Positions 1 through 64,000 of a stretch of DNA of 64,000 nucleotides are shown here, in pieces. The stretch is from Prolixibacteraceae bacterium (GTDB taxonomy: Bacteria > Bacteroidota > Bacteroidia > Bacteroidales > Prolixibacteraceae). The translations under genes and the position numbers were made by a program. The notes beneath the pieces are model-generated. The model was given only the letters and a program-made list of their open reading frames with translations, ran no database searches and was not told where the DNA came from. The stretch's first letter is position 1, and each line of letters begins with the position of its first letter. The stretch is taken from NCBI GenBank assembly GCA_009773765.1, contig WTWZ01000004.1:1-64000 (forward strand). Direction: 5' to 3'.

Positions 1-189
1 TCCAAAAACCGAAACAAAAAGTTCACGCAAAAATCCTTCCTGAAATTGCTCCTCTTTTGAGTTTATGATGTTTTCCTGAATGGCAGGATTACCGAAATAG
101 TTCTGAAAATCCTTGTATTTGTTGTCAACAAGAGCCGTATCTAATTCGTTTAAATACTTATTCTCTACCGATTTTTGAAATAAACTCAT
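1..189 (-). CDS. N-terminal part of a probable type IIG restriction-modification enzyme
   Basis: The reading frame opens at an ATG at 187-189 and runs off the left edge, giving 63 codons that begin MSLFQKSVENKYLNELDTAL. The stretch continues with an acidic, Asn/Gln-rich segment (NPAIQENI, then KEEQFQEGFLRELF) that I recognise as the usual start of Bacteroidota Eco57I-like proteins, single chains that combine an N6-adenine methyltransferase with a restriction nuclease. The catalytic motifs would lie outside the window, so neither methylation nor cleavage can be confirmed. About 57 bases separate it from the DUF1015 gene upstream on the same strand. An alternative is an orphan adenine methyltransferase with the same N-terminus. 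Confidence 0.6.
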   Translation of the reverse strand, partial: MSLFQKSVENKYLNELDTALVDNKYKDFQNYFGNPAIQENIINSKEEQFQEGFLRELFVSVFG

Positions 190-246
190 TTATTGGTTCT
201 CCAAGAATTTTGATTATTTAATTAAAAACTCAAAGTCTTTTTTCGA

Positions 247-1497
247 TCACTCCAACTTATGTATCACCAACCCCGAACGTAATTTTGGCTCGAACCAGGT
301 GGTTTTTGGCGGCATAATATTTCCGCTGTCGGCAATATTGATGAGCTGTTTCATCGATACCGGGAACAGTGCAAAAGCTGCTTTCATTTCACCCGAATCG
401 ACACGGTTTTTCAATTCCCCCATTCCGCGTATCCCACCAACAAAGTCGATGCGTTTCGAAGTGCGCAAATCTTTAATACCCAGAATCGGGCCCAAAACCA
501 GGTTCGATAAAATGGTAACATCCAGAATTCCAATCGGATCAGAATCGTTATAAGTTCCGGGTTTTGCATTCAGTTTATACCAGTTGCCTGAAAGATACAA
601 ACTGAACTCGTGGAGTTTCTGAGGTTTATAAATACCAGTTCCCGTATTTTCAACTTCGAAACCTTTTTTTAATTCTGAAAGAAATTCTTCGTCTGACAAA
701 CCGTTTAAATCGGTCACTGTTCGGTTGTAGTCGATAATATGCAATTGATTGTCTGGAAAATGAACGGCCATAAAAAAGTTGTATTCCTCATCGCCTGTGT
801 GATTTGGATTTTGTGCAGTTTTTTCAATTCCAATCCGCGCAGCAGCAGCAGTTCTGTGATGTCCGTCGGCAACATAAGTAAACGGAACTTTTTCGGTAAA
901 AAGCTTTTCAATTTGACGGTTTGTTTCGGGATTGATGATTACCCAGAAATGATGGCCAAATCCATCTTCAGCGGTAAAATCATAATCGGCCTGTTTTTTT
1001 TCCACTATCGATTTTACAATTTTATCGATTTCGGGAACTGCCTTATAAGCAAAAAATACCGGTTCGATATTGGCATTCAGATAACGGGTTAAAACCATGC
1101 GATCTTCTTCCTTTTCCGGGCGTGTGAGTTCGTGTTTTTTGATAATCCCGTTTTCATAATCGGCACAGGCGGCAGCGCCAACAATTCCGTATTGTGTACG
1201 CCCGTTCATGGTTTGCGCGTAAACGTAATATTTGGCTTCGTCATCCTGAACCAGCCAGCCATTTTGCTGAAATTTCAGAAAATTTTCTACTGATTTATTA
1301 TAAACAACTTCAGAATGAATGTCATCGACACCTGGACATTCAATTTCAGCTTTGGTAATCCGCAGCAGCGATTTTTCCTTGCCTTCGGCCATTTTTGCGG
1401 CTTCTTCAGAGTTCATAACATCGTAGGGCAAACATGCCAGTTCCTGAACAATTTCGCGGGTTGGCCGCAGCCCTTTGAATGGTTTTACTATTGCCAT
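247..1497 (-). CDS. DUF1015 family protein
   Basis: This 416-residue soluble protein has the DUF1015 layout: an N-terminal segment with LPYDVMNSEEA (residues 23-33) and a central ADGHHRTAAAA motif (residues 210-220) that marks the family. There is no signal peptide or membrane segment, so it should be cytoplasmic. The ATG follows an A-rich leader. In many Bacteroidota this gene sits near serC and serA. Here those genes are not in view, and the upstream neighbour is a secreted beta-helix protein on the same strand 86 bases away. The family has no function I can state with confidence. The two adjacent histidines at 213-214 suggest a catalytic or metal-binding site, but that is inference. Confidence 0.85.
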   Translation of the reverse strand: MAIVKPFKGLRPTREIVQELACLPYDVMNSEEAAKMAEGKEKSLLRITKAEIECPGVDDIHSEVVYNKSVENFLKFQQNGWLVQDDEAKYYVYAQTMNGRTQYGIVGAAACADYENGIIKKHELTRPEKEEDRMVLTRYLNANIEPVFFAYKAVPEIDKIVKSIVEKKQADYDFTAEDGFGHHFWVIINPETNRQIEKLFTEKVPFTYVADGHHRTAAAARIGIEKTAQNPNHTGDEEYNFFMAVHFPDNQLHIIDYNRTVTDLNGLSDEEFLSELKKGFEVENTGTGIYKPQKLHEFSLYLSGNWYKLNAKPGTYNDSDPIGILDVTILSNLVLGPILGIKDLRTSKRIDFVGGIRGMGELKNRVDSGEMKAAFALFPVSMKQLINIADSGNIMPPKTTWFEPKLRSGLVIHKLE

Positions 1498-1583
1498 ATT
1501 GCTTAATTTTTTAATTTGATTTTTCGATTTTGAAACCGGTAAAATTAGCCAACTGAAATTTCTTTGAGCGATGCATCATCAAA

Positions 1584-2852
1584 TTATTTCTTTTCAAAAA
1601 CCATTTCGCCCAACTCGTGTTTGTCGAACCGGTTATTTTCAAGTTTTGGCGTTGAACCTCCGGCATAAATATAAATGGCTGCCTTTTGGGTTTTGGCCGA
1701 ATTTTTAAATTCGTTTTCCTTCAACACCAAATCTTTGGCCGGAGAATTCACCGAAAAGCCAAATCCAACATTATTTTCGATGATATTTTTCACAAAAGTG
1801 TTGCGGTGCGGGGCATTTGATTCACGTTCGCCGCGCAGGTTTATACCATCGCTTTTATTATTAAAAATATGGTTTTTGCTGAAAATAACGTCCGTGTCTT
1901 TGTGCCCGGTACAAATTCCAAACCGTCCGTTGTGGTGAATTTTGTTGTTCGAAACTATGCTTTCGTAAACACGCCAGCAAATAAACAACCCGTCGCGATC
2001 GTTGTGGTGAATGTTGCTATTTTCGATGGTTGAAAACGGAGAACCGGTCCCCGGGTGCAGGCCTGTGTTTCCGCTTCCCGATATCTCGCTGTTTTTAATA
2101 GTCACATTTTCGGTAATTTGCCAACTGATCCCTTCGCCGTTGAAATCTTTAACGTGAACATTGTCAACCGTTACCTTTTTCGAACGCAGAATCAGGATTC
2201 CTGCGCTGTTACAACCATCGGCAAAGAAATTTTCAAAACGGTTCCCATCGGCAGTTAAATTCGAAATCAAAGCATTCTCAACATCGAGCGCTTCAATCAC
2301 CGAGGAAGCATTTGAAACCAGCCCGTTTTTATCAGACCGGTAATCGCGGATTAAACCTTTGTCAATATAAATTGTATTGTCTATAATATCAGTAATGCAG
2401 GCAGTTGACACATTCCAGCAACTGTTGTTTTCATCGTCAGTTACCTGCACTTTCATCCCAACTTCAAAACCATCGGCTTTTTCAACGGTCAGTTTTAGCT
2501 CGCCAAAATCGGCGTCAATAACATATTTGGTTTGAATTCCCTTTCCTCTTTTCAGGATTGTTTCCCTGCCTGAGCCAACCAGTTTTACATTCGACTTCAT
2601 TCGCACAGGGGCCGTTATTTCATAAACTCCCGGGTTCAATTTCACCGTTCCGCCGGTTTTTGCCACAGCATCGATGGCAAACTGGATGGACTGGTTGTTA
2701 AAAACGGCTACCTGCGCATTTGGGCCGCCCACTGTAATTATCTGTTCGGCCACTTTGGGTGAAACCAGTGCATCAACAACCTTTTCAGGTTGCTGTGCTT
2801 GCAAAATAAACGGAAGAGATAGAAATAATACCGGAAAAATTGCTTTCATCAT
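1584..2852 (-). CDS. secreted right-handed parallel beta-helix protein
   Basis: The protein has 422 residues. An N-terminal signal peptide (residues 1-20, ending in LQAQ) directs export. Residues about 50-100 have the pectate-lyase superfamily start: a run of QFAIDAVAKTGGTVKLNPG, then VYEI and SNVKLVGSG. From about 190 to 410 it shows repeated short strands rich in Asn, His and Ile (NVTIKNSEISGSGN, IHHNDRDGLFI, KIHHNGRFGIC), typical of stacked beta-helix coils. Such proteins are usually polysaccharide lyases, epimerases or carbohydrate-binding proteins, but I cannot identify a catalytic triad. A TAAATTTG box at 2871-2878 on the minus strand may be its promoter. Confidence 0.8.
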   Translation of the reverse strand: MMKAIFPVLFLSLPFILQAQQPEKVVDALVSPKVAEQIITVGGPNAQVAVFNNQSIQFAIDAVAKTGGTVKLNPGVYEITAPVRMKSNVKLVGSGRETILKRGKGIQTKYVIDADFGELKLTVEKADGFEVGMKVQVTDDENNSCWNVSTACITDIIDNTIYIDKGLIRDYRSDKNGLVSNASSVIEALDVENALISNLTADGNRFENFFADGCNSAGILILRSKKVTVDNVHVKDFNGEGISWQITENVTIKNSEISGSGNTGLHPGTGSPFSTIENSNIHHNDRDGLFICWRVYESIVSNNKIHHNGRFGICTGHKDTDVIFSKNHIFNNKSDGINLRGERESNAPHRNTFVKNIIENNVGFGFSVNSPAKDLVLKENEFKNSAKTQKAAIYIYAGGSTPKLENNRFDKHELGEMVFEKK

Positions 2853-2954
2853 TTATCGATTTAGTTTGTTCAAATTTAATCGTTCAGTTTTAATTTTAAC
2901 AGAATCTCATTGTATAAAATCAAAAAATACAAAGTTTTACAAATCACGGTTTTG

Positions 2955-2963
2955 TATTTTTGC
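2955..2963 (+). promoter_or_regulatory. probable -7 promoter box for the SDR gene
   Basis: TATTTTTGC matches the Bacteroidota TAnnTTTG element and lies 45 bases before the ATG at 3009. No TTG is found at the expected upstream distance, so only the -7 half is supported. Its position supports the start at 3009 over the longer upstream reading frame. Confidence 0.5.
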
Positions 2964-3008
2964 AGTCATAAAACATTCTGTTATCTTCGTACGTTTTTCA
3001 ATAAAAAA

Positions 3009-3803
3009 ATGGATTTTAAAAATAAAACAGTTTGGATTACAGGCGCTTCATCGGGCATTGGTAAAGCCATGGCAATTGAACTTTCGAAGGAAGACACAAC
3101 CCTGATACTTTCTGATATCGATGAAAAAGGACTGGCAGAAGTTGCCAAAGCTTGTGCAAAAAATAATTGTACAACACTTATTGTTCCCATGGATTTATGT
3201 AACCAAAATTCAGTTGAATCCGCTGCAAAACAAGTTTTTAATAAAAACCTGAAAATTGATTGCCTGTGCCAGTTTGCCGGAATCAGTCAGCGTTCGCTGG
3301 TTAGCGAAACCCCGCTGTTTGTTGACCGCAAAATTTTTGAAATTAATTTTTTTGGTGCAGTTGCACTTACAAAAGCTGTTTTACCCGAAATGATTAAAAA
3401 CGGAGGCGGGCAAATTGCTGTAACATCGAGTATGGTGGGCAAATTTGGGTTTCCTTACCGTTCATCGTATTCAGCTACAAAACATGCTTTACATGGATTT
3501 TTCGAAAGTTTGCGCGCCGAAAATGTTAAAAACAACATTCAGGTTTCCATTTTAATTCCCGGACGTGTAAAAACCAATATTTCAGTGAATGCCATAACCA
3601 AAGACGGAAAAACGCACGGAAAAATGGATGAAGGACAAGATAAAGGGATTACTGCAGAAAAGGCCGCAAAAATTATTTACAGGGGTTTAAAGAAAAATAA
3701 AAAAGAGATATTAGTAGGTGGCAATGAATTACTTATGGTTCATATTCGCAGGTTTATCCCCGGATTGTACTATTATTTGTCGTCGAGGATAAAACCGGTG
3801 TAG
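3009..3803 (+). CDS. short-chain dehydrogenase/reductase (SDR family)
   Basis: This is a 264-residue classical SDR. The nucleotide-binding motif TGASSGIG is at residues 11-18 and the catalytic YSATK at 154-158, with serines at 140-141. The usual NNAG is replaced by QFAG (residues 88-91), a variant seen in some SDRs. The reading frame extends 33 codons further upstream, but that extension is AT-rich, covers the -7 promoter box at 2955, and the ATG at 3009 begins the normal MDFKNKTVWITG. The C-terminus is basic and somewhat hydrophobic (FIPGLYYYL, residues 249-257), so the enzyme may touch the membrane. Its substrate is unknown. It is followed by the heptamer repeat and the VOC gene in the same direction. 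Confidence 0.85.
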   Translation: MDFKNKTVWITGASSGIGKAMAIELSKEDTTLILSDIDEKGLAEVAKACAKNNCTTLIVPMDLCNQNSVESAAKQVFNKNLKIDCLCQFAGISQRSLVSETPLFVDRKIFEINFFGAVALTKAVLPEMIKNGGGQIAVTSSMVGKFGFPYRSSYSATKHALHGFFESLRAENVKNNIQVSILIPGRVKTNISVNAITKDGKTHGKMDEGQDKGITAEKAAKIIYRGLKKNKKEILVGGNELLMVHIRRFIPGLYYYLSSRIKPV

Positions 3804-3816
3804 TTTAGGGTTTGGA

Positions 3817-3865
3817 GTTCAAAGTTGAAAGTTCAAAGTTGAAAGTTGAAAGTTGAAAGTTGAAA
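3817..3865 (+). repeat. seven tandem copies of a 7-base unit before the VOC gene
   Basis: Seven heptamers run without a break: GTTCAAA, GTTGAAA, GTTCAAA, then GTTGAAA four times. The last base of the last unit is the A of the ATG at 3865. The tract fills almost the whole space between the SDR stop and the VOC start and occupies the position of any ribosome-binding site. Unit-number changes by slippage would alter spacing between upstream signals and the start codon. Confidence 0.9.
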
Positions 3866-4932
3866 TGTCAGCAAAAATTAACGGAATACAGCAATTGGGA
3901 GTTGGGGTTGAAAATGTAGCCGAAGCATGGAAATGGTACCGCGAACATTTTTCGATGGATATCAGGATGTTTGAAGAAGAGGCCACTGCCGAATTAATGC
4001 TGGCCCACACCAACGGAAAACCAAGAAAACGCCATGCTGTATTGGCATTAAATATGCAGGGAGGCGGAGGTTTTGAGATATGGCAGCACACGGGGAAAAA
4101 ACCGGAACCGTGTAAGTTTGAAATTCAATTGGGTGATTTGGGCATTAACATAGGAAAACTGAAAACAAAAAATGTTAAAGCGGCGTATGATAAATTCACC
4201 AAATCGGGATTAAATCTTTTGAGCCCTGTTCACAAAGATCCGGCTGGTAACGAACATTTCTATATGAAAGACCTTTTCGGAAACCTTTGGGAAATAAAAA
4301 ATGAAAAGGAGGTTTTCAGTATCAAAGAAAAATCAATTACAGGCGGAATTCTTGGTGCCGTAATCGGTGTTCGTGATATGGGTGAAAGCATGAAAGTTTA
4401 TAAAGACATTCTACAATACGATGAGGTTGTTTATGATAAAACCGGCGTTTTCGAAGATTTTGCCGGAATCGCGGGAGGGGAACATCAGTTCCGCCGTGTT
4501 TTGCTGAAACATTCCGATGTAAAAATTGGCGCTTTCAGTCCGTTTTTTGGCCGTTCGGTAATAGAACTGGTCCAGGTACTCAACCGCGGACCGCGGAACA
4601 TATACGAAGGCCGTATTTGGGGCGACCCTGGTTTTATCCATCTTTGCTTCGATATTAACGGTATCGATGTTTTCAGGGAAAAAGTTAAATCTTTGGGATT
4701 TCCGTTTACCGTTGACAGCGCCCATGCCATGGAAACCTTTGATATGGGCGAGGCAGCCGGAAGTTTTGCTTACATACAAGCGCCGGAAGGTACTTTGATT
4801 GAATTTGTTGAAACTCACAAAATTCCGCTGCTCAAAAAAATAGGCTGGTACATCGACCTGAGGAAACGCGGAAATCACCCGCTTCCGACCTGGATGCTGA
4901 AAATGTTCAAATACAAAAGGGTAAAAAAATAA
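3865..4932 (+). CDS. two-domain VOC (glyoxalase/bleomycin-resistance-like) protein
   Basis: The 355-residue protein holds two vicinal-oxygen-chelate domains. The first (about 1-140) starts INGIQQLGVGVENV and closes with DPAGNEHFYMKDLFGNLWEI. The second (about 155-320) includes GAVIGVRDMGESMKVYKDI and closes near APEGTLIEFVETHK. Tandem VOC domains occur in glyoxalases and ring-cleaving dioxygenases, but I cannot assign a substrate. ATG at 3865 is chosen over a TTG at 3853 that lies inside the heptamer repeat. It converges with the aldose epimerase gene, leaving only six bases between the stops. Confidence 0.8.
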   Translation: MSAKINGIQQLGVGVENVAEAWKWYREHFSMDIRMFEEEATAELMLAHTNGKPRKRHAVLALNMQGGGGFEIWQHTGKKPEPCKFEIQLGDLGINIGKLKTKNVKAAYDKFTKSGLNLLSPVHKDPAGNEHFYMKDLFGNLWEIKNEKEVFSIKEKSITGGILGAVIGVRDMGESMKVYKDILQYDEVVYDKTGVFEDFAGIAGGEHQFRRVLLKHSDVKIGAFSPFFGRSVIELVQVLNRGPRNIYEGRIWGDPGFIHLCFDINGIDVFREKVKSLGFPFTVDSAHAMETFDMGEAAGSFAYIQAPEGTLIEFVETHKIPLLKKIGWYIDLRKRGNHPLPTWMLKMFKYKRVKK

Positions 4933-4938
4933 ACCGAT

Positions 4939-6069
4939 TTATTTCGCCGAAAACTTGTAAATCGTTGTCGATTTAAAAGTTTCTCCCGGGTTCAGCAATG
5001 TTGACGGAAATCCGGGTTGGTTCGGGCTATCCGGAAAATGTTGTGTTTCCAGGCAGAACCCGGTTAGTTTGGTGTAAGCCACACCTGCTTTCCCAACTTC
5101 GATACCTCTTAAATGTTGACCAGTGTAAAGTTGTACGCCTGGCTCAGTGGTAAAAACCTCCATGTAACGCCCGCTTTCGGGTTCAAAAGCGCTGGCAGCG
5201 AATGCCAGTTCATCCTCATTTTTGTTGATGACATAATTAAAATCATATCCCGAAGCAATAACCAGTTGCGGGTGCTGGTTATTTATTCTTTCGCCAATTC
5301 TTTGGGGCGAAGTGAAATCAAGGTCCGTTCCGCGAATATCAGCAATTTCGCCGGTTGGAATCATTTCAGCAGTCACCGGGGTCGATTTATCTGCGTTGAT
5401 AACAAGCATGTGATCGAGAATATCGCCATTCCCTTCTCCACGCAAATTAAAATAACTGTGGTTGGTAACATTGATGTGGCAAGGTTTGTCCGTTGTAACC
5501 TCGTAATCAATTTTCAGTTCGTTGTCACCGGTTAAAGTGTAAGTTACTTTTGCTGTTTTGTTTCCGGGGAACCCAAATTCCCCATCCGCGCTTTTCAGGG
5601 TAAAAACAGTTACATTTTCATCCTTCTGAAAGTCCCACACTTTCCGGTACCAACTGTCGGGCCCTGAGTGAAGACAATTTTTGCCATTGTTTACAGGCAA
5701 ATTGTAAGTAACACTGTCGATTGTGAAACTGGCGTTGGCAATACGGTTTGCAAACGGGCCAACAATAGCGCCATGACTTGCGCCATATTGCTGATACTCC
5801 GCAATTGATTTAAAGCCAAGTACAACATCAGCTAACTGGCCATTTCTGTCAGGCACATAAACCGACACTATTTTGGCCCCGTAATTGGTTAAAGTTACTA
5901 CCATTCCGTTTTTGTTTTCCATGGTAAGCAACCGGGTTGGTTTTCCATCGATAACGGTTTCAAAATCTCCACTTTTGTAAGGCATTTCAATACTATTTTT
6001 TTGTGGTTTGGCACATGCTGCAATTGTGGCAACTATCACAATTAAAATTAGTCCCAGGTTTCTCATCAT
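4939..6069 (-). CDS. galM: aldose 1-epimerase (galactose mutarotase), lipoprotein
   Basis: The 376-residue protein interconverts the alpha and beta anomers of sugars such as galactose. It starts with a lipoprotein signal (hydrophobic residues 4-17, cysteine at 19 after TIAA), so it is exported, as is common for Bacteroidota mutarotases in sugar-use loci. Family motifs are clear: GPFANRI at 104-110, the catalytic histidine in TNHSYFNL (H204), and the C-terminal catalytic glutamate in CLETQHFPDSPNQPGF (E341). Two ATG codons open the frame (6067-6069 and the next codon), and either could be the start. Upstream lies the MITE-like element. Confidence 0.92.
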   Translation of the reverse strand: MMRNLGLILIVIVATIAACAKPQKNSIEMPYKSGDFETVIDGKPTRLLTMENKNGMVVTLTNYGAKIVSVYVPDRNGQLADVVLGFKSIAEYQQYGASHGAIVGPFANRIANASFTIDSVTYNLPVNNGKNCLHSGPDSWYRKVWDFQKDENVTVFTLKSADGEFGFPGNKTAKVTYTLTGDNELKIDYEVTTDKPCHINVTNHSYFNLRGEGNGDILDHMLVINADKSTPVTAEMIPTGEIADIRGTDLDFTSPQRIGERINNQHPQLVIASGYDFNYVINKNEDELAFAASAFEPESGRYMEVFTTEPGVQLYTGQHLRGIEVGKAGVAYTKLTGFCLETQHFPDSPNQPGFPSTLLNPGETFKSTTIYKFSAK

Positions 6070-6192
6070 TTTATTATTTGCGGCTAAAAATACGAATTAA
6101 CCATGGAAACCCGAATTTCTTTCAGTTAAAGATTAAAAATTCTCTCCTGGAAAAATTATTCCGGTATAGTCATATTTTTTACCATTCCGATT

Positions 6193-6461
6193 TCAATGTG
6201 AGTTAAGCAATGAAATAAATGTAACAAGAATAGGAACACCCTTCGACTTCGCTCAGGGAGACTGTGAAACTGAGGGTTTACCTAATTTCATTAGGCATAA
6301 TGTGTAAATGACAGATTGCTCGAATCAGGCTGTCATTTCGACAAGGAACGAGGAGAAATCTCTTTGATTAGTAAATATCTCTTTCGTCGGGATGACAAGA
6401 AAATTGAAATCTGTCATTGGTTGTGAAGTCGAAGTCTGGATTTATTAACTCACGACATTGA
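6193..6461. mobile_element. MITE-like non-coding element with terminal inverted repeats and 8-base target duplication
   Basis: The ends are imperfect inverted repeats: TCAATGTGAGTTAA at 6193-6206 and TTAACTCACGACATTGA at 6445-6461. The element is flanked by a direct repeat TTCCGATT at 6185-6192 and 6462-6469, as expected for a target-site duplication. Inside are CCCTTCGACTTCGCTCAGGG (6239-6258) and an inverted pair, TGTCATTTCGAC at 6331-6342 and GTCGGGATGACA at 6386-6397. It has no coding capacity. It would have to be moved by a transposase encoded elsewhere. Confidence 0.6.
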
Positions 6462-6472
6462 TTCCGATTCCT

Positions 6473-7279
6473 TTAATTTGATTTGAATGAAGCTGGTATT
6501 TTTTCGGATGGAAATGTAATTTCAACAAAATCACCTTCTTTCCATTTTCTCGCAATCAGGCAGTAAGCGCCGGGGACAGCCACATATTTTACCCCTTTTT
6601 CTATCACAGTTGCGCCCTCTGCCCATTCAGGAATACGGATATTCAATTCGATATACCGCTTATTTTCCATTTTGAATTTGATTTGAACTTTTCCCGTTTC
6701 CGAAAAATCTGTTTCCTGCGTAATTTCAACAGCGCCTTTTAAGGTGTGTTCGTTTTTTACAGTAGAATTTCCAAACAAATTCACGTAAATGTGATCGACA
6801 TTTTTCGTAAAAACAAATGGGGTTAAATGGTTTTCAATTTCTCTGATTTCATCAACTGAAAACCTTGAGCCGTCTTGATATACAATTGATTCCAGCTCCT
6901 GTGCATACATGGCATTTGCCGTAATTTCCAAAAGAAACCCCGTAATTTCTATCCAGCTTTTAACTTCATTCAAATTAAAACCGCTGCTTTGATTTTGAAT
7001 GTTGCCCCATAAACTTTCCAGTTTTGCCAAATCAAAACCGGAATTTTGTTCTTCGTACCAAAGCAGGAATTGAGTTAATCCGTTCAATTCACTCTTAAAA
7101 TTATTTTCCTCAACAGAATCAACAATTGAAAAGTGATTAAACTTAATTAGAGGGCTGTTTACAACTACATTTTCAAAAGCCACTTTTTCTGATTTCCTTA
7201 TCGGAAACTGCTCTTTTTGAGTGCAGGAAAAAAAGACCAATAAAAAGGAGAAAAAAACGATACCGTATATTTTAGACAT
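6473..7279 (-). CDS. lipoprotein with C-terminal GH127 (DUF1680)-like beta-sandwich, catalytic barrel absent
   Basis: The 268-residue protein has a lipoprotein signal (cysteine 19 in FFSCTQ). Residues about 160-260 resemble the end of GH127 beta-L-arabinofuranosidases: DHIYVNLFGNSTVK, then RYIELNIRIPEWAEGATV, VPGAYCLIARKW and KEGDFVEITFP. The several-hundred-residue alpha/alpha barrel that carries the catalytic residues is missing, and only about 140 poorly recognisable residues precede the sandwich. It is therefore either a decayed hydrolase or a stand-alone carbohydrate-binding lipoprotein. Its stop codon lies three bases from the target duplication of the adjacent element. The GH127 resemblance is from memory of the family and needs a profile search. 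Confidence 0.55.
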   Translation of the reverse strand: MSKIYGIVFFSFLLVFFSCTQKEQFPIRKSEKVAFENVVVNSPLIKFNHFSIVDSVEENNFKSELNGLTQFLLWYEEQNSGFDLAKLESLWGNIQNQSSGFNLNEVKSWIEITGFLLEITANAMYAQELESIVYQDGSRFSVDEIREIENHLTPFVFTKNVDHIYVNLFGNSTVKNEHTLKGAVEITQETDFSETGKVQIKFKMENKRYIELNIRIPEWAEGATVIEKGVKYVAVPGAYCLIARKWKEGDFVEITFPSEKIPASFKSN

Positions 7280-7468
7280 TACTGTTTTTATAATCTATAC
7301 TGAATAACAGCGTTTTGGTTTTGGGGTTCACGTATCACAAGGAATAATTAACAAATATCTTTGATAACGAAGAACAGAATTATGTTTGGAAACAGGATTA
7401 AAAATTGTTGGGATTATTCATCAGTTGAATTGTAAGTAAACCGTTGAACCGGAAACATTCAAGCGTTA

Positions 7469-7502
7469 AAAAGCCGGTCTGTCAAACAGCGGACCGGCTT
7501 TT
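7469..7502 (-). terminator. intrinsic terminator of the ribosomal protein run
   Basis: A perfect 11-base stem (AAAAGCCGGTC at 7469-7479 and GACCGGCTTTT at 7492-7502) encloses a 12-base loop. Read on the minus strand it lies 18 bases after the rplQ stop and runs into a short U tract. This ends the operon that begins at rpsL. Confidence 0.88.
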
Positions 7503-7520
7503 GTTATCTTAAAGAAAATC

Positions 7521-8144
7521 CTAATCTTCTTTTTTCTCTTCAGCAGTTTCCTCTGCCTTTGTACCTTCAATTTGTGTTTCCGTTTCAGCAACCGGTGTTT
7601 CCTTCACTTCTTCCATAACCTTGGCCTCTTCAACTACTTTTACTTCTTTCTTTGCTGCGGCTGGTTTTGCCTTTTCGGTCGCTTTTGCTTTTACAGGCGC
7701 TGCAACTTCATCCTTTTTTGCCCCGCCACGACGTGAACGGCGTTTTTTGGCCTTTCCCGCATCTTCTTTGGCTGCAAGCATTGCCTCATTATAGTCAACC
7801 AGTTCCATGATACACATTTCGGCGTTGTCGCCCAACCGGTTACCGGTTTTCAGGATTCGGGTATAACCACCCGGGCGGTCGGCTATTTTGGCAGAAATTT
7901 CACGGAATAATTCCGATACTGCTTCCTTATCCTGTAAATAACTGAATACTACCCTGCGCGAATGTGTTGTATCGTCTTTCGCTTTTGTAATTAACGGTTC
8001 AACGTACATGCGTAAAGCTTTTGCTTTTGCGAGCGTGGTTGAAATTCTCTTGTGAACCAGGAGAGAACTTGCCATGTTTGCCAGCATTGCTTTCCGATGT
8101 GCGCTTTTACGTCCTAAATGATTTATTTTTTTATTATGTCTCAT
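7521..8144 (-). CDS. rplQ: 50S ribosomal protein L17 with long charged C-terminal tail
   Basis: Residues 1 to about 120 are normal L17 ([20 protein letters not shown] at the start, then [19 protein letters not shown]). The protein then continues to 207 residues, well beyond the roughly 120-130 residues of the core family. The extra 80 or so residues are first basic ([12 protein letters not shown]) and then a low-complexity Ala/Lys/Glu/Val run ending in EEKKED, probably disordered. Tails of this kind are common in Bacteroidota L17. The gene is the last of the run, six bases after rpoA, and is followed by the terminator at 7469-7502. Confidence 0.97.
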
Positions 8145-8150
8145 TGCTTC

Positions 8151-9143
8151 TTACTCCTTGTCCAGTTTATACTTCGAAATATCCATTCCAAAATTTAACC
8201 CCATATTTTCCAAAAGATCATCCAACTCGGTAAGCGATTTCTTACCAAAGTTCCTGAATTTCAACAGGTCGTTGCGGTTGTATGTTACCAAATCGCCCAA
8301 TGTGTCCACATCGGCGGCTTTTAAACAATTCAATGCACGAACTGACAAATCCATATCAACCAGCTTCGTTTTCAGGAGCTGGCGCATGTGAAGCACTTCC
8401 TCGTCGAATTCTTCATTTGCAAATTTCTCGTCAGAATCAATGGTAATCTTTTCATCAGAAAACAACATGAAATGATAAATCAGGATTTTGGCGGCTTCTT
8501 TCAGAGCATCTTTTGGCTGAATAGAACCATCGGTTTGAATTTCAATTATCAGCTTTTCATAGTCGGTTTTCTGTTCGACACGGAAATTTTCGACAGTGTA
8601 TTTCACTGATTTTATGGGAGTGAAAATTGAATCGATTGCGATTACCCCAAATTCAGCTTCAGCAGGTTTGTTTTCAATTGAAGGAACATACCCGCGGCCT
8701 TTACTAATGGTAATCTCCAAATGTAATTTCACATCGGGTTCCATCCGGCAAATTACCAGTTTTGGGTTCAGTACCCTGAAACTGGTCATGAATTTGTTAA
8801 TGTCGCCTGCGGTAAATTCCTCCTGACCGGTGATTGTTACCGATACCTTTTCATTGTCAAAGTCGTCAACCTCGTTTTTAAACCGAATCTGTTTCAGATT
8901 AAGGATAATATCGGTTACATCTTCAATAACACCTTTAATCGTAGAAAATTCATGGTCAACACCTTCAATTTTAACGGTAGTAATTGCATACCCTTCGAGT
9001 GATGATAGCAGTATCCGACGTAAAGCGTTACCGATTGTTATCCCGTAACCGGGTTCCAGCGGGCGAAACTCGAATTTTCCGATTTTATCATCGGATTCTA
9101 ACATAATCACCTTGTCAGGCTTTTGGAATGCTAATATTGCCAT
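8151..9143 (-). CDS. rpoA: DNA-directed RNA polymerase subunit alpha
   Basis: The 330-residue alpha subunit nucleates polymerase assembly. The N-terminal dimerisation domain (about 1-230) includes [21 protein letters not shown]. The C-terminal domain (about 255-320) has [19 protein letters not shown] and [16 protein letters not shown], the helix-hairpin-helix elements that contact promoter DNA and activators. Length and order are standard. It lies between rpsD and rplQ as in the alpha operon. Confidence 0.98.
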
Positions 9144-9161
9144 AATGACCTTATAAATTAA

Positions 9162-9770
9162 TTATTTTGAATACAACTCTACGATAAGTTGTTCTTTGAT
9201 ATTTTCAGGAATTTCCGCGCGTTCGGGGCGGTTCAGGAATTTTCCGGCCATTTGATCGTTGGCCCATTCCAGCCACTCGTAACGAGTACTCCTGCGCGAA
9301 TGCAATGAGTCGGTAATTTCTTCCATTGCTTTTGATTTTTCCCTGACTCCAATAACGTCGCCCGGTTTTACCAAGTAGGATGGAATATTTACAACATTTC
9401 CGTTAACCACAATATGTTTGTGTGAAACAAACTGACGGGCGGCTGCCCGTGTTTTGGCAATACCTAAGCGGAATACCACATTGTCGAGCCTCGATTCGAG
9501 GAGCTGCAACAACACTTCGCCGGTTACGCCTTTCGAAGCCTGTGCCCTGTGGAACAGGCCACGGAACTGGCGTTCCAGGATTCCATAGGTATATTTAGCC
9601 TTTTGTTTTTCTCTTAACTGCAGACCGTATTCCGATTTTTTCCTCCTTTTCGACGATAACCCGTGCATTCCGGGAGGATAATTTTTGTGTTCGAATACTT
9701 TGTCTGGCCCGAATATCGGCTCGCCGAATTTACGGGCTATTTTTGATTTTGGTCCTCTGTATCTTGCCAT
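9162..9770 (-). CDS. rpsD: 30S ribosomal protein S4
   Basis: The 202-residue protein begins [19 protein letters not shown] and carries the S4 RNA-binding fold from about residue 90 ([20 protein letters not shown], then [11 protein letters not shown]). The N-terminal part lacks the zinc-binding cysteines found in some S4 proteins, so this is the cysteine-free form. S4 is a primary binder of 16S rRNA and in E. coli represses the alpha operon. Whether it does so here is not visible. Confidence 0.98.
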
Positions 9771-9788
9771 TACCTTTTCGTTTTAAAA

Positions 9789-10178
9789 TTAAACACGACG
9801 TCTTTTAGCCGGGCGGCAACCGTTGTGCGGAAGCGGTGTTGAATCAACAATTTCAGTAACCTGCAAGCCAATGGTAGCCATTGCCCTGATTGCTGATTCC
9901 CGGCCATTGCCCGGGCCTTTTACGAATACTTTTACTTTACGAAGTCCAAGGTCATAAGCCGCTTTCGAACACTCTTCTGATGCTACCTGGGCAGCATACG
10001 GGGTATTCTTTTTCGAACCACGGAATCCTTTTTTACCCGCCGACGACCATGAGATTACCTCTCCGTTCATATTTGTCAGCGTAACAATGATATTGTTGAA
10101 AGATGAGTGTACATGGGCCATTCCATTGGCTTCAACCACCACAACCCTCTTTCTGCTTGTAACTGTTTTTTTTGCCAT
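9789..10178 (-). CDS. rpsK: 30S ribosomal protein S11
   Basis: The 129-residue protein contains the family signatures [19 protein letters not shown] (residues 23-41) and [18 protein letters not shown], and ends in the conserved basic [12 protein letters not shown]. It sits on the 30S platform near S6, S18 and the 3' end of 16S rRNA. It lies 12 bases after rpsM and 18 before rpsD. Confidence 0.98.
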
Positions 10179-10190
10179 AATTTAAAATCC

Positions 10191-10568
10191 TTATTTAGTG
10201 GCCATTTTTTTATTAGCAACAGTTTTGCGTTTTCCTTTACGGGTACGGGAATTGTTCTTGGTACTTTGGCCGCGTACCGGTAACCCGATACGATGACGGA
10301 TACCACGATAACAACCGATGTCCATCAGCCGTTTAATGTTCATTTGAACTTCGGAACGCAACTCTCCCTCAACTTTGAAGCTGTTATTAATTACTGTACG
10401 AACAGCTGCAAACTGGTCATCGTCCCAATCCTGTACTTTAAGGTCCCTGTCAACGCCTGCTTCTTTTAAAACAGAGTTTGCCCTGTTGCGGCCAATACCG
10501 TAAATATAGGTAAGCGCAATTTCACCTCTTTTATTATTTGGAATATCAACACCAACAATACGTGCCAT
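10191..10568 (-). CDS. rpsM: 30S ribosomal protein S13
   Basis: The 125-residue protein begins [20 protein letters not shown] and contains [20 protein letters not shown] near its end, with a basic C-terminal tail that reaches tRNA in the P site. It lies in the 30S head and contacts S19 and the large subunit. It follows rpmJ with a 24-base gap. Confidence 0.98.
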
Positions 10569-10592
10569 AAATTTTACTTTTTTTCAGATTAA

Positions 10593-10709
10593 TTACCCCT
10601 GGCGTTGTTTAAACTTGGGGTTCTTTTTATTAATCACATATAAACGCCCTTTCCTGCGAATGATTTTGCAGTCGGCGCTGCGTTTTTTAACTGAAACTCG
10701 AACTTTCAT
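10593..10709 (-). CDS. rpmJ: 50S ribosomal protein L36, zinc-free form
   Basis: This 38-codon gene lies between infA and rpsM and encodes [20 protein letters not shown] followed by [18 protein letters not shown]. The first half and the KFKQRQG end are diagnostic of L36. The zinc ribbon of classical L36 uses three cysteines and a histidine. Here only Cys14 remains, with Ser11, Asn27 and Phe33 at the other sites, so it should not bind zinc. This is the usual Bacteroidota form. Start and stop were read directly: ATG at 10707-10709 and TAA at 10593-10595. Confidence 0.96.
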
Positions 10710-10721
10710 TTTTAATGATCT

Positions 10722-10943
10722 TTAGTTTTTGTATCGAAAGGTAATTCTACCTTTAGTTAAATCATAAGGAGACATCTCCACTTTTACTTTATCGCCCGGC
10801 AATATTTTAATATAATGCATCCTCATTTTACCTGAAATATGGCCTGTAATTACGTGGCCATTCTCCAGTTCAACTCGAAACATGGCATTCGACAATGCCT
10901 CTATTATGGTTCCATCTTGTTCTATCGAAGATTGTTTTGCCAT
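10722..10943 (-). CDS. infA: translation initiation factor IF-1
   Basis: The 73-residue S1-like OB-fold protein has the family core [40 protein letters not shown] and [13 protein letters not shown]-1 blocks the A site during initiation. The order secY, infA, rpmJ is typical of the spc-alpha junction, but the methionine aminopeptidase gene often found between secY and infA is absent. Confidence 0.98.
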
Positions 10944-11004
10944 AAATACTTTTAATTACTGCCTTTAATAAATTAATGAGTGGTTTAAACCTCTTTTTTA
11001 CAAA

Positions 11005-12339
11005 TTACATTGAACCACCTGAACGGCCTTTAATGCGGCCTGATTTCATCAAACCGTCATAATGGCGCATCAACAGGTGACTTTCAATTTGTTGTAATGT
11101 ATCTAACACAACCCCTACCAGAATCAGCAGCGATGTTCCGCCATAAAACAGTGCAAACGACTGGTTAATTCCGATTAACATTGCAAAAGCAGGAAGAATG
11201 GTTACCAAACCCAGAAAAATAGAACCCGGAAGAGTTATCCTTGACATGATCGTATCGAGATACTCAACTGTTTTCTTGCCTGGTTTAATACCCGGAATAA
11301 AACCACCGTTCTTTTTCATGTCTTCTGCCATTTGCGTTGGATTAATAGTAATAGCCGTGTAAAAATAAGTAAAAGCTACCACTAACAGAAATTGTATAAA
11401 ATTGTACCAAAACCCGGTGATGTTTGTAAGAGCAGCCGCAACACCACGAAGGTTTTCAGAATTAGCAACACCAACTAATGTAATAGGAACCATCATAATT
11501 GCCTGGGCAAAAATAATGGGCATAACACCTGCTGCATTTACTTTCAGTGGGATGTACTGACGTACTCCGCCATATTGTTTGTTGCCCACAATCCGTTTTG
11601 CATACTGCACCGGTATTTTGCGGGTTCCCTGAACCAACAGAATGGATGCCATGAAAACGAAAAACAGAATAACAAATTCAACAAGGAACATAACCAATCC
11701 ACCTCCCTGTTGATTGATGCGGGAAGCAAATTCCTGCAAAATCGCCTGAGGCAAGTTAGCAATAATACCAATCATAATAATCAGTGAAATACCATTCCCA
11801 ATGCCTTTATCGGTAATACGTTCGCCCAACCAAAGAACAAACATCGATCCTGCTGTTAACATTACCATGGAAGGAAGTGTGAACCATATCCCTGACATTG
11901 CAAAGGCTGAATCGGGCAACTGCATATTAAGATTAGCCAGATATGCCGAAGCCTGAGGAATTAAAATCACAACGGTTAAATACCGGGTAATCTGATTGAT
12001 TTTCCTTCTGCCTGACTCGCCCTCTTTCTGCAACCTCTGGAAATAGGGCACTGCGATTCCCATCAACTGGATCACAATTGAGGCAGATATATACGGCATA
12101 ATTCCTAAAGCAAAGATAGAGGCCTGAGCAAACGCACCCCCCGAAAACATGTTAATCAAGCCTAATAAACCATCGGCAGTTTGCGACTGCAGATTTTCCA
12201 ATTGGGCAGGATCTATTCCCGGAAGCGAAACAAATGAGCCCAACCTGTAAATTAACAGGAGGAACAAGGTTGTCCCGATGCGAAATCTTAGATCTTCGAT
12301 CTTGTAAATATTCTTTAGGGTCTCTATAAATCGTTTCAT
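11005..12339 (-). CDS. secY: preprotein translocase subunit SecY
   Basis: The 444-residue membrane protein forms the central channel of the Sec translocon with SecE and SecG. Ten hydrophobic segments are recognisable; the first starts after IGTTLFLLLIYRLGSFVSLPG, and the plug region (SGGAFAQASIFALGIMPYI) follows. Cytoplasmic loops GERITDKGIGNGISLIIM and QTRYL-like NQITRYLTV are conserved. It follows rplO with a six-base gap, as in the spc operon. Confidence 0.98.
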   Translation of the reverse strand: MKRFIETLKNIYKIEDLRFRIGTTLFLLLIYRLGSFVSLPGIDPAQLENLQSQTADGLLGLINMFSGGAFAQASIFALGIMPYISASIVIQLMGIAVPYFQRLQKEGESGRRKINQITRYLTVVILIPQASAYLANLNMQLPDSAFAMSGIWFTLPSMVMLTAGSMFVLWLGERITDKGIGNGISLIIMIGIIANLPQAILQEFASRINQQGGGLVMFLVEFVILFFVFMASILLVQGTRKIPVQYAKRIVGNKQYGGVRQYIPLKVNAAGVMPIIFAQAIMMVPITLVGVANSENLRGVAAALTNITGFWYNFIQFLLVVAFTYFYTAITINPTQMAEDMKKNGGFIPGIKPGKKTVEYLDTIMSRITLPGSIFLGLVTILPAFAMLIGINQSFALFYGGTSLLILVGVVLDTLQQIESHLLMRHYDGLMKSGRIKGRSGGSM

Positions 12340-12345
12340 AACGGT

Positions 12346-12792
12346 TTAAAGTATTTCTGTGGTTCCTAGTACTTTTTCTATTGCTTCTTTGGCGCTTTTT
12401 GAAAAGGCATGTGCTTTAACTTCCAGTTTAGCGGTTAAACTACCACCACCCAGAATTTTGATCCTGTCTTTTCTTTTTGCCATACCTGCCAAAATCAGGA
12501 ATTCCCTGTCGATAACTGTTGTGTTCCGCTTTTCAGCTATTTTCTGAATTTCTTCAAGGTTGATTACTGTATATTCAACCCTGTTGATATTCTTAAATCC
12601 AGATTTAGGAACAACACGCTGCAAAGGCATCTGGCCGCCTTCGAAACCTATTTTCTTGGAATAGCCCGATCTTGATTTTTGTCCCTTATGTCCACGGGTT
12701 GAAGTACCGCCACGGCCTGAACCCTGGCCTCTTCCAATTCGTTTCTGAGATGTTGTTGCTCCTTCAGCAGGTTGTAAGTTACTTAAATTCAT
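12346..12792 (-). CDS. rplO: 50S ribosomal protein L15
   Basis: The 148-residue protein starts MNLSNLQPAEGATTSQKRIG and has the Gly/Arg-rich N-terminal extension (GRGQGSGRGGTSTRGHKGQK) that threads into 23S rRNA, followed by the globular domain (GFEGGQMPLQRVVPKSGFKN). It lies between rpmD and secY. Confidence 0.98.
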   Translation of the reverse strand: MNLSNLQPAEGATTSQKRIGRGQGSGRGGTSTRGHKGQKSRSGYSKKIGFEGGQMPLQRVVPKSGFKNINRVEYTVINLEEIQKIAEKRNTTVIDREFLILAGMAKRKDRIKILGGGSLTAKLEVKAHAFSKSAKEAIEKVLGTTEIL

Positions 12793-12813
12793 TTTTTTCA
12801 GATATTTGAAATA

Positions 12814-12996
12814 TTAATTAACTTCTTCAACACTAATTAAATGCCTCATTTTGTTGACCATGCCAACAATTTGAGGTGTAGCCTCGTGAACAACAGGGCG
12901 GTTTAATTTTTTTAAACCTAACGCTCCCAAAGTTAATTTTTGGCGTTTAGTTGAACCGATACTACTTTTTACTTGTGTAATTTTTATTTTAGCCAT
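12814..12996 (-). CDS. rpmD: 50S ribosomal protein L30
   Basis: The 60-residue protein reads AKIKITQVKSSIGSTKRQKL, then LGLKKLNRPVVHEATPQIVG and ends VNKMRHLISVEEVN, the complete bacterial L30. It lies seven bases after rpsE and 21 before rplO. Confidence 0.97.
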   Translation of the reverse strand: MAKIKITQVKSSIGSTKRQKLTLGALGLKKLNRPVVHEATPQIVGMVNKMRHLISVEEVN

Positions 12997-13003
12997 AACT
13001 GTG

Positions 13004-13519
13004 TTATCCTTTAAAAACTTTTTCTAATGAAACACCTCTGTGCTGGGCTACTGTATATGGATCGCGTAACTCGAGCAAAGCTGACATAGTTGCTTTAACA
13101 AGGTTATGAGGATTTGAAGAGCCTTTCGATTTAGCCAGAATATCATGTATTCCCACGCTTTCCAACACGGCGCGCATCGCACCCCCTGCCTTTACACCGG
13201 TACCCGATGTTGCTGGTTTTAGCAGCACGTTTGCACCGCCGAATTTTGCTGTTTGTTCGTGTGGGATAGTTCCATGAATCACCGGTATTTTCACGAGGTT
13301 CTTTTTAGCTGCATCCACCCCTTTCGAGATGGCTGTTGTTACTTCGCTTGCTTTTCCGAGTCCCCAACCTACAATTCCGTCCTCGTTACCTACAACAACA
13401 ATAGCAGAGAAACTGAAGGTTCGCCCTCCTTTTGTAACTTTAGTAACGCGGTTAATGGCTACCAACCTGTCTTTTAATTCGAGGTCGCTTGTTTTTACTT
13501 TATTGCTAATTTTCGCCAT
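13004..13519 (-). CDS. rpsE: 30S ribosomal protein S5
   Basis: The 171-residue protein has the S5 N-terminal double-stranded RNA-binding fold ([40 protein letters not shown]) and the C-terminal domain ([20 protein letters not shown]). It helps translational fidelity with S4 and lies at the mRNA entrance. It lies between rplR and rpmD. Confidence 0.98.
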
Positions 13520-13525
13520 AATTGA

Positions 13526-13882
13526 TTAGAATTTAAGGCCACCTTCGCGGGCAGCGTCAGCTAATTGTTTTACTCTTCCGTGATACAGGTATCCGTTTCT
13601 GTCGAATACTACTGCACTTATTCCTGCAGCTAATGCTTTTTCGGCAACCAATTTGCCTACCATTGCTGCTTTTTCCGTTTTGGTACCTTCAGCGCCAGCG
13701 ATTTCCTTTGCTTTCGATGAAGCATTTAAAAGAGTTTCTCCTTTTGCATCATCAATTAACTGAGCGTAAATTTCCTTGTTGCTTCTGAATACGCTTAAGC
13801 GTGGACAATCGGCCGTACCTGATACTATTTTGCGTACGCGCATTTTAATTTTTGTGCGCCTCTCTAATTTTGTTAATGCCAT
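13526..13882 (-). CDS. rplR: 50S ribosomal protein L18
   Basis: The 118-residue 5S rRNA-binding protein shows [38 protein letters not shown] and a C-terminal [20 protein letters not shown], all typical. Six bases separate it from rpsE. Confidence 0.98.
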
Positions 13883-13902
13883 AATAATTGAATTATTAAG
13901 AA

Positions 13903-14460
13903 TTATTTTGAAGAGGTTTTACCAGCCTTACGCCTTAATACTTCACCAACAAACTTGATACCTTTCCCCTTGTAGGGTTCGGGCATGCGGAATGATCTGA
14001 TTTTTGCAGCTATCTGGCCAATTAATTGTTTATCGTTACTTGTTAAAGTAATGATTGGATTGCTACGTTTATCAGATCTAGCTTCAACCTTAACTTCAGG
14101 AGGAACCTGCAAATAGATGTGGTGGGCAAATCCCAAAACAAGGTCGAGTACGCTGTTCTGGACAACTTCGGCCCTGTAACCTACTCCAACCAATTCCAAC
14201 TTTACTTCGTATCCTTTCGACACACCAACAACCATATTGTTGATTAAAGACCTGTAAAGTCCATGCATTGCTTTCTGACTTTTTTCATCGCCTGCCCTTT
14301 TTAGTTCAACAGTCCCGTTTTCGATTGAAACTGAGATATTTGGGTCAACTTTTTGAGACAATTCCCCGAGAGGACCTTTTACTGTGACAACATTTTCGTT
14401 GTTCACCTTAACCTGTACCCCTGCCGGAACTGTTACGGGTAATTTACCTATTCTTGACAT
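13903..14460 (-). CDS. rplF: 50S ribosomal protein L6
   Basis: The 185-residue protein starts [20 protein letters not shown] and holds two L6 domains, with [20 protein letters not shown] near the end. The frame is open for 14 codons further upstream, but that would overlap rpsH. An AGGAGG ribosome-binding site at 14466-14471 sits five bases before the ATG at 14458-14460, which fixes this start. L6 contacts the factor-binding site of the large subunit. Confidence 0.98.
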
Positions 14461-14473
14461 GACTTTCCTCCTA

Positions 14474-14881
14474 TTAATACACGTAACATAATACTTCGCC
14501 ACCGATATTCAGTTCTTTGGCTTCCTTATCGGTAACCAAACCTTTCGATGTTGAGATGATTGCTATGCCTAAACCATTGAGCACACGCGGAATATCGTCG
14601 GTATGACAGTAGTTGCGCAACCCTGGTTTACTGATGCGTTCTAACGCTTTTATTGCAGATACTTTTGTCTCCGGGTTATATTTCAATGCAATTTTAATGT
14701 TACCCTGGTAGCCAACCTCGTCTTCGAATTTATAATTCAGGATATAACCTTTTTCTTTCAGAATTTTTGTTATTTCCTTCTTCATGCCCGAAGCGGGTAT
14801 GTCAACCACCCGGTGTTTTGCCTGTATTGCATTTCTTAACCTTGTGAGATAGTCTGCTATTGGATCTGTTACTTTACTCAT
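14474..14881 (-). CDS. rpsH: 30S ribosomal protein S8
   Basis: The 135-residue protein has the S8 start [20 protein letters not shown] and the C-terminal [20 protein letters not shown], ending [10 protein letters not shown]8 is a primary binder of the central domain of 16S rRNA and in E. coli represses the spc operon. It lies 21 bases after rpsN. Confidence 0.98.
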
Positions 14882-14902
14882 TATTTCAAGTTCTTTAAAC
14901 GA

Positions 14903-15172
14903 TTACCAACTTGCCTTTTTAACTCCCGGAATAAGGCCTTCGGAGGCCATTTCCCTAAAATCAATCCTGCTGATTCCGAATTGGCGCATATAACCCTTTG
15001 GTCTTCCGGTAAGTTTACACCTGTTGTGCAAACGAACTTTCGACGAATTTTTTGGTAGCTTTTGCAAACCTACCATATCGCCTTCCGCCTTAAGTTTGGC
15101 CCGTTTTTCGGCATATTTCTCAACTAATTTTGCACGCTTAACTTCGCGGGCTTTCATTGATTCTTTGGCCAT
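14903..15172 (-). CDS. rpsN: 30S ribosomal protein S14, long zinc-free form
   Basis: The 89-residue protein is the long S14 type: [20 protein letters not shown] at the start and [20 protein letters not shown] in the core. The short zinc-binding S14 has two CxxC pairs, whereas this one has a single cysteine. Its ATG overlaps the rplE stop by one base (TAATG), which suggests coupled translation. Confidence 0.98.
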
Positions 15173-15732
15173 TACTTAGTTTTTTTAACGTTTTTAAATG
15201 GTAAACCTAATTCTTTTAACAGTGCAAAACCTTCTTCGTCGGTTTTTGCAGTGGTAACGAAGGTAATGTTCATCCCGTTTATTTTGCTTACTTTATCCAG
15301 AACGATTTCCGGAAAAACAATCTGCTCGGGAATGCCGAGTGTATAGTTGCCCCGACCGTCCATTTTGCTTTCGATACCGCGGAAATCGCGGATACGTGGC
15401 AGAGCCACGGCAATTAAACGGTCGAGAAATTCATACATTTGGTCGCGACGCAATGTAACACGCACGCCAATGGGCATTTTTTTCCTCAGTTTGAAATTAG
15501 ATATGTCTTTTTTCGACATGGTTTGCATGGCCTTCTGGCCTGCAATCATTGTCATTTCGGTTGTGGCAACATCAATCAGCTTTTTATCGGCTATTGCTGC
15601 ACCAACTCCCTGGTTAAGCACAATTTTCTCTAATTTCGGGACCTGCATTACAGAAGAGTAATCAAACTCTTTCTTTAATACAGGAATTACTTCTTCCTGA
15701 TATTTCTTTTTCAGAGTGGGTATGTGAGCCAT
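15172..15732 (-). CDS. rplE: 50S ribosomal protein L5
   Basis: The 186-residue 5S rRNA-binding protein shows the L5 pattern: [40 protein letters not shown], and [16 protein letters not shown]. It overlaps both neighbours by one base (TAATG at 15732 with rplX and at 15172 with rpsN). Confidence 0.98.
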
Positions 15733-16055
15733 TACTTAATCTCCTCTCCTGATTTTTTGGAAAAACGAACTAATTTACCTTTGTCATTCAATCTCCTTCC
15801 AACACGTGTTGCAGCGCCAGCTTTGGCGTCGAACAGCATGAGGTTTGAGATGTGCACAGGCGCTTCTTTTTCGATGATACCACCCTGCGGGGATGCCGCG
15901 TTTGGTTTGGTACTTTTTTTCATCATATTAACACCTTCTACGATTGCTCTTTCTGTTTTTGTGATGATTTCGAGAACACGGCCTTTTTTGCCTTTGTTGT
16001 TCCCTGCAATCACAAACACAGTATCACCTTTTTTTATGTGTAATTTTTTTTGCAT
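15732..16055 (-). CDS. rplX: 50S ribosomal protein L24
   Basis: The 107-residue KOW-domain protein has [20 protein letters not shown] near the start, then [21 protein letters not shown]24 starts assembly of the large subunit and lies near the exit tunnel. It is coupled to rplE by a one-base overlap. Confidence 0.98.
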
Positions 16056-16073
16056 TTCGAGCTTTTTTCTAAA

Positions 16074-16439
16074 TTACAATACTTCTGGCGCGAGAGAAAT
16101 TATTTTCATATTCTTATCGCGCAATTCACGGGCAACGGGGCCGAAAATACGTGTTCCACGCATTTCGTTTGCGGCGTTTAACAGTACAACTGCATTGTCG
16201 TCGAAACGGATGTATGAGCCGTCGGCACGGCGATTTTCTTTTTTCGTGCGAACTACAATTGCGCGTGATACTGCGCCTTTTTTCACATCGGCCCCCGGCA
16301 TGGCACTTTTAACAGCTACAATAATTGTGTCGCCCAAAGAAGCATAACGCTTCCTTGTGCCGCCTAAAACACGGATACATAAAACCGTTTTGGCCCCACT
16401 GTTATCGGCTACTGAACATCTTGATTCTTGTTGTATCAT
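16074..16439 (-). CDS. rplN: 50S ribosomal protein L14
   Basis: The 121-residue protein reads [20 protein letters not shown] and contains [20 protein letters not shown] and the end [21 protein letters not shown]-type signature, split here by its own wording. L14 forms an inter-subunit bridge and contacts L19. It lies two bases after rpsQ. Confidence 0.98.
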
Positions 16440-16441
16440 GA

Positions 16442-16708
16442 TTACTTAGCTCTTTCAATTATTTCAACTAATCTCCAACATTTGGTTTTGCTAAGCGGAC
16501 GTGTTTCCATAATCCGCACAGTATCGCCAGTGTTGCAGGTATTACTCTCATCGTGGGCATGGAATTTTGTTGTTTTGTTAACGAACTTACCATAGATTGG
16601 GTGTTTCACTTTACGTTTAACAGCCACAACGATTGATTTGTCCATTTTATCGCTGACAACTACCCCGACTTTCTCTTTCCTGAGATTTCTCACTAGATTT
16701 TCTTCCAT
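16442..16708 (-). CDS. rpsQ: 30S ribosomal protein S17
   Basis: The 88-residue OB-fold protein has [40 protein letters not shown] and [20 protein letters not shown], the full S17 pattern. It lies six bases after rpmC. Confidence 0.97.
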
Positions 16709-16714
16709 CGTGAA

Positions 16715-16918
16715 TTAATTCTTATTTTCTTTTAATTCTCTTTCGCGAAGAACAGTCTTCAACCTGGCAATATCTTTTTTGCTAACCTGTATTTTCATCG
16801 GGTTATCAAGCGTGCTTACTGCATGGTTTAACTTAAGGCGTACAAGGTTTTCTTTTTCAACCTGTAACTTTTCGACGATTTCTTTTACCGTCAGTTCTTT
16901 GATTTCAGAAGTTTTCAT
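16715..16918 (-). CDS. rpmC: 50S ribosomal protein L29
   Basis: The 67-residue helical protein ([20 protein letters not shown], ending near KDIARLKTVLRERELKENKN) lies at the exit tunnel beside L23. Its start overlaps the rplP stop by one base (TAATG). Confidence 0.97.
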   Translation of the reverse strand: MKTSEIKELTVKEIVEKLQVEKENLVRLKLNHAVSTLDNPMKIQVSKKDIARLKTVLRERELKENKN

Positions 16919-17352
16919 TATTCACCTTTTTGTTCTTCAACATAATCACGTCGTACAATAAACTTTGTTTTCACCGGCAGTTTCTGGGCTGCCAATCTTA
17001 AAGCTTCCTTGGCCATTTCGAACGGAACGCCTTCGGCTTCAATGATTATTCGGCCCGGGGTTACCGGGGCTACGAAAGCCTCAGGAGCGCCTTTACCTTT
17101 GCCCATACGAACTTCGGCTGGTTTTTTGGTAATGGGTTTATCGGGAAAAATCCGTATCCAAATCTGTCCTTGCCGTTGCATGTACCGTGTTACCGCAACC
17201 CTGGCTGCCTCAATCTGACGGCCGGTAATCCACTCTTCTTCCAACGACTTTATTCCAAACGAACCAAATGCGAGTTGATTGCCACGCTGGGCATTACCTT
17301 TCATCCGGCCCTTTTGAACTCTTCTAAATTTTACCTTTTTTGGCTGTAACAT
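16918..17352 (-). CDS. rplP: 50S ribosomal protein L16
   Basis: The 144-residue protein starts [20 protein letters not shown] and has [20 protein letters not shown] and [20 protein letters not shown], the L16 signatures. It sits at the A-site side of the peptidyl-transferase region. It follows rpsC and is coupled to rpmC. Confidence 0.98.
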
Positions 17353-17379
17353 CCTGTTAAATTTATGAGTGTTAAACCA

Positions 17380-18114
17380 CTATTTTCTTCTACGTCCACG
17401 GTTAGCGCCTCCGGCATTTGCCGGCTTTTCCCTCCGTTCTGCACCAGTGGTTCCTGGTTTCTGGCCGAAATTTGGCGAAAGATCGCGGACTCCATATACC
17501 ATACCTTTACAAATCCAGACTTTCACTCCGATCAGTCCGGTTTTTGTGGATGCTTCTGCCAATGCGTAGTCAATATCAGCACGCAAAGTGTGAAGCGGGG
17601 TACGGCCATCTTTATACATTTCAGAACGAGCCATTTCTGCTCCGTTTAACCTGCCAGAAACCAATACTTTGATTCCTTCGGCCCCCATTCTCATGGTTGA
17701 AGCAATAGCCATTTTTGTAGCCCTGCGGTAAGCTATTTTACCTTCGATTTGCCTTGCAATGTTGATTGCAACAATTTTGGCATCGAGTTCAGGGCGTTTG
17801 ATCTCGAAAATGTTGATCTGAACTTCTTTACTGGTAACTTTTTTTAGTTCTTCCTTCAGCTTGTCAACTTCCTGTCCTCCTTTACCAATAATAATTCCGG
17901 GGCGTGAAGTATGCACTGTGATAGTGATTAACTTCAGGGTACGTTCAATTACAATTTTTGATATGCTGGCTTTTGCCAAACGTGCGTTCAGGTATTCCCT
18001 GATTTTGGCGTCTTCAACCAGTTTATCACCATAATCGTCGCCACCGAACCAGTTTGAGTCCCATCCTTTAATGAACCCCAAACGATTTGAAATCGGATTT
18101 ACTTTTTGTCCCAT
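17380..18114 (-). CDS. rpsC: 30S ribosomal protein S3
   Basis: The 244-residue protein begins [20 protein letters not shown] and contains the KH domain ([20 protein letters not shown], residues about 72-91) and the C-terminal S3 domain. The tail ends in a Gly/Arg/Asn-rich run ([12 protein letters not shown]). S3 lies at the mRNA entry tunnel. Three bases separate it from rplV. Confidence 0.98.
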
Positions 18115-18117
18115 GAA

Positions 18118-18540
18118 TTACGAATTAAGATTTTCTTCAACAACACTTTCTTTCCTGTCAACGTAAATGGTTACGTGGTTCGAGCGTTTTCTGATGCGAT
18201 GGGCACGGCCCTGGGGAGCCGGACGCAGCCTTTTCAGAATCCTGCCTGAATCTACCATAATCGTTTTTACGTAAAGTTCATTTTCCTCTAAACGAACTCC
18301 TTCGTTTTTAGCCTGCCAATTGGCAACGGCCGATAGAAGAAGTTTTTCCACCCTGTTAGACGCTTCTTTTGAAGAGAACTTCAAAACATCCAACGCTTTG
18401 TTCACCTCCATACCGCGGACTAAATCGGCTACAAGCCTCATTTTTCTTGGAGATGTAGGGCAGTTTTTCAAAACAGCAAAATATTGTTGTTTTTTTTCTT
18501 CTTTTCTTTTGTCAGCTGCTAGTCTTTTTCTGGCACCCAT
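18118..18540 (-). CDS. rplV: 50S ribosomal protein L22
   Basis: The 140-residue protein has an N-terminal basic extension ([20 protein letters not shown]), then the core [20 protein letters not shown] and [16 protein letters not shown]. The extended loop of L22 lines the exit tunnel. It lies 35 bases after rpsS. Confidence 0.98.
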
Positions 18541-18575
18541 TGTCTTTTCCTTTTAAAATTAATGGCATTTATGCC

Positions 18576-18845
18576 TTACCTCTTTTTATTGCCAGCATGA
18601 CCCCTGAATGTACGAGTTGGCGCAAATTCCCCAAGTTTATGGCCTACCATGTTTTCGGTAACATAAACCGGAATAAATTTATTTCCGTTGTGTACTGCAA
18701 TCGTATGGCCAACAAAATCAGGAGAAATTACTGATGCCCTGACCCATGTTTTAACAACCGATTTTTTGTTGGTTTCGTTTAAAGCCAACACTTTTCTTTC
18801 GAGTTTAAAATCGATAAAAGGACCTTTTTTTAATGAACGACTCAT
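18576..18845 (-). CDS. rpsS: 30S ribosomal protein S19
   Basis: The 89-residue protein reads [20 protein letters not shown] and contains [20 protein letters not shown] and [16 protein letters not shown], the complete S19 signature. It pairs with S13 in the 30S head. Confidence 0.98.
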
Positions 18846-18861
18846 AATTTATTCCTCTTTT

Positions 18862-19686
<825 letters not shown>

Positions 19687-19692
19687 TCTATA

Positions 19693-19983
19693 TTAAATAT
19701 TACTATAAAAGTCGATGCTTTGTCCTTTTTCCAAGGTAACAATTGCTTTTTTGTAAGCATTTGTTTTGCCGGTAATTACACCGCCTTTGGTAAACCTGGA
19801 CTTTACTTTGCCGCCATGAACCAGGGTATTCACGTTGGCAACAGTTACGCTGTAAAGGCTTTCAATGGCCTTTTTAATCTGCGGTTTTGTTGCCTTCCGG
19901 TTTACCTTAAAACCGTAACGATTGAACCGCTCGGCATGCTGGGTCATTTTTTCGGTAACTAATGGTTTTATTAAAATATCCAT
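19693..19983 (-). CDS. rplW: 50S ribosomal protein L23
   Basis: The 96-residue protein starts MDILIKPLVTEKMTQHAERF and has YGFKVNRKATKPQIKKAIES. L23 sits at the tunnel exit and docks trigger factor and SRP. It lies between rplD and rplB. Confidence 0.97.
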   Translation of the reverse strand: MDILIKPLVTEKMTQHAERFNRYGFKVNRKATKPQIKKAIESLYSVTVANVNTLVHGGKVKSRFTKGGVITGKTNAYKKAIVTLEKGQSIDFYSNI

Positions 19984-19995
19984 TTCTTATAAGCC

Positions 19996-20625
19996 TTAAA
20001 GTTTAAATGCTTCCTCTATTTTATTCACTGAACCTTCCAGGATTACAATAGTTTTTGCGTTAAGTATCTCGTAAGTATTTAATTCAGAAACTGTTACAAC
20101 AGATACATCCTTTAAATTTCTGGAGGACAAATATATACTATTATTTTCGACTGGTAATACGAAAAGTGACTTTTTATCAGCAATTTGCAAATTTGTTCTG
20201 AGTGCCACTATTTCCCTGGTTTTCGGAGCGTCGAGGTTAAAATCCTCGAGGATCAGAATGCTGTTTTCGGCCGCTTTATATGTGAGTGCCGATTTACGTG
20301 CGAGTTGTTTTACTTTTTTGTTCAGTTTGAACTCGTAATTGCGCGGACGCGGGCCAAATATAGTACCACCACCACGAAATAACGGAGATTTAATGCTCCC
20401 CGCGCGGGCTCCTCCAGTACCTTTTTGCTTCTTAATTTTGCGGGTACTTCCGGCTATTTCGGCACGTTCTTTCGATTTGGATGTTCCCTGCCTTTGATTG
20501 GCCATGTATTGTTTCACATCGAGGTAAATGGCATGGTCGCTTGGCTCAATACCGAAAATCTCGTCGTTTAAAACAACTTTTCTTCCGGTTTCTTTTCCTT
20601 CCTTATTCAGTACGCTTATTTCCAT
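19996..20625 (-). CDS. rplD: 50S ribosomal protein L4
   Basis: The 209-residue protein shows the L4 loop [20 protein letters not shown] and [21 protein letters not shown]4 lines the exit tunnel and in E. coli also controls the S10 operon. Its ATG lies ten bases inside the end of rplC, so the two genes overlap and are probably coupled. Confidence 0.98.
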
Positions 20626-21245
20626 TGTTTCCTTAGCATTAAGTATGAACCTTTGGCGCCGGGTACAGAACCTTTTACCACAATTAAATTCTTTTCAGGA
20701 ATTACCTTCAGGATGAGCAGGTTTTCGATGGTAACAGTTTTTCCGCCATCTCTTCCGGCCATTCTCATTCCCTTAAACACTCGCGATGGCCACGATGATG
20801 CTCCAATTGAACCTGGCGCGCGCAACCTGTTGTGCTGTCCGTGTGTGGCATCGTTTACCCCGCGGAAATTATGCCTTTTTACTACTCCCTGGAAACCTTT
20901 TCCTTTTGAGACTCCGTCAACATCAATATAATCATTTTCATGAAAAATGTTTACTTCGATTTCCTGTCCCAATTCGTACTCTTCCTGGTAGGTGTTTTTA
21001 AACTCTGCCACTTTGCGTTTTGGTGTAGCACCGGCCTTTTTAAAATGGCCCAACTCCGCTTTCGTCGTGTGTTTTTCTTTTTTATCGCCGTAAGCAAGTT
21101 GTAACGCTTCATAGCCATCGGTTTCTTCGGTCTTCACTTGTGTGATTACACAAGGACCGGCTTCAATCACAGTGCATGGGATGTTTTTCCCCTCAACACT
21201 GAATACGGATGTCATTCCGATTTTTTTTCCAATAATACCAGCCAT
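20616..21245 (-). CDS. rplC: 50S ribosomal protein L3
   Basis: The 209-residue protein begins [20 protein letters not shown] and has the conserved [20 protein letters not shown] and [21 protein letters not shown]3 is an early assembly protein near the peptidyl-transferase centre. It overlaps rplD by ten bases. Confidence 0.98.
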
Positions 21246-21264
21246 TTTCGACTACTTTTAGTTA

Positions 21265-21570
21265 TCAAACTTTAATTTCTACTTCAACGCCACTGGGTAA
21301 TTCCAGCTTCATTAAGGCGTCGATTGTTTTTGCGGTTGAGCTGTAAATGTCGATCAGACGTTTGTATGAAGACAATTGAAACTGTTCCCTCGATTTTTTA
21401 TTTACGAAGGTCGATCTTAAAACTGTAAAAACCCTGCGGTGTGTTGGCAGCGGGATTGGTCCACTTACTATAGCCCCGGTAGTTTTAACTGTTTTTACAA
21501 TCTTTTCAGCCGACTTGTCAACCAAGTTGTGATCGTACGATTTTAGCTTAATCCTGATCTTTTGACTCAT
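21265..21570 (-). CDS. rpsJ: 30S ribosomal protein S10
   Basis: The 101-residue protein reads [20 protein letters not shown], then [18 protein letters not shown], the normal S10 signature (and NusE antitermination partner). It follows fusA by 18 bases, so the str and S10 operons are joined. No tuf gene lies between them. Confidence 0.98.
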
Positions 21571-21588
21571 GGTGAGAAATTGTTATAA

Positions 21589-23703
21589 TTAATTTAATAA
21601 ATCAGTTTTTCCTTTAATATTTTCAAGGACTTTTTCGGCCAAAGCCTTAGGTACTTCCTGGTAGTGGCTAAATTCCATTGAAGAGGTAGCCCTGCCCGAC
21701 GATAATGTGCGCAATACGGTTACATAACCAAATTGCTCCGCCAGCGGAACTTTGGCACTAATTACCTTTGCACCGCCCTTGGTTTCCATTCCTGATACAT
21801 CGCCGCGCCGACGGTTTAAATCCCCAATGATATCACCCATGTATTCCTCAGGAGTTACAATTTCGAGTTTCATAATAGGTTCAAGCAATTTAGGGCCAGC
21901 TTTTGATGCTGCACTCCTGAATGCCTGGCGCGCACATATTTCGAATGATAACTGGTCGGAGTCAACAGCATGGAACGATCCATCGAGCAGTGTTACTTTT
22001 AAACTGTCAACCGGAAATCCAGCCAGCGGCCCGTTTAACAATGCACTTTCAAATCCTTTCTGAACCGGAGGAATAAATTCTTTTGGAATTCTGCCTCCCT
22101 TAACTGCATCAATAAATGTCAATCCAACTGTACCTGCATCAGCCGGTTCTATTTTCACAATAATATCGGCAAATTTTCCACGGCCACCTGATTGTTTCTT
22201 AAAGACTTCACGCAGTTCAACAACCTTGCTGATTGCTTCTTTATAAGCAACCTGGGGCGCCCCCTGGTTACATTCGACCTTAAACTCCCGGCGCAGGCGA
22301 TCTACAAGAATTTCGAGGTGAAGCTCACCCATTCCGCGAATAACTGTCTGTCCGGAATCAGGATCGGTATTTACCCTGAAAGTTGGATCTTCTTCTGCCA
22401 GTTTTGATAATCCCTGTGAGAGTTTATCAATATCTTTCTGAGATTTTGGTTCGATGGCAATTCCGATTACGGGTTCCGGAAAATCCATGCTTTCCAGCAC
22501 AATTGGATGCGATAAATCGCAAAGTGTATCGCCGGTGCGGATATCTTTAAACCCAACAGCAGCGCAAATATCGCCCGCTTCTATAAAATCTTTTGGATTT
22601 TGTTTATTCGAGTCCATTTGATATAACCTTGAAATGCGCTCTTTTTTGCCGGTCCGTGTATTTAAAACGGTTATACCACCATCAATTTTACCTGAATAAA
22701 CCCTGATGTATGCCAGACGACCTACAAATGGATCGGTGGCAATTTTAAATGCCAGGGCAGCCAGCGGCTCATTAACGTCGGCATTACGTGTTTCTTCCTT
22801 ACCAGTCCAGGGATTAATACCGGTTACATAACCGTTATCAAGCGGGCTTGGCAGGAATGCACAAACTGAATCGAGCAAGCGTTGTACTCCCTTGTTTTTA
22901 AAAGCTGAACCACACATCATCGGGATTATTACCCCGGCAATGGTTGCTTTGCGGATAACGGCAAGCATTTCATCTTTTGTGATTGATTCAGAGTCTTCGA
23001 AATAACGTTCCAAAAGTTCATCGTCAACTTCAGCAACCGATTCAACCAGTTTACCCCTCCACTCCACAGCCATTTCAACCAGATTGGCAGGAATTTCTTC
23101 CAATTTGAAAGCTGTTACCTTATTTTCATCTTCGTACCAGCGTACAGCTTTCATCTCGATAAGGTCGATAACGCCTTCAAACTTTTCTTCAGCACCAATT
23201 GGGATTTGCACCGGAACTGGATTTGCGCTTAGTTTTTCTTTTATTTCGCCGTACACCTTGAAAAAATCGGCGCCTGAACGGTCCATCTTATTTACAAATG
23301 CGATTCGCGGCACACCGTATTTTTCGGCCTGGCGCCATACGGTTTCCGACTGCGCTTCAACTCCCCCTACGGCACAAAACAGTGCAACAGCGCCATCGAG
23401 TACACGTAGTGATCGCTCAACTTCAACGGTAAAATCAACGTGTCCGGGTGTATCTATAATATTGATTTTGTGTTCAACATCCTTATATTTCCAGTAGGTA
23501 GTGGTTGCAGCAGCAGTAATCGTAATTCCCCTTTCCTGTTCCTGCTCCATCCAGTCCATTGTAGCAGCGCCATCATGCACTTCACCAATGCGGTGGGTCA
23601 ATCCTGTATAGAACAGGATGCGCTCCGAAACGGTGGTCTTCCCTGCATCAATGTGCGCCATAATACCAATGTTCCTGGTAAAATTCAAATCTTGTTTAGC
23701 CAT
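21589..23703 (-). CDS. fusA: translation elongation factor G
   Basis: The 704-residue GTPase drives ribosomal translocation. The P-loop AHIDAGKTT is at residues 16-24, followed by switch I ([16 protein letters not shown]), DTPGHVDF and [10 protein letters not shown]. Domains II-V follow, with the family's [18 protein letters not shown] in domain III. Length and order are those of canonical EF-G in the str operon between rpsG and rpsJ. Confidence 0.98.
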
Positions 23704-23747
23704 TTTATAATTTTCTAATCCTAATCCAATCCAATAAATTTGCTAAA

Positions 23748-24224
23748 CTAAAACCTGAAATGTGCGAAAGCACGGTTGGCATCAGCCATGCGGTGAGTAT
23801 CTTCTTTCTTTTTATAAGCGCCGCCTTCCTGGTTGAAAGCTGCAACTATTTCTGCTGATAATTTATCGGCCATTGATTTACCCGAACGTTTACGGGCAAA
23901 CAGAATCATGTTCTTAATACTGATTGATTCTTTTCTTTCAGGCCTGATTTCCATAGGTACCTGGAATGTGGCGCCACCAACCCTGCGGCTTTTTACTTCA
24001 ACGGCAGGGGTAATGTTTTCCAATGCTTTTTTCCAAACATCGAGTGGAGTTAAGTCAGTATCCTTCACTCGTTTTTCGACCATTTCCAATGAATCGTAAA
24101 AAACAGTGTAAGCTGTTGATTTTTTACCATCCACCATTAAATCGTTGACAAACCGGGTTACCAATGTATCGTTGAACTTTGGGTCCGGTAACAGATGTCT
24201 CTTCTTTGGTTTCGACTTTCTCAT
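23748..24224 (-). CDS. rpsG: 30S ribosomal protein S7
   Basis: The 158-residue protein has [20 protein letters not shown] at the start, then [20 protein letters not shown] and the end [21 protein letters not shown]-type tail. S7 starts assembly of the 30S head and in E. coli represses the str operon through a site between rpsL and rpsG. Here that gap is 124 bases, the longest inside the run. Confidence 0.98.
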
Positions 24225-24348
24225 TTTTACTTTTTTTAGTGTTATTTTAATTGGTTGCCCTCAGGCGGTCTTCAGCCTGAACTCCGGAAGACATTTTAGA
24301 GTCAGATTTACTCAACCAAACCACTGTAAATAACAGGTTATTAATTAT
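24225..24348 (-). promoter_or_regulatory. rpsL-rpsG spacer, candidate S7 feedback site
   Basis: Gaps elsewhere in this 30-gene run are mostly under 30 bases, but this one is 124. It holds a small hairpin, TCAGGC at 24266-24271 with GCCTGA at 24280-24285. In E. coli the S7 repressor binds the rpsL-rpsG intercistronic RNA, so a similar role here is plausible. No fold was computed, and the site is an inference from position. Confidence 0.3.
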
Positions 24349-24753
24349 TTATTTCTTTTTAGCTTGTGCGGCCACTTGCCCCGGTTTGGGTCTTTTTGTG
24401 CCATATTTCGAACGGCGCTGCGAACGTCCGTTAACACCGGCAGTATCAAGTGCGCCGCGGATAAGGTGGTAACGCACCCCTGGAAGGTCTTTTACCCTGC
24501 CCCCGCGAACCAGCACAATTGAGTGCTCCTGCAGGTTGTGGCCTTCACCCGGAATGTAGGCATTCACCTCTTTACTGTTGGTTAACCTTACCCTGGCTAC
24601 CTTTCGCATTGCCGAGTTTGGTTTTTTTGGCGTTGTTGTGTAAACGCGGACACATACCCCGCGACGTTGCGGGCATGAATCTAAAGCTGGAGATTTGCTC
24701 TTATCAACTTTACTTTGTCTTCCTTTTCTAACTAACTGTTGAATAGTTGGCAT
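24349..24753 (-). CDS. rpsL: 30S ribosomal protein S12
   Basis: The 134-residue protein starts [20 protein letters not shown] and has the decoding-site motif [12 protein letters not shown], with Lys43 (the usual streptomycin-sensitivity position) unchanged, then [20 protein letters not shown]. The C-terminal tail is basic. It is the first gene of the run, about 40 bases after the nearer of two promoters. Confidence 0.98.
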
Positions 24754-24799
24754 AAATACCTGTTTTTTATATAGTTAATAATCTTTTCAAAATCGGACT

Positions 24800-24829
24800 G
24801 CAAAAGTATGCAAAATTCCTTAAAAACAA
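24800..24829 (-). promoter_or_regulatory. proximal promoter of the ribosomal protein run
   Basis: TTG at 24827-24829 and TACTTTTGC at 24800-24808, both on the minus strand, are separated by 18 bases. This matches the Bacteroidota sigma-A pattern TTG-(17-23)-TAnnTTTG. Transcription should begin near 24793, leaving a leader of about 40 bases before the rpsL ATG. Confidence 0.8.
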
Positions 24830-24873
24830 CCGTTTATGAGGGAAAAATACATACCTCCCCCTAAAAACGGTGT

Positions 24874-24903
24874 GCAAAAGTACTATTTTGATTTAAAGTA
24901 CAA
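24874..24903 (-). promoter_or_regulatory. distal promoter of the ribosomal protein run
   Basis: TTG at 24901-24903 and TACTTTTGC at 24874-24882, minus strand, again with 18 bases between. The -7 box is identical to the proximal one and lies 74 bases further upstream. The remaining stretch to the hlyD stop (24904-25132) is AT-rich; I see no gene or clear terminator in it. Confidence 0.75.
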
Positions 24904-25132
24904 TGTCAATTTTATCTTTTTTTCCAAAAAATTAAAATTGAAATGAATTGAAAGCAATTGTTTTATTTAAGATTCTTCGAAAACAAGGTATAATTGATAT
25001 CTCATGTGATAAAAAGCAAAAAACGAATAAATCTCAATTTGTAAAATTTCAAAATTAAAACAGTGTCAAGATTGAATTTTGATATTTGGTTTTTGGGGAT
25101 TTCAATTTCCATGCAACAAACTATTACTTTGA

Positions 25133-26443
25133 CTAAAACCTCTCACGAAAAACGGATACCAGCGGTTCAACCAAACGTTCGATTAACCGGCGGTCTTTGG
25201 TGATGATTTCGGCAGCGCCCTGCATTTCCTGGTTAAACGGGAGTTCTTTTTTATAATTGGTTACGAGGTTATCGGTCAATTTGATTTCAGCAGTGTAATA
25301 ACTACCTTTTTCATTGGTTACCGGCACCATTGAAATATTAGTGATTTCCCCTTCCAGCAGTCCGTATTCCATGTAGGGATAATTGTCGAGTTTAATGTTG
25401 ACACGTTGCCCAACTTCAACTTTACCTGCACCAGCAATGGGAACGGTTGCTTTCCCGATAATTTCCTGCCTGTTTTCAGGAACCACGTTAAATACCACAT
25501 TCCCGGCTGACACAAACTGGTTTACACTCCAGAAATTGGTAAATGTAACCTGCCCTGCAATGGGTGATTTCAATACAAAAGCCTGCCCCCACGCTTTTAA
25601 CTGGTTAACAAGGTTATCATATTTTTCTTTGAGGGCAGCCAGTAACTTGTTCTCAGTTTCGGCTTTCAGCACTTTTTGTTCCTGAATTTGCTGTTTCAAC
25701 TGGTTCATTGTTATTTGCGTGCTTGCCAGGTTGGTCATCGCATTTCGGTAAGCATATTTTTGCTTTAACATGGCTGCCTGCGATTTTTCAAAATCGACAT
25801 CGGACATCACTTTCCGCAAATGCAAAACCGAATCGCGGTGAAACTGGCTCGATGCCAGAATATAATCCTGGTTTAAAACGCTTATTTGCTGCCTGAGTTT
25901 TTCGTAATAATTGGCATAATCGGTTACCTGTTTTTCCAGCGACTTAATTCGCTGCTCGTAAGTATTGAAGCTTACCGACGTTTGGTATTCGCGAAGCTGG
26001 CTTACCAGCGACGAATAATAAGCATGATTCTGGCCAAGGCTGTATTCCTTGTTAAACGTAAGGGTACTCAACAATCCGGGTTGACTAAAATACGGCTGAA
26101 TTCTTTCGAGTAACCCAATCAGTTCGTAAGCATCTTCATAATTTGCCGGATTCTCGATGATTGCTAAAATTGAATTGGCTTCGACTTTTTGTTTATCGGC
26201 AACAAAAATTTTATCGAGTTTCCCATCCGATCGTGCAACCACGGAAACAGGCGGATTTTCGGAAACAATAGTAACCCGCGCGTTGATAATATCGGGATAT
26301 TTGTAAAAATAACTACCTGCAAGTAAAATAACAACCACAATCAGAATAATGGTAATTCCCCATCTTACAATCCAACGGGGAGGAGTCCCCATTATTTCCT
26401 GTACTTCATCGGAGCGAATTTCTATTTTAGTTGATTCTGACAT
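25133..26443 (-). CDS. HlyD-family secretion adaptor (membrane fusion protein)
   Basis: The 436-residue protein has a short cytoplasmic N-terminus, one membrane anchor (about residues 28-48, rich in Ile/Val) and a periplasmic part. A biotinyl-lipoyl half (VARSDGKLDKIFVADKQKVE, near residue 70-90) precedes a long helical hairpin (about 130-280), and the second half (LKSPIAGQVTF) follows. Such adaptors link a C39 or type I ABC transporter to an outer-membrane TolC channel. The ABC transporter is upstream on the same strand, but a toxin-antitoxin module lies between. Its ATG overlaps the toxin stop by one base (TAATG). No TolC gene is adjacent. Confidence 0.85.
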   Translation of the reverse strand: MSESTKIEIRSDEVQEIMGTPPRWIVRWGITIILIVVVILLAGSYFYKYPDIINARVTIVSENPPVSVVARSDGKLDKIFVADKQKVEANSILAIIENPANYEDAYELIGLLERIQPYFSQPGLLSTLTFNKEYSLGQNHAYYSSLVSQLREYQTSVSFNTYEQRIKSLEKQVTDYANYYEKLRQQISVLNQDYILASSQFHRDSVLHLRKVMSDVDFEKSQAAMLKQKYAYRNAMTNLASTQITMNQLKQQIQEQKVLKAETENKLLAALKEKYDNLVNQLKAWGQAFVLKSPIAGQVTFTNFWSVNQFVSAGNVVFNVVPENRQEIIGKATVPIAGAGKVEVGQRVNIKLDNYPYMEYGLLEGEITNISMVPVTNEKGSYYTAEIKLTDNLVTNYKKELPFNQEMQGAAEIITKDRRLIERLVEPLVSVFRERF

Positions 26444-26821
26444 TATCTCATCAAGTTCAAATTTTCAATCCGCTCAAAATGCTTTAAATTCAACGTTGCA
26501 ATTGGCATTTCATAAGCCATGGCGGTTGCACCAATTAATATATCGGCTAAATCTATCATTTTATTCTTTTTCAGCAATTCTAAATAAATTTTTTATAGCC
26601 GAATCAGAACAAGCTTTATCAAATGGTAAAATAGTCAGACTTTCACAAAGCTTATCCCAATAATCTGAATGTGATTTTTTATTACCGACACCAACTTCGT
26701 AATAAGTAATTGCTGAAATCGACAACTCAGTGTGCAAATTTGAAATTTGATAAAAAAAGGTATTTTGTTTATCCTTCTTTCGGAATAACTCTATTAATAC
26801 TGAAGAGTCTAATACAATCAT
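26443..26821 (-). pseudogene. VapC-like PIN-domain toxin, frameshifted
   Basis: The first frame (26821 down to 26561, 86 codons) starts MIVLDSSVLIELFRKK with the PIN-domain acidic residues Asp5 and Glu42 (YYEVGVG), and stops after FRIAEKE. The rest of the domain is in another frame: LLKKNKMIDLADILIGATAM and then IATLNLKHFERIENLNLM, ending at TAA 26443-26445. Together they make one normal-length VapC. The junction lies near 26561-26575 in an A-rich run (CTGAAAAAGAATAAAA), a likely slippage point. It could be a true frameshift mutation, a sequencing error in the homopolymer, or, less likely, ribosomal frameshifting. Upstream the gene overlaps its antitoxin by four bases. Confidence 0.75.
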
Positions 26822-27045
26822 GCAATTCTGGATTTATTGATAGAGTTTCTGGCTTCCTGAAAATCATTAAAATCTGATTTTGTCCAAGTGGGCGACTGAA
26901 GTACCAATTCCTGAATATTTTCAGCCGTTTTTTTTAAAGTTAAATCTCTCTGCAAAGTCCTTGTCAACTTTTCAATATCCTTTTTTGGAAGTTGATGAAT
27001 CAGTTTTAAAATTTGAGCGTAATCTATTTTAATTGTTAGTTCCAT
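26818..27045 (-). CDS. antitoxin of a VapBC-like module
   Basis: The 75-residue protein starts MELTIKIDYAQILKLIHQLP and continues with charged, helical sequence (KKDIEKLTRTLQRDLTLKKT), ending in a segment (SPTWTKSDFNDFQEARNSIN) likely to wrap the toxin. Upstream codons up to 27093 are open only from a TTG that lies in the promoter, so the ATG at 27043-27045 is the start. It overlaps the PIN toxin by four bases (ATGA), the usual coupling in such modules. The antitoxin call rests mainly on this arrangement. Confidence 0.7.
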   Translation of the reverse strand: MELTIKIDYAQILKLIHQLPKKDIEKLTRTLQRDLTLKKTAENIQELVLQSPTWTKSDFNDFQEARNSINKSRIA

Positions 27046-27063
27046 AATGATTTCATTATATGT

Positions 27064-27093
27064 CAAAAATACAAAAAGAAAAAACTCCATCAA
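27064..27093 (-). promoter_or_regulatory. promoter of the toxin-antitoxin module and probably hlyD
   Basis: TTG at 27091-27093 and TATTTTTG at 27064-27071 on the minus strand, separated by 19 bases, match the Bacteroidota pattern. Transcription would start near 27058, about a dozen bases before the antitoxin ATG. Because hlyD follows the toxin with a one-base overlap, this promoter should also read hlyD. Confidence 0.7.
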
Positions 27094-27151
27094 ATATCAT
27101 TCATCCTGACAAATGAATTCTTTTAAACTTCAAAATTCACTTTTCCCGTCT

Positions 27152-27168
27152 CCTTCCCCCGGGGAAGG
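27152..27168. repeat. palindrome downstream of the ABC transporter
   Basis: CCTTCCCC at 27152-27159 and GGGGAAGG at 27161-27168 form a near-perfect palindrome with one central base. It lies 20 bases after the transporter stop and resembles in composition the palindrome inserted inside the same gene at 29094-29112. It may act as a weak terminator, but no U tract follows on the minus strand. Confidence 0.6.
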
Positions 27169-27187
27169 CCAGAATTGGGCTTCTCTT

Positions 27188-29422
27188 TTATGTTCCCAGT
27201 TCCAACTGGTTTTTTACAAGGTTATAATATTCTCCCCTTTTTGCAACTAATTCGCTGTGTGTACCCAATTCAACTATTTCCCCTTTTTCCAATACAACAA
27301 TCTGGTCTGCATTTTTTACTGTACTCAGGCGGTGCGCAACAGTAATTACAGTTTTTCCTATATAAAAATCATTCAGATTTTCAACAATCACCTTTTCGTT
27401 ATTGGCGTCGAGCGAGTTGGTTGCTTCATCGAAAAACAAAAACCCGGGGTTTTTATATATGACACGGGCTATAAGTATGCGTTGTTTTTGCCCCTGGCTT
27501 ATTCCTGAACCCTCCTGCCCTATTTTGGTATTGTACCTTAACGGAAGGTTTTCAACAAAATCCACAATGTTTGCCATTGTTACCGCCTTAAAAAGTTTAT
27601 CGCGGTCGGGAACATCGTCGCCAACGGCAATATTGCTGGCAATGGTATCAGAAAAAACAAAACCGTCCTGCATAACTGCCCCGCAGTTTCCACGCCACAT
27701 TTCCATGTTAAACTGCTGAAGGTTGATCCCGCCGATTTCAATCTTTCCCTCTGCCGGAGGATAAAACCCAAGTAAAAGTTTTACCAGCGTGGTTTTGCCA
27801 CTTCCGCTGGCGCCGACAATGGCTGTTATTTTGTTTTCGGGGATGGTTAAATTAATATCGTTGAGTACGCGCGGCGACTTTGGCCCCTCGTAATGAAACG
27901 ACAGGTTTTTTATTGTGATGTCCCTGTTTTGTGGCAATTCATCGTTTTTCATCACCCCTTCCTGTTCTTCTTCCTCCCGGTTATGAATTTCGCCCAATCG
28001 TTCGAGGCTGATTTTTGCGTCCTGCCCCGCCTGTATAAAACCAATAAATTCGTTAATAGGGCTGTTCAGTTGGCCAATTATATATTGAACGGCCATCATC
28101 ATACCCAAAGTCATGTTTCCCTCAACCACAGCTTTGGCAGCAATAAACGAAATTATAATATTTTTTGCCTGGTTAATTAAAGTAGAACCGGCCTGTTGGT
28201 TTTGTGTGAGCATTAAACCTTTCACGCCCACCCTGAACAGCCGGGCCTGAATGCGTTCCCACTCCCACCGTTTTTGTTTTTCGCAGTTGTTCAATTTAAT
28301 TTCCTGCATCCCGGTTATCAACTGGTAAACATTGCTTTGATTTGCAGCCGCCACACTAAAGTGTTTATAATCGAGTTCTTTTCGTTTTTTCAGAAAAAGC
28401 AAAATCCAACCTACGTACAATGCGCTTCCCAAATAAAATATCAAAAGGATTGACCAGTCGTAATAAGCCATCACAAAACTGTATATGATAAAAATGAAAA
28501 TGCCGAACGACATGCTAATCAGGTTCCCGGTGAGAAACGACTGGATCCGCTGGTTATCGTCAATCCGTTGCCGAAGGTCGCCAATCATTTTGGTATCGAA
28601 AAAGCGGATTGGCAGTTTCATCAGTTTGATGAGAAAGTCGGAAATAAGCGAGATGCTGACTCGGGTGCTGGTGTGCAGCATTATCCAGCTACGGATGAAC
28701 CCAACGGCAGTCTGGCTTACAGTGAGCACCAACTGCGCTATCAAGACCAAAACAATAAAACTGAGGTTGTTTGTCGCAATACCCACATCGACAATGGCCT
28801 GGGTTAAAAACGGAAAAATAAGGCTGAGCAAACTGCCGGTGAGAAACCCAAGTACCAGTTGGGTCAACAATTTCCGGTATGGTTTAAGATAAGTAAGCAG
28901 GTACTTGAAACCAGCTTTGTTCACCTTTTCTCCCTCCTCTTTATAAAACTCGGCAGTGGGTTCAAGCAAAAGTGCAATGCCTGCCGGTACTCCTTCCTGT
29001 TGAGTTGAAGCCCAGCACTTTAAAAATTCTTCGGAATTATATTCAACGAGTCCATGAGCGGGATCGGAAATGAAATAAGAAGCCCCCTCCCGGCCTCCCC
29101 CGGAAGGGGAGGAGAAAAAAGACTTCGTCTTCTTTTTAATTTTATACAATACAACAAAATGATACTGGTTCCAGTGTAAAATCACAGGCATCGGAATTTC
29201 CAGGAGTTTGTCAATTGCTAACCTGACGCCTTGTGTGCGAAAACCGATTTTTTCGGCGGCATCGCTGATGGTTAGCAGTGAAACACCTTCGCGGGTTTTC
29301 CAGGTGAGGTTGCGCAGGGTTTCCAGATTATAATGCCGCCCGAAATGCTTTGCCACAATCCGCAAACAGGTTGGGCCGCAGTCCATGGCATCGGGTTGAA
29401 GATAATGTGGAAACTTTGGCAT
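27188..29422 (-). CDS. peptidase-containing ABC transporter (C39, bacteriocin/peptide export type)
   Basis: The 744-residue protein combines three modules. The N-terminal C39 peptidase has Gln9, Cys15 (QPDAMDCGPTCL), His88 (QYHFVVLYKI) and Asp120 (SDPAHG), a complete catalytic set. A six-helix membrane domain spans about 180-460. The ATPase domain has GASGSGKTT, the signature ISQGQKQR in place of LSGGQ, and FLFFDEATNSLD. Such proteins cut the leader at a double glycine and export the peptide. Odd point: residues about 98-115 (including SSPSGGGREG), between His88 and Asp120, come from a palindromic insertion at 29094-29112. No double-glycine substrate is obvious nearby. Confidence 0.92.
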   Translation of the reverse strand: MPKFPHYLQPDAMDCGPTCLRIVAKHFGRHYNLETLRNLTWKTREGVSLLTISDAAEKIGFRTQGVRLAIDKLLEIPMPVILHWNQYHFVVLYKIKKKTKSFFSSPSGGGREGASYFISDPAHGLVEYNSEEFLKCWASTQQEGVPAGIALLLEPTAEFYKEEGEKVNKAGFKYLLTYLKPYRKLLTQLVLGFLTGSLLSLIFPFLTQAIVDVGIATNNLSFIVLVLIAQLVLTVSQTAVGFIRSWIMLHTSTRVSISLISDFLIKLMKLPIRFFDTKMIGDLRQRIDDNQRIQSFLTGNLISMSFGIFIFIIYSFVMAYYDWSILLIFYLGSALYVGWILLFLKKRKELDYKHFSVAAANQSNVYQLITGMQEIKLNNCEKQKRWEWERIQARLFRVGVKGLMLTQNQQAGSTLINQAKNIIISFIAAKAVVEGNMTLGMMMAVQYIIGQLNSPINEFIGFIQAGQDAKISLERLGEIHNREEEEQEGVMKNDELPQNRDITIKNLSFHYEGPKSPRVLNDINLTIPENKITAIVGASGSGKTTLVKLLLGFYPPAEGKIEIGGINLQQFNMEMWRGNCGAVMQDGFVFSDTIASNIAVGDDVPDRDKLFKAVTMANIVDFVENLPLRYNTKIGQEGSGISQGQKQRILIARVIYKNPGFLFFDEATNSLDANNEKVIVENLNDFYIGKTVITVAHRLSTVKNADQIVVLEKGEIVELGTHSELVAKRGEYYNLVKNQLELGT
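29094..29112. repeat. palindromic element inserted in frame in the C39 domain
   Basis: CCTCCCC at 29094-29100 and GGGGAGG at 29106-29112 form a stem with a five-base loop. A second small stem, AAGAC at 29119-29123 with GTCTT at 29127-29131, follows directly. Together they encode the SSPSGGGREG-like loop and adjacent Lys/Phe residues between two catalytic residues of the peptidase. The palindrome is GC-rich against an AT-rich gene, and the reading frame stays open. Confidence 0.65.
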
Positions 29423-29617
29423 AACTCAGTTTTGATGGCGAAAGATAGCAAATTGATTGAATTCCGTTTGAAATTTGAGATGGTTGGTTTTTAACACACT
29501 ACTAACCTAAATTTTTCATTCTTCAAAAAAAGTGTTGATAACTAACATTAAACGAAACTCTTACAAAGAAAAAAGCACTTTCATACAAATTAGCCATTCA
29601 AATCCTTCAATTCGAAT

Positions 29618-29749
29618 TTAAGGTTTGGGTATTTTTGTTTTGCCCTTCATTACAACCTCCTTAGAACAAACATTTCCGCTTTCTCCAAGGGCTTCTTCGA
29701 TGGCTTTTCTCCCGATTGCTAAAAGTTCATATTTTGAATAATAACCCAT
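29618..29749 (-). CDS. 43-residue small ORF upstream of the C39 transporter
   Basis: ATG at 29747-29749 and TAA at 29618-29620 give MGYYSKYELLAIGRKAIEEA followed by LGESGNVCSKEVVMKGKTKI and PKP. The first half is amphipathic-helical. Residues 5-12 (SKYELLAI) fit the S-x-x-E-L-x-x-I spacing of double-glycine leaders, but GG is not in the expected place (Gly13-Arg14-Lys15 follow). An AAGG lies ten bases before the start. It lies 195 bases before the transporter and 94 after the peptidase-like gene, same strand. It may be an exported peptide, a small regulator or a chance ORF; I do not recognise a family. Confidence 0.4.
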   Translation of the reverse strand: MGYYSKYELLAIGRKAIEEALGESGNVCSKEVVMKGKTKIPKP

Positions 29750-29843
29750 TGGTTTCGCCTTAAATTACCGCTATATAAATAACAAATTATCGATTATTTA
29801 ATTTCAATTTCCGTGTTGTTCTGTTTACATTAGTATTAGTTAG

Positions 29844-30950
29844 TTAATTTTTATATTGCTTAATAAAATCATTAAATCTAACTTTTTCTATTCCAAGCTC
29901 ATTTTCGATTACAGCAAAAACATCATTATTTAATCCCGATGCCTGAAAAAGAGATTTTATCTTTCCCATTCCCCCAATTTGATTGGCATATTCAATAAAT
30001 ATTGCTCCAACAGTATAATATATATTGGTATCATCAACGAATTCATTAAGACCGTCAAGTTTGGTAAAATCAATTAATGGATTTTTTTCGAGCATGATTT
30101 TTAATTTATTTAAATGAAATTCAAAACCATAACCTGAAGCGCCTGCTAAATATGTAGCTATTCCCTCATGAAAAAGCATATTTGCCTTTGGAAAAGTGGT
30201 TAAAAACGGCACATGTATTAACTCATGATAATGGTCGATTTGTGCGGATAAAATAATATTAGGAAAAACAAAAAGCCCAGCCTTTTTTAAAACACTTGAT
30301 TTTGCTGTAAAATCAAATCCGATAAAATTATTTCCATGGTCCACATTTTCGCCGAGAATGTAAATAACCGGATTTTCCGATAACTTAAAATCTCTAATTA
30401 AACGCTCGTAAAATTTATTGGTTGTTTCTGCAACCCCAGTATCAAATTCATAATCACAAGGATAATAATATGAAATATACTCCGTATTGTAATTATTCAG
30501 TTTTGATTTATAAAAATCAAAATAATTGAACAGTTTATATCCCTTGCCTGTTTTTTTTGCACATACCTTAAAAATTGATAACACATTTTTACCTATACTA
30601 TCCTCAATTGAAAGTATATTATTTAGCACGAAGATACTGTCATTCATCTTTTTTATATCGTAAGTATAAATATCTCCCAATAAATACATTGGAAAAGTTG
30701 GATGAATTGAATATTTTAAAAAATCAATATTCCCTTTCCTATTTGTATCTGAACACCAATAAGTATGTGAAATTGAGTCTTTTGTTTGAATTAATTCAAC
30801 CATACAAGCTTTTGTATAGTTGTTCCATACCTTTTGAATCTCAGTTATTTCTTTATCTGTTGAACGTTGAAGATTGCTACTGTAAGTAATTTTTTGTGCA
30901 TTTGAAATTAATACACTTAATATGTAAAATAATATAAAATATGCTTTCAT
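29844..30950 (-). CDS. secreted HExxH metallopeptidase-like protein
   Basis: The 368-residue protein has a signal peptide (about 1-18, cleaved after SNAQ-type residues). Residues 242-246 read HELIH, an HExxH zinc site, and 16 residues later comes HEGIATYLAG with Glu262, the spacing of gluzincin peptidases (MA-like family). No transmembrane segment follows. It should act in the periplasm or outside. It lies upstream of the 43-codon ORF and the C39 transporter on the same strand, so a role in processing an exported peptide is possible but unproven. Base composition is AT-rich like its surroundings. Confidence 0.6.
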   Translation of the reverse strand: MKAYFILFYILSVLISNAQKITYSSNLQRSTDKEITEIQKVWNNYTKACMVELIQTKDSISHTYWCSDTNRKGNIDFLKYSIHPTFPMYLLGDIYTYDIKKMNDSIFVLNNILSIEDSIGKNVLSIFKVCAKKTGKGYKLFNYFDFYKSKLNNYNTEYISYYYPCDYEFDTGVAETTNKFYERLIRDFKLSENPVIYILGENVDHGNNFIGFDFTAKSSVLKKAGLFVFPNIILSAQIDHYHELIHVPFLTTFPKANMLFHEGIATYLAGASGYGFEFHLNKLKIMLEKNPLIDFTKLDGLNEFVDDTNIYYTVGAIFIEYANQIGGMGKIKSLFQASGLNNDVFAVIENELGIEKVRFNDFIKQYKN

Positions 30951-30974
30951 TTCATAAAATTATCCATCAATTTT

Positions 30975-31433
30975 TTATGGCCGTACTTTCCATATTTTGT
31001 CGGATGCATGCAGGTAATCAGCCAGCGCAGCCGAACCATACCAGGGGAATAATTCAACGTCCAGAAGTTTGGCCCTCACCGCCGGATCGGTTTGCACAAG
31101 CTTGCCAGCTTCCTCAACCGTTGGTACATCGAGAATAAATATGCCCCTGTAATTTTTTTCGTTTTTGCCCATTGGACCGGCAACAATCAGCTTTCCTTCC
31201 ACGGCAAGTCGGTTAATGTTTTCCATGTGTCCCCTGAAAGCCGAGCTTGTTTCTTCGCTGGTGGCGGTTGTGTTTTCGCCGGTTTTCAGAATCACGAGAA
31301 CATATTTTTTCATGCCGTAATCGTCGGCGCCCAGTTTTTTGGCCAGCGCCTCGTCGTAATTCGGATTGGTTTTTTGTGCACTAACTGTTACAAGGGAAAC
31401 AAGAAAAAAAAGAATAGCGAATGCTGTTTTCAT
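30975..31433 (-). CDS. exported YciI-like protein
   Basis: The 152-residue protein has a signal peptide (MKTAFAILFFLVSLVTVSAQ) and one YCII domain: KYVLVILKTGENTTA, then FRGHMENINRLAVEGKLIVA and GPMGKNEKNYRGIFILDVPT. The conserved His within FRGHMENI matches the putative active site of the family. YciI proteins are usually cytoplasmic; exported versions like this occur in Bacteroidota. Function is not known. Confidence 0.8.
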   Translation of the reverse strand: MKTAFAILFFLVSLVTVSAQKTNPNYDEALAKKLGADDYGMKKYVLVILKTGENTTATSEETSSAFRGHMENINRLAVEGKLIVAGPMGKNEKNYRGIFILDVPTVEEAGKLVQTDPAVRAKLLDVELFPWYGSAALADYLHASDKIWKVRP

Positions 31434-31601
31434 AAATAAAGTATTGATATGGTAAGCAAATAAATAACACAGAATAAGTATGTTATGTTCGGTTGGAAAC
31501 CCATTTATTATTTCTTCACGACAAGCACAACCACCTGGTCAATGGCTTCCGAATTCAATTCAGGAACCTGCAATTTGATATTTAAGTTGATGCAATTTAC
31601 T

Positions 31602-32570
31602 TTAATCTGATAAAACAACAATCACCACATTTCCGGTTTTCTGCCCGGTTTCAACATATTTGGTGGCTTCCACAATTTCGCCGAGCCTGTAACTCCTGTC
31701 GATAACAGGTTTGAAGTGGCCGTTAATAACCAGTTCCTTTAAAAATCCCACATCTTCACGGCTGATGGTTGGTAAAGGAAACAATACTTTTTTACCGCCA
31801 TAAAGAGGGGTGCTGAGTGCCAGAAAAACATTCGCGCCGTTTTTGCCAAGTTCGGTTGAAATGTAAATTCCGTTTTTACCCAGAATTGGTTTGCACTTTC
31901 CAAAAGAAGTTTTACCAACAGCATCAAACACAAAATCAAAGGGTTGTCCGGTTTTTGTGAAATCTTCTTTGGTGTAATCCACAACCGCATCAGCACCCAG
32001 CTTTTTTACAAGTTCAACATTTTTTGTGTTGCAAACTGCTGTAACCGTTGCCCCAAAGTATTTTGCCAGTTGCACGGCCGCCGAGCCAATAGCTCCGGAA
32101 GCTCCGTAAACCATAATATTTTGCCCTGCTTTTACTTTTGCAGCCCTTATATCGCACAAAGCGTAGTGGCCACCTTCGGAAATGCAGGCAGCTTCTTCGA
32201 AAGTTAAATTTGCCGGCATTGTTGTCATGGCGCCGGTTTCAGGCATGACCATATATTCAGCGTGTGCGCCAAATGTTATATCGTTATAACCAAATACTTT
32301 ATCGCCGGATTGAAATGCCGTAACGTTTTTACCAGTTGATTCAATAACCCCTGCAAATTCGTTCCCAAGAATCTGGTTTTTGGGTTTAAACAACCCGCTG
32401 AAGAACCTCGAAATAAAGTATTCAGCGCTCCTGAACCCACAGTCGGTACGGTTAACAGTGGCAGCATATATTTTTATAAGAACTTCGTTGTCATTGGGTG
32501 TTGGTTTTGGAACTTCAGCCATCCGTAGAACTTCCGGAGTACCATATTTGGTGTGAATAATTGCCTTCAT
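31602..32570 (-). CDS. NAD(P)H-dependent quinone-reductase-like medium-chain dehydrogenase
   Basis: The 322-residue MDR protein starts MKAIIHTKYGTPEVLRMAEV and has a Rossmann segment VYGASGAIGSAAVQLAKYFG (residues 164-183). The structural zinc cysteines of alcohol dehydrogenases are absent, so it belongs to the zinc-free quinone oxidoreductase/enoyl reductase group. The frame is open 28 codons further upstream, but that part overlaps the end of the neighbouring lipoprotein. ATG at 32568-32570, seven bases after that stop, is preferred. Confidence 0.85.
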   Translation of the reverse strand: MKAIIHTKYGTPEVLRMAEVPKPTPNDNEVLIKIYAATVNRTDCGFRSAEYFISRFFSGLFKPKNQILGNEFAGVIESTGKNVTAFQSGDKVFGYNDITFGAHAEYMVMPETGAMTTMPANLTFEEAACISEGGHYALCDIRAAKVKAGQNIMVYGASGAIGSAAVQLAKYFGATVTAVCNTKNVELVKKLGADAVVDYTKEDFTKTGQPFDFVFDAVGKTSFGKCKPILGKNGIYISTELGKNGANVFLALSTPLYGGKKVLFPLPTISREDVGFLKELVINGHFKPVIDRSYRLGEIVEATKYVETGQKTGNVVIVVLSD

Positions 32571-32577
32571 CGGTTTT

Positions 32578-33090
32578 TTAATTTGATTCCCATGAATTTC
32601 TGTTATACACACCCGGGCTGGCATGGTCTCCAAACTCAAAATCAAAAGAAACATATTTTATCCCCTTTAATTCTGTGAATGAATATACAGTTGAAACCAT
32701 AAAACTCTCAGCGCCTGCCGATCCCATTTGCTGCGTTAAAATTTCACTGTCAGTGATTGAAATAAACGCGGTGTCATTCGAAGTTTTAAGATATTTAATC
32801 TGAACCCGTGGCCAGGTTTTATTAATGATTTCTTCCATTAATTCTCCTGTTAAAACATCTTTTTCAACCGGTTTTAATTGAGTGAGTTCTTCGTTACCTG
32901 TCGCTGTATCGGTTATAAAACCCCAAATAGCTTCCGTTTCGTTATAAACAAAAGAACTTTCATAACCGGCAGCCATATCTGTGCTTTTTACGGCTTCATC
33001 CAAAACAGGTTTAGCCTGTTTTGTATCCGTACAGCCAAAGGTGATTAAAATAAACCCCAAGATTAAATTCGTTTTTTTCATTTTGGTCAT
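32578..33090 (-). CDS. small lipoprotein of unknown function
   Basis: The 170-residue protein has a lipoprotein signal with cysteine at about residue 20 (ILITFGCTDTKQ). The rest is acidic and soluble (EEIINKTWPRVQIKYLKTSN, then SFMVSTVYSFTELKGIKYVS). I do not recognise a family. Two in-frame ATGs (33088-33090 and 33079-33081) could start it. The first overlaps the stop of the 39-codon ORF by four bases, which favours it. It lies seven bases before the dehydrogenase, so the three probably share a transcript. Confidence 0.75.
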   Translation of the reverse strand: MTKMKKTNLILGFILITFGCTDTKQAKPVLDEAVKSTDMAAGYESSFVYNETEAIWGFITDTATGNEELTQLKPVEKDVLTGELMEEIINKTWPRVQIKYLKTSNDTAFISITDSEILTQQMGSAGAESFMVSTVYSFTELKGIKYVSFDFEFGDHASPGVYNRNSWESN

Positions 33091-33206
33091 TCTATGTGCC
33101 AGTAGTTCCGGATTACGTGCATACTTTCAGGGTCATCAATCATTTTCAGCATCCTTCCAATCTTTTTCCCGGTTGTAAGCCATTTAATATCCACCATCTT
33201 TTTCAT
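33087..33206 (-). CDS. 39-residue small ORF coupled to the lipoprotein
   Basis: ATG at 33204-33206 opens MKKMVDIKWLTTGKKIGRML, then KMIDDPESMHVIRNYWHIE. Its TGA (33087-33089) overlaps the lipoprotein ATG by four bases (ATGA), the arrangement of translationally coupled genes. The peptide is basic in the first half with two tryptophans and no hydrophobic run, so it is probably cytoplasmic. I do not recognise a family. Confidence 0.5.
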   Translation of the reverse strand: MKKMVDIKWLTTGKKIGRMLKMIDDPESMHVIRNYWHIE

Positions 33207-33260
33207 AAGAATTTATTTTTGAATAAGATACTTTAAAATTAATTAAAGTTCCGGAAGATA

Positions 33261-33288
33261 CTAAATCAAAAAGTTTTTCTTGATTTAG
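33261..33288. terminator. possible hairpin after the outer-membrane-like gene
   Basis: CTAAATCAA at 33261-33269 and TTGATTTAG at 33280-33288 form a perfect nine-base stem with a ten-base loop. It lies just after the stop of the gene at 33294 (minus strand). The stem is AT-rich and no clear U tract follows, so termination is uncertain. Confidence 0.45.
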
Positions 33289-33293
33289 CAAAA

Positions 33294-34013
33294 CTAATTC
33301 CTGCTTTTTATCCCAATTCCAGCAACAAACCATGTTTGGTTGGTGGATGGATTGGTGCAAAAAGTGATTTCAACAGGCAATTCGAGTTTTGGATTGATGG
33401 CAAATGAATCAGAAAAAGCGGCCCCAACGTTTATGAAAGCGAAGTTCCCGGCGTAATATCCGTTAAATGGAGTAAACCCTGCAAACAGCCGGAAATTCTG
33501 ATTAGCGATTTTGAAAATGTAACCTGGTTCAATGTAAGTTGAAAACCTTTCATTTGAGGTAATGGAATCTTTATCGCCGTATAAAAAAACTCCGGCAAGA
33601 AGTGTGAGCGGAAAATCATCCTTTCCCAAATCAGCGGTAAGTTCCAGAGAATGGCGCATTTCGTTGCCTTTGTATTTCCAGAATTGGTTTTGTGAATTGG
33701 GTACAGGATTGTAGTAATCGTAAAAAGAAATGTTCAGGAATGGCAAAACATTGTAATTCAGTATAATATCAATTTCGTTGTAACTATTGTTAAACGTGGT
33801 TGCGCCCCAAACAGAAAAACCGAAATTGCCTTTAGTGAGCATGATTTCGGGTTCAATCGCGGGCGCATCGCCAAGCTGGCCGCCCCGCCATAAATGCCTC
33901 GAAAACAAATCGGCACGGAAATCTACCTTCCAGTGTTTATTTTCCTGTGCGGAAACATTCAGCGTGAAAAATGACACAAAAAAAAAAATCGGTTTTAGAA
34001 ATAAATCCTTCAT
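33294..34013 (-). CDS. probable outer-membrane beta-barrel protein
   Basis: The 239-residue protein starts MKDLFLKPIFFFVSFFTLNV and has a signal peptide ending SAQ near residue 23. The rest alternates polar and aromatic residues in short strands (FGFSVWGATTFNNSYNEIDI, EFVNISF-like FLNISFYDYYNP, FRLFAGFTPFNGYYAGNF), as expected for a small beta-barrel. An ATG seven codons upstream (34034) exists, but it sits at the predicted transcription start of the TAACTTTG box at 34037-34044, so 34013 is preferred. No function can be assigned. Confidence 0.65.
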   Translation of the reverse strand: MKDLFLKPIFFFVSFFTLNVSAQENKHWKVDFRADLFSRHLWRGGQLGDAPAIEPEIMLTKGNFGFSVWGATTFNNSYNEIDIILNYNVLPFLNISFYDYYNPVPNSQNQFWKYKGNEMRHSLELTADLGKDDFPLTLLAGVFLYGDKDSITSNERFSTYIEPGYIFKIANQNFRLFAGFTPFNGYYAGNFAFINVGAAFSDSFAINPKLELPVEITFCTNPSTNQTWFVAGIGIKSRN

Positions 34014-34036
34014 AATTTTTTGAACATAAAGCATGT

Positions 34037-34044
34037 CAAAGTTA
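34037..34044 (-). promoter_or_regulatory. -7 promoter box for the beta-barrel gene
   Basis: TAACTTTG on the minus strand fits TAnnTTTG and lies 23 bases before the ATG at 34013. No TTG is seen at the usual upstream distance, so only the -7 half is supported. Confidence 0.4.
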
Positions 34045-34414
34045 TTTTTTATAAAGTTTGATTTTAAGCAGAATTGTCAGGATTATGGAAAAATTGTGAT
34101 GTTAAAAAGCATTTAAACCACATTCATTTATAATTGCAGAAATACGAAGATCCCCGATTGGCTTTCACCCTGCCTGAAACGTCTGGCCTGGGAAATTTAT
34201 ACGAAAGTTATGTGGTTAACCTTTAAAACGGAGGGCAACAAAACTTGATCTGGTTCGTTCGCTGGCTGCAAAGCCAGATTTACCGGCGCCCGACAATGCT
34301 TACACCAGTTTGCATAGTAATGCCCGCCCGCCTCTGGCGCAAATGCCCTAAACATTGATTGCTCAAGGTGTAAATCTTGTAATGGCAGTTTTTCAAAATC
34401 GAAGTTTAAAACTA
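34045..34414. other. gene-free stretch with possible coding remnants
   Basis: No complete gene is seen. About 34138-34225 on the plus strand reads KYEDPRLAFTLPETSGLGNL before a stop, and about 34230-34350 reads RRATKLDLVRSLAAKPDLPA in a different frame. The stretch is more GC-rich than the surrounding intergenic DNA. It also has a hairpin, CTGGCT at 34262-34267 with AGCCAG at 34272-34277 around a GCAA loop. It may be a decayed gene, but no family is recognised. Confidence 0.3.
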
Positions 34415-34446
34415 TTGCAACAGAGAAAAGTAAATCATTATATTTG
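34415..34446 (+). promoter_or_regulatory. promoter of tRNA-Gly
   Basis: TTG at 34415-34417 and TATATTTG at 34439-34446 with 21 bases between match the Bacteroidota pattern. The tRNA begins 33 bases after the -7 box. Confidence 0.65.
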
Positions 34447-34478
34447 TCGCTGCAATAAAGGGGTTATAAATAAAAAGT

Positions 34479-34550
34479 GCGGGAGTAGCTCAGTGGTAGA
34501 GCATCAGCTTCCCAAGCTGAGGGTCGCGGGTTCGACCCCCGTTTCCCGCT
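34479..34550 (+). tRNA. tRNA-Gly (anticodon CCC)
   Basis: The 72-base sequence folds as a normal cloverleaf: acceptor GCGGGAG with TTCCCGC, D arm GCTCAGTGGTAGAGC, anticodon stem TCAGC/GCTGA around TTCCCAA (anticodon CCC), T arm with TTCGACC, and discriminator T. CCA is not encoded. It reads GGG codons. Confidence 0.95.
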
Positions 34551-34584
34551 CAACAGAAAGAAGGCTCTAAAGCCTGAATAAAAA

Positions 34585-34612
34585 GGGTTCCAGAAAATGG
34601 AACCCTTTTTTT
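34585..34612. terminator. bidirectional terminator after tRNA-Gly
   Basis: GGGTTCC at 34585-34591 and GGAACCC at 34599-34605 enclose a seven-base loop. A seven-T tract follows on the plus strand and A residues precede it, so it can stop both the tRNA transcript and the converging transporter transcript. Confidence 0.88.
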
Positions 34613-34678
34613 AACTTTCTTCATCAAATTTGAAAATATTTTGTCGCCAATTAAGTTCAGCTTTTTATAGTCTGTCCA

Positions 34679-35860
34679 TTATTGCTTTACCAATTTTTCT
34701 TTTTTTCTTAATGCAATGAAATGATTCAGAAACAGTAAACTCCCTGCAAGGCTCATGAAACTTGCCAAAATAATTGCATAGAAAAATGAACCTGAAAAAT
34801 CGCGTAAAAAACCACCGCTAAAAGGGCCAGCTATGCCAGCAATTGCATAACCTATAAATATATAAGGATAAACTATGCCGAGATTTTTCACTCCGAACAC
34901 CTGAGCTGTTTCCTTAGCAAAAAGAACAAAGTTTCCACCAAATCCAAAACCTATAAGCACGACAATCAATAAATACAAAACATCCGACAACGTAAATATA
35001 TTCAATGAAATTATTGCGATTGATTGAAATAAAAGAGCTAAAAATATAGTTAAACTTGCTCCAAAATAGTCACTAATGAAACCCCAGATAAGCCTGCCAA
35101 AAAAGTTTGCAACGGCAAATAATGCTACGCCAAGAACCAGATTTTGGTTTGAGACGTTGTATTGAGCGCCAATAATTTTTAAACTTCCAATAATAAGTAA
35201 ACCGGCAAAGGTTCCCAGGAATACACCGAGAAAAAGTTTTCTAAAAATTTTTGAACTTATAAAATGTGATACTTTAATATGTTCTTCATTATTGTCTGAT
35301 TTGTTTTGCTTTTGAAAAATAAAATTTGATAAAGTTAATATAATCAGGCCGTATAATATCCCAACAAAATTGAGCAGTTGCAGCACATTTTTGCCATTGG
35401 ACATCATTATTTGGGACACTTCCGACATAAATACTGCGCCTAAACCAAAACCTGCAGCCGCTATGCCTGTAATGAGGCCTTTTTTTTCGGGAAACCATTG
35501 CACTGGCGAAGTGAGGGCAACCCAATAACCGAAACCTGTGGCTATTCCAGCCAGAACTCCAATACCGATCAAAATTAAAATAAAATTACCTTGCGAATAG
35601 CTTGCCAAAAAATATCCTAAAAAGAACAATAAGCCCGAAATGTAACCAAAATATTTGTGATTTATTTTTTTGCCTAATTGTCCGACAAAAATCATTGTAA
35701 CCGGGAATATGGCTATTAAAACTCCGAATATTACCTGAGACTGAAAAGCCGAAAAGTTATAATTTTCAATTAGTTCTGAAGCAATTATGCTCCACGCATA
35801 TACGCTACCTATACAAAGCATTACAACAAATGACGCCAATACTGTTAAAATTTTTTTCAT
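34679..35860 (-). CDS. OFA-type major facilitator superfamily transporter
   Basis: The 393-residue protein has about 12 hydrophobic helices. The first (MKKILTVLASFVVMLCIGSV then YAWSIIASEL) carries the G-x-x-Y-A-W-S feature of the oxalate/formate antiporter (OFA) family, and helix 5 has the conserved GFGLGAVFMSEV region. It imports or exchanges small carboxylates in characterised relatives; the substrate here is unknown. It follows the DUF6671 gene by 12 bases on the same strand, so it probably belongs to the purE transcript. Confidence 0.85.
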   Translation of the reverse strand: MKKILTVLASFVVMLCIGSVYAWSIIASELIENYNFSAFQSQVIFGVLIAIFPVTMIFVGQLGKKINHKYFGYISGLLFFLGYFLASYSQGNFILILIGIGVLAGIATGFGYWVALTSPVQWFPEKKGLITGIAAAGFGLGAVFMSEVSQIMMSNGKNVLQLLNFVGILYGLIILTLSNFIFQKQNKSDNNEEHIKVSHFISSKIFRKLFLGVFLGTFAGLLIIGSLKIIGAQYNVSNQNLVLGVALFAVANFFGRLIWGFISDYFGASLTIFLALLFQSIAIISLNIFTLSDVLYLLIVVLIGFGFGGNFVLFAKETAQVFGVKNLGIVYPYIFIGYAIAGIAGPFSGGFLRDFSGSFFYAIILASFMSLAGSLLFLNHFIALRKKEKLVKQ

Positions 35861-35872
35861 TTTTTCTTTATT

Positions 35873-36715
35873 TTATGGATTGCAAAAATCACAATATTGT
35901 GGGTTTTCAACCTGTTTTCCAAACGGAAACACTTTTTCCATTTGAAAATTACATTTTTGGCAACGGTAAATATGTTTAAGCGTTGACCGTGTTGGTAAAC
36001 CGCACATTTCACAGGGTAAGCCACTTTGGGCATCTATTATTCCAAAACCAGGGATACTGCAATTGGGGCATACGGATTTAACTTTACTAACTAATTTTTC
36101 GGCAGCTTTAGCGATAACATCCATTCTGGTAGGGTTTTTCATTGCCCTCATATCCGTTTCAGCATAGGCTGAACAATCTGCATTTTTTATGATGTGGTAA
36201 TTTTCAATCAATTCTTCAATTGTACGACTTTCTTTGATAATGCCCAAGAAGTTATCTTTTGCCTTTTTTAGAATAATTCCATGAGAGGGGAAGCCAATTT
36301 TATTTGCGAATTCAATAAGCCCATCAACGGATTTTATATCTGTTCCGTCGGAATTTGTTTTTAGGCTTAACTCCCTTTCAATTATCTCAATCCCATTTTC
36401 TTTATCCATAAGCATAATAATTTCGTCATCAGCTTTTGCAAAAAAAATGGATGGGTGTGCGCCGAACGAACCTTCATTTGCTATTGCCACATTTATTCCG
36501 CTTGCCTCTATGGCCATTTGGCATTTTTTTCGCAAGGTGGCAATGGGGTCGTCTAATCGTTTAATTTCTCCTGAAAAAGTACCTAACTGGTCAGTATCCA
36601 AACCATAAGGTGTAACACAAATTAGCCCCAATTCATTTTCAAGAATCGGGGCAATTACTTCTTCCTTTTTATGCTTGGTTGCTATAACTGCTTTCCTGCC
36701 CTTAAAAAAATCCAT
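35873..36715 (-). CDS. DUF6671 family protein with zinc-ribbon tail
   Basis: The 280-residue protein has an N-terminal domain of about 200 residues (GRKAVIATKHKKEEVIAPIL, then SFGAHPSIFFAKADDEIIML) and a C-terminal tail with four CxxC pairs: CPNC, CEMC, CQKC and CDFC, likely two zinc ribbons. I recognise it as DUF6671, a family without known function. It starts one base after the purE stop, and the transporter follows closely, pointing to a shared transcript with purE. The zinc ribbons suggest nucleic-acid or protein contact, but that is inference. Confidence 0.75.
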   Translation of the reverse strand: MDFFKGRKAVIATKHKKEEVIAPILENELGLICVTPYGLDTDQLGTFSGEIKRLDDPIATLRKKCQMAIEASGINVAIANEGSFGAHPSIFFAKADDEIIMLMDKENGIEIIERELSLKTNSDGTDIKSVDGLIEFANKIGFPSHGIILKKAKDNFLGIIKESRTIEELIENYHIIKNADCSAYAETDMRAMKNPTRMDVIAKAAEKLVSKVKSVCPNCSIPGFGIIDAQSGLPCEMCGLPTRSTLKHIYRCQKCNFQMEKVFPFGKQVENPQYCDFCNP

Positions 36716-36716
36716 C

Positions 36717-37208
36717 CTATGTTTTCAAATTTTTCGACTTAGTAATTACATGTTCTTTAAGCTCTTGCTTATATTGTATAATCTTGCCCCGCACCGAATT
36801 ATCCATAACAGAAACGATTTGGGCCGCAAGAATACCCGCATTTTTTGCCCCGTTCAGCGCCACGGTTGCAACAGGTACCCCTGACGGCATTTGCAAAATT
36901 GAAAGAACAGAATCCCATCCGTCAATTGAATTACTTGATTTTATTGGCACACCGATTACAGGCAGAGGCGATATGGCTGCCACCATACCTGGAAGATGGG
37001 CTGCCCCGCCTGCCCCTGCTATTATTGTAACAATTCCCCGTTTATGTGCATTTGATGCAAATTCATATAATTTTTCGGGAGTTCGATGTGCCGAAACTAT
37101 ATCAATTTCGTATCCGATACCAAATTTATCAAGCATTTCGGCGGCCTGCTTCATTGCAGGCAAGTCAGAGTCAGAACCCATTACTATGCTTACTATTTTA
37201 TTGCCCAC
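36717..37208 (-). CDS. purE: N5-carboxyaminoimidazole ribonucleotide mutase
   Basis: The 163-residue class I PurE converts N5-CAIR to CAIR in purine synthesis, after PurK. The motifs are complete: GSDSDLPAMKQAAEML at 11-26, SAHRTPEKLYEF with catalytic His41, and AGAGGAAHLPGMVAA. The partner purK lies upstream on the same strand, with a small lipoprotein gene and a dead zinc-ribbon gene between them. Confidence 0.97.
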   Translation of the reverse strand: MGNKIVSIVMGSDSDLPAMKQAAEMLDKFGIGYEIDIVSAHRTPEKLYEFASNAHKRGIVTIIAGAGGAAHLPGMVAAISPLPVIGVPIKSSNSIDGWDSVLSILQMPSGVPVATVALNGAKNAGILAAQIVSVMDNSVRGKIIQYKQELKEHVITKSKNLKT

Positions 37209-37358
37209 GGTTTTTATTTCTTTAAATTGTCCCCAAACTTAAAAATAAAAACGTTCGCCCTGTAACTCTTTTCTTTTTTTTAAACGATAATGGATTTACT
37301 TGGGATGAAAATGTTTTTGATGTAAATTTTCAACCTGATATTTTATTATGTTTTGCGA

Positions 37359-37487
37359 TTAATGATCGATGATTTTATCAAGTCCGCCACGGTCAAGCCA
37401 AACATCCCTGCAATCAGGTCAGTAATCTGTTTTAATCCAACTTCGGTTGCACATAACCAGATTTACCCTGAAACCAGGACATTTCAT
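37359..37487 (-). pseudogene. zf-TFIIB zinc-ribbon protein, decayed
   Basis: The frame from ATG 37485-37487 reads MKCPGFRVNLVMCNRSWIKT, then DY, a TGA stop (37419-37421), then PDCRDVWLDRGGLDKIIDH and TAA at 37359-37361. Intact zf-TFIIB proteins read MKCPxCxxxLvm, CPxCRGvWLDrGELdKI. Here the stop sits exactly where the third zinc cysteine belongs, the second cysteine (position 6) is Phe, and the conserved GEL is GGL. Both ends keep the frame, so the gene died by point changes. It lies between purE and the lipoprotein gene on the same strand. Confidence 0.7.
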
Positions 37488-37516
37488 ATCACAAAGAAAT
37501 AAATTGTTATAAATTA

Positions 37517-37798
37517 TTAATTTGCAGGATTGATTACCTTGTTTACAATGGAATCAAGCCTTGAAGTTGATTTATTTATAAGGGAGTCCAATTTTTTAGC
37601 CTTTTCACTTCCGGTGTTAATAAGTGAATCGAGCTGCAAAACTTTATCGACATCTTTGTTTATCAAAGAGTCTAACGACTCAGCTTTTTTCATCAACTTG
37701 TCAATCTTATCATCAACTTTTCTGTTCAAATCCCCACAGGAGAAAAAAATAACAGCAGTTATTACAACCACGAGAATAATTCTTATAAATTTTACCAT
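37517..37798 (-). CDS. small lipoprotein with LDSLIN repeats
   Basis: The 93-residue protein has a lipoprotein signal (MVKFIRIILVVVITAVIFFS, Cys21). The mature part is a continuous coiled coil with LDSLIN or LDSIVN at residues 42, 56, 70 and 81, spaced 14, 14 and 11. That spacing is like the Lpp-type heptad/11-residue pattern. It may be a lipid-anchored periplasmic rod. No lysine end typical of peptidoglycan linkage is present (it ends INPAN). It lies between purK and the dead zinc-ribbon gene, same strand. Confidence 0.7.
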   Translation of the reverse strand: MVKFIRIILVVVITAVIFFSCGDLNRKVDDKIDKLMKKAESLDSLINKDVDKVLQLDSLINTGSEKAKKLDSLINKSTSRLDSIVNKVINPAN

Positions 37799-38044
37799 AA
37801 TTTGATTGGTATTAATATTATTAAGTAAACGTTATTCACACCATTATATTATTCTTTTTCTGACGAATGTAAAAATTTTATACTTAGCCAGGTTCTGTTT
37901 TCTGGATTTCCATTGATAAATGGACACAAACTATAGCCGATGCCAATTTCCTAATCAATTAATGAAGAAAAAGAATATCCCAAAAGAATTATCCATCTTA
38001 TTTTTAAACCGTAACTATCAGTTTGTCATAAATATAGGTTTTCG

Positions 38045-39214
38045 TTATTGATTTTCTTTCCATGATTTTACTTTTATAAATTGTTTCACTTTTTCCGCCT
38101 TTTTCAGTGCACACTCCAACGATGATGACAGAATGGTTACGTGCCCCATTTTTCGGTAGGGTTTAGTTATTTTTTTTCCGTATAAATGAATTTTTACACC
38201 GTCAATTGCCATACTCTCTGTTAATCCCTCATAAATTACAGGTCCTTCGTGGCCTTCTGCCCCTAAAATGTTTATCATTACCGAAGGCAATTTAAGTTTT
38301 GTACTACCCAATGGCAGGTTTAATATTGCGCGCAGATGTTGCTCAAACTGTGATGTAATTATGCTTTCAATAGTATGATGGCCGCTGTTGTGCGGACGTG
38401 GGGCAATTTCGTTTACAATTACTTCGCCTTTTGTATCTATAAAGAACTCAACAGCAAGCAGGCCTTCCATGTTCAGTAATTCAATAATTTCATTGGCAAG
38501 GGTAACTGCTTTTTCGGATTGTTCAATTGTTATTGAAGACGGACAAATTAATTTATCTACAAGATTAGCCTGTGGGTCAAAAAGCATTTCAACAACAGGA
38601 AAGCATTTAATTTCGCCTTTTCTGTTTCGTGCCACAATTACTGCAATTTCCTTTACTATCTCAATTTTTTCTTCAATTACTGATGCCCCCGGAAGTATTT
38701 TTGTAAAATCGTTTTTGTCGTTTATAACTGCTACTCCACGCCCGTCGTATCCGCCCTTCCTTAATTTTTGAACAAAAGGGAATTTTATTTCCCCTTTTTC
38801 AATGCCATTTAAAATAGCTGTTCCCGATTCGTAAATTTTAAAGGAGGAAATTGGAATTCCATTCTTTTTATAAAACTCTTTCTGCAACCCTTTGTCTTGT
38901 ATTAACTCCAATATTTCAGGGTCGGGCACAATTCTGTGGCCTTCAGATTTTAGTTTTTTAAGAGCTTCAATATTAACATTCTCAATTTCAAAAGTCAATA
39001 CATCTGATAATTTTCCAAATTGATAAACTGATTCAAAATCTAAGTTACTTCCTTTAACGTAATGCGAGGCAATACAACTTGCCGGACAATTTTCATCTTT
39101 GTCTAAAACATAAGTTATTATGTCCCATTTGCTTGCTTCCTGAATCAGCATTTTTCCCAGTTGTCCACCTGCAATAATTCCTAATTTCAAATTTGATGTT
39201 ACTAATTTTTCCAT
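38045..39214 (-). CDS. purK: N5-carboxyaminoimidazole ribonucleotide synthase
   Basis: The 389-residue ATP-grasp enzyme makes N5-CAIR from AIR, bicarbonate and ATP. It begins with the PurK preATP-grasp motif LGIIAGGQLGKMLIQEASKW and has the central PFVQKLRKGGYDGRGVAVIN and the metal-binding VNEIAPRPHNSGHHTIESI. It supplies PurE, whose gene is about 840 bases downstream. The downstream gap 37799-38044 (on the minus strand) holds no gene that I can support. Confidence 0.97.
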   Translation of the reverse strand: MEKLVTSNLKLGIIAGGQLGKMLIQEASKWDIITYVLDKDENCPASCIASHYVKGSNLDFESVYQFGKLSDVLTFEIENVNIEALKKLKSEGHRIVPDPEILELIQDKGLQKEFYKKNGIPISSFKIYESGTAILNGIEKGEIKFPFVQKLRKGGYDGRGVAVINDKNDFTKILPGASVIEEKIEIVKEIAVIVARNRKGEIKCFPVVEMLFDPQANLVDKLICPSSITIEQSEKAVTLANEIIELLNMEGLLAVEFFIDTKGEVIVNEIAPRPHNSGHHTIESIITSQFEQHLRAILNLPLGSTKLKLPSVMINILGAEGHEGPVIYEGLTESMAIDGVKIHLYGKKITKPYRKMGHVTILSSSLECALKKAEKVKQFIKVKSWKENQ

Positions 39215-39465
39215 TGTCGGCTATTTCTTTATTATATTGAGTAACGCTAGGCGATATGGTTAGTTGCCTATTTCGAAGAACTTCCCTATCAAGTTACAAC
39301 TACCTTTAATACTGGCGGTGCCGTTCAAATACCCACTGTACCGGAATTTAACTATACCGCATGTGTGCCCGGCAAAAACACACATTTGTGAAAGCTCTGA
39401 AAAAAATATTGAAAATACAAATTTTCGGGAAAGATTAACCCACCTTTCGCAAGAAATTAATTTGC
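39215..39465. other. gene-free stretch between purK and the DUF1801 gene
   Basis: This divergent gap of about 300 bases contains short open frames on both strands with no family resemblance. Apart from the promoter-like box that follows at 39466, I see no supported feature in it. Confidence 0.5.
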
Positions 39466-39473
39466 TATCTTTC
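39466..39473 (+). promoter_or_regulatory. possible -7 promoter box for the DUF1801 gene
   Basis: TATCTTTC differs from TAnnTTTG at one position and lies 42 bases before the ATG. The same TTTGCTATCTTTCG stretch occurs on the minus strand just before the C39 transporter (29440-29453), which supports a shared promoter type. No clear TTG is present upstream. Confidence 0.35.
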
Positions 39474-39515
39474 GAAATCATTTTTAATATATTAATAGCC
39501 TTATTAACTTAAATT

Positions 39516-39887
39516 ATGCAACAAACAGAATCCATCGACAGTTTTATTGCACAATTTCCCAAAGAAGTACAGACAGTTTTACAGGAACTAAGGGCGCTCA
39601 TCCGCCGTGAAGCGCCGGGCTGCACCGAAGCCATCAAATACGGTATTCCAACTTTTGTGCTGACCCGCAACCTTGTGCATTTTTCAGCCTACAAAACCCA
39701 CATCGGGTTTTACCCGGGCGCTTCCGGAATTGCACATTTCAGCAACAAATTGCAACAATACAAGCTTTCGAAAGGAACTGTCCGGTTTCCACTGGGGCAG
39801 CCTCTTCCGTATGATTTAATTGCCGAAATTGTGCGTTTCAGGGTGGAAGAAAGCGTGGCAAAGAAAAAAATGAAAAGGAAAAAATAA
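39516..39887 (+). CDS. DUF1801 domain protein
   Basis: The 123-residue protein has the DUF1801 pattern: VQTVLQELRALIRREAPGCT, EAIKYGIPTFVLTRNLVHFS and HIGFYPGASGIAHF, ending in a basic KKKMKRKK tail. Relatives include YdhG/frataxin-fold proteins without a settled function. It is followed at once by a remnant of a VOC gene. Confidence 0.85.
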   Translation: MQQTESIDSFIAQFPKEVQTVLQELRALIRREAPGCTEAIKYGIPTFVLTRNLVHFSAYKTHIGFYPGASGIAHFSNKLQQYKLSKGTVRFPLGQPLPYDLIAEIVRFRVEESVAKKKMKRKK

Positions 39888-39888
39888 C

Positions 39889-39960
39889 ATGGAACAACGA
39901 ATTACATTTTTCACTCTGGGCGTGAACGATTTGCAGGTGTCAGCCGGTTTTTATAACTAA
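39889..39960 (+). pseudogene. N-terminal remnant of a VOC-family gene
   Basis: ATG at 39889 reads MEQRITFFTLGVNDLQVSAG then FYN and a TAA at 39958-39960. The sequence is the standard first strand and helix of a single-domain VOC protein, which would continue for another 100 or so residues. The next gene begins two bases later, so a deletion seems to have joined this start to the following gene. Confidence 0.65.
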
Positions 39961-39962
39961 CC

Positions 39963-40442
39963 ATGAGAAAAGCCAACCAGGAGATTACCGACCCAAAAAC
40001 ATTGAAAACAATTTTACAACAAGCCACTGTTGTGCGACTGGCAATGATTGACAACGGATTGCCTTATTTACTTCCCTTTAATTTCGGATACAGCGAAAAC
40101 TGTATTTACATTCACTCGGCACCAGCCGGGAAAAAGATTGAGGTTTTGCGGCAAAACCCTGTGGTTTGTTTTGAAGTGGAAGACGAAACCGCCACCGTTG
40201 AAGGCGATATTGCCTGCCGATGGAGCCAAATGTACCGCAGCGTTATCGGCTACGGAAAAGTTGAGATTGTTAACGGTTTCGACGAAAAAAAACAGGCGCT
40301 CGATATAATCATGCAACAGCACGGCGCTCCAGCCAACATGAAATTCGACCCGAAAGAAGTGGAATTTATTGTTGTGCTGAAACTGACAATTGAATCGATG
40401 ACCGGAAAACAATCATCGAACTGGAACAGGTTAAAAAGCTGA
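39963..40442 (+). CDS. pyridoxamine 5'-phosphate oxidase-like flavin-binding protein
   Basis: The 159-residue protein matches the PNPOx-like/NimA group: RLAMIDNGLPYLLPFNFGYS, CIYIHSAPAGKKIEVLRQNP, VCFEVED, then the MYRSVIGYGKVEIVNGFDEK segment. Members bind FMN or haem, and some confer nitroimidazole resistance. It has no signal peptide. It lies two bases after the VOC remnant. Confidence 0.85.
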   Translation: MRKANQEITDPKTLKTILQQATVVRLAMIDNGLPYLLPFNFGYSENCIYIHSAPAGKKIEVLRQNPVVCFEVEDETATVEGDIACRWSQMYRSVIGYGKVEIVNGFDEKKQALDIIMQQHGAPANMKFDPKEVEFIVVLKLTIESMTGKQSSNWNRLKS

Positions 40443-40464
40443 TATCTGAATACACTATATTACC

Positions 40465-40683
40465 ATGAAAAACAGCAACATTGTTTATACCGTTTCAGTT
40501 ATAAATCAGAACAACGAAAAACCTGTAAGTTTTGTTTTGTCAGCAACCGGCAGCGTTTATTCGTTCGTAAACCCCTTGTACAATTTTCCAACCTGCATCC
40601 GTTATAATCATCTCTCCCAATTATTTGAAGGCAACAGCAGGCAATGCAAGCCGCAGGTTTGTACTCAGCTAACATCGAGTTAA
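40465..40683 (+). CDS. short hypothetical ORF, possibly decayed
   Basis: The frame gives 72 residues starting MKNSNIVYTVSVINQNNEKP. The end (NSRQCKPQVCTQLTSS) looks like non-coding sequence read through. No domain is recognised and there is no clear ribosome-binding site. It lies 22 bases after the flavin-binding gene and 15 before corA. Confidence 0.2.
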   Translation: MKNSNIVYTVSVINQNNEKPVSFVLSATGSVYSFVNPLYNFPTCIRYNHLSQLFEGNSRQCKPQVCTQLTSS

Positions 40684-40698
40684 AAAATCATAAACATC

Positions 40699-41766
40699 AT
40701 GCAACGTAAAAAACATAAACAAAAATCGAAACTTGGAATGCCTCCCGGCTCACTCGTATTTACCGGTGTACAAAAAATGGCTGAAGTAGATATTTGCGTG
40801 TTTAACTACGATGAAACTTTTGAAAACGAAATACGCGCAAAAACTACCGATGAGCTTATAAAACTCATCAACAGCACAAAAGGCGTGGTATGGATAAACA
40901 TCGACGGGCTGCACGACGAGAAAACCATCGAGCAGATTTGCACTTTTCTCGATATCCACAAACTATCGATGGAAGATATCCTGAGCATCGGGCAGCGGCC
41001 AAAAATAGAAGAATATGCGAATTATCTGCATGTGGTTTTAAAAGAAATCAATCTCGACCAAAAGGATGACATCATTGAATTCGAGCAAATCAGCTTTATT
41101 TTAAAAAATAATGTTTTGGTGTCGTTTCAGGAAAAGTCGGGCGATGTTTTCGATGGTGTGCGCAGGCGAATCCGTGAGGGGAATGGTTCGGTGCGTAAGC
41201 GGGGCGCCGACTATTTGTTGTATGCGCTGCTCGACAATATTATTGATCATTATTTTGTGGTACTCGAAATTTTTGGCGAGAAACTGGAAAAACTTGAAAC
41301 TGAATTGCTCGAAAATCCCGACAAAAGCACGCTGTCCAAACTGCATAATTTCCGCCGCGAAACGCTTGGGTTACGCCGCACGGTTTATCCTCTTCGCGAA
41401 ATGGTGGCATCCATTGAAAAACTCGATGACCTGCTCTTCGGCAGCAACAACAGGATTTTTACCCGCGACCTGTACGACCACACAATTAAAGTTGTTGAGA
41501 CTGTTGAAATATTCCGCGATATGACATCGAGTTTGCTCGACCTGTACATCAACAGCGTATCCAATAAAATGAACGAAATTATGAAGGTGCTTACCATAAT
41601 GACTTCTATTTTTATACCACTCACATTTATTGCAGGGGTTTACGGTATGAACTTTTCCAATATGCCTGAGCTAAAACATAAATACGGATATTTCGTAATT
41701 TTGGGAGTGATGGCAGTTGTGGTATTGGGAATGCTGTATTATTTAAAAAGAAAAAAATGGCTGTAA
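40699..41766 (+). CDS. corA: magnesium/cobalt transporter CorA
   Basis: The 355-residue protein has the large cytoplasmic domain (QKMAEVDICVFNYDE, then LSMEDILSIGQRPKIEEYAN) and two C-terminal membrane helices. The selectivity motif YGMN is at residues 315-318, before SNMPELKHKYG. It is expected to be a pentameric inner-membrane divalent cation channel. Its last ten bases overlap the start of the methyltransferase gene. Confidence 0.95.
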   Translation: MQRKKHKQKSKLGMPPGSLVFTGVQKMAEVDICVFNYDETFENEIRAKTTDELIKLINSTKGVVWINIDGLHDEKTIEQICTFLDIHKLSMEDILSIGQRPKIEEYANYLHVVLKEINLDQKDDIIEFEQISFILKNNVLVSFQEKSGDVFDGVRRRIREGNGSVRKRGADYLLYALLDNIIDHYFVVLEIFGEKLEKLETELLENPDKSTLSKLHNFRRETLGLRRTVYPLREMVASIEKLDDLLFGSNNRIFTRDLYDHTIKVVETVEIFRDMTSSLLDLYINSVSNKMNEIMKVLTIMTSIFIPLTFIAGVYGMNFSNMPELKHKYGYFVILGVMAVVVLGMLYYLKRKKWL

Positions 41767-42533
41767 CAGGAAAAAAGCAATGGTACGAATCCCTTTTCGA
41801 GAACTACTCGCAAAAATATGACAATGAGAATTTTACCAGGGGAACCCAGGGAGAGTGTGATTTTATTGAAAAAGAAATTAACTTCAATAAAACCTTTAAA
41901 ATACTTGATGTTGGCTGTGGTACAGGCCGACATGCCATCGAGCTTGCCAAACGGGGATACCACATAACCGGCATCGACCTTTCCGAATCGCAACTGGCCT
42001 GGGCACGCGAAAAAGCCAAAAAAGAAAATCTCACTATCGATTTTCAGTTACACGACGCCAGGAATCTGCCGTTTCAAAATGAATTCGATTTGGCTGTTAT
42101 GCTTTGCGAAGGCGGATTTCCGTTGATGGAAACCGATGAAATGAATTTTGAAGTTTTGCGAAATGTAACAAAATCACTCAAACACCACAGCAAATTTATT
42201 TTCACCACACTGAATGGTTTATTTCCGTTATATCATTCAGTGGAAGAGTTTTGCGCTGCAACCTCTGAAGACGGTAACGCGACATACCGCAGCAACAATT
42301 TCGATTTAATGACCTTTCGCGATCATAACATTACCGAGATTGAAGACGATTACGGCCACAAAAAAGTACTTGACTGTAATGAACGTTATTATGTACCAAG
42401 TGAAATAACGTGGTTGCTTAAAACACTCGGATTCAGCAAAATTGATATTTACGGGGCAAAACTTGGGGCCTTCTCCCGAAACGACAAACTCTCAACCGAA
42501 GATTTTGAAATGCTGGTAATTGCTGAGAAATAG
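41757..42533 (+). CDS. class I SAM-dependent methyltransferase
   Basis: The 258-residue protein has motif I ILDVGCGTGRHAIELAKRGY (from residue 49), the acidic loop GIDLSESQLAWAREKAKKEN and motif post-I LHDARNLPF. The substrate is unknown. The start lies inside corA, ten bases before its stop, so the genes are probably coupled. No signal peptide or membrane segment is present. Confidence 0.88.
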   Translation: MAVTGKKQWYESLFENYSQKYDNENFTRGTQGECDFIEKEINFNKTFKILDVGCGTGRHAIELAKRGYHITGIDLSESQLAWAREKAKKENLTIDFQLHDARNLPFQNEFDLAVMLCEGGFPLMETDEMNFEVLRNVTKSLKHHSKFIFTTLNGLFPLYHSVEEFCAATSEDGNATYRSNNFDLMTFRDHNITEIEDDYGHKKVLDCNERYYVPSEITWLLKTLGFSKIDIYGAKLGAFSRNDKLSTEDFEMLVIAEK

Positions 42534-42618
42534 CTTAAACAAAAATCACTGTCCTGATTTCCTTCTCTTAATTCATTGTGTTAACCTATTCCCAAAGTGA
42601 TTGTCCTGACTTGGAATA

Positions 42619-42737
42619 ATGATGAAAAATAATATCTTGCCATCCGAATTCTGAAATATGGTTTCGGTCTGTAAAAATTATGTAAAAACAGGAAGAATAT
42701 CAGTTTATAAAAAACCCGATGATGATGAAAAATAATA
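42619..42737 (+). repeat. 16-base direct repeat before and at the start of the AbgT gene
   Basis: ATGATGAAAAATAATA occurs at 42619-42634 and again at 42722-42737, where it forms the beginning of the coding region. The first copy opens a ten-codon peptide (MMKNNILPSEF-type) ending in TGA. It may be a duplicated start region or chance. Confidence 0.5.
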
Positions 42738-44230
42738 ACCGGATAATGAAATCGATTGAACGGATTGGGAATGCGCTTCCCCATCCGGCTGCGTTGTTTG
42801 GCATTTTTGCACTGATTACGCTGCTGTTTTCAGCCATTGGCCACTGGCTGGATTGGACGGGGGTAAATCCTGCAACCGGTGAATCAATTCAGGTCATCAA
42901 CCTGATTTCGAAAGAAGGTTTGCACAAAATATTGCTTGGAATGGTTAATAATTACACCGGTTTTGCGCCGCTTGGGATTGTAATGGTTGCCTTACTTGGA
43001 ATTGGGATTGCAGAAAGCAGCGGATTAATAAAAGCGGCAATTAACGCACTGCTTATTAAAGCGCCGCTTAACTCCATCACTTTTATGGTGGTATTAACCG
43101 GCGTACTCTCAAATGTTGCATCCGATTTGGGCTATATTTTAATTATTCCTATGGCAGGTGTAATTTTTCATTCTTTGGGACGCCACCCCATAGCAGGCAT
43201 GTCGGCTGCTTTTGCCGGAGTGAGCGGAGGGTTCAGCGCCAACCTGTTTATTGGTACCATCGACCCGCTGCTGGCCGGTTTATCAACCGAAGCCGCCCGG
43301 ATTATCGACCCTGATTATTATGTAATGCCAACCGCCAACTACTATTTTATGGCTGTTTCAACTTTTGTTATTGCCATTGCTGGCACTTGGGTTACCAAAG
43401 CATTTGTTGAGCCTCAACTGGGCAAGTACACCGGCAACGTAGAAAAAGAAGAGATAAAAAACCTGACCAAACAAGAAATAAAAGGATTGAAATGGACTGG
43501 TTTTACTTTTCTGCTTTTTATGGCTTTAATGGCCTGGGGGCTGATTCCCGACCACGGTTTTTTGCGAGGAGCGGATAATATGGTTCTCCATTCTCCTGTT
43601 TTTAAAGGTTTCATTGCCGTGCTTTTTATTGTAGCCGGAAGTTGTGGCATTATATACGGTTATATTGCCGGAACATTTAAAAAACACGACGATGTTATTT
43701 CGGGGATGAACACCAGTTTTAAAAGCCTGATTTCGTTTTTGGTACTTGTATTTTTTGCTGCCCAGTTTGTGGCGTGGTTTAAATGGAGCAACCTCGGATT
43801 TTTAATTGCGGTAAAAGGTGCCGACTGGCTGCAAAGCGCAAATCTGGGGCTGATTCCGCTGGTAATTATGTTTACGCTTCTTTCAGGTTTTATCAATTTG
43901 TTTATGGGAAGCGCCTCGGCAAAATGGGCAATTATGGCCCCTGTTTTTATACCGATGTTTATGTTGCTTGGGTATTCGCCCGAGCTGTCGCAGGCGGTTT
44001 TCAGAATTGGCGACAGTGTAACCAATATAATTTCTCCAATGATGAGTTATTTTGCACTGATTATTGTCTATTATCAGAAATATGACGCAAAAGCCGGTAT
44101 TGGTACAATTATGGCAACTATGCTGCCTTACACCATTACTTTTTACATCTTTTGGACTTTATTGCTGATTGTCTGGATTCTTCTGGAAATACCGCTTGGG
44201 CCTGAAGCAGGACTGTATTATATAAAATAA
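42719..44230 (+). CDS. AbgT family transporter
   Basis: The 503-residue protein has about 11-13 membrane segments and clear AbgT features: IERIGNALPHPAALFGIFAL, VLTGVLSNVASDLGYILIIP, HPIAGMSAAFAGVSGGFSAN and FMGSASAKWAIMAPVFIPMF. Characterised members import p-aminobenzoyl-glutamate or export sulfonamides. Which applies here is not visible. Three ATG codons in a row (42719-42727) offer alternative starts. It lies 115 bases before the RND efflux operon in the same direction. Confidence 0.92.
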   Translation: MMMKNNNRIMKSIERIGNALPHPAALFGIFALITLLFSAIGHWLDWTGVNPATGESIQVINLISKEGLHKILLGMVNNYTGFAPLGIVMVALLGIGIAESSGLIKAAINALLIKAPLNSITFMVVLTGVLSNVASDLGYILIIPMAGVIFHSLGRHPIAGMSAAFAGVSGGFSANLFIGTIDPLLAGLSTEAARIIDPDYYVMPTANYYFMAVSTFVIAIAGTWVTKAFVEPQLGKYTGNVEKEEIKNLTKQEIKGLKWTGFTFLLFMALMAWGLIPDHGFLRGADNMVLHSPVFKGFIAVLFIVAGSCGIIYGYIAGTFKKHDDVISGMNTSFKSLISFLVLVFFAAQFVAWFKWSNLGFLIAVKGADWLQSANLGLIPLVIMFTLLSGFINLFMGSASAKWAIMAPVFIPMFMLLGYSPELSQAVFRIGDSVTNIISPMMSYFALIIVYYQKYDAKAGIGTIMATMLPYTITFYIFWTLLLIVWILLEIPLGPEAGLYYIK

Positions 44231-44345
44231 TTCCTTCTTTTCATTTCAGTCTGCAATTTAATCATTCCGGTAAAATATCCTGAAAAGGTTTTCTGATACG
44301 CATTTCCTTTGTATGGAAAAACAGAAAATCTTAAAATAAACGGAT

Positions 44346-45407
44346 ATGAAATTCAGGCTCGTGTTATTTCTGTTGGTGGCTGCATTTGCAGGTTGCACCA
44401 ATACCAAAATTGAAAAAAAGGAAATCATCAGAAAAGTAAAAGTTGCCGCTGTTGAAACCGGCGAACCCATTTTAAAAAGCGAATTTTCAGGAATTATCAG
44501 GGAAGACCGGGAAAATAACCTCGCTTTCCGCGTGGCAGGCCCTGTTAAGGCCATTTATGCAAAAGAAGGGAGCTTTGTAAAAAAAGGCGATTTAATTGCC
44601 GAAATCGATCCACGCGATTACCAGGTGCAGGTTGATGTGGCCCGGGCACAGTATGAGCAGGTAAAATCCGAAACCGGCCGCGTCAGCGAAATGTACAACC
44701 GCAAAAGCATTGCCGGCATCGATTACGATAAAGCCGTGTCGGGAGAAAAAATGGTTGCCGCCCAACTGCAACATGCCGAAAATCAGCTTCGCGACACCAA
44801 ATTGTTTGCCCCTTTTTCAGGCTATGTTCAGCATATCAATTTCGAAAAGGGCGAAATGATAAATGCCGGGATGACCTTTGCAACGCTCATCAGTCTTAAC
44901 ACTTACAAAATTGAAGTTGACATTCCGGCGTTGCTGTTTGTGAGAAGAAACGATTTTACAGCGTTTACCTGTCAGAATAACGAATCAGGGGACGAAGAAC
45001 TGCCGTTAATCCTCACCTCATTCACCATGAAAGCCGACAACAATCAGCTTTACAAACTCTATCTCAACCTCGACCCGCAACTCAACAAAAAACTGGCGCC
45101 CGGGATGAATGTAAAAGTGGTGATATATTACAAAAACCAGGCAGAGCAATCGTTTTCAATACCTGTTGAAGCCCTTTTTTATAAGGATGGAAATACGTAT
45201 GTCTGGATTTTTAATCCTGAATCTTCTGTGGTAAACAAAAGAAGGGTTGAACCCGAAGCGCTGACCGGAAATGGAAACATCAGGATTACAACCGGTTTGA
45301 CCGGCAACGAAAAAGTAGTGGTTGCCGGGGTAAATGTGCTGAAGGAAAACCAAAAAGTGGTACTGCTTGAAACCGCCGGCAAAACCAATATAGGAGGGCT
45401 TTTGTGA
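44346..45407 (+). CDS. RND efflux periplasmic adaptor, lipoprotein
   Basis: The 353-residue protein has a lipoprotein signal (LVLFLLVAAFAGCTNT, Cys17). It has the lipoyl halves (RVAGPVKAIYAKEGSFVKKG, DLIAEIDPRDYQVQVDVARA) and the helical hairpin, then the second half (APFSGYVQHINFEKGEMINA) and the beta-barrel. It bridges the inner-membrane pump and TolC. Its TGA overlaps the pump ATG by one base (TGATG). Confidence 0.92.
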   Translation: MKFRLVLFLLVAAFAGCTNTKIEKKEIIRKVKVAAVETGEPILKSEFSGIIREDRENNLAFRVAGPVKAIYAKEGSFVKKGDLIAEIDPRDYQVQVDVARAQYEQVKSETGRVSEMYNRKSIAGIDYDKAVSGEKMVAAQLQHAENQLRDTKLFAPFSGYVQHINFEKGEMINAGMTFATLISLNTYKIEVDIPALLFVRRNDFTAFTCQNNESGDEELPLILTSFTMKADNNQLYKLYLNLDPQLNKKLAPGMNVKVVIYYKNQAEQSFSIPVEALFYKDGNTYVWIFNPESSVVNKRRVEPEALTGNGNIRITTGLTGNEKVVVAGVNVLKENQKVVLLETAGKTNIGGLL

Positions 45408-48400
45408 TGCATATTTCAGAAATTGCTTTCAAAAATAAACCCATTTTCTGGTTTTTGCTGGTATGCATTGTTGCCGGAGGAGTGCTGTCGTACCAGGCCA
45501 TCAGCAAACTCGAAGACCCGGAAATTGTGGTGATGTTTGCCAAAGTTTACACCATTTACCCGGGGGCTTCGGCACACGAAGTGGAGATGCAGGTTACCAG
45601 CGTTTTAGAGGAAGAAATCAGCACTCTGGCCGACATTGAAAATATCCGCTCAAAATCATCGGCAAACATTTCAGAAATAGATATTGAACTGAAAATGACA
45701 GTGCCTCAGCATGAGATTCAGCAACGGTGGGAATTTTTACGCAGAAAGGTTGAAGCTGCTCAGACCAAATTACCTGAAGGCGCTCAGAAATCAATGGTTA
45801 TCGACGACTTTACCGATGTTTATGGGATGTTTTATGCCATGACCGCCGATGGTTACTCTTACCAGGAAATGGACGACTATGCCGGTTACATCAAACGCGG
45901 AATGCTTGAAGTTGAAGGTGTGAGAAAAGTTCAGATTTACGGAACACAATCCCCGCAACTCGAAATCAGGCTTTCAAACGAAAAAATGGGAGAAATGGGT
46001 GTTTCTCCCTTACAGGTAATTAACGCAATACAGGGACAAAATACAATGGTTTATCCGGGATCGGTACACACCGGCGACCAGCTTCTGAAAGTGAATGTAA
46101 GCGATAAACTCACCGGAATTGAAGATTTAAAAAATCTGATGGTACAGGACATTAGTGGAAAACTGATTAAACTTTCGGATTTGGCCCAAATTTCGAAAAC
46201 TTATCCCGAAACATTCCGGAATACATTGTTTATGGATAATAAAAAGGCCATCGGGATTTCCATATCAATGGAATCGGGCGAAAACATTGTGGAACTTGGC
46301 AAAAGAGTTGACAAACAACTGGCTGAATTACAGAAAAATATGCCTGTTGGATTCGAATTCTCCAAAGTATGGTTTCAACCCGATAAAGTAAATGATGCTA
46401 TCCGGGGATTTATGATTAACCTGGTTGAGTCGGTTATTATTGTGGTTTTGTCGCTGATGATTACCATGGGATTGAGGAGCGGATTGATTATTGGCACCGG
46501 ACTTTTGCTCACCATTTTAGGTACATTCCCGTTTTTACTGGTTGCCGGTGGTAGTATGCAACGCATTTCCCTGGGAGCATTTATTGTTGCAATGGGAATG
46601 CTGGTTGACAATGCAATTGTTGTTATTGACGGAATACTGGTTGATTTACAGCGAAACGGTAAAAATAAAAACACGTTTGTCAATCCGGCCAAACGAACGG
46701 CCTGGCCGTTACTTGGCGCAACATTAATTGCTGTTTCGGCATTTTTGCCTGTGTTTATTTCGAAAGACACCGCCGGAACGTATGCCCGCGACCTTTTTTT
46801 GGTATTGTGCATTTCGCTGCTGATTAGCTGGATTCTGGCGCTGACACAGGTTCCGCTGTTTTCGGCAAAGTTTCTGACCATCCCGGATAAGAAGAAAAAT
46901 AAGGACCCTTTCGACGGAGTTTTTTACCGCACATTCAGCCGTGCACTTTCATTTTTTATGAGCCACAAAGTTACCGCGGTAATTGCCACAACACTGCTGC
47001 TTGCGGTTTCGGCTTATGGGTTCACCTTCGTCAAACAGACTTTCTTCCCCGATATGAACTACAACCAGGTTTATATCGAATATAAACTTCCTTATGGCAC
47101 CAGCCCAGATAAAGTAAGCTCCGATTTGGCAGAAATTACTGATTATTTTTTAACACTTGAAGAAGTTAAAATGGTGGTTTCAAGCGGTGGAATGACGCCA
47201 ACCCGGTATTGCCTGGTCCGTTCAATGGGAGAAGTGGCCGACAATTACGGCGAGTTGATTGTCAATTTCGAAGATTACAAAACTATGGTAAAAATGAAGC
47301 CGGTGCTTGAGGAATACATCCGGCAATATTACCCCGACGCTTATTTCCGAATCCGCAAATACAACCTGTCGGTGAAATCGACTCATCTGGTGGAAGCCGA
47401 ATTTTCAGGGCCCGACCCGGCTGTTTTAAAACATTTAAGCCAACAGGTGGAAGAAATAATGAGGCAAAACCCGTATGCTGACACTTACACCATTAGCAAC
47501 GACTGGGAACCGATGGGAAAAGCGCTGTTTGCCCGGTACGACCAAAATGTAGCACGACGAACGGCAACAACACGTTCCGATGTGAGTAACGCCATACTCG
47601 CCGCAACCGACGGATTGCCGCTGGGAACGGTTTATGAGGGTGAAACGCCACTTGGTATTGTGATGAAAGTGAGAAACAGCGATGGTTCGCAAATTGAAAA
47701 CCTGAACAACATTCCGGTTTGGAACATGATTCCCAATTTTCAGCAAATAAAAAACGAGGATGTTACCAACCTGATGTACGGCATAAAAACCACCGAAGAA
47801 CTTACCGGCGAATTGCTAAAACCCGTTCCGCTGGGCGCTGTTACCCAAGGTGTTGATTTGGGTTGGGAAGAAAGTGTGGTTCAACGGGTAAACAGCAAAC
47901 GCAGTATCCAGGCGCAATGCGACCCGATTGAGGGGTACAGTCCGGCTTTGCTCCGGAAAACCCTGATTCCCGAAATCAATAAAATCGAAATTCCCGAAGG
48001 GTACAGCATGAAATGGGTTGGCGAATATGAGTTGCAAAGCACCGCTTTGCGCAACATTTTCAGGTATCTGCCGGTGGTGGTTATGCTGATTATTTTTACG
48101 CTGATACTCTTGTTCAACGACGTCAAAAGGCCTGTAATTGTTATTGTTTGTATCCCGCTGGCAATCATCGGAATTGTTCCAGGGCTGCTGATTTCCGACC
48201 GTCCGTTTACTTTTATGGCCATCATCGGCTCAATCGGATTAATGGGTATGCTGATAAAAAATTCGATTGTCCTGCTCGACGAGATTCAAAAGCAAATTCA
48301 TGAAGGACACGGCAGTTACCAGGCCATTATCAATGCCACCATTTCGCGTACAAGACCGGTTCTCATGGCTTCGTTTACCACTATTTTGGGAATGTTGCCG

Positions 48401-48553
48401 CTTTTCACCGATCCGATGTACAGCAGCATGGCGGTGGTCATTATCAGCGGATTGCTGGTTGGCACACTCATCACTTTAATTTTTGTCCCTATTCTCTACG
48501 CGGTCCTCCACAATATTCACAAAGAGGAAAATGTAAAAATTTTAACCTATTAA
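45407..48553 (+). CDS. RND efflux pump permease (AcrB-like)
   Basis: The 1048-residue protein has the RND pattern: one N-terminal helix (NKPIFWFLLVCIVAGGVLSY), a large periplasmic loop, six helices, a second loop and five or so further helices. The region AFIVAMGMLVDNAIVVIDGI holds the conserved Asp pair used in proton relay, and a repeat of the pattern occurs near GSIGLMGMLIKNSIVLLDEI. ATG at 45407 is preferred over a GTG three bases upstream. It works with the adaptor before it and the TolC protein two bases after it. Confidence 0.95.
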   Translation: MHISEIAFKNKPIFWFLLVCIVAGGVLSYQAISKLEDPEIVVMFAKVYTIYPGASAHEVEMQVTSVLEEEISTLADIENIRSKSSANISEIDIELKMTVPQHEIQQRWEFLRRKVEAAQTKLPEGAQKSMVIDDFTDVYGMFYAMTADGYSYQEMDDYAGYIKRGMLEVEGVRKVQIYGTQSPQLEIRLSNEKMGEMGVSPLQVINAIQGQNTMVYPGSVHTGDQLLKVNVSDKLTGIEDLKNLMVQDISGKLIKLSDLAQISKTYPETFRNTLFMDNKKAIGISISMESGENIVELGKRVDKQLAELQKNMPVGFEFSKVWFQPDKVNDAIRGFMINLVESVIIVVLSLMITMGLRSGLIIGTGLLLTILGTFPFLLVAGGSMQRISLGAFIVAMGMLVDNAIVVIDGILVDLQRNGKNKNTFVNPAKRTAWPLLGATLIAVSAFLPVFISKDTAGTYARDLFLVLCISLLISWILALTQVPLFSAKFLTIPDKKKNKDPFDGVFYRTFSRALSFFMSHKVTAVIATTLLLAVSAYGFTFVKQTFFPDMNYNQVYIEYKLPYGTSPDKVSSDLAEITDYFLTLEEVKMVVSSGGMTPTRYCLVRSMGEVADNYGELIVNFEDYKTMVKMKPVLEEYIRQYYPDAYFRIRKYNLSVKSTHLVEAEFSGPDPAVLKHLSQQVEEIMRQNPYADTYTISNDWEPMGKALFARYDQNVARRTATTRSDVSNAILAATDGLPLGTVYEGETPLGIVMKVRNSDGSQIENLNNIPVWNMIPNFQQIKNEDVTNLMYGIKTTEELTGELLKPVPLGAVTQGVDLGWEESVVQRVNSKRSIQAQCDPIEGYSPALLRKTLIPEINKIEIPEGYSMKWVGEYELQSTALRNIFRYLPVVVMLIIFTLILLFNDVKRPVIVIVCIPLAIIGIVPGLLISDRPFTFMAIIGSIGLMGMLIKNSIVLLDEIQKQIHEGHGSYQAIINATISRTRPVLMASFTTILGMLPLFTDPMYSSMAVVIISGLLVGTLITLIFVPILYAVLHNIHKEENVKILTY

Positions 48554-48555
48554 TT

Positions 48556-49974
48556 ATGAACACTTTCATTCAAAAAACAATATATACTGCACTACCTGTT
48601 CTGTTCATATTCGTTTCGAATGCCCAGGTAAATCTGTCGCTGGAACAGTGCAGGGAACTGGCTTTACAGCGAAGCGGGGAAATCAGGATTGCCGGGAAAA
48701 CACTGGAAAAAGCGGATGCTGAAAAATTGGCCGCCCGCAGTTATTATTTTCCTTCAGTTTCGGGAATGGCAACCGGGCTTTATCTGGCCGACAAAATTAA
48801 ATCGGATATGTATCTGCCAACCGCTGTGCCCGATTTGTCCACCGGACAACTGGTTCCAAATGTAATGGTCGGCCCGAACGGGCAACCCATTATTGGCGCC
48901 GACGGAAACCCGGTTTTTAATTCGTACGCCTGGTTCCCGCTTGAAATCAGTTTGCAGGGCGCTTACGTTGCAGGTGTCAGCATTGAACAGCCGCTTTACA
49001 CCGGCGGAAAAATTTCGGCAGGCAACAAAATGGCTGCCATTGGTTACGAAATGGCCGGTTACAACCTCGAAATACAAAAAATGAACGTCGTGGCAGAAGC
49101 AGAACAAACCTACTGGCTTTTCGTGTCGGTGAAAGAAAAGGTAAAACTGGCCGAAACCGCGGTTGAATCTCTTAAAGCCTTGCTGGAAAAAGTAACCAAT
49201 GCCTTTGAAACAGGACTGGTACATCAAAACGAAGTTTTAAAAGTTCAGGTGCAGTTGAACAAGGCTGAACTCGATTTGCAAAAAGCCCGGAACGGATTGG
49301 AACTGACGCGAATGTCGTTGTGCCGGGTAACCGGAATCAGTTTCGATACACTAATTTCGGTAAACGATTCACTGATTGCAGGTTCAGCGCAAATTTTACC
49401 TCAACTTGGCGGAGAGGATGTTTCTGCGCGGCCCGAATTTAAGGCCCTGCAAAAAGATATTGAAATGGAAGAACAAAACATCAGGCTGGTCCAGGCTGAT
49501 TATTTGCCCACACTCGGGCTGACCGCCGGATACTTTTACTTTGGCGGAATGAAAATAAGCGATATCGATTTTGATGATGGCTACGAAATGATACTGGCCG
49601 GGTTGAAAATCCCGATATTCCAGTGGGGGCAGGGCAAAAACAAGGTAAATTCGGCGAAAGCAACCAAAGAAATCAAGGAGCTGGAGCTCGAAAAAAACCG
49701 GAAATTGCTTGAACTTCAGACTAAACAAGCCAAACTGAATTTACAGGATGCCTTTTTACGAATCAGTATTTCTGAAAAAGCGCTGGAACAGGCCAACGAA
49801 AACCTGCGCATCAGCAACGACAATTACGAACTGGGTTTCGAAACTATTTCAGATTTGCTCATGGCCCGCCTCGAATGGCAAAAAACTTACAGCGATTTGA
49901 TTGACGCCAAAACCGATTTCAAAATTAAGGAAACAACCTACCTGAAAGTTACAGGCAGACTGGGGGGCGAATAA
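48556..49974 (+). CDS. TolC-family outer-membrane efflux protein
   Basis: The 472-residue protein has a signal peptide (TALPVLFIFVSNAQ, cleaved near residue 24) and two OEP domains. Helical runs include LALQRSGEIRIAGKTLEKAD and NAFETGLVHQNEVLKVQVQL in the first half and SEKALEQANENLRISNDNYE in the second. It forms the outer-membrane channel of the tripartite pump. It is the only TolC gene in the window, so the C39/HlyD system might also use it, although it lies about 20 kb away. Confidence 0.93.
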   Translation: MNTFIQKTIYTALPVLFIFVSNAQVNLSLEQCRELALQRSGEIRIAGKTLEKADAEKLAARSYYFPSVSGMATGLYLADKIKSDMYLPTAVPDLSTGQLVPNVMVGPNGQPIIGADGNPVFNSYAWFPLEISLQGAYVAGVSIEQPLYTGGKISAGNKMAAIGYEMAGYNLEIQKMNVVAEAEQTYWLFVSVKEKVKLAETAVESLKALLEKVTNAFETGLVHQNEVLKVQVQLNKAELDLQKARNGLELTRMSLCRVTGISFDTLISVNDSLIAGSAQILPQLGGEDVSARPEFKALQKDIEMEEQNIRLVQADYLPTLGLTAGYFYFGGMKISDIDFDDGYEMILAGLKIPIFQWGQGKNKVNSAKATKEIKELELEKNRKLLELQTKQAKLNLQDAFLRISISEKALEQANENLRISNDNYELGFETISDLLMARLEWQKTYSDLIDAKTDFKIKETTYLKVTGRLGGE

Positions 49975-50041
49975 ATCGGATTAGTATATAAATGATACCT
50001 AAAATTCCTTATCAATCCTTTCGTGATTAGAAAAGATTACA

Positions 50042-50065
50042 TAAATTTGTATCCAAATGAATACA
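50042..50065 (+). promoter_or_regulatory. promoter box and possible operator of the HigBA-like module
   Basis: TAAATTTG at 50042-50049 fits the Bacteroidota -7 element. It overlaps a short inverted repeat, TGTAT at 50048-50052 and ATACA at 50061-50065, eight bases apart. The toxin ATG follows at 50074. Such a site could bind the HTH antitoxin for autoregulation. Confidence 0.35.
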
Positions 50066-50073
50066 CAAAATAA

Positions 50074-50373
50074 ATGTACACTATTGAGAAAACAATCGAA
50101 TTTGACAAATGGCTAAGAAAATTAAAAGATATAAGAGCCAAAGCCAAAATCTTGTTTCGAATTCAAAAGATTGAGAATGATGAACATTTTGGAGAGTATG
50201 AACCTGTTTGTAATGGAATTCGTGAATTAAAAATAGACTACGCTAAAGGGTACAGAGTCTATTTTAAAGAATCAGACGGAAAAATAATTATTTTACTTAT
50301 TGGAGGAGACAAATCAAGTCAACAAAAAGACATTGAAAGAGCTAAAGAAATTTTAAAAAGAATTAAAAAATAG
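50074..50373 (+). CDS. RelE/HigB-type toxin of an addiction module
   Basis: The 99-residue basic protein has the RelE-superfamily pattern of COG3657-like killer proteins: IEFDKWLRKLKDIRAKAKIL, HFGEYEPVCNGIRELKIDYA, GYRVYFKESDGKIIILLIGG and DKSSQQKDIERAKEILKRIK. It is expected to be an mRNA interferase. The toxin precedes the antitoxin, as in HigBA, with a gap of four bases. Confidence 0.85.
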   Translation: MYTIEKTIEFDKWLRKLKDIRAKAKILFRIQKIENDEHFGEYEPVCNGIRELKIDYAKGYRVYFKESDGKIIILLIGGDKSSQQKDIERAKEILKRIKK

Positions 50374-50377
50374 AGAT

Positions 50378-50662
50378 ATGGAGACTTCAAAATTTGATAT
50401 AGCAGACTATTTGGATAGTAACGAAATGATTGCAGAATATCTAAATGCTGTTTTGGCTGAAGGAAATGATTCAGATGTGATTACAGCAATTGGACATGTG
50501 GCAAAATCAATCGGAATGACAAAAATTGCTCAAGAAACCGGATTAAGCAGAACAAGTTTATACAAAGCATTATCTGATGGAGCTAAACCTCAGTTTGAAA
50601 CAATAATGAAAGTATTAAGGGCAATTGGTGGACAGATACAAATAAACCCCTCGGCTGCTTAA
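50378..50662 (+). CDS. HTH antitoxin of the HigBA-like module
   Basis: The 94-residue protein has an N-terminal toxin-binding part (FDIADYLDSNEMIAEYLNAV) and a helix-turn-helix (SIGMTKIAQETGLSRTSLYK, residues about 45-66) of the addiction-module antidote family. It should neutralise the toxin and bind the promoter. It ends 18 bases before the histidine kinase gene, so read-through into that gene is possible. Confidence 0.87.
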   Translation: METSKFDIADYLDSNEMIAEYLNAVLAEGNDSDVITAIGHVAKSIGMTKIAQETGLSRTSLYKALSDGAKPQFETIMKVLRAIGGQIQINPSAA

Positions 50663-50680
50663 AAAAATATCAAAAAACCG

Positions 50681-51718
50681 ATGATAGGGAAAAATCTGCT
50701 GTTTATCAGCAAACTGCCTACCTACACCTTAAAACACACTGCCATCCGGATGCTGCTTGTAGGGTTTACCGGAGTTTTATTTCTTTTTATTGCTGTCAGT
50801 TTTTCTCCTAAAAACACCATCGAAATTACAACCGTTCAGTATTTAAGGGTCATTCTTATTTTTATCATTGGCAGCGAAATCAACGTTTTTCTCGACAATG
50901 TGGCTGAACATTTCTTCCCGATACCCGAAAAAATCGGATTAAGGATTGCCATGCACCTCCTATTCAGTGTTTTGTTTGCATGGGTTGCAATAGTGTATTT
51001 CGAAAGTTTAATGAACAGCGGAAACCTGCTGAAAGAACCGGTTGTAAAACTGATGCTGGTTTTGGGTGGGATTTTTATTTTTATTCTTTTAGTTTTTTCC
51101 GTTGGTTTGCGCATTACTGAAAAGTGGATTCAATCGGTAAGCGAACTGGAAGAGCTGAAACAGGCAAAACTGATGGGCGATTACAATGCGTTGCAAGACC
51201 AGTTAAACCCTCATTTCCTGTTCAATAACCTGAGTATTCTGAAATCGATGATAATTTACGACCAGAAAGCAGCGGTTGAATTTACCCAGAATTTCACCGA
51301 TTTCTATCGGTATGTTTTGCAAAGCAGCGGAAAAACAGTTGTAAGGCTGAAAGATGAAATTGAATTGTTGCACTCTTTTATCGCCATCCACAAAGAAAGG
51401 TTGGGCGGCAATTTTCAGATAACAATAGATGTCGGTAATACAATTACAGAAAAAAGCATACCGCCACTTTCACTCCAGCTTTTGGTGGAAAATGCGATTA
51501 AACACAACATTGCAGGAAAGGAAAATCCGCTTGTGGTGGAGATATTTTCGGATGAAGATTCTGTAACGGTCAAAAATAACCTGCAACCCAAAGAGTCGTC
51601 ATATTCAACGCGAAACGGATTGAAAAACCTGGTTCAACGCTATAAAATTCTTTCAGAAAAGGAGATTGTAATTACACAAAACAGTTCCACTTTTGCAGTA
51701 CAATTGCCATTGCTATGA
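50681..51718 (+). CDS. LytS-type sensor histidine kinase
   Basis: The 345-residue protein has four membrane helices (about 20-42, 55-70, 88-108, 122-142) and then the His-kinase domain of the PF06580 type. The phosphorylation motif LNPHFLFNNLSILKSM has His178. The ATPase region includes PLSLQLLVENAIKHNIAG. It pairs with the response regulator that overlaps its stop by four bases (ATGA). Confidence 0.93.
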   Translation: MIGKNLLFISKLPTYTLKHTAIRMLLVGFTGVLFLFIAVSFSPKNTIEITTVQYLRVILIFIIGSEINVFLDNVAEHFFPIPEKIGLRIAMHLLFSVLFAWVAIVYFESLMNSGNLLKEPVVKLMLVLGGIFIFILLVFSVGLRITEKWIQSVSELEELKQAKLMGDYNALQDQLNPHFLFNNLSILKSMIIYDQKAAVEFTQNFTDFYRYVLQSSGKTVVRLKDEIELLHSFIAIHKERLGGNFQITIDVGNTITEKSIPPLSLQLLVENAIKHNIAGKENPLVVEIFSDEDSVTVKNNLQPKESSYSTRNGLKNLVQRYKILSEKEIVITQNSSTFAVQLPLL

Positions 51719-52488
51719 AAAAGGAAACAAATATTGTAATTGTTGAGGATGAATTGCACAACCAGCGTTTGCTGGGTGGAATGATTGCCGAATTGCGCCC
51801 GCAATGGAAAATTACGGCAGTGGTAGCCAGTATAAAAGAGGGTGTTGAGTATTTTTCGCAATCCGCGCCCGACCTTATTTTTATGGATGTGCAATTACAG
51901 GATGGTGTTTGTTTTTCGATTTTTGAAAAGGCAGAGATTGAAAGCCCTGTAATTTTTACCACAGCTTATGATAATTATGCCATTCAGGCTTTTAAGTTGA
52001 ACAGCATCGATTACCTGCTGAAACCCATTAAGGAAACTGAGTTGGAAAATGCCATTCTGAAATTTGAAAACAGAAATTATTTTTCACAAAAACAGCACAC
52101 TGTCGATTACAACGAAATTTTAAATGCCATTAAAACCGGTGAAACCAAATACAGAAAACGCTTTCTGGTGCCGGCAATTAACGGTTTTTACAAACTCGAT
52201 GTAAAGGATGTGGCCTATTTTTACAGCGAAAACAAAGTTACGTCGGCTGTGACTTACGAAAAAAAAGAACACGTGCTGGAAACCACGCTGGAAGCGCTGG
52301 AGGAAGAACTTGACCCCGCCGGGTTTTTCAGGGCAAACCGGAGTACCATCGTTCACATTGATTCAATTGTTAAAATCGAGAATTATTTCGGAGGAAAACT
52401 TCATGTAAAACTGCTCCCCAAACTGAACACCGAAATCATTGTCAGCCGCCTGAAAAACATGGCTTTCAGGAACTGGGTTGAAAAGTAA
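51715..52488 (+). CDS. LytTR-family response regulator
   Basis: The 257-residue protein has a receiver domain (IVIVEDELHNQRLLGGMIAE, phospho-acceptor Asp58 in FMDVQL, Lys103 in LLKPI) and a C-terminal LytTR DNA-binding domain (KLDVKDVAYFYSENKVTSAV, FFRANRSTIVHIDSIVKIEN). It should act with the kinase before it. The target genes are not evident; the AbgT/RND genes upstream and the membrane proteins near 54466 are candidates only by location. Confidence 0.93.
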   Translation: MKKETNIVIVEDELHNQRLLGGMIAELRPQWKITAVVASIKEGVEYFSQSAPDLIFMDVQLQDGVCFSIFEKAEIESPVIFTTAYDNYAIQAFKLNSIDYLLKPIKETELENAILKFENRNYFSQKQHTVDYNEILNAIKTGETKYRKRFLVPAINGFYKLDVKDVAYFYSENKVTSAVTYEKKEHVLETTLEALEEELDPAGFFRANRSTIVHIDSIVKIENYFGGKLHVKLLPKLNTEIIVSRLKNMAFRNWVEK

Positions 52489-52658
52489 CAGTAAAAGTCA
52501 AACTTTTTAACCTGAAAAAAACACGTAAACAGCAACCTTTATTTTTTATTTTGATAGAGTTTCCACCAGGGAGTTGCGGAGGAATCATGCTGTTCCCGGT
52601 GATATCCGAAAAAACAGGAAGAAAGCATTGCCAACAAAAGATTTGGATTTAAACAGGC

Positions 52659-53408
52659 TCAGAAATTAAGAACTTCCTTTAAATTTTTGTAACCTGTTTT
52701 GCTTACTTTGAGCTTGGTTTTGTCGTGTAGAATTACAATATACGACTCCTTTTCATATTGCTGAATTTCGTTGATTTCGCCAACTTTAACAATGTACGAC
52801 CGGTGAATGCGGACAAATTGTTTTGGATTAAGGGCATCTTCGAAATAGTGCATTGTTTTTTGTTTCATGTGGCGTCCTTCGGTGGAATAAATCATTACAT
52901 AATCATCCATCGATTCCACATAACGAATATGGTCAACCGGGATTATATGGATTTTATGCCGATCTTTCACAACTACCCTGTCCAAAAAATCCTCTTTCGG
53001 ATAATTTTCAACCCGCTCAGCCACATCAGAAGAAATACCCTCTTTCTGTACCCGCTCAAAAACCTTGTCCACTGCTTCGAGCAATCTGTCTTTTGAATAT
53101 GGTTTTAACAAATAATCGGCAGCGTTGAACTCAAAAGCCTTAATTGCAAACTGGTCATAAGCTGTGGCAAAAATAATCTGTGGCTTGTGTTCGAGTAGTT
53201 CGAGCAGTTCAAAACCCGTAATTTTGGGCATTTGAATATCTAAAAAAACCAAATCGGGTTTTAATTCGTTAATGGTTTTAACGCCTTCAAATCCATTTTC
53301 GCATTCGGCTATAATTTCAATTTTATCATTTTGGCTTAAAAACGATTTCATCAGGTTACGCGCTAATTCCTCGTCTTCAACAATTATGGTACGTAGTTTT
53401 TCAGGCAT
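52659..53408 (-). CDS. LytTR-family response regulator
   Basis: The 249-residue protein has a receiver domain (TIIVEDEELARNLMKSFLSQ, Asp57 in FLDIQMPKITG, Lys102 in LLKPY) and a LytTR domain (IIPVDHIRYVESMDDYVMIY, FVRIHRSYIVKVGEINEIQQ). Its start overlaps the kinase stop by eight bases. It converges with the other LytTR gene, leaving about 170 bases with no gene between them. Confidence 0.93.
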   Translation of the reverse strand: MPEKLRTIIVEDEELARNLMKSFLSQNDKIEIIAECENGFEGVKTINELKPDLVFLDIQMPKITGFELLELLEHKPQIIFATAYDQFAIKAFEFNAADYLLKPYSKDRLLEAVDKVFERVQKEGISSDVAERVENYPKEDFLDRVVVKDRHKIHIIPVDHIRYVESMDDYVMIYSTEGRHMKQKTMHYFEDALNPKQFVRIHRSYIVKVGEINEIQQYEKESYIVILHDKTKLKVSKTGYKNLKEVLNF

Positions 53409-54462
53409 TTTGTTTTGTTTTTTGTGGTATGGCCAAAGTTACTTTAAATTCTTTTTTATTGTCTTCGAGTTTTAACAAATACGGGTTTCCATAAATAATT
53501 TGCATCCTGTCGCGAATATTTCGCAATCCAATTCCTTCACCCTTTTTCGATTTAACATTGGCGTCGTAAGGATTGCTTATGATTATTTGCAACAACTCCC
53601 CATTGCACCTGGCAACGGTTTTAATTTCCACTGGTTCAGTTGCTTCATAAACGCCATATTTAATTGCATTTTCGTAAATGGGCTGCAATATCATGTTGGG
53701 TATTTCTGCTTTCAAACAGTTTTCGTCAATTTCAAAAACCGGTTCGAGTTTGCTCCCAAACCTTACCTTCTCTATTTGCAGGTAAAGATTATTGTTTTCG
53801 AGTTCCTGTTTAAATGACACTTTCTCACTTTGGTCGTGTTTTAGCGAATACCTCATAAGTTGTGAAAGGTTAATCACCATTTCCTGTGCCCGTGCCGGGT
53901 TTGTCATGGTAAGCGAAGAAATACTGTTCAGGCTGTTAAACAGGAAATGGGGATTGATTTGTGATTTCAGGGCGTGTAATTCGGCTTCCTTAACGAGTGC
54001 AATCAATTTACCTTCGTTCCGCACCTTTTCTTTGAAACTGTAATAGTAGTTTACGGCATAGAAAAAAACCACATAAATTACATACATCATGTAACCGCCA
54101 AAAACACGGTTAACAAATCCTCTATTCATCCATTCGATGGCCGCAGGATTCAGCAATTTTATTAAAACAACACCCAGATACATGTAGAGAAATACTATGA
54201 TCGATGCTGCAATAAGGTGCGAAAGCAAGATTCTGACTGCACTGTTGTTTTCCAGGGTGCTGAACCGGACCACATACCAAATTGAAGTGCCAACTATGGC
54301 AAAAACAATGATGGAAGAAAAAACCTCAACAATGGCGCCCCAGTAACCAAGGCCGTTGGCAAAAACCAAAATCAGCATCATTATCAGCGCAGAAACCAAC
54401 CAAAAAAGGCCGTAGAAAAGAGCCAGTTTTGGATTATTTAAAAAGGGGTGGCGAAATTCCAT
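53401..54462 (-). CDS. LytS-type sensor histidine kinase
   Basis: The 353-residue protein has four hydrophobic segments in its first 145 residues, then the kinase motif KSQINPHFLFNSLNSISSLT with His172 and IPNMILQPIYENAIKYGVYE in the ATPase part, ending with GIGLRNIRDRMQIIYG. It is a standard PF06580 kinase. It lies three bases after the LiaF-like gene and overlaps its regulator, so the three form one unit. Confidence 0.93.
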   Translation of the reverse strand: MEFRHPFLNNPKLALFYGLFWLVSALIMMLILVFANGLGYWGAIVEVFSSIIVFAIVGTSIWYVVRFSTLENNSAVRILLSHLIAASIIVFLYMYLGVVLIKLLNPAAIEWMNRGFVNRVFGGYMMYVIYVVFFYAVNYYYSFKEKVRNEGKLIALVKEAELHALKSQINPHFLFNSLNSISSLTMTNPARAQEMVINLSQLMRYSLKHDQSEKVSFKQELENNNLYLQIEKVRFGSKLEPVFEIDENCLKAEIPNMILQPIYENAIKYGVYEATEPVEIKTVARCNGELLQIIISNPYDANVKSKKGEGIGLRNIRDRMQIIYGNPYLLKLEDNKKEFKVTLAIPQKTKQNA

Positions 54463-54465
54463 TTC

Positions 54466-55179
54466 CTAAAAATGTTTGATTTCAACACCGCCAAAAGCAG
54501 AAAATCCTTTGATTATCAGTGTCTTTGAAGGATTAGACATCATTTGCCCAAACGTGGCGCCCCTTTTATCGGAAAATGCCCCAAAAATAGCTGTAACTTC
54601 ATTTTTTATCGTCCAGTCGGGTGGTACTTTAAACCCGCAACCCCCAAAAATGCAAAGACAATCAATAACTGCCCCGTTTTCGGAAAGTTGTGACTGTCGC
54701 AAATCATATTCTGTACCGCCGAACATCGAAGTTGTTTTACCTCCCAAAAAATTCTGAGAATTAATGAATACCTCGCGTCCGCCAAAAACCACAAAATCAT
54801 CGAAATAGTCCATCGCAACATTGCTTTTTTGATTATTGAATTGAGGGGCAGATTTTTTTCTTCCGTGAGTTATTAGCAAAACCACACCAACGCCAATAAT
54901 CACCAACGGCCAGCCAATTTGACGCAATCCGCGGGGAATAAGAAAGATGTCGTCTATCAGAAAAAACCCGCCAATGACAATGAGGATAGTACCGGTTGTT
55001 TTGTTTCCGCCAATGATCGAAAACACACCAATTCCAATCAGCAGCATTTGCCACGAAATAAATATATCTTCCCAAATATCAGGTATCAAATTTAATCTTT
55101 CAAGAATCCAAAGGCCCCCGATTGCGATAAGAAAAACCCCCAAATAAACCCTTTTATTTTCTGAAACCCGGTTATCCAT
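54466..55179 (-). CDS. LiaF-like membrane protein
   Basis: The 237-residue protein has about four N-terminal helices (VYLGVFLIAIGGLWILERLN, MLLIGIGVFSIIGGNKTTGT, ILIVIGGFFLIDDIFLIPRG, WPLVIIGVGVVLLITHGRKK), as in DUF5668. A C-terminal beta-rich domain follows (FGGREVFINSQNFLGGKTTS, CIFGGCGFKVPPDWTIKNEV) that resembles LiaF/VraT envelope-stress proteins. In Firmicutes such proteins inhibit the adjacent kinase. Its position before a LytS-type kinase suggests a similar sensor role here. Confidence 0.8.
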   Translation of the reverse strand: MDNRVSENKRVYLGVFLIAIGGLWILERLNLIPDIWEDIFISWQMLLIGIGVFSIIGGNKTTGTILIVIGGFFLIDDIFLIPRGLRQIGWPLVIIGVGVVLLITHGRKKSAPQFNNQKSNVAMDYFDDFVVFGGREVFINSQNFLGGKTTSMFGGTEYDLRQSQLSENGAVIDCLCIFGGCGFKVPPDWTIKNEVTAIFGAFSDKRGATFGQMMSNPSKTLIIKGFSAFGGVEIKHF

Positions 55180-55229
55180 TTTATCTGTATTTTAATGATA
55201 TAAGCGTAAAATATTTTAACTCCATATAT

Positions 55230-55604
55230 TCACAATTTCCGTGTAACTAAAGCCACACCCAAAACAACCAGTAATACCGGGAAAAAAAATGAAAATGTTA
55301 AGCCGGGTACAATGAGGAATTTTGGCAATAAAAAAATTCCGCCAGCCGCAATTAGAACTATTCCCGCTGAACGCCTTCCTGCCATAAGTATTAATCCCAC
55401 CATAATAAGAACCATTTGCCACGAAAAGACAAAGTGTCTCAAATCGTGAAACAAGTCTTTAAAAGGAAAAAAAATGTTTTGAAAATAAAAATCTGGAAAA
55501 TTAAAATACAAACCTATTTTCCGTAAAATCCAAAAAATTCCAATCCCGATTAGCGCCCAGGCTAAAATTACTTTTGAATTGTTGTTTTGTGGCTTGCTTT
55601 CCAT
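55230..55604 (-). CDS. DUF5668-like small membrane protein
   Basis: The 124-residue protein has three or four helices (AWALIGIGIFWILRKIGLYF, FVFSWQMVLIMVGLILMAGR, SAGIVLIAAGGIFLLPKFLI, FSFFFPVLLVVLGVALVTRK). The longer open frame starts at a TTG at 55625; ATG 55602-55604 is preferred. It lies 50 bases before the LiaF-like gene and shares its helix pattern. It may belong to the same envelope-sensing unit. Confidence 0.75.
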   Translation of the reverse strand: MESKPQNNNSKVILAWALIGIGIFWILRKIGLYFNFPDFYFQNIFFPFKDLFHDLRHFVFSWQMVLIMVGLILMAGRRSAGIVLIAAGGIFLLPKFLIVPGLTFSFFFPVLLVVLGVALVTRKL

Positions 55605-55730
55605 GACGAATTTTTTACCTATCAAATATAGTTATTCGTCGCAGACCATAGCGCTTAACATTCGGTTAACATAGGGGATGAACCGGTAAAATGTATTTAT
55701 TTGGTCCAGAAATTAAAAAAAGGAGTGATA

Positions 55731-57413
55731 TTATGAGTTTTTATTTTGTTCCCTTGCCCACGAATCGCGCAAATTCACGGTTAAATTAAATACAGGCATT
55801 GCCGCTGTTGAATCAGGATCGAGGTTGAAATAACCTACCCGTTCAAACTGAAAATGGCCGAGTGGCTTTGCATTTTTTATAAATGGTTCCACAAAGCAAT
55901 TACTGAGGACTTTTAATGAATCGGGATTTATAAATTCCTTGAAATCAACATCTTTGTGCCCGTCAGGATTTTCATCCACAAATAAACGATCATATAACCT
56001 GACTTCGGATTTGATGGCGTGCCTGGCTGACACCCAATGAATGGTTGATTTAACTTTTCGGCCATCCGGTGAATTTCCTCCTTTCGAAGCAGGATCGTAA
56101 GTACAATGCAACTCTTTTAGATTTCCGTTTTCATCTTTTACAACGTTGGTGCATGTAATAAAATAGGCATAACGCAACCGCACTTCAGTTCCGGGTGATA
56201 AGCGGAAGAATTTTTTTGGCGGATTTTCCATAAAATCCTCCTGTTCAATGTATAACTCCCTGGAAAAAGGCACTTTTCTTGTTCCCATATCAGGGTCTTC
56301 AGGGTTTTCAGGATAATTGGTAATGATAACTTTTAACGGATTTAAAACACCCATTACCCGCTGGGCAGTTTTGTTCAGGTGTTCGCGTAAGCTGTACTCC
56401 AGCAACGAAACATCATTAATGCCATCAACTTTGGTAACGCCAATACGATCTGAAAAATTGCGGATCGACTCAGGTGTGTAGCCTCTCCTGCGTAAACCCG
56501 AAATTGTGGGCATCCGTGGGTCGTCCCATCCATTTACATATTTATCTTTTACAAGTTCAAGTAATTTTCGTTTGCTCATCACTGTATAAGTCAGGTTTAA
56601 ACGGGCAAACTCAATCTGGCAAGGGCGATAATCCGTTTCCTGCAACTGATCGATGAACCAGTTGTAAAGCGGCCTGTGAACTTCAAATTCCAATGTACAA
56701 ATTGAATGTGTGATTCCTTCCCAAAAATCGGATTGTCCATGAGCAAAATCGTACATTGGGTAAACACACCAATTATTTCCTGTACGGTGATGGTGTGCCT
56801 TGATAATCCGGTAAATTATTGGGTCGCGCATGTGCATATTTGGCGAATTCATATCAATTTTTGCACGTAAAACACAGTCTCCTTCTTCAAATTCGCCATT
56901 GGTCATTCGCAAAAATAAACCGATATTTTCTTCAACCGGCCTGTTTCTGAACGGGCTTTCCACTCCTGGCCGTGTAGGTGTTCCTTTCTGGTTACTGATG
57001 GTTTCAGCATCCTGATCATCAACATAAGCTTTTCTATCCCTTATTAGCTGAACTGCAAAATCGTGCAGCTTACCAAAATAGTCAGAAGCATAATAAAGCC
57101 GGTCTTCCCAATCGAAACCAAGCCAGCGTACATCTTCCATAATCGAATCAACATATTCTGTTTCCTCTTTGGTTGGGTTTGTATCATCGAACCGCAGGTT
57201 ACATTTTCCCCCAAATTTTTCAGCTATCCCAAAATTCAGACAAATTGATTTTGCATGGCCAATGTGCAAATAACCATTAGGTTCAGGTGGAAAACGCGTA
57301 TGAACCCTGTTGTTGTTTTTACCTTCTTTTAAATCATCGGCTATTAAAGCATGAATAAAATTGGCTTTTTTCTGATTTTCAAGAATTTCCGGTGCATTAT
57401 TATTTTCTGCCAT
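55731..57413 (-). CDS. glnS: glutamine--tRNA ligase
   Basis: The 560-residue class I synthetase has the signature [20 protein letters not shown] (HIGH at residues 50-53) and the KMSKS variant VMSKRK after ARLNLTYT. The anticodon-binding beta-barrels follow ([20 protein letters not shown]). Length is typical. It charges tRNA-Gln directly, so the cell need not rely only on the amidotransferase route. Confidence 0.97.
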
Positions 57414-57444
57414 TTCCTGTGTTTTTGTCAGTGCGAATTGTGTG

Positions 57445-57452
57445 CAAAATTA
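57445..57452 (-). promoter_or_regulatory. -7 promoter box for glnS
   Basis: TAATTTTG on the minus strand, followed by C, fits TAnnTTTG and lies 31 bases before the ATG. At 18 bases upstream the triplet is TCG rather than TTG, so the upstream half is weak. Confidence 0.45.
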
Positions 57453-57533
57453 AAAAATGATTTGTGAGAACGATTAAAACCTCTCTGTTTTGTTGGGTTT
57501 TGTCGCTTATTCTTAATTTCGCTAAAAAAAGTG

Positions 57534-57884
57534 ATGGGAATAATAGAAATAGAAGGGATGAAATTTTATGCATTTCACGGCCACTTCGATTCTGAACAAG
57601 TGGTTGGAAATGAATTTACGGTTAACCTTAGTATTGAAACCGATATGGAAAAAGCTGCTGTTTCGGATAATTTAAATGACGCATTAAACTACCAAGCCGC
57701 TTACAAAATTGTTAAAAAAGAGATGGAAATTCCATCGCATTTACTTGAGAATGTGGCAAAAAGAATTTTAGATGCATTATACAACCAGTTTCCTGATATA
57801 TATAAAGCTGAAATTAAAATTTCCAAAATGAACGCACCTATGGGTGGTGAAATTGAAAAAGTCAGTATTACATTAATCAGGTAA
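57534..57884 (+). CDS. folB: dihydroneopterin aldolase
   Basis: The 116-residue protein has the FolB pattern: GIIEIEGMKFYAFHGHFDSE, VNLSIETDMEKAAVSDNLND, ALNYQAAYKIVKKEM, then NAPMGGEIEKVSITLIR. It cleaves dihydroneopterin in folate synthesis. A GTG lies three bases before the chosen ATG. It diverges from glnS. Confidence 0.93.
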   Translation: MGIIEIEGMKFYAFHGHFDSEQVVGNEFTVNLSIETDMEKAAVSDNLNDALNYQAAYKIVKKEMEIPSHLLENVAKRILDALYNQFPDIYKAEIKISKMNAPMGGEIEKVSITLIR

Positions 57885-58197
57885 CTTTATGTTTTAAAAT
57901 ATCTTAAAAATTTTCAAATACCAGATTTTTAGCCAATTTTTCAAACAAATTATCCGTAAATTTGAAATATTAATTTTTGAATTACAAATCCATGTTTTTA
58001 GCTGTAGAAATATTAAACGAAGGCAAAGTTTTAAAAAACAGTGCAAAGGGGACCAAAACCAGGCTTTTAGAGTGGGAAAGCCCAAAATCGTATTTAACTG
58101 ACACCAAACTAGCAGGTTGCAAATCGACAAAATCGCTAGCCTGTGTAAATTCAAACTGGCAGAAACTCCGGGGATAATCTCTTTTCATTGTAAGTAC
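57885..58197. other. gene-free stretch between folB and tRNA-Cys
   Basis: Short open frames exist on both strands, but none has a plausible start, composition or family. No hairpin with a U tract is obvious. Confidence 0.5.
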
Positions 58198-58227
58198 TTG
58201 TAAGAATTGCAAAAATTCTTAGATTTG
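58198..58227 (+). promoter_or_regulatory. promoter of tRNA-Cys
   Basis: TTG at 58198-58200 and TAGATTTG at 58220-58227, 19 bases apart, fit the Bacteroidota consensus. The tRNA begins 20 bases later. Confidence 0.75.
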
Positions 58228-58246
58228 CACACCAAAAATAAAAAAT

Positions 58247-58317
58247 GGTCTCTTGGCCGAGTGGCTAGGCAGCGGTCTGCAAAACCGTGAACGGCGGTTC
58301 GAATCCGCCAGAGACCT
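58247..58317 (+). tRNA. tRNA-Cys (anticodon GCA)
   Basis: The 71-base cloverleaf has a perfect acceptor stem (GGTCTCT with AGAGACC), anticodon loop CTGCAAA with anticodon GCA, a T arm with TTCGAAT and discriminator T, the base that cysteinyl-tRNA synthetase requires. CCA is not encoded. Confidence 0.95.
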
Positions 58318-58321
58318 CAAA

Positions 58322-58356
58322 AAAAACAGGGTTGAATTTCCACCCTGTTTTTTTTT
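58322..58356. terminator. bidirectional terminator between tRNA-Cys and the oxidoreductase
   Basis: CAGGGT at 58327-58332 and ACCCTG at 58342-58347 form a stem lengthened by flanking A/T pairs, with a T run at 58348-58356 and an A run before it. It serves the tRNA and the converging gene. Confidence 0.88.
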
Positions 58357-58363
58357 GATTATT

Positions 58364-59674
58364 TTACAACTTCCAAGGTTCACGGTAATTATAATGCAGT
58401 AATGCTGCTGCAGAACCATCGTCGTCAACAAATGTTTCAGTTGACGGATCCCATTTCACCGGACGGCCAAGTTCACAGGCAATATTGCCAAGTGTACAAA
58501 TTGTGCATGTACTATGCCCTGTTTCAACTGGTACCAACGGATCTTTGCGGCCCTTTAATGCATCAATAAAATCAATCTGGTGCGGAATTTTTGTTTCGTA
58601 AGGCACATTATCATCTTGTTTTTCCGAAGCAGGGGGTAATAAAGCGTCATCGGAGGCAAGATAATGATCTCTTGAAACTTCAATCCAACCTTTATCGCCC
58701 TGAAATTTAACTCCTTTTGTCATTTTTTCGTCGAAAGGTTCCGAAGTCAAAATAGTACCTGAGGCATATTTAAACGTCATAAATTCAGTACCATCGCCAA
58801 TGGGGGCAATTTCAACCGGCCCGTTGCGGTCCATTCCCAATGCCCATTGAGCGATATCGAACATGTGCGCACCCCAGTCGGTTGTAAAACCGCCGCCCAT
58901 TTCCTTGTACCAGCGCCAGCCGCCCCAGAATTCCTCATCTTTTGGTGGATCGAGGGAAATAGGCGGGTTCAGTTCTTTATTATAATGAATACTTTCAGGG
59001 AGTGGCCCCAACCACAAATCCCAGTTTAAATCTTCAGGAAGTTGTTCTTCTGGCAGCAAATAAGGGGTTGGCGGGGCACCCACATACGCATTTACTTTTT
59101 CTATTAATCCAAGAGTCCCGCTTTGAACAAGTTTCACTGCATGTTGGAAATTTGGGTCTGAACGTTGCTGGCTTCCGATACCAAGCACACGGTTGGTAGA
59201 TCTAACAGTTTTTACCAGTTCCTGTCCTTCTTTGATGGTAAACGTCATGGGCTTTTCCAAATAAACATCTTTTCCGGCATTACAAGCTGCAATAGCAATG
59301 TAGGCGTGCCAATGATCTGGTGTTGCAATAACCACTGCATCAATATCCTGACGGGCCAAAAGTTCCTGAAAACGTTCATAGGTTTTCACTTCCACATTTA
59401 CCTTTTTTTCAGTATAAAACTCATTCACCCTGTTTTCAAAACGAGTACGTTTTCTGCCATACACGTCGCAGCCGGCCAATATTTTAACGCCGGGAACCTG
59501 TAAAAAGCCATTCATTAAAAACATGGCCTGGCGCCCCAATCCGATAAATCCTAAACGGATGCTTTCTTCAGCAGCGGTTTTTTTACACGAACTTAAGGAT
59601 GGCAAAAAGGTAATCCCTGCCAAACCCAATGCTGCGGTGTTCATAAACCGCCTTCTTGATAATTTGTTTTCCAT
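58364..59674 (-). CDS. Gfo/Idh/MocA family oxidoreductase, Tat-exported
   Basis: The 436-residue protein has a Tat signal (SRRRFMNTAALGLAGITFLP, with a cysteine at SSCKK that may be lipidated). The Rossmann domain shows RLGFIGLGRQAMFLMNGFLQ and the substrate motif YLEKPMTFT follows ATPDHWHAYIAIAACNAGKD. It likely acts on sugars with bound NAD in the periplasm, as Tat transport of folded cofactor enzymes suggests. The substrate is unknown. Confidence 0.92.
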   Translation of the reverse strand: MENKLSRRRFMNTAALGLAGITFLPSLSSCKKTAAEESIRLGFIGLGRQAMFLMNGFLQVPGVKILAGCDVYGRKRTRFENRVNEFYTEKKVNVEVKTYERFQELLARQDIDAVVIATPDHWHAYIAIAACNAGKDVYLEKPMTFTIKEGQELVKTVRSTNRVLGIGSQQRSDPNFQHAVKLVQSGTLGLIEKVNAYVGAPPTPYLLPEEQLPEDLNWDLWLGPLPESIHYNKELNPPISLDPPKDEEFWGGWRWYKEMGGGFTTDWGAHMFDIAQWALGMDRNGPVEIAPIGDGTEFMTFKYASGTILTSEPFDEKMTKGVKFQGDKGWIEVSRDHYLASDDALLPPASEKQDDNVPYETKIPHQIDFIDALKGRKDPLVPVETGHSTCTICTLGNIACELGRPVKWDPSTETFVDDDGSAAALLHYNYREPWKL

Positions 59675-59824
59675 TGAATAGAATAATTTTGTAATTAATA
59701 TTCAGATAGTTTAAATTTTTATGATTTCAAAACTTCCTCAAAATTAATTCAAATTTCGAATTAAGAATAAATAACAATACTATATCACAAAATATCGTTA
59801 TCAAACTTTTGTCATATTTGCAAA

Positions 59825-60580
59825 ATGAAATTGTTCAGGATTATTGTATTTTCACCGATAGTTTTACTTAGGCTTATATTTATTCTGATTATATCGGGTT
59901 ATGTTGTCACCGTTGGGTTGGCGTGGATTAAATTTTTTGGATTCAGCCGAAAAATGCAGCAATGGGTGATGAGTACCTGGGGAAAAAGTATCTGTTTTTT
60001 TCTTGGAATCAGGATTATCAGAAACGCAATTCCAGAAATCAAAAATTTTATTTTGATGCCAAACCACCGAAGTTATCTCGATATTTTTATTGTTGCTGCA
60101 CTAACACCTTCTGCAATGGTTGCTAAAGAGGAATTAAAAAACTGGCCTTTCGGAAAAGTGGGAATCAAAATCACAAATTCTATCTTGGTTGACCGGTCTG
60201 AAATTAGAAGTTTGATAAAAACGATGAATGCTATTGAAGCATCGGTTAAAAAAGGTATCCCGGTAACTTTATTTCCCGAAGGAACTTCATATAAAGGCCC
60301 GCTAACCAAGCCTTTTAAAAATGGCAGCTTTAAAATCGCTGCCGATACCAAAATTCCGGTAATTCCAATGGCAATCCACTATAAAGATGAAAATGATGCA
60401 TGGGTTGGGAATGACACTTTTCTGGCACATTTTTTCAGGCAAATGGGGAAACCAGTATCTAAAGTTTTTGTGCAATATGGAGCGCCTGTCTCTGATACGG
60501 ACTACAAAAAACTACAGCAGGAAACCAAGAATCAAATTGATATGATGCTGCAACAACTAATTGAGGCAAACAGAAATTAA
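59825..60580 (+). CDS. 1-acyl-sn-glycerol-3-phosphate acyltransferase (PlsC-like)
   Basis: The 251-residue protein has an N-terminal membrane segment (about 8-32) and the acyltransferase motifs: NHRSYLDIF with His81 and Asp86, and TLFPEGTSYKGPL (motif III). It makes phosphatidic acid from lysophosphatidic acid. The frame is isolated between two minus-strand genes. Confidence 0.9.
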   Translation: MKLFRIIVFSPIVLLRLIFILIISGYVVTVGLAWIKFFGFSRKMQQWVMSTWGKSICFFLGIRIIRNAIPEIKNFILMPNHRSYLDIFIVAALTPSAMVAKEELKNWPFGKVGIKITNSILVDRSEIRSLIKTMNAIEASVKKGIPVTLFPEGTSYKGPLTKPFKNGSFKIAADTKIPVIPMAIHYKDENDAWVGNDTFLAHFFRQMGKPVSKVFVQYGAPVSDTDYKKLQQETKNQIDMMLQQLIEANRN

Positions 60581-60607
60581 TTACGCCGCTAATCAGTTTA
60601 ATGTAAA

Positions 60608-61252
60608 CTATTTATCCCTGATTTTATAACTGATTGAAATGCCTGCCCTGCTTGTTTTATCAATTGTGGTATGGTAATTTTTTAAACTTTCCACATAATC
60701 CAGAAATTCCTTTATTCCCGATGCTCTCATTGCGGTATTGTGCGCTGTAAAACATCCCCCTGCCTCAAGTTTTGGATCCATCGCAATAAAGTAGTTTTTA
60801 TACCAGTATTTGTCGGCATCGCTAAATACAAAATCATAATTTCCGGGCAACTGAGGCACGAGATCATGAGCATCGGCTAATCGTGCATCGATAAATTTAT
60901 CAAGGCCGGCCTTTTTAAAATTCGATTTTGCCTTCATATAACGGGATTTATCAATTTCGATGGTGATCAGCTTTCCTCCGGTTTTACTTAATGCCCAGGC
61001 AACCCATATGGCCGAATGACCGGTTGAAGTGCCAATTTCAACGGCATTTTTGTATTTGTTCCTTATTATAAGATCATATAAAATTTTTCCATCAACCAAG
61101 GGAACATTCATGTCGCTCCAATTTTCAGCATTATCCTTAAGAAATGCTTTCACCTTTTTGTCCAGTTCATTTTCTATTTCAGGATATTGACCCCAACAAT
61201 TGCAAAAACTCAGCAACCCAGCTATTACCAAGATCACACTTTTAGATATCAT
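60608..61252 (-). CDS. O-methyltransferase-like protein with an export signal
   Basis: The 214-residue protein resembles catechol-type O-methyltransferases: AVEIGTSTGHSAIWVAWALS (SAM-binding), LITIEIDKSRYMKAKSNFKK and DFVFSDADKYWYKNYFIAMD (metal-binding Asp). Unlike the cytoplasmic family norm, it starts with a signal peptide (ISKSVILVIAGLLSFCNCWG). Either the protein is exported, away from SAM, or the signal is only an anchor. The fold motifs are intact. Confidence 0.8.
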   Translation of the reverse strand: MISKSVILVIAGLLSFCNCWGQYPEIENELDKKVKAFLKDNAENWSDMNVPLVDGKILYDLIIRNKYKNAVEIGTSTGHSAIWVAWALSKTGGKLITIEIDKSRYMKAKSNFKKAGLDKFIDARLADAHDLVPQLPGNYDFVFSDADKYWYKNYFIAMDPKLEAGGCFTAHNTAMRASGIKEFLDYVESLKNYHTTIDKTSRAGISISYKIRDK

Positions 61253-61416
61253 ATAACCACAATTTAATAATGCTATAAAGTTAAAATAAAATTTAAAACT
61301 GTCTGAATCAAATTTAACAGATCAATAATTTCGACAATTAAACCAATTGTGAAGATGAAACTTATTTATATCAGAAATTAATTTGTTAAAAAGTGTAAAA
61401 TTATTGATAATATAAT

Positions 61417-61445
61417 TTGTTTGTTACAAAAAACAATTATCTTTG
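61417..61445 (+). promoter_or_regulatory. promoter of the candidate small RNA
   Basis: TTG at 61417-61419 and TATCTTTG at 61438-61445 are 18 bases apart, a full match to the Bacteroidota consensus. No plausible ORF follows. Confidence 0.7.
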
Positions 61446-61449
61446 TAAG

Positions 61450-61523
61450 GCATTTGGGATTCATCCCATATTGTGTGTTTGGGGGTTAACATTTAAGGAG
61501 AAGGCTATTGAGCCTTCTCCTTT
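61450..61523 (+). ncRNA. candidate stand-alone small RNA of about 75 bases
   Basis: A consensus promoter is followed by a 5' hairpin (GGGA at 61456-61459, TCCC at 61464-61467), a single-stranded U/G-rich linker (ATTGTGTGTTTGGGGGTTAA, 61470-61489) and a strong 12-base 3' stem, AAGGAGAAGGCT at 61495-61506 with AGCCTTCTCCTT at 61511-61522 around an ATTG loop. The T tract after it is short. The layout is that of a trans-acting regulatory RNA, but I recognise no known family. Confidence 0.55.
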
Positions 61524-61568
61524 CCGTTTAGGCCCTTTGCAATCCGTTTTTCCACATTCTCTTTTAAC

Positions 61569-61600
61569 AAAATTGCCTGAAATGCAGCAATTTCAGGCAA
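61569..61600 (-). terminator. terminator of tRNA-Thr
   Basis: TTGCCTGAAA at 61573-61582 and TTTCAGGCAA at 61591-61600 form a perfect ten-base stem. Read on the minus strand it lies 26 bases after the tRNA and ends in TTTTG. Confidence 0.8.
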
Positions 61601-61626
61601 TAATAGTTATTTCATGCTGTAACCAG

Positions 61627-61699
61627 AGCCAATTGCGGGACTCGAACCCGCGACCTGCTCATTACGAATGAGCTGCTCTACCAACTGAGCTAAAGTGGC
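61627..61699 (-). tRNA. tRNA-Thr (anticodon CGT)
   Basis: The 73-base cloverleaf on the minus strand has D arm GCTCAGTTGGTAGAGC, anticodon stem GCTCA/TGAGC around TTCGTAA (anticodon CGT), T arm GCGGG-TTCGAGT-CCCGC and discriminator T. The acceptor GCCACTT pairs with AATTGGC except at position 5:68, where C faces T. It begins 12 bases after the stop of the isomerase gene on the same strand. Confidence 0.92.
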
Positions 61700-61711
61700 T
61701 TTCTGATAAAC

Positions 61712-62614
61712 CTAAATCTTCTTTTGAGCATTGGAAACCATCTCTTTCCAAACCGCCCGTTGTTCCTTTAGGGCAGCTACTTTGTCTGCCGGATCGGTTC
61801 TGCATTCAAGCAAAATCCACCCTTTATAACCCATTTTCACAAACATATCCATGAGTTGCTGGTATGGATAGTTTCCAATATTCATTTCACGAACATGGCA
61901 AATGTCGCCCAACCTGTTTTTAACCAGATTAAAATTGTATTCCAATCCTCCTCCAATTAAATCCTGGTCGTTACAGTTCCAACATACTGTGGCTCCATCG
62001 TTTTCAACATAATCCATTATTGTTTTAATGTTTGGCAGTTCCTGCGTACCTTCACCATGAACTTCGAGCCTGATTTTCTGCCCTATATTATTGGCATATA
62101 TCCCAAGTTCATTAAGGGCTTTTCCTATTTGTTCAAGCGTTTTTGCCCTTTCTATTCCGTGGTGAAACTGGTCGGGCTTTACTTTAACTCCCGAACCTCC
62201 AATATCTTTACTTAAGTGCAACCATGTTTGGGTTGTATCAATTGAAGTTTTTAATCTTAATGGATCAATCCAGTCGTACTTTTCATTGGTTCCCATACCG
62301 ACAATTTGAACAGGGCTGTCAGCAAATTTATTTTTTACTTCCATCCTTTCTGATTTCGATAAACTGAGTGTTACGCCATGTGCATGTTCAACCCTTAACT
62401 CAACACCTGAAATATTTGCTTCGGTGCAGTTGCGAATAATTGTTGGAATATCCCAGTCTTTTGCCCAAAGGTATGTAACCAAACCAAGTTTCATTTCTGA
62501 ACCGGGCATATTTTTATAGGAGCTAAACAAACCATTGGCCAATATTGCACTTCCGGTTAATAAGGAAGCATTTCGTATAAATTCTCTTCTGGAATGACAT
62601 GTTAATGAGTTCAT
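61712..62614 (-). CDS. sugar phosphate isomerase/epimerase-like TIM barrel, Tat-exported
   Basis: The 300-residue protein starts with a Tat signal (SRREFIRNASLLTGSAILAN). The AP-endonuclease-2/xylose isomerase-like barrel shows KLGLVTYLWAKDWDIPTIIR, NISGVELRVEHAHG, RLEVHGEGTQ, CWNCNDQDLIGGG and GWILLECRTDP, with metal-ligand Glu and His residues. It is probably a periplasmic sugar isomerase or epimerase of unknown substrate, like the Tat-exported oxidoreductase nearby. tRNA-Thr follows closely and may share its transcript. Confidence 0.88.
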   Translation of the reverse strand: MNSLTCHSRREFIRNASLLTGSAILANGLFSSYKNMPGSEMKLGLVTYLWAKDWDIPTIIRNCTEANISGVELRVEHAHGVTLSLSKSERMEVKNKFADSPVQIVGMGTNEKYDWIDPLRLKTSIDTTQTWLHLSKDIGGSGVKVKPDQFHHGIERAKTLEQIGKALNELGIYANNIGQKIRLEVHGEGTQELPNIKTIMDYVENDGATVCWNCNDQDLIGGGLEYNFNLVKNRLGDICHVREMNIGNYPYQQLMDMFVKMGYKGWILLECRTDPADKVAALKEQRAVWKEMVSNAQKKI

Positions 62615-62706
62615 AATAAAAGGATTTTGATTTATAAAATTTTCATAAAGATATTAATATATAAAATATGGTGAACCGCTGTTTCGTATTATGTGACAAG
62701 TTTTTC

Positions 62707-62714
62707 TATTTTTG
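62707..62714 (+). promoter_or_regulatory. -7 promoter box for the cyclophilin gene
   Basis: TATTTTTG fits TAnnTTTG and lies 27 bases before the ATG. A TTG at the usual distance is not seen. Confidence 0.45.
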
Positions 62715-62741
62715 TCGCGAAATTAAAAAATTAAGACTGTA

Positions 62742-63179
62742 ATGAAAGAAGCAGAAATCCATACCTCAAAAGGAATTATGAAGGTAAAATTCTTTGAAGA
62801 AGATGCACCAAAAAATGTTGCGAATTTTATAAAACTCGCTGAATCTGGCTTTTATGCCGGGCTGACTTTTCACAGGGTTATACCGAATTTCGTAATTCAG
62901 GGAGGCTGTCCTGATGGAACTGGCGCAGGTGGCCCAGGCTACTACGTTGACTGTGAACTTGATGGCAAAAACCAGTATCATGACAGAGGCGTACTTTCGA
63001 TGGCACATGCCGGAAGAAACACCGGTGGTTCTCAATTCTTTATTTGTCATAACAGGCAAGGCACCCAACATTTAGACAGGCATCATACTTGTTTTGGCAA
63101 AGTTTACGAAGGACTTGAAGTTATTGATAAAATAAGGCAAGGTGATGTAATCGAAAAAATCGTAATTTTTGATGAGTAA
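62742..63179 (+). CDS. peptidyl-prolyl cis-trans isomerase, cyclophilin type
   Basis: The 145-residue protein has the cyclophilin core: [40 protein letters not shown] with the catalytic Arg, and [20 protein letters not shown]. No signal peptide is present, so it is cytoplasmic. It speeds proline isomerisation in protein folding. Confidence 0.93.
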
Positions 63180-63284
63180 AATTTGCAGGTTACTATTGAA
63201 AAGAGGAAATACCAACGTATTTCCTCTTTTTTGTTTCACTTGCCAAATTAAAATAATTAAATTACCACATCTAAAATTGAACCA

Positions 63285-63986
63285 GTGATAAAAGAATTTA
63301 AATACACATTTGAGGAGCTGGGAATTGTAAAAAGTGACATTGAAGAACCTCTTGGTTTTGAAGATTATGAGCTGCCTGAACCTTTTCCTGAGTTAATTGA
63401 AAGTGCATTTAAACGTGCCCCTTCAGTTTGTAATATCAGGGGAGGTTATAAAGTTTTTCATCCTGAAGAGGTAGTTATTGACAGTGAAGGAATTAGAATA
63501 TGCGATCAGGTTTTCAACCCTTCGAAAATAGTTAATATACAGTTTAAAAACGCCTGTTCGCTGGCACTGTTTGTTTCTACCGCCGGGGCTGAAATAACCG
63601 AATACTCAAGAAATTTATCGGAAATTGGCGATCCGCTCTCAGGTTATATTTTTGATGTTTTGGGTTCGGTTACGGTTGCAAAAGCCACAGATAAAACACT
63701 TCAGGCGCTGGAAAAGGAAATGCAAAAACCGGGATTAAAAATTTCTGACAGCTTTTCGCCGGGATATTGCGAATGGAGTGTTGCTGAACAGCAAAAACTA
63801 TTTTCCCTGTTGCCTGAAAATTTTTGTGGAGTAACGCTTTCCGAATCGTCGCTGATGTGGCCAATAAAATCGGTAAGTGGAATGGTTGCCATTGGCAGGG
63901 ATATAGAGCATAAGGGATATCAATGTTACTGGTGCACTGACAAGGACTGTATTTACGGTAAAATCAGACGACGGAAAAAGATTTAA
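63285..63986 (+). CDS. stand-alone methionine-synthase-activation-domain-like protein
   Basis: The 233-residue protein matches the C-terminal activation domain of cobalamin-dependent MetH: FVSTAGAEITEYSRNLSEIG, the SAM-binding FSPGYCEWSVAEQQKLFSLL, and SESSLMWPIKSVSGMVAIG. It lacks other MetH domains. A Cys-rich end, CYWCTDKDCIYGK, follows, perhaps a metal or Fe-S site. Stand-alone forms serve split methionine synthases or reactivate corrinoid methyltransferases. The start is GTG at 63285; no in-frame ATG precedes it. Confidence 0.8.
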   Translation: MIKEFKYTFEELGIVKSDIEEPLGFEDYELPEPFPELIESAFKRAPSVCNIRGGYKVFHPEEVVIDSEGIRICDQVFNPSKIVNIQFKNACSLALFVSTAGAEITEYSRNLSEIGDPLSGYIFDVLGSVTVAKATDKTLQALEKEMQKPGLKISDSFSPGYCEWSVAEQQKLFSLLPENFCGVTLSESSLMWPIKSVSGMVAIGRDIEHKGYQCYWCTDKDCIYGKIRRRKKI

Positions 63987-64000
63987 AAAAAACAGGAAAA

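Follow-up and report, generated by a model that had tools for sequence, protein, structure and literature searches.

Within the 64,000 nucleotides of Prolixibacteraceae DNA analyzed here (hereafter the window), the gene of a C39 peptidase-ABC exporter contains a palindromic stretch inside the coding sequence of its peptidase domain, which raises the question of what this stretch is, how it came to lie there and whether the exporter tolerates it. An initial annotation had described an element read in frame, with a main and a small stem, and a similar palindrome past the gene stop, all of which is borne out: the element spans 35 nt, the frame is intact, both stems are present in the sequence, and the downstream palindrome is a degenerate relative of the first. 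The features concerned are as follows.

27188 to 29422, minus strand: host gene, C39 peptidase-ABC exporter, 744 aa, intact frame
29009 to 29413, minus strand: Peptidase_C39 domain (residues 4-138), which carries the insert and keeps Cys15, His88 and Asp120
29080 to 29114, minus strand: palindromic element composed of a 5' arm, hairpin, spacer and GGGAGGGGGCTT tail, 35 nt, R1 match of 48.5 bits
29094 to 29112, strand not assigned: main stem CCTCCCC/GGGGAGG, seen in the sequence and in the fold
29119 to 29131, strand not assigned: small stem AAGAC/GTCTT adjoining the element, seen in the sequence
27148 to 27182, plus strand: second, degenerate palindrome copy directly past the exporter stop codon, R1 match of 30.3 bits

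R1 is a covariance model built on 14 copies of the palindrome, and since both window copies belong to this training set, their scores of 48.5 and 30.3 bits are biased high.

In addition to the peptidase domain, the exporter comprises an ABC membrane domain and an ABC ATPase domain. Between His88 and Asp120, which we take to be catalytic residues of the C39 domain and whose numbering in the initial annotation is right by count on the translation, the protein reads KIKKKTKSFFSSPSGGGREGASYFISDP. The sense-strand DNA at the insert is ...TTTTTTCTCCTCCCCTTCCGGGGGAGGCCGGGAGGGGGCTTC..., in which the CCTCCCC/GGGGAGG hairpin is followed by the spacer and then by the tail. As sense-strand RNA the insert region folds with -30.2 kcal/mol (z -2.26), equally good folding being obtained in 3 of 200 shuffles, while two core patterns each matched once in the window, against 0.01 and 0.00 matches expected, respectively. 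Approximately 18 extra residues had been proposed, whereas the net gain relative to close orthologues is 11-12 residues (33-36 nt). The closest solved sequence relative of the C39 domain, 6mpz, has HFVVLKGFKGKYAYINDP at the insert position, probably representing a hairpin turn; a fold of the domain predicted from its single sequence was too poor to judge (mean pLDDT 37). The insert would only extend the tip of the hairpin joining the His88 and Asp120 strands and would be a tolerated passenger in a peptidase that is presumably active. The hairpin tip evidently tolerates length, since in the distant orthologues L034-L036 it is occupied by long loops that differ in composition. The suggestion that the insert abolishes processing thus appears unsupported, given this natural variation in tip length, the retained frame and key residues, and the presence of two copies in a sister species.

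The exporter protein was searched in 61 genomes and the 30 loci returned, including its own, were all aligned. Nine orthologues are 82-87% identical, eight of which are informative, L033 having no coverage of the site. Seven of these eight (L025, L026, L028-L032) lack the element, their sequence at the site being shorter by 11 or 12 residues, and the segment is therefore not of the same length everywhere; the eighth, L027 from genome G027, carries two family members at the site, both facing the same way and in frame (FFSSLPLGGRVGDGASSSPHGGGREGA). The element is absent from the remaining 20 orthologues, which are approximately 60-64% identical. The small stem differs on both sides between species (AAGAC/GTCTT in the window, AAAAC/GTTTT in L027), as if pairing had been kept; because L027 carries its version at the same place, the small stem probably belongs to the original insertion. 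It could be argued that the segment is a GC-rich hairpin tip of variable length, i.e., low-complexity sequence arisen by chance and no element at all, as the long loops of unrelated composition in L034-L036 might suggest, but its presence or absence among orthologues of 82-87% identity, its doubling in L027 and the close matches to it at other genomic places make this explanation practically negligible.

A palindrome copy also lies past the exporter stop in the orthologues L026 and L030. In the window, two small genes (26561-27093, minus strand), presumably a PIN toxin and its antitoxin as judged by eye, are located between the exporter and an HlyD-like gene (25133-26443). The HlyD-like gene of L025 directly follows the exporter stop, and the PIN-like pair and the second palindrome therefore look like later arrivals.

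The palindrome belongs to a family that is dispersed throughout the genome. A looser pattern matched 15 places in the 4.27-Mb genome versus one for the reversed control, some of them in coding frames, and the further copies that the initial annotation proposed to look for thus exist. Two copies, L007 and L008, lie in a single context that has been duplicated, and both were excluded from the training alignment of the covariance model. R1 identified at least 104 places in this genome at E<=1 and at least 63 at E<0.01 (150 of 846 candidates scored), while R2, a model trained on 94 matches from own-genome loci, some of which represent one place seen in overlapping loci, identified at least 96 places at E<=0.01 (150 of 649 candidates scored). 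At least one R2 palindrome is present in 34 of 37 genomes; at E<=0.01 there are 89 in G022 and between 0 and 31 in each of the other 35 genomes.

The flanks of 76 of the 104 R1 places were listed, and many of these copies, as judged by eye, lie directly upstream of start codons or at stop codons, while 14 lie within a frame having at least 40 codons on each side. Six of the 14 are found in recognizable proteins, namely IleRS (two), ValRS, C39, a MazG-like protein and a ComB-like phosphatase; two (L056 and L090) returned no Pfam match, and this protein identification leaves out L076, L082, L092, L098, L099 and L110. The MazG-like protein (L059) has eight additional residues at the palindrome when compared to 2gta, and the ComB-like phosphatase (L117), in which the palindrome is likewise in frame, exhibits no clear extra length at that position in the PDB alignment. 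Solo copies are characterized by a pyrimidine-rich stretch 5' of the hairpin and a single tail, and the C39 copy also possesses the pyrimidine tract. In 4 of the 76 copies GTAG or CTAC occurs close to one or other end of the 35-nt match, and CGTC or GACG does so in one; a CGTC at 29126-29129, inside the small stem of the window copy, is absent in L027.

The initial annotation missed that these palindromes also form the ends of a larger unit, which is located in frame within housekeeping genes. The genome harbors two PF04480 (DUF559) matches of 117.7 and 114.3 bits (Pfam cut-off 20.6), and both genes are in-frame inserts, one within IleRS and one within ValRS, with palindromes on each side. In IleRS, whose frame extends over 1309 codons, two inverted palindromes bound an insert of approximately 140 residues, where DUF559 is recognized by Pfam. 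The ValRS gene is split between contigs 91 and 115 of this genome (G000): contig 91 ends inside the outer palindrome, of which 22 nt are present with a score of 18.2 bits, and the rest of the gene opens contig 115, from which it would seem that the assembly may break at DUF559 units. DUF559 is, to our understanding, a Vsr/PD-(D/E)XK-like endonuclease. Its relative in the PDB, 3hrl (E 2.9e-23), is named endonuclease-like, and the candidate catalytic residues D43, E54, D56 and H60 (numbering of A4, an alignment of 12 sequences) are invariant in all 12 aligned domains. We consider, with a probability of roughly 0.7, that the C39 site holds a solo member of a family of dispersed hairpin-forming palindromes of this Bacteroidota lineage which, as inverted pairs with tails facing outward, constitute the ends of DUF559 endonuclease units.

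Both insertion sites occur in sister species in empty, full and palindrome-only states. Among 30 loci covering the IleRS site, five are full (L215-L219), two are reduced (L224 and L243), 18 are empty, mostly reading WKENFKDV, and five were not extracted; the corresponding numbers for the ValRS site are five full (L245-L249), four reduced (L250, L264, L268 and L273) and 21 empty, with IEGEDEF-like sequences. R2 palindromes are present at five of the six reduced sites, singly in L224, L250 and L273 and as two inverted copies in L264 and L268, while the sixth, the IleRS site of L243, scores too low for R2 and was interpreted by eye. No R2 palindromes were found in the empty loci L221, L222 and L251; in L260, which is empty at the ValRS site, they are located elsewhere in the locus. 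The latter locus (genome G035) contains an inverted pair at 2168-2299, located approximately 660-790 nt further along than the usual ValRS site and apparently within the ValRS frame, possibly representing a second insertion point in this gene. All extracted reduced sites are in frame, and L264 is read as a deletion product on the basis that it retains both palindromes and stubs resembling the DUF559 ends. In one further locus (L127, genome G029), the stretch of a DUF559 unit within the ValRS frame contains stops. No target-site duplication was seen by eye at the IleRS, ValRS or C39 sites, and insertion at the ValRS and IleRS sites replaced, very roughly, 9-24 nt.

Given these palindrome-only in-frame inserts, found in sister species at both the IleRS and the ValRS site, and the two palindromes at the C39 site of L027, the C39 insert could be the deletion scar of a DUF559 unit formerly present there. 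We regard this as unlikely: the two copies in L027 share one orientation whereas those of a unit are inverted, the C39 copy bears the pyrimidine tract typical of genomic solo copies, and none of the 28 orthologues covering the site possesses a DUF559 unit, for which reason the C39 copy cannot be called a scar of such a unit. With no unit known at the site and a flank of the solo type, insertion as a solo palindrome is favored.

The units may alternatively be inteins or introns that are removed after transcription or translation. Inteins insert at conserved points of conserved genes, as do the DUF559 units. However, Pfam finds DUF559 alone in the IleRS and ValRS inserts and no splicing domain in the own-genome IleRS and partial ValRS frames, a search of four loci for self-splicing introns yielded no Rfam family at E up to 0.1, the reading frame runs through the insert without a break, and both reduced sites and solo palindromes remain in frame, which together render removal highly improbable. 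No second full-length IleRS gene was listed in the search of the genome, and IleRS therefore presumably works with its insert, unless the insert is removed.

The association between DUF559 and flanking palindromes extends beyond this genome. In the genus, DUF559 is represented by 100 matches in 33 of 37 genomes, and flanks were analyzed for 90 loci (L124-L213), with the domain located in 87 and both flanks being long enough in 86. The best inverted flank match exceeded the 99% shuffle level in 48 of these 86 loci, which are not independent cases since many are orthologous, compared to 0 of 24 control genes; flank pairs drawn from different loci exceeded this level in 10%. Several palindrome classes flank the genus DUF559 genes among the matches listed, and only some of these belong to the R1/R2 family. 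Two genomes (G015 and G018) possess three palindromes each and no DUF559 match, while G024 has three DUF559 matches and zero R2 palindromes. Loci L211-L213, considered as candidates for this DUF559 unit, were rejected by eye as other nuclease-type proteins. Separately, a different DUF559 subfamily was seen by eye in frame inside a seeming restriction-modification protein (L171, genome G033), and contig 1 of G027 (L168, positions 42-943) carries six R2 palindromes in the same orientation, spaced 172-175 nt apart, close to a DUF559 gene.

A wider scan was performed with the A4 alignment, of which the best 80 of 550 relatives, nearly all from Bacteroidota, were kept, a selection that favors the subfamily of the query. 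Of these best 80, 75 are in frame with a conserved host protein, 72 of them with at least 60 residues on each side and three (L307, L319 and L344) cut by a contig end. The other five (L314, L341, L342, L351 and L352) are free-standing DUF559 genes of 124 codons; they are closely alike, derive from Bacteroidales records (one from horse faeces) and rank near the top of the scan by inverted-repeat score (37-72). As identified from conserved motifs and by eye, the hosts in the best 80 of 550 are IleRS, MetH and RecG (15 each), MetRS (7), CinA (6), LeuRS (5) and adenine deaminase (4), with urocanase and MiaB-like proteins (two each) and ValRS, UvrA, PurL and an IcmF/MeaB-like protein (one each) being rarer. 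MetH hosts harbor two different insertion sites, and the IleRS host L304 is occupied at a different site from the others. All nine hosts chosen for verification, i.e., RecG, IleS, MetH, MetG, CinA, LeuS, UvrA, FGAM synthase and adenine deaminase, were recognized by NCBIfam, the host match in each case being interrupted around DUF559. Two in-frame cases come from records that bear the labels Ignavibacteriaceae (L307, MetH) and Candidatus Saccharibacteria (L322, urocanase), which reflects either transfer or wrong binning.

Applying R2 at E<=2 within 220 nt, by a script count from hand-transcribed rows, palindromes with tails outward were found on both sides of 51 of the best 80 and on one side of 23, with six having none; at no locus among the best 80 did a side carry only palindromes of the wrong orientation. 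The inverted-repeat score exceeded the 99% shuffle level for 38 of 77 DUF559 genes versus 6 of 137 control ORFs in the same loci. The same arrangement of the unit thus recurs in many conserved genes across the phylum. A tree of 100 DUF559 domains (the best 80 and 20 chosen genus loci; 106 columns; 54 of 96 inner branches open) requires 23 changes among 16 host labels, the minimum being 15 and the shuffled mean 71.4, with none of 200 shuffles as low, although this clustering is inflated by near-copies. RecG (support 0), CinA (68) and MiaB-like (91) labels each occupy one side of a branch, while those of IleRS, MetH, MetRS and adenine deaminase are more mixed. The tree fits elements that would usually stay at one site and occasionally switch to another. 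A predicted fold of RecG-DUF559, based on 13 sequences, yielded nothing firm (mean pLDDT 55, pTM 0.28), with low values for the linkers around DUF559.

The palindromes might instead be ordinary REP elements moved by a Y1 (RAYT-like) transposase, which DUF559 uses as landing sites or spacers. The genome contains six PF01797 matches, the Y1 gene of L021 is adjoined by two inverted palindromes of similar build, and palindromes far outnumber DUF559 units (at least 96 versus two in this genome), observations which likewise count against the link with the nuclease. However, as read by eye, the Y1 genes of two of the six loci, L021 and L023, have distinct long inverted repeats at their borders, which are CCCCTCGTTGCAAACGAGGGG-like and CGCGCGATTGCATCG-like, and none of the six is accompanied by a strong match to the palindrome family: the best R1 score is 12.6 bits (L021), and R2 gives 13.7 bits in L021 and 19.9 bits approximately 1 kb from the L018 gene. 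The scarcity of GTAG or CTAC ends noted above and the outward orientation of palindromes on DUF559 units across the phylum are also at odds with this explanation, which we consider doubtful; a Y1 transposase as mobilizer of these palindromes is not supported, although it retains a low probability.

Rickettsia offers the best-known case of palindromes read in frame within protein genes, and the analogy drawn with these elements in the initial annotation is apt with regard to in-frame behavior. Two articles (PMC10969869, PMC3733652) describe Rickettsia palindromic elements (RPEs) as short, many-copy palindromic repeats in frame in unrelated protein genes, to which the Bacteroidota palindromes are likened by being read in frame in genes as unrelated as those of C39, MazG-like, IleRS, ValRS and ComB-like proteins. 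RPEs are approximately 150 bp or correspond to CGTC-tagged REPs (RPE-4/RPE-6), while the Bacteroidota family measures approximately 35 nt, is without the CGTC tag and flanks DUF559. PMC3733652 indicates that no dedicated transposase seems to serve the CGTC REPs, and REPs inside genes of other species and CGTC repeats in five phyla, including Bacteroidetes, are reported there. GTAG REP/RAYT systems, as presented in PMC3733652 and PMC6006769, consist of dispersed hairpins near gene ends, with intragenic copies, that flank a nuclease/transposase gene, and in these respects the Bacteroidota hairpins, dispersed near gene ends, sometimes intragenic and flanking a nuclease gene, are similar. A mostly Bacteroidetes subclass of TnpA-REP-like genes is noted in PMC6006769 to have atypical flanking structures. 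Unlike the GTAG REP/RAYT systems, the present family has no consistent GTAG or CGTC tag, and its partner is DUF559 rather than a Y1/HuH enzyme.

Homing endonuclease genes and inteins place a nuclease at conserved sites in conserved genes, with patchy distribution and site fidelity in trees. The DUF559 units resemble them in that a single conserved site is empty in some sister species and occupied in others (18 and 5 loci for IleRS, 21 and 5 for ValRS), and differ in that no splicing domain was found in them, in their palindromic ends and in the palindrome scars left in the protein. The nearest precedent found for an unspliced homing insertion is the ShiLan domain, described in PMC11855218 as an insertion in a phage methylase with a hidden HNH endonuclease, for which homing is proposed. 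Both insertions are open in the host frame with no intein or intron signature, whereas the ShiLan HNH is out of frame and DUF559 is read together with its host, is bounded by palindromes and resides in bacterial housekeeping genes.

A mechanism can be proposed for the origin of these inserts, in which mobility and nuclease activity are, like the activity of the C39 domain, inferred. DUF559 would cut empty alleles in a homing-like manner, with repair copying the occupied allele, and might occasionally cut new sites; deletion of the core between the two palindromes, probably via a one-strand hairpin, would leave palindrome scars. Solo copies would spread too, by the action of DUF559 or another enzyme, and may move by themselves. 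Since the short palindromes are readable in several frames as peptides rich in G, P, S, R and E, units and solo copies could survive as in-frame inserts. We see an even chance that these are previously undescribed selfish elements of Bacteroidota, i.e., palindrome-bounded DUF559 genes in frame within essential genes, translated unspliced as a lasting domain of the host protein, homing to conserved sites, decaying through hairpin deletion to short in-frame palindromic peptides and seeding many solo copies such as that in C39. No account of in-frame DUF559 units was found among the matches listed in the open-access literature, subscription journals being mostly outside this scope, and the titles and abstract openings of the open-access papers naming DUF559 among those matches were without them.

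The Bacteroidota palindrome family has a candidate enzyme and a natural series of empty, full and reduced states at two sites, while dozens of conserved proteins apparently work with a central nuclease domain. Where DUF559 appears fused to IleRS, RecG or MetH, it probably represents an insertion rather than a functional domain, and it becomes directly testable both how in-frame palindromes originate and whether homing can proceed without splicing.
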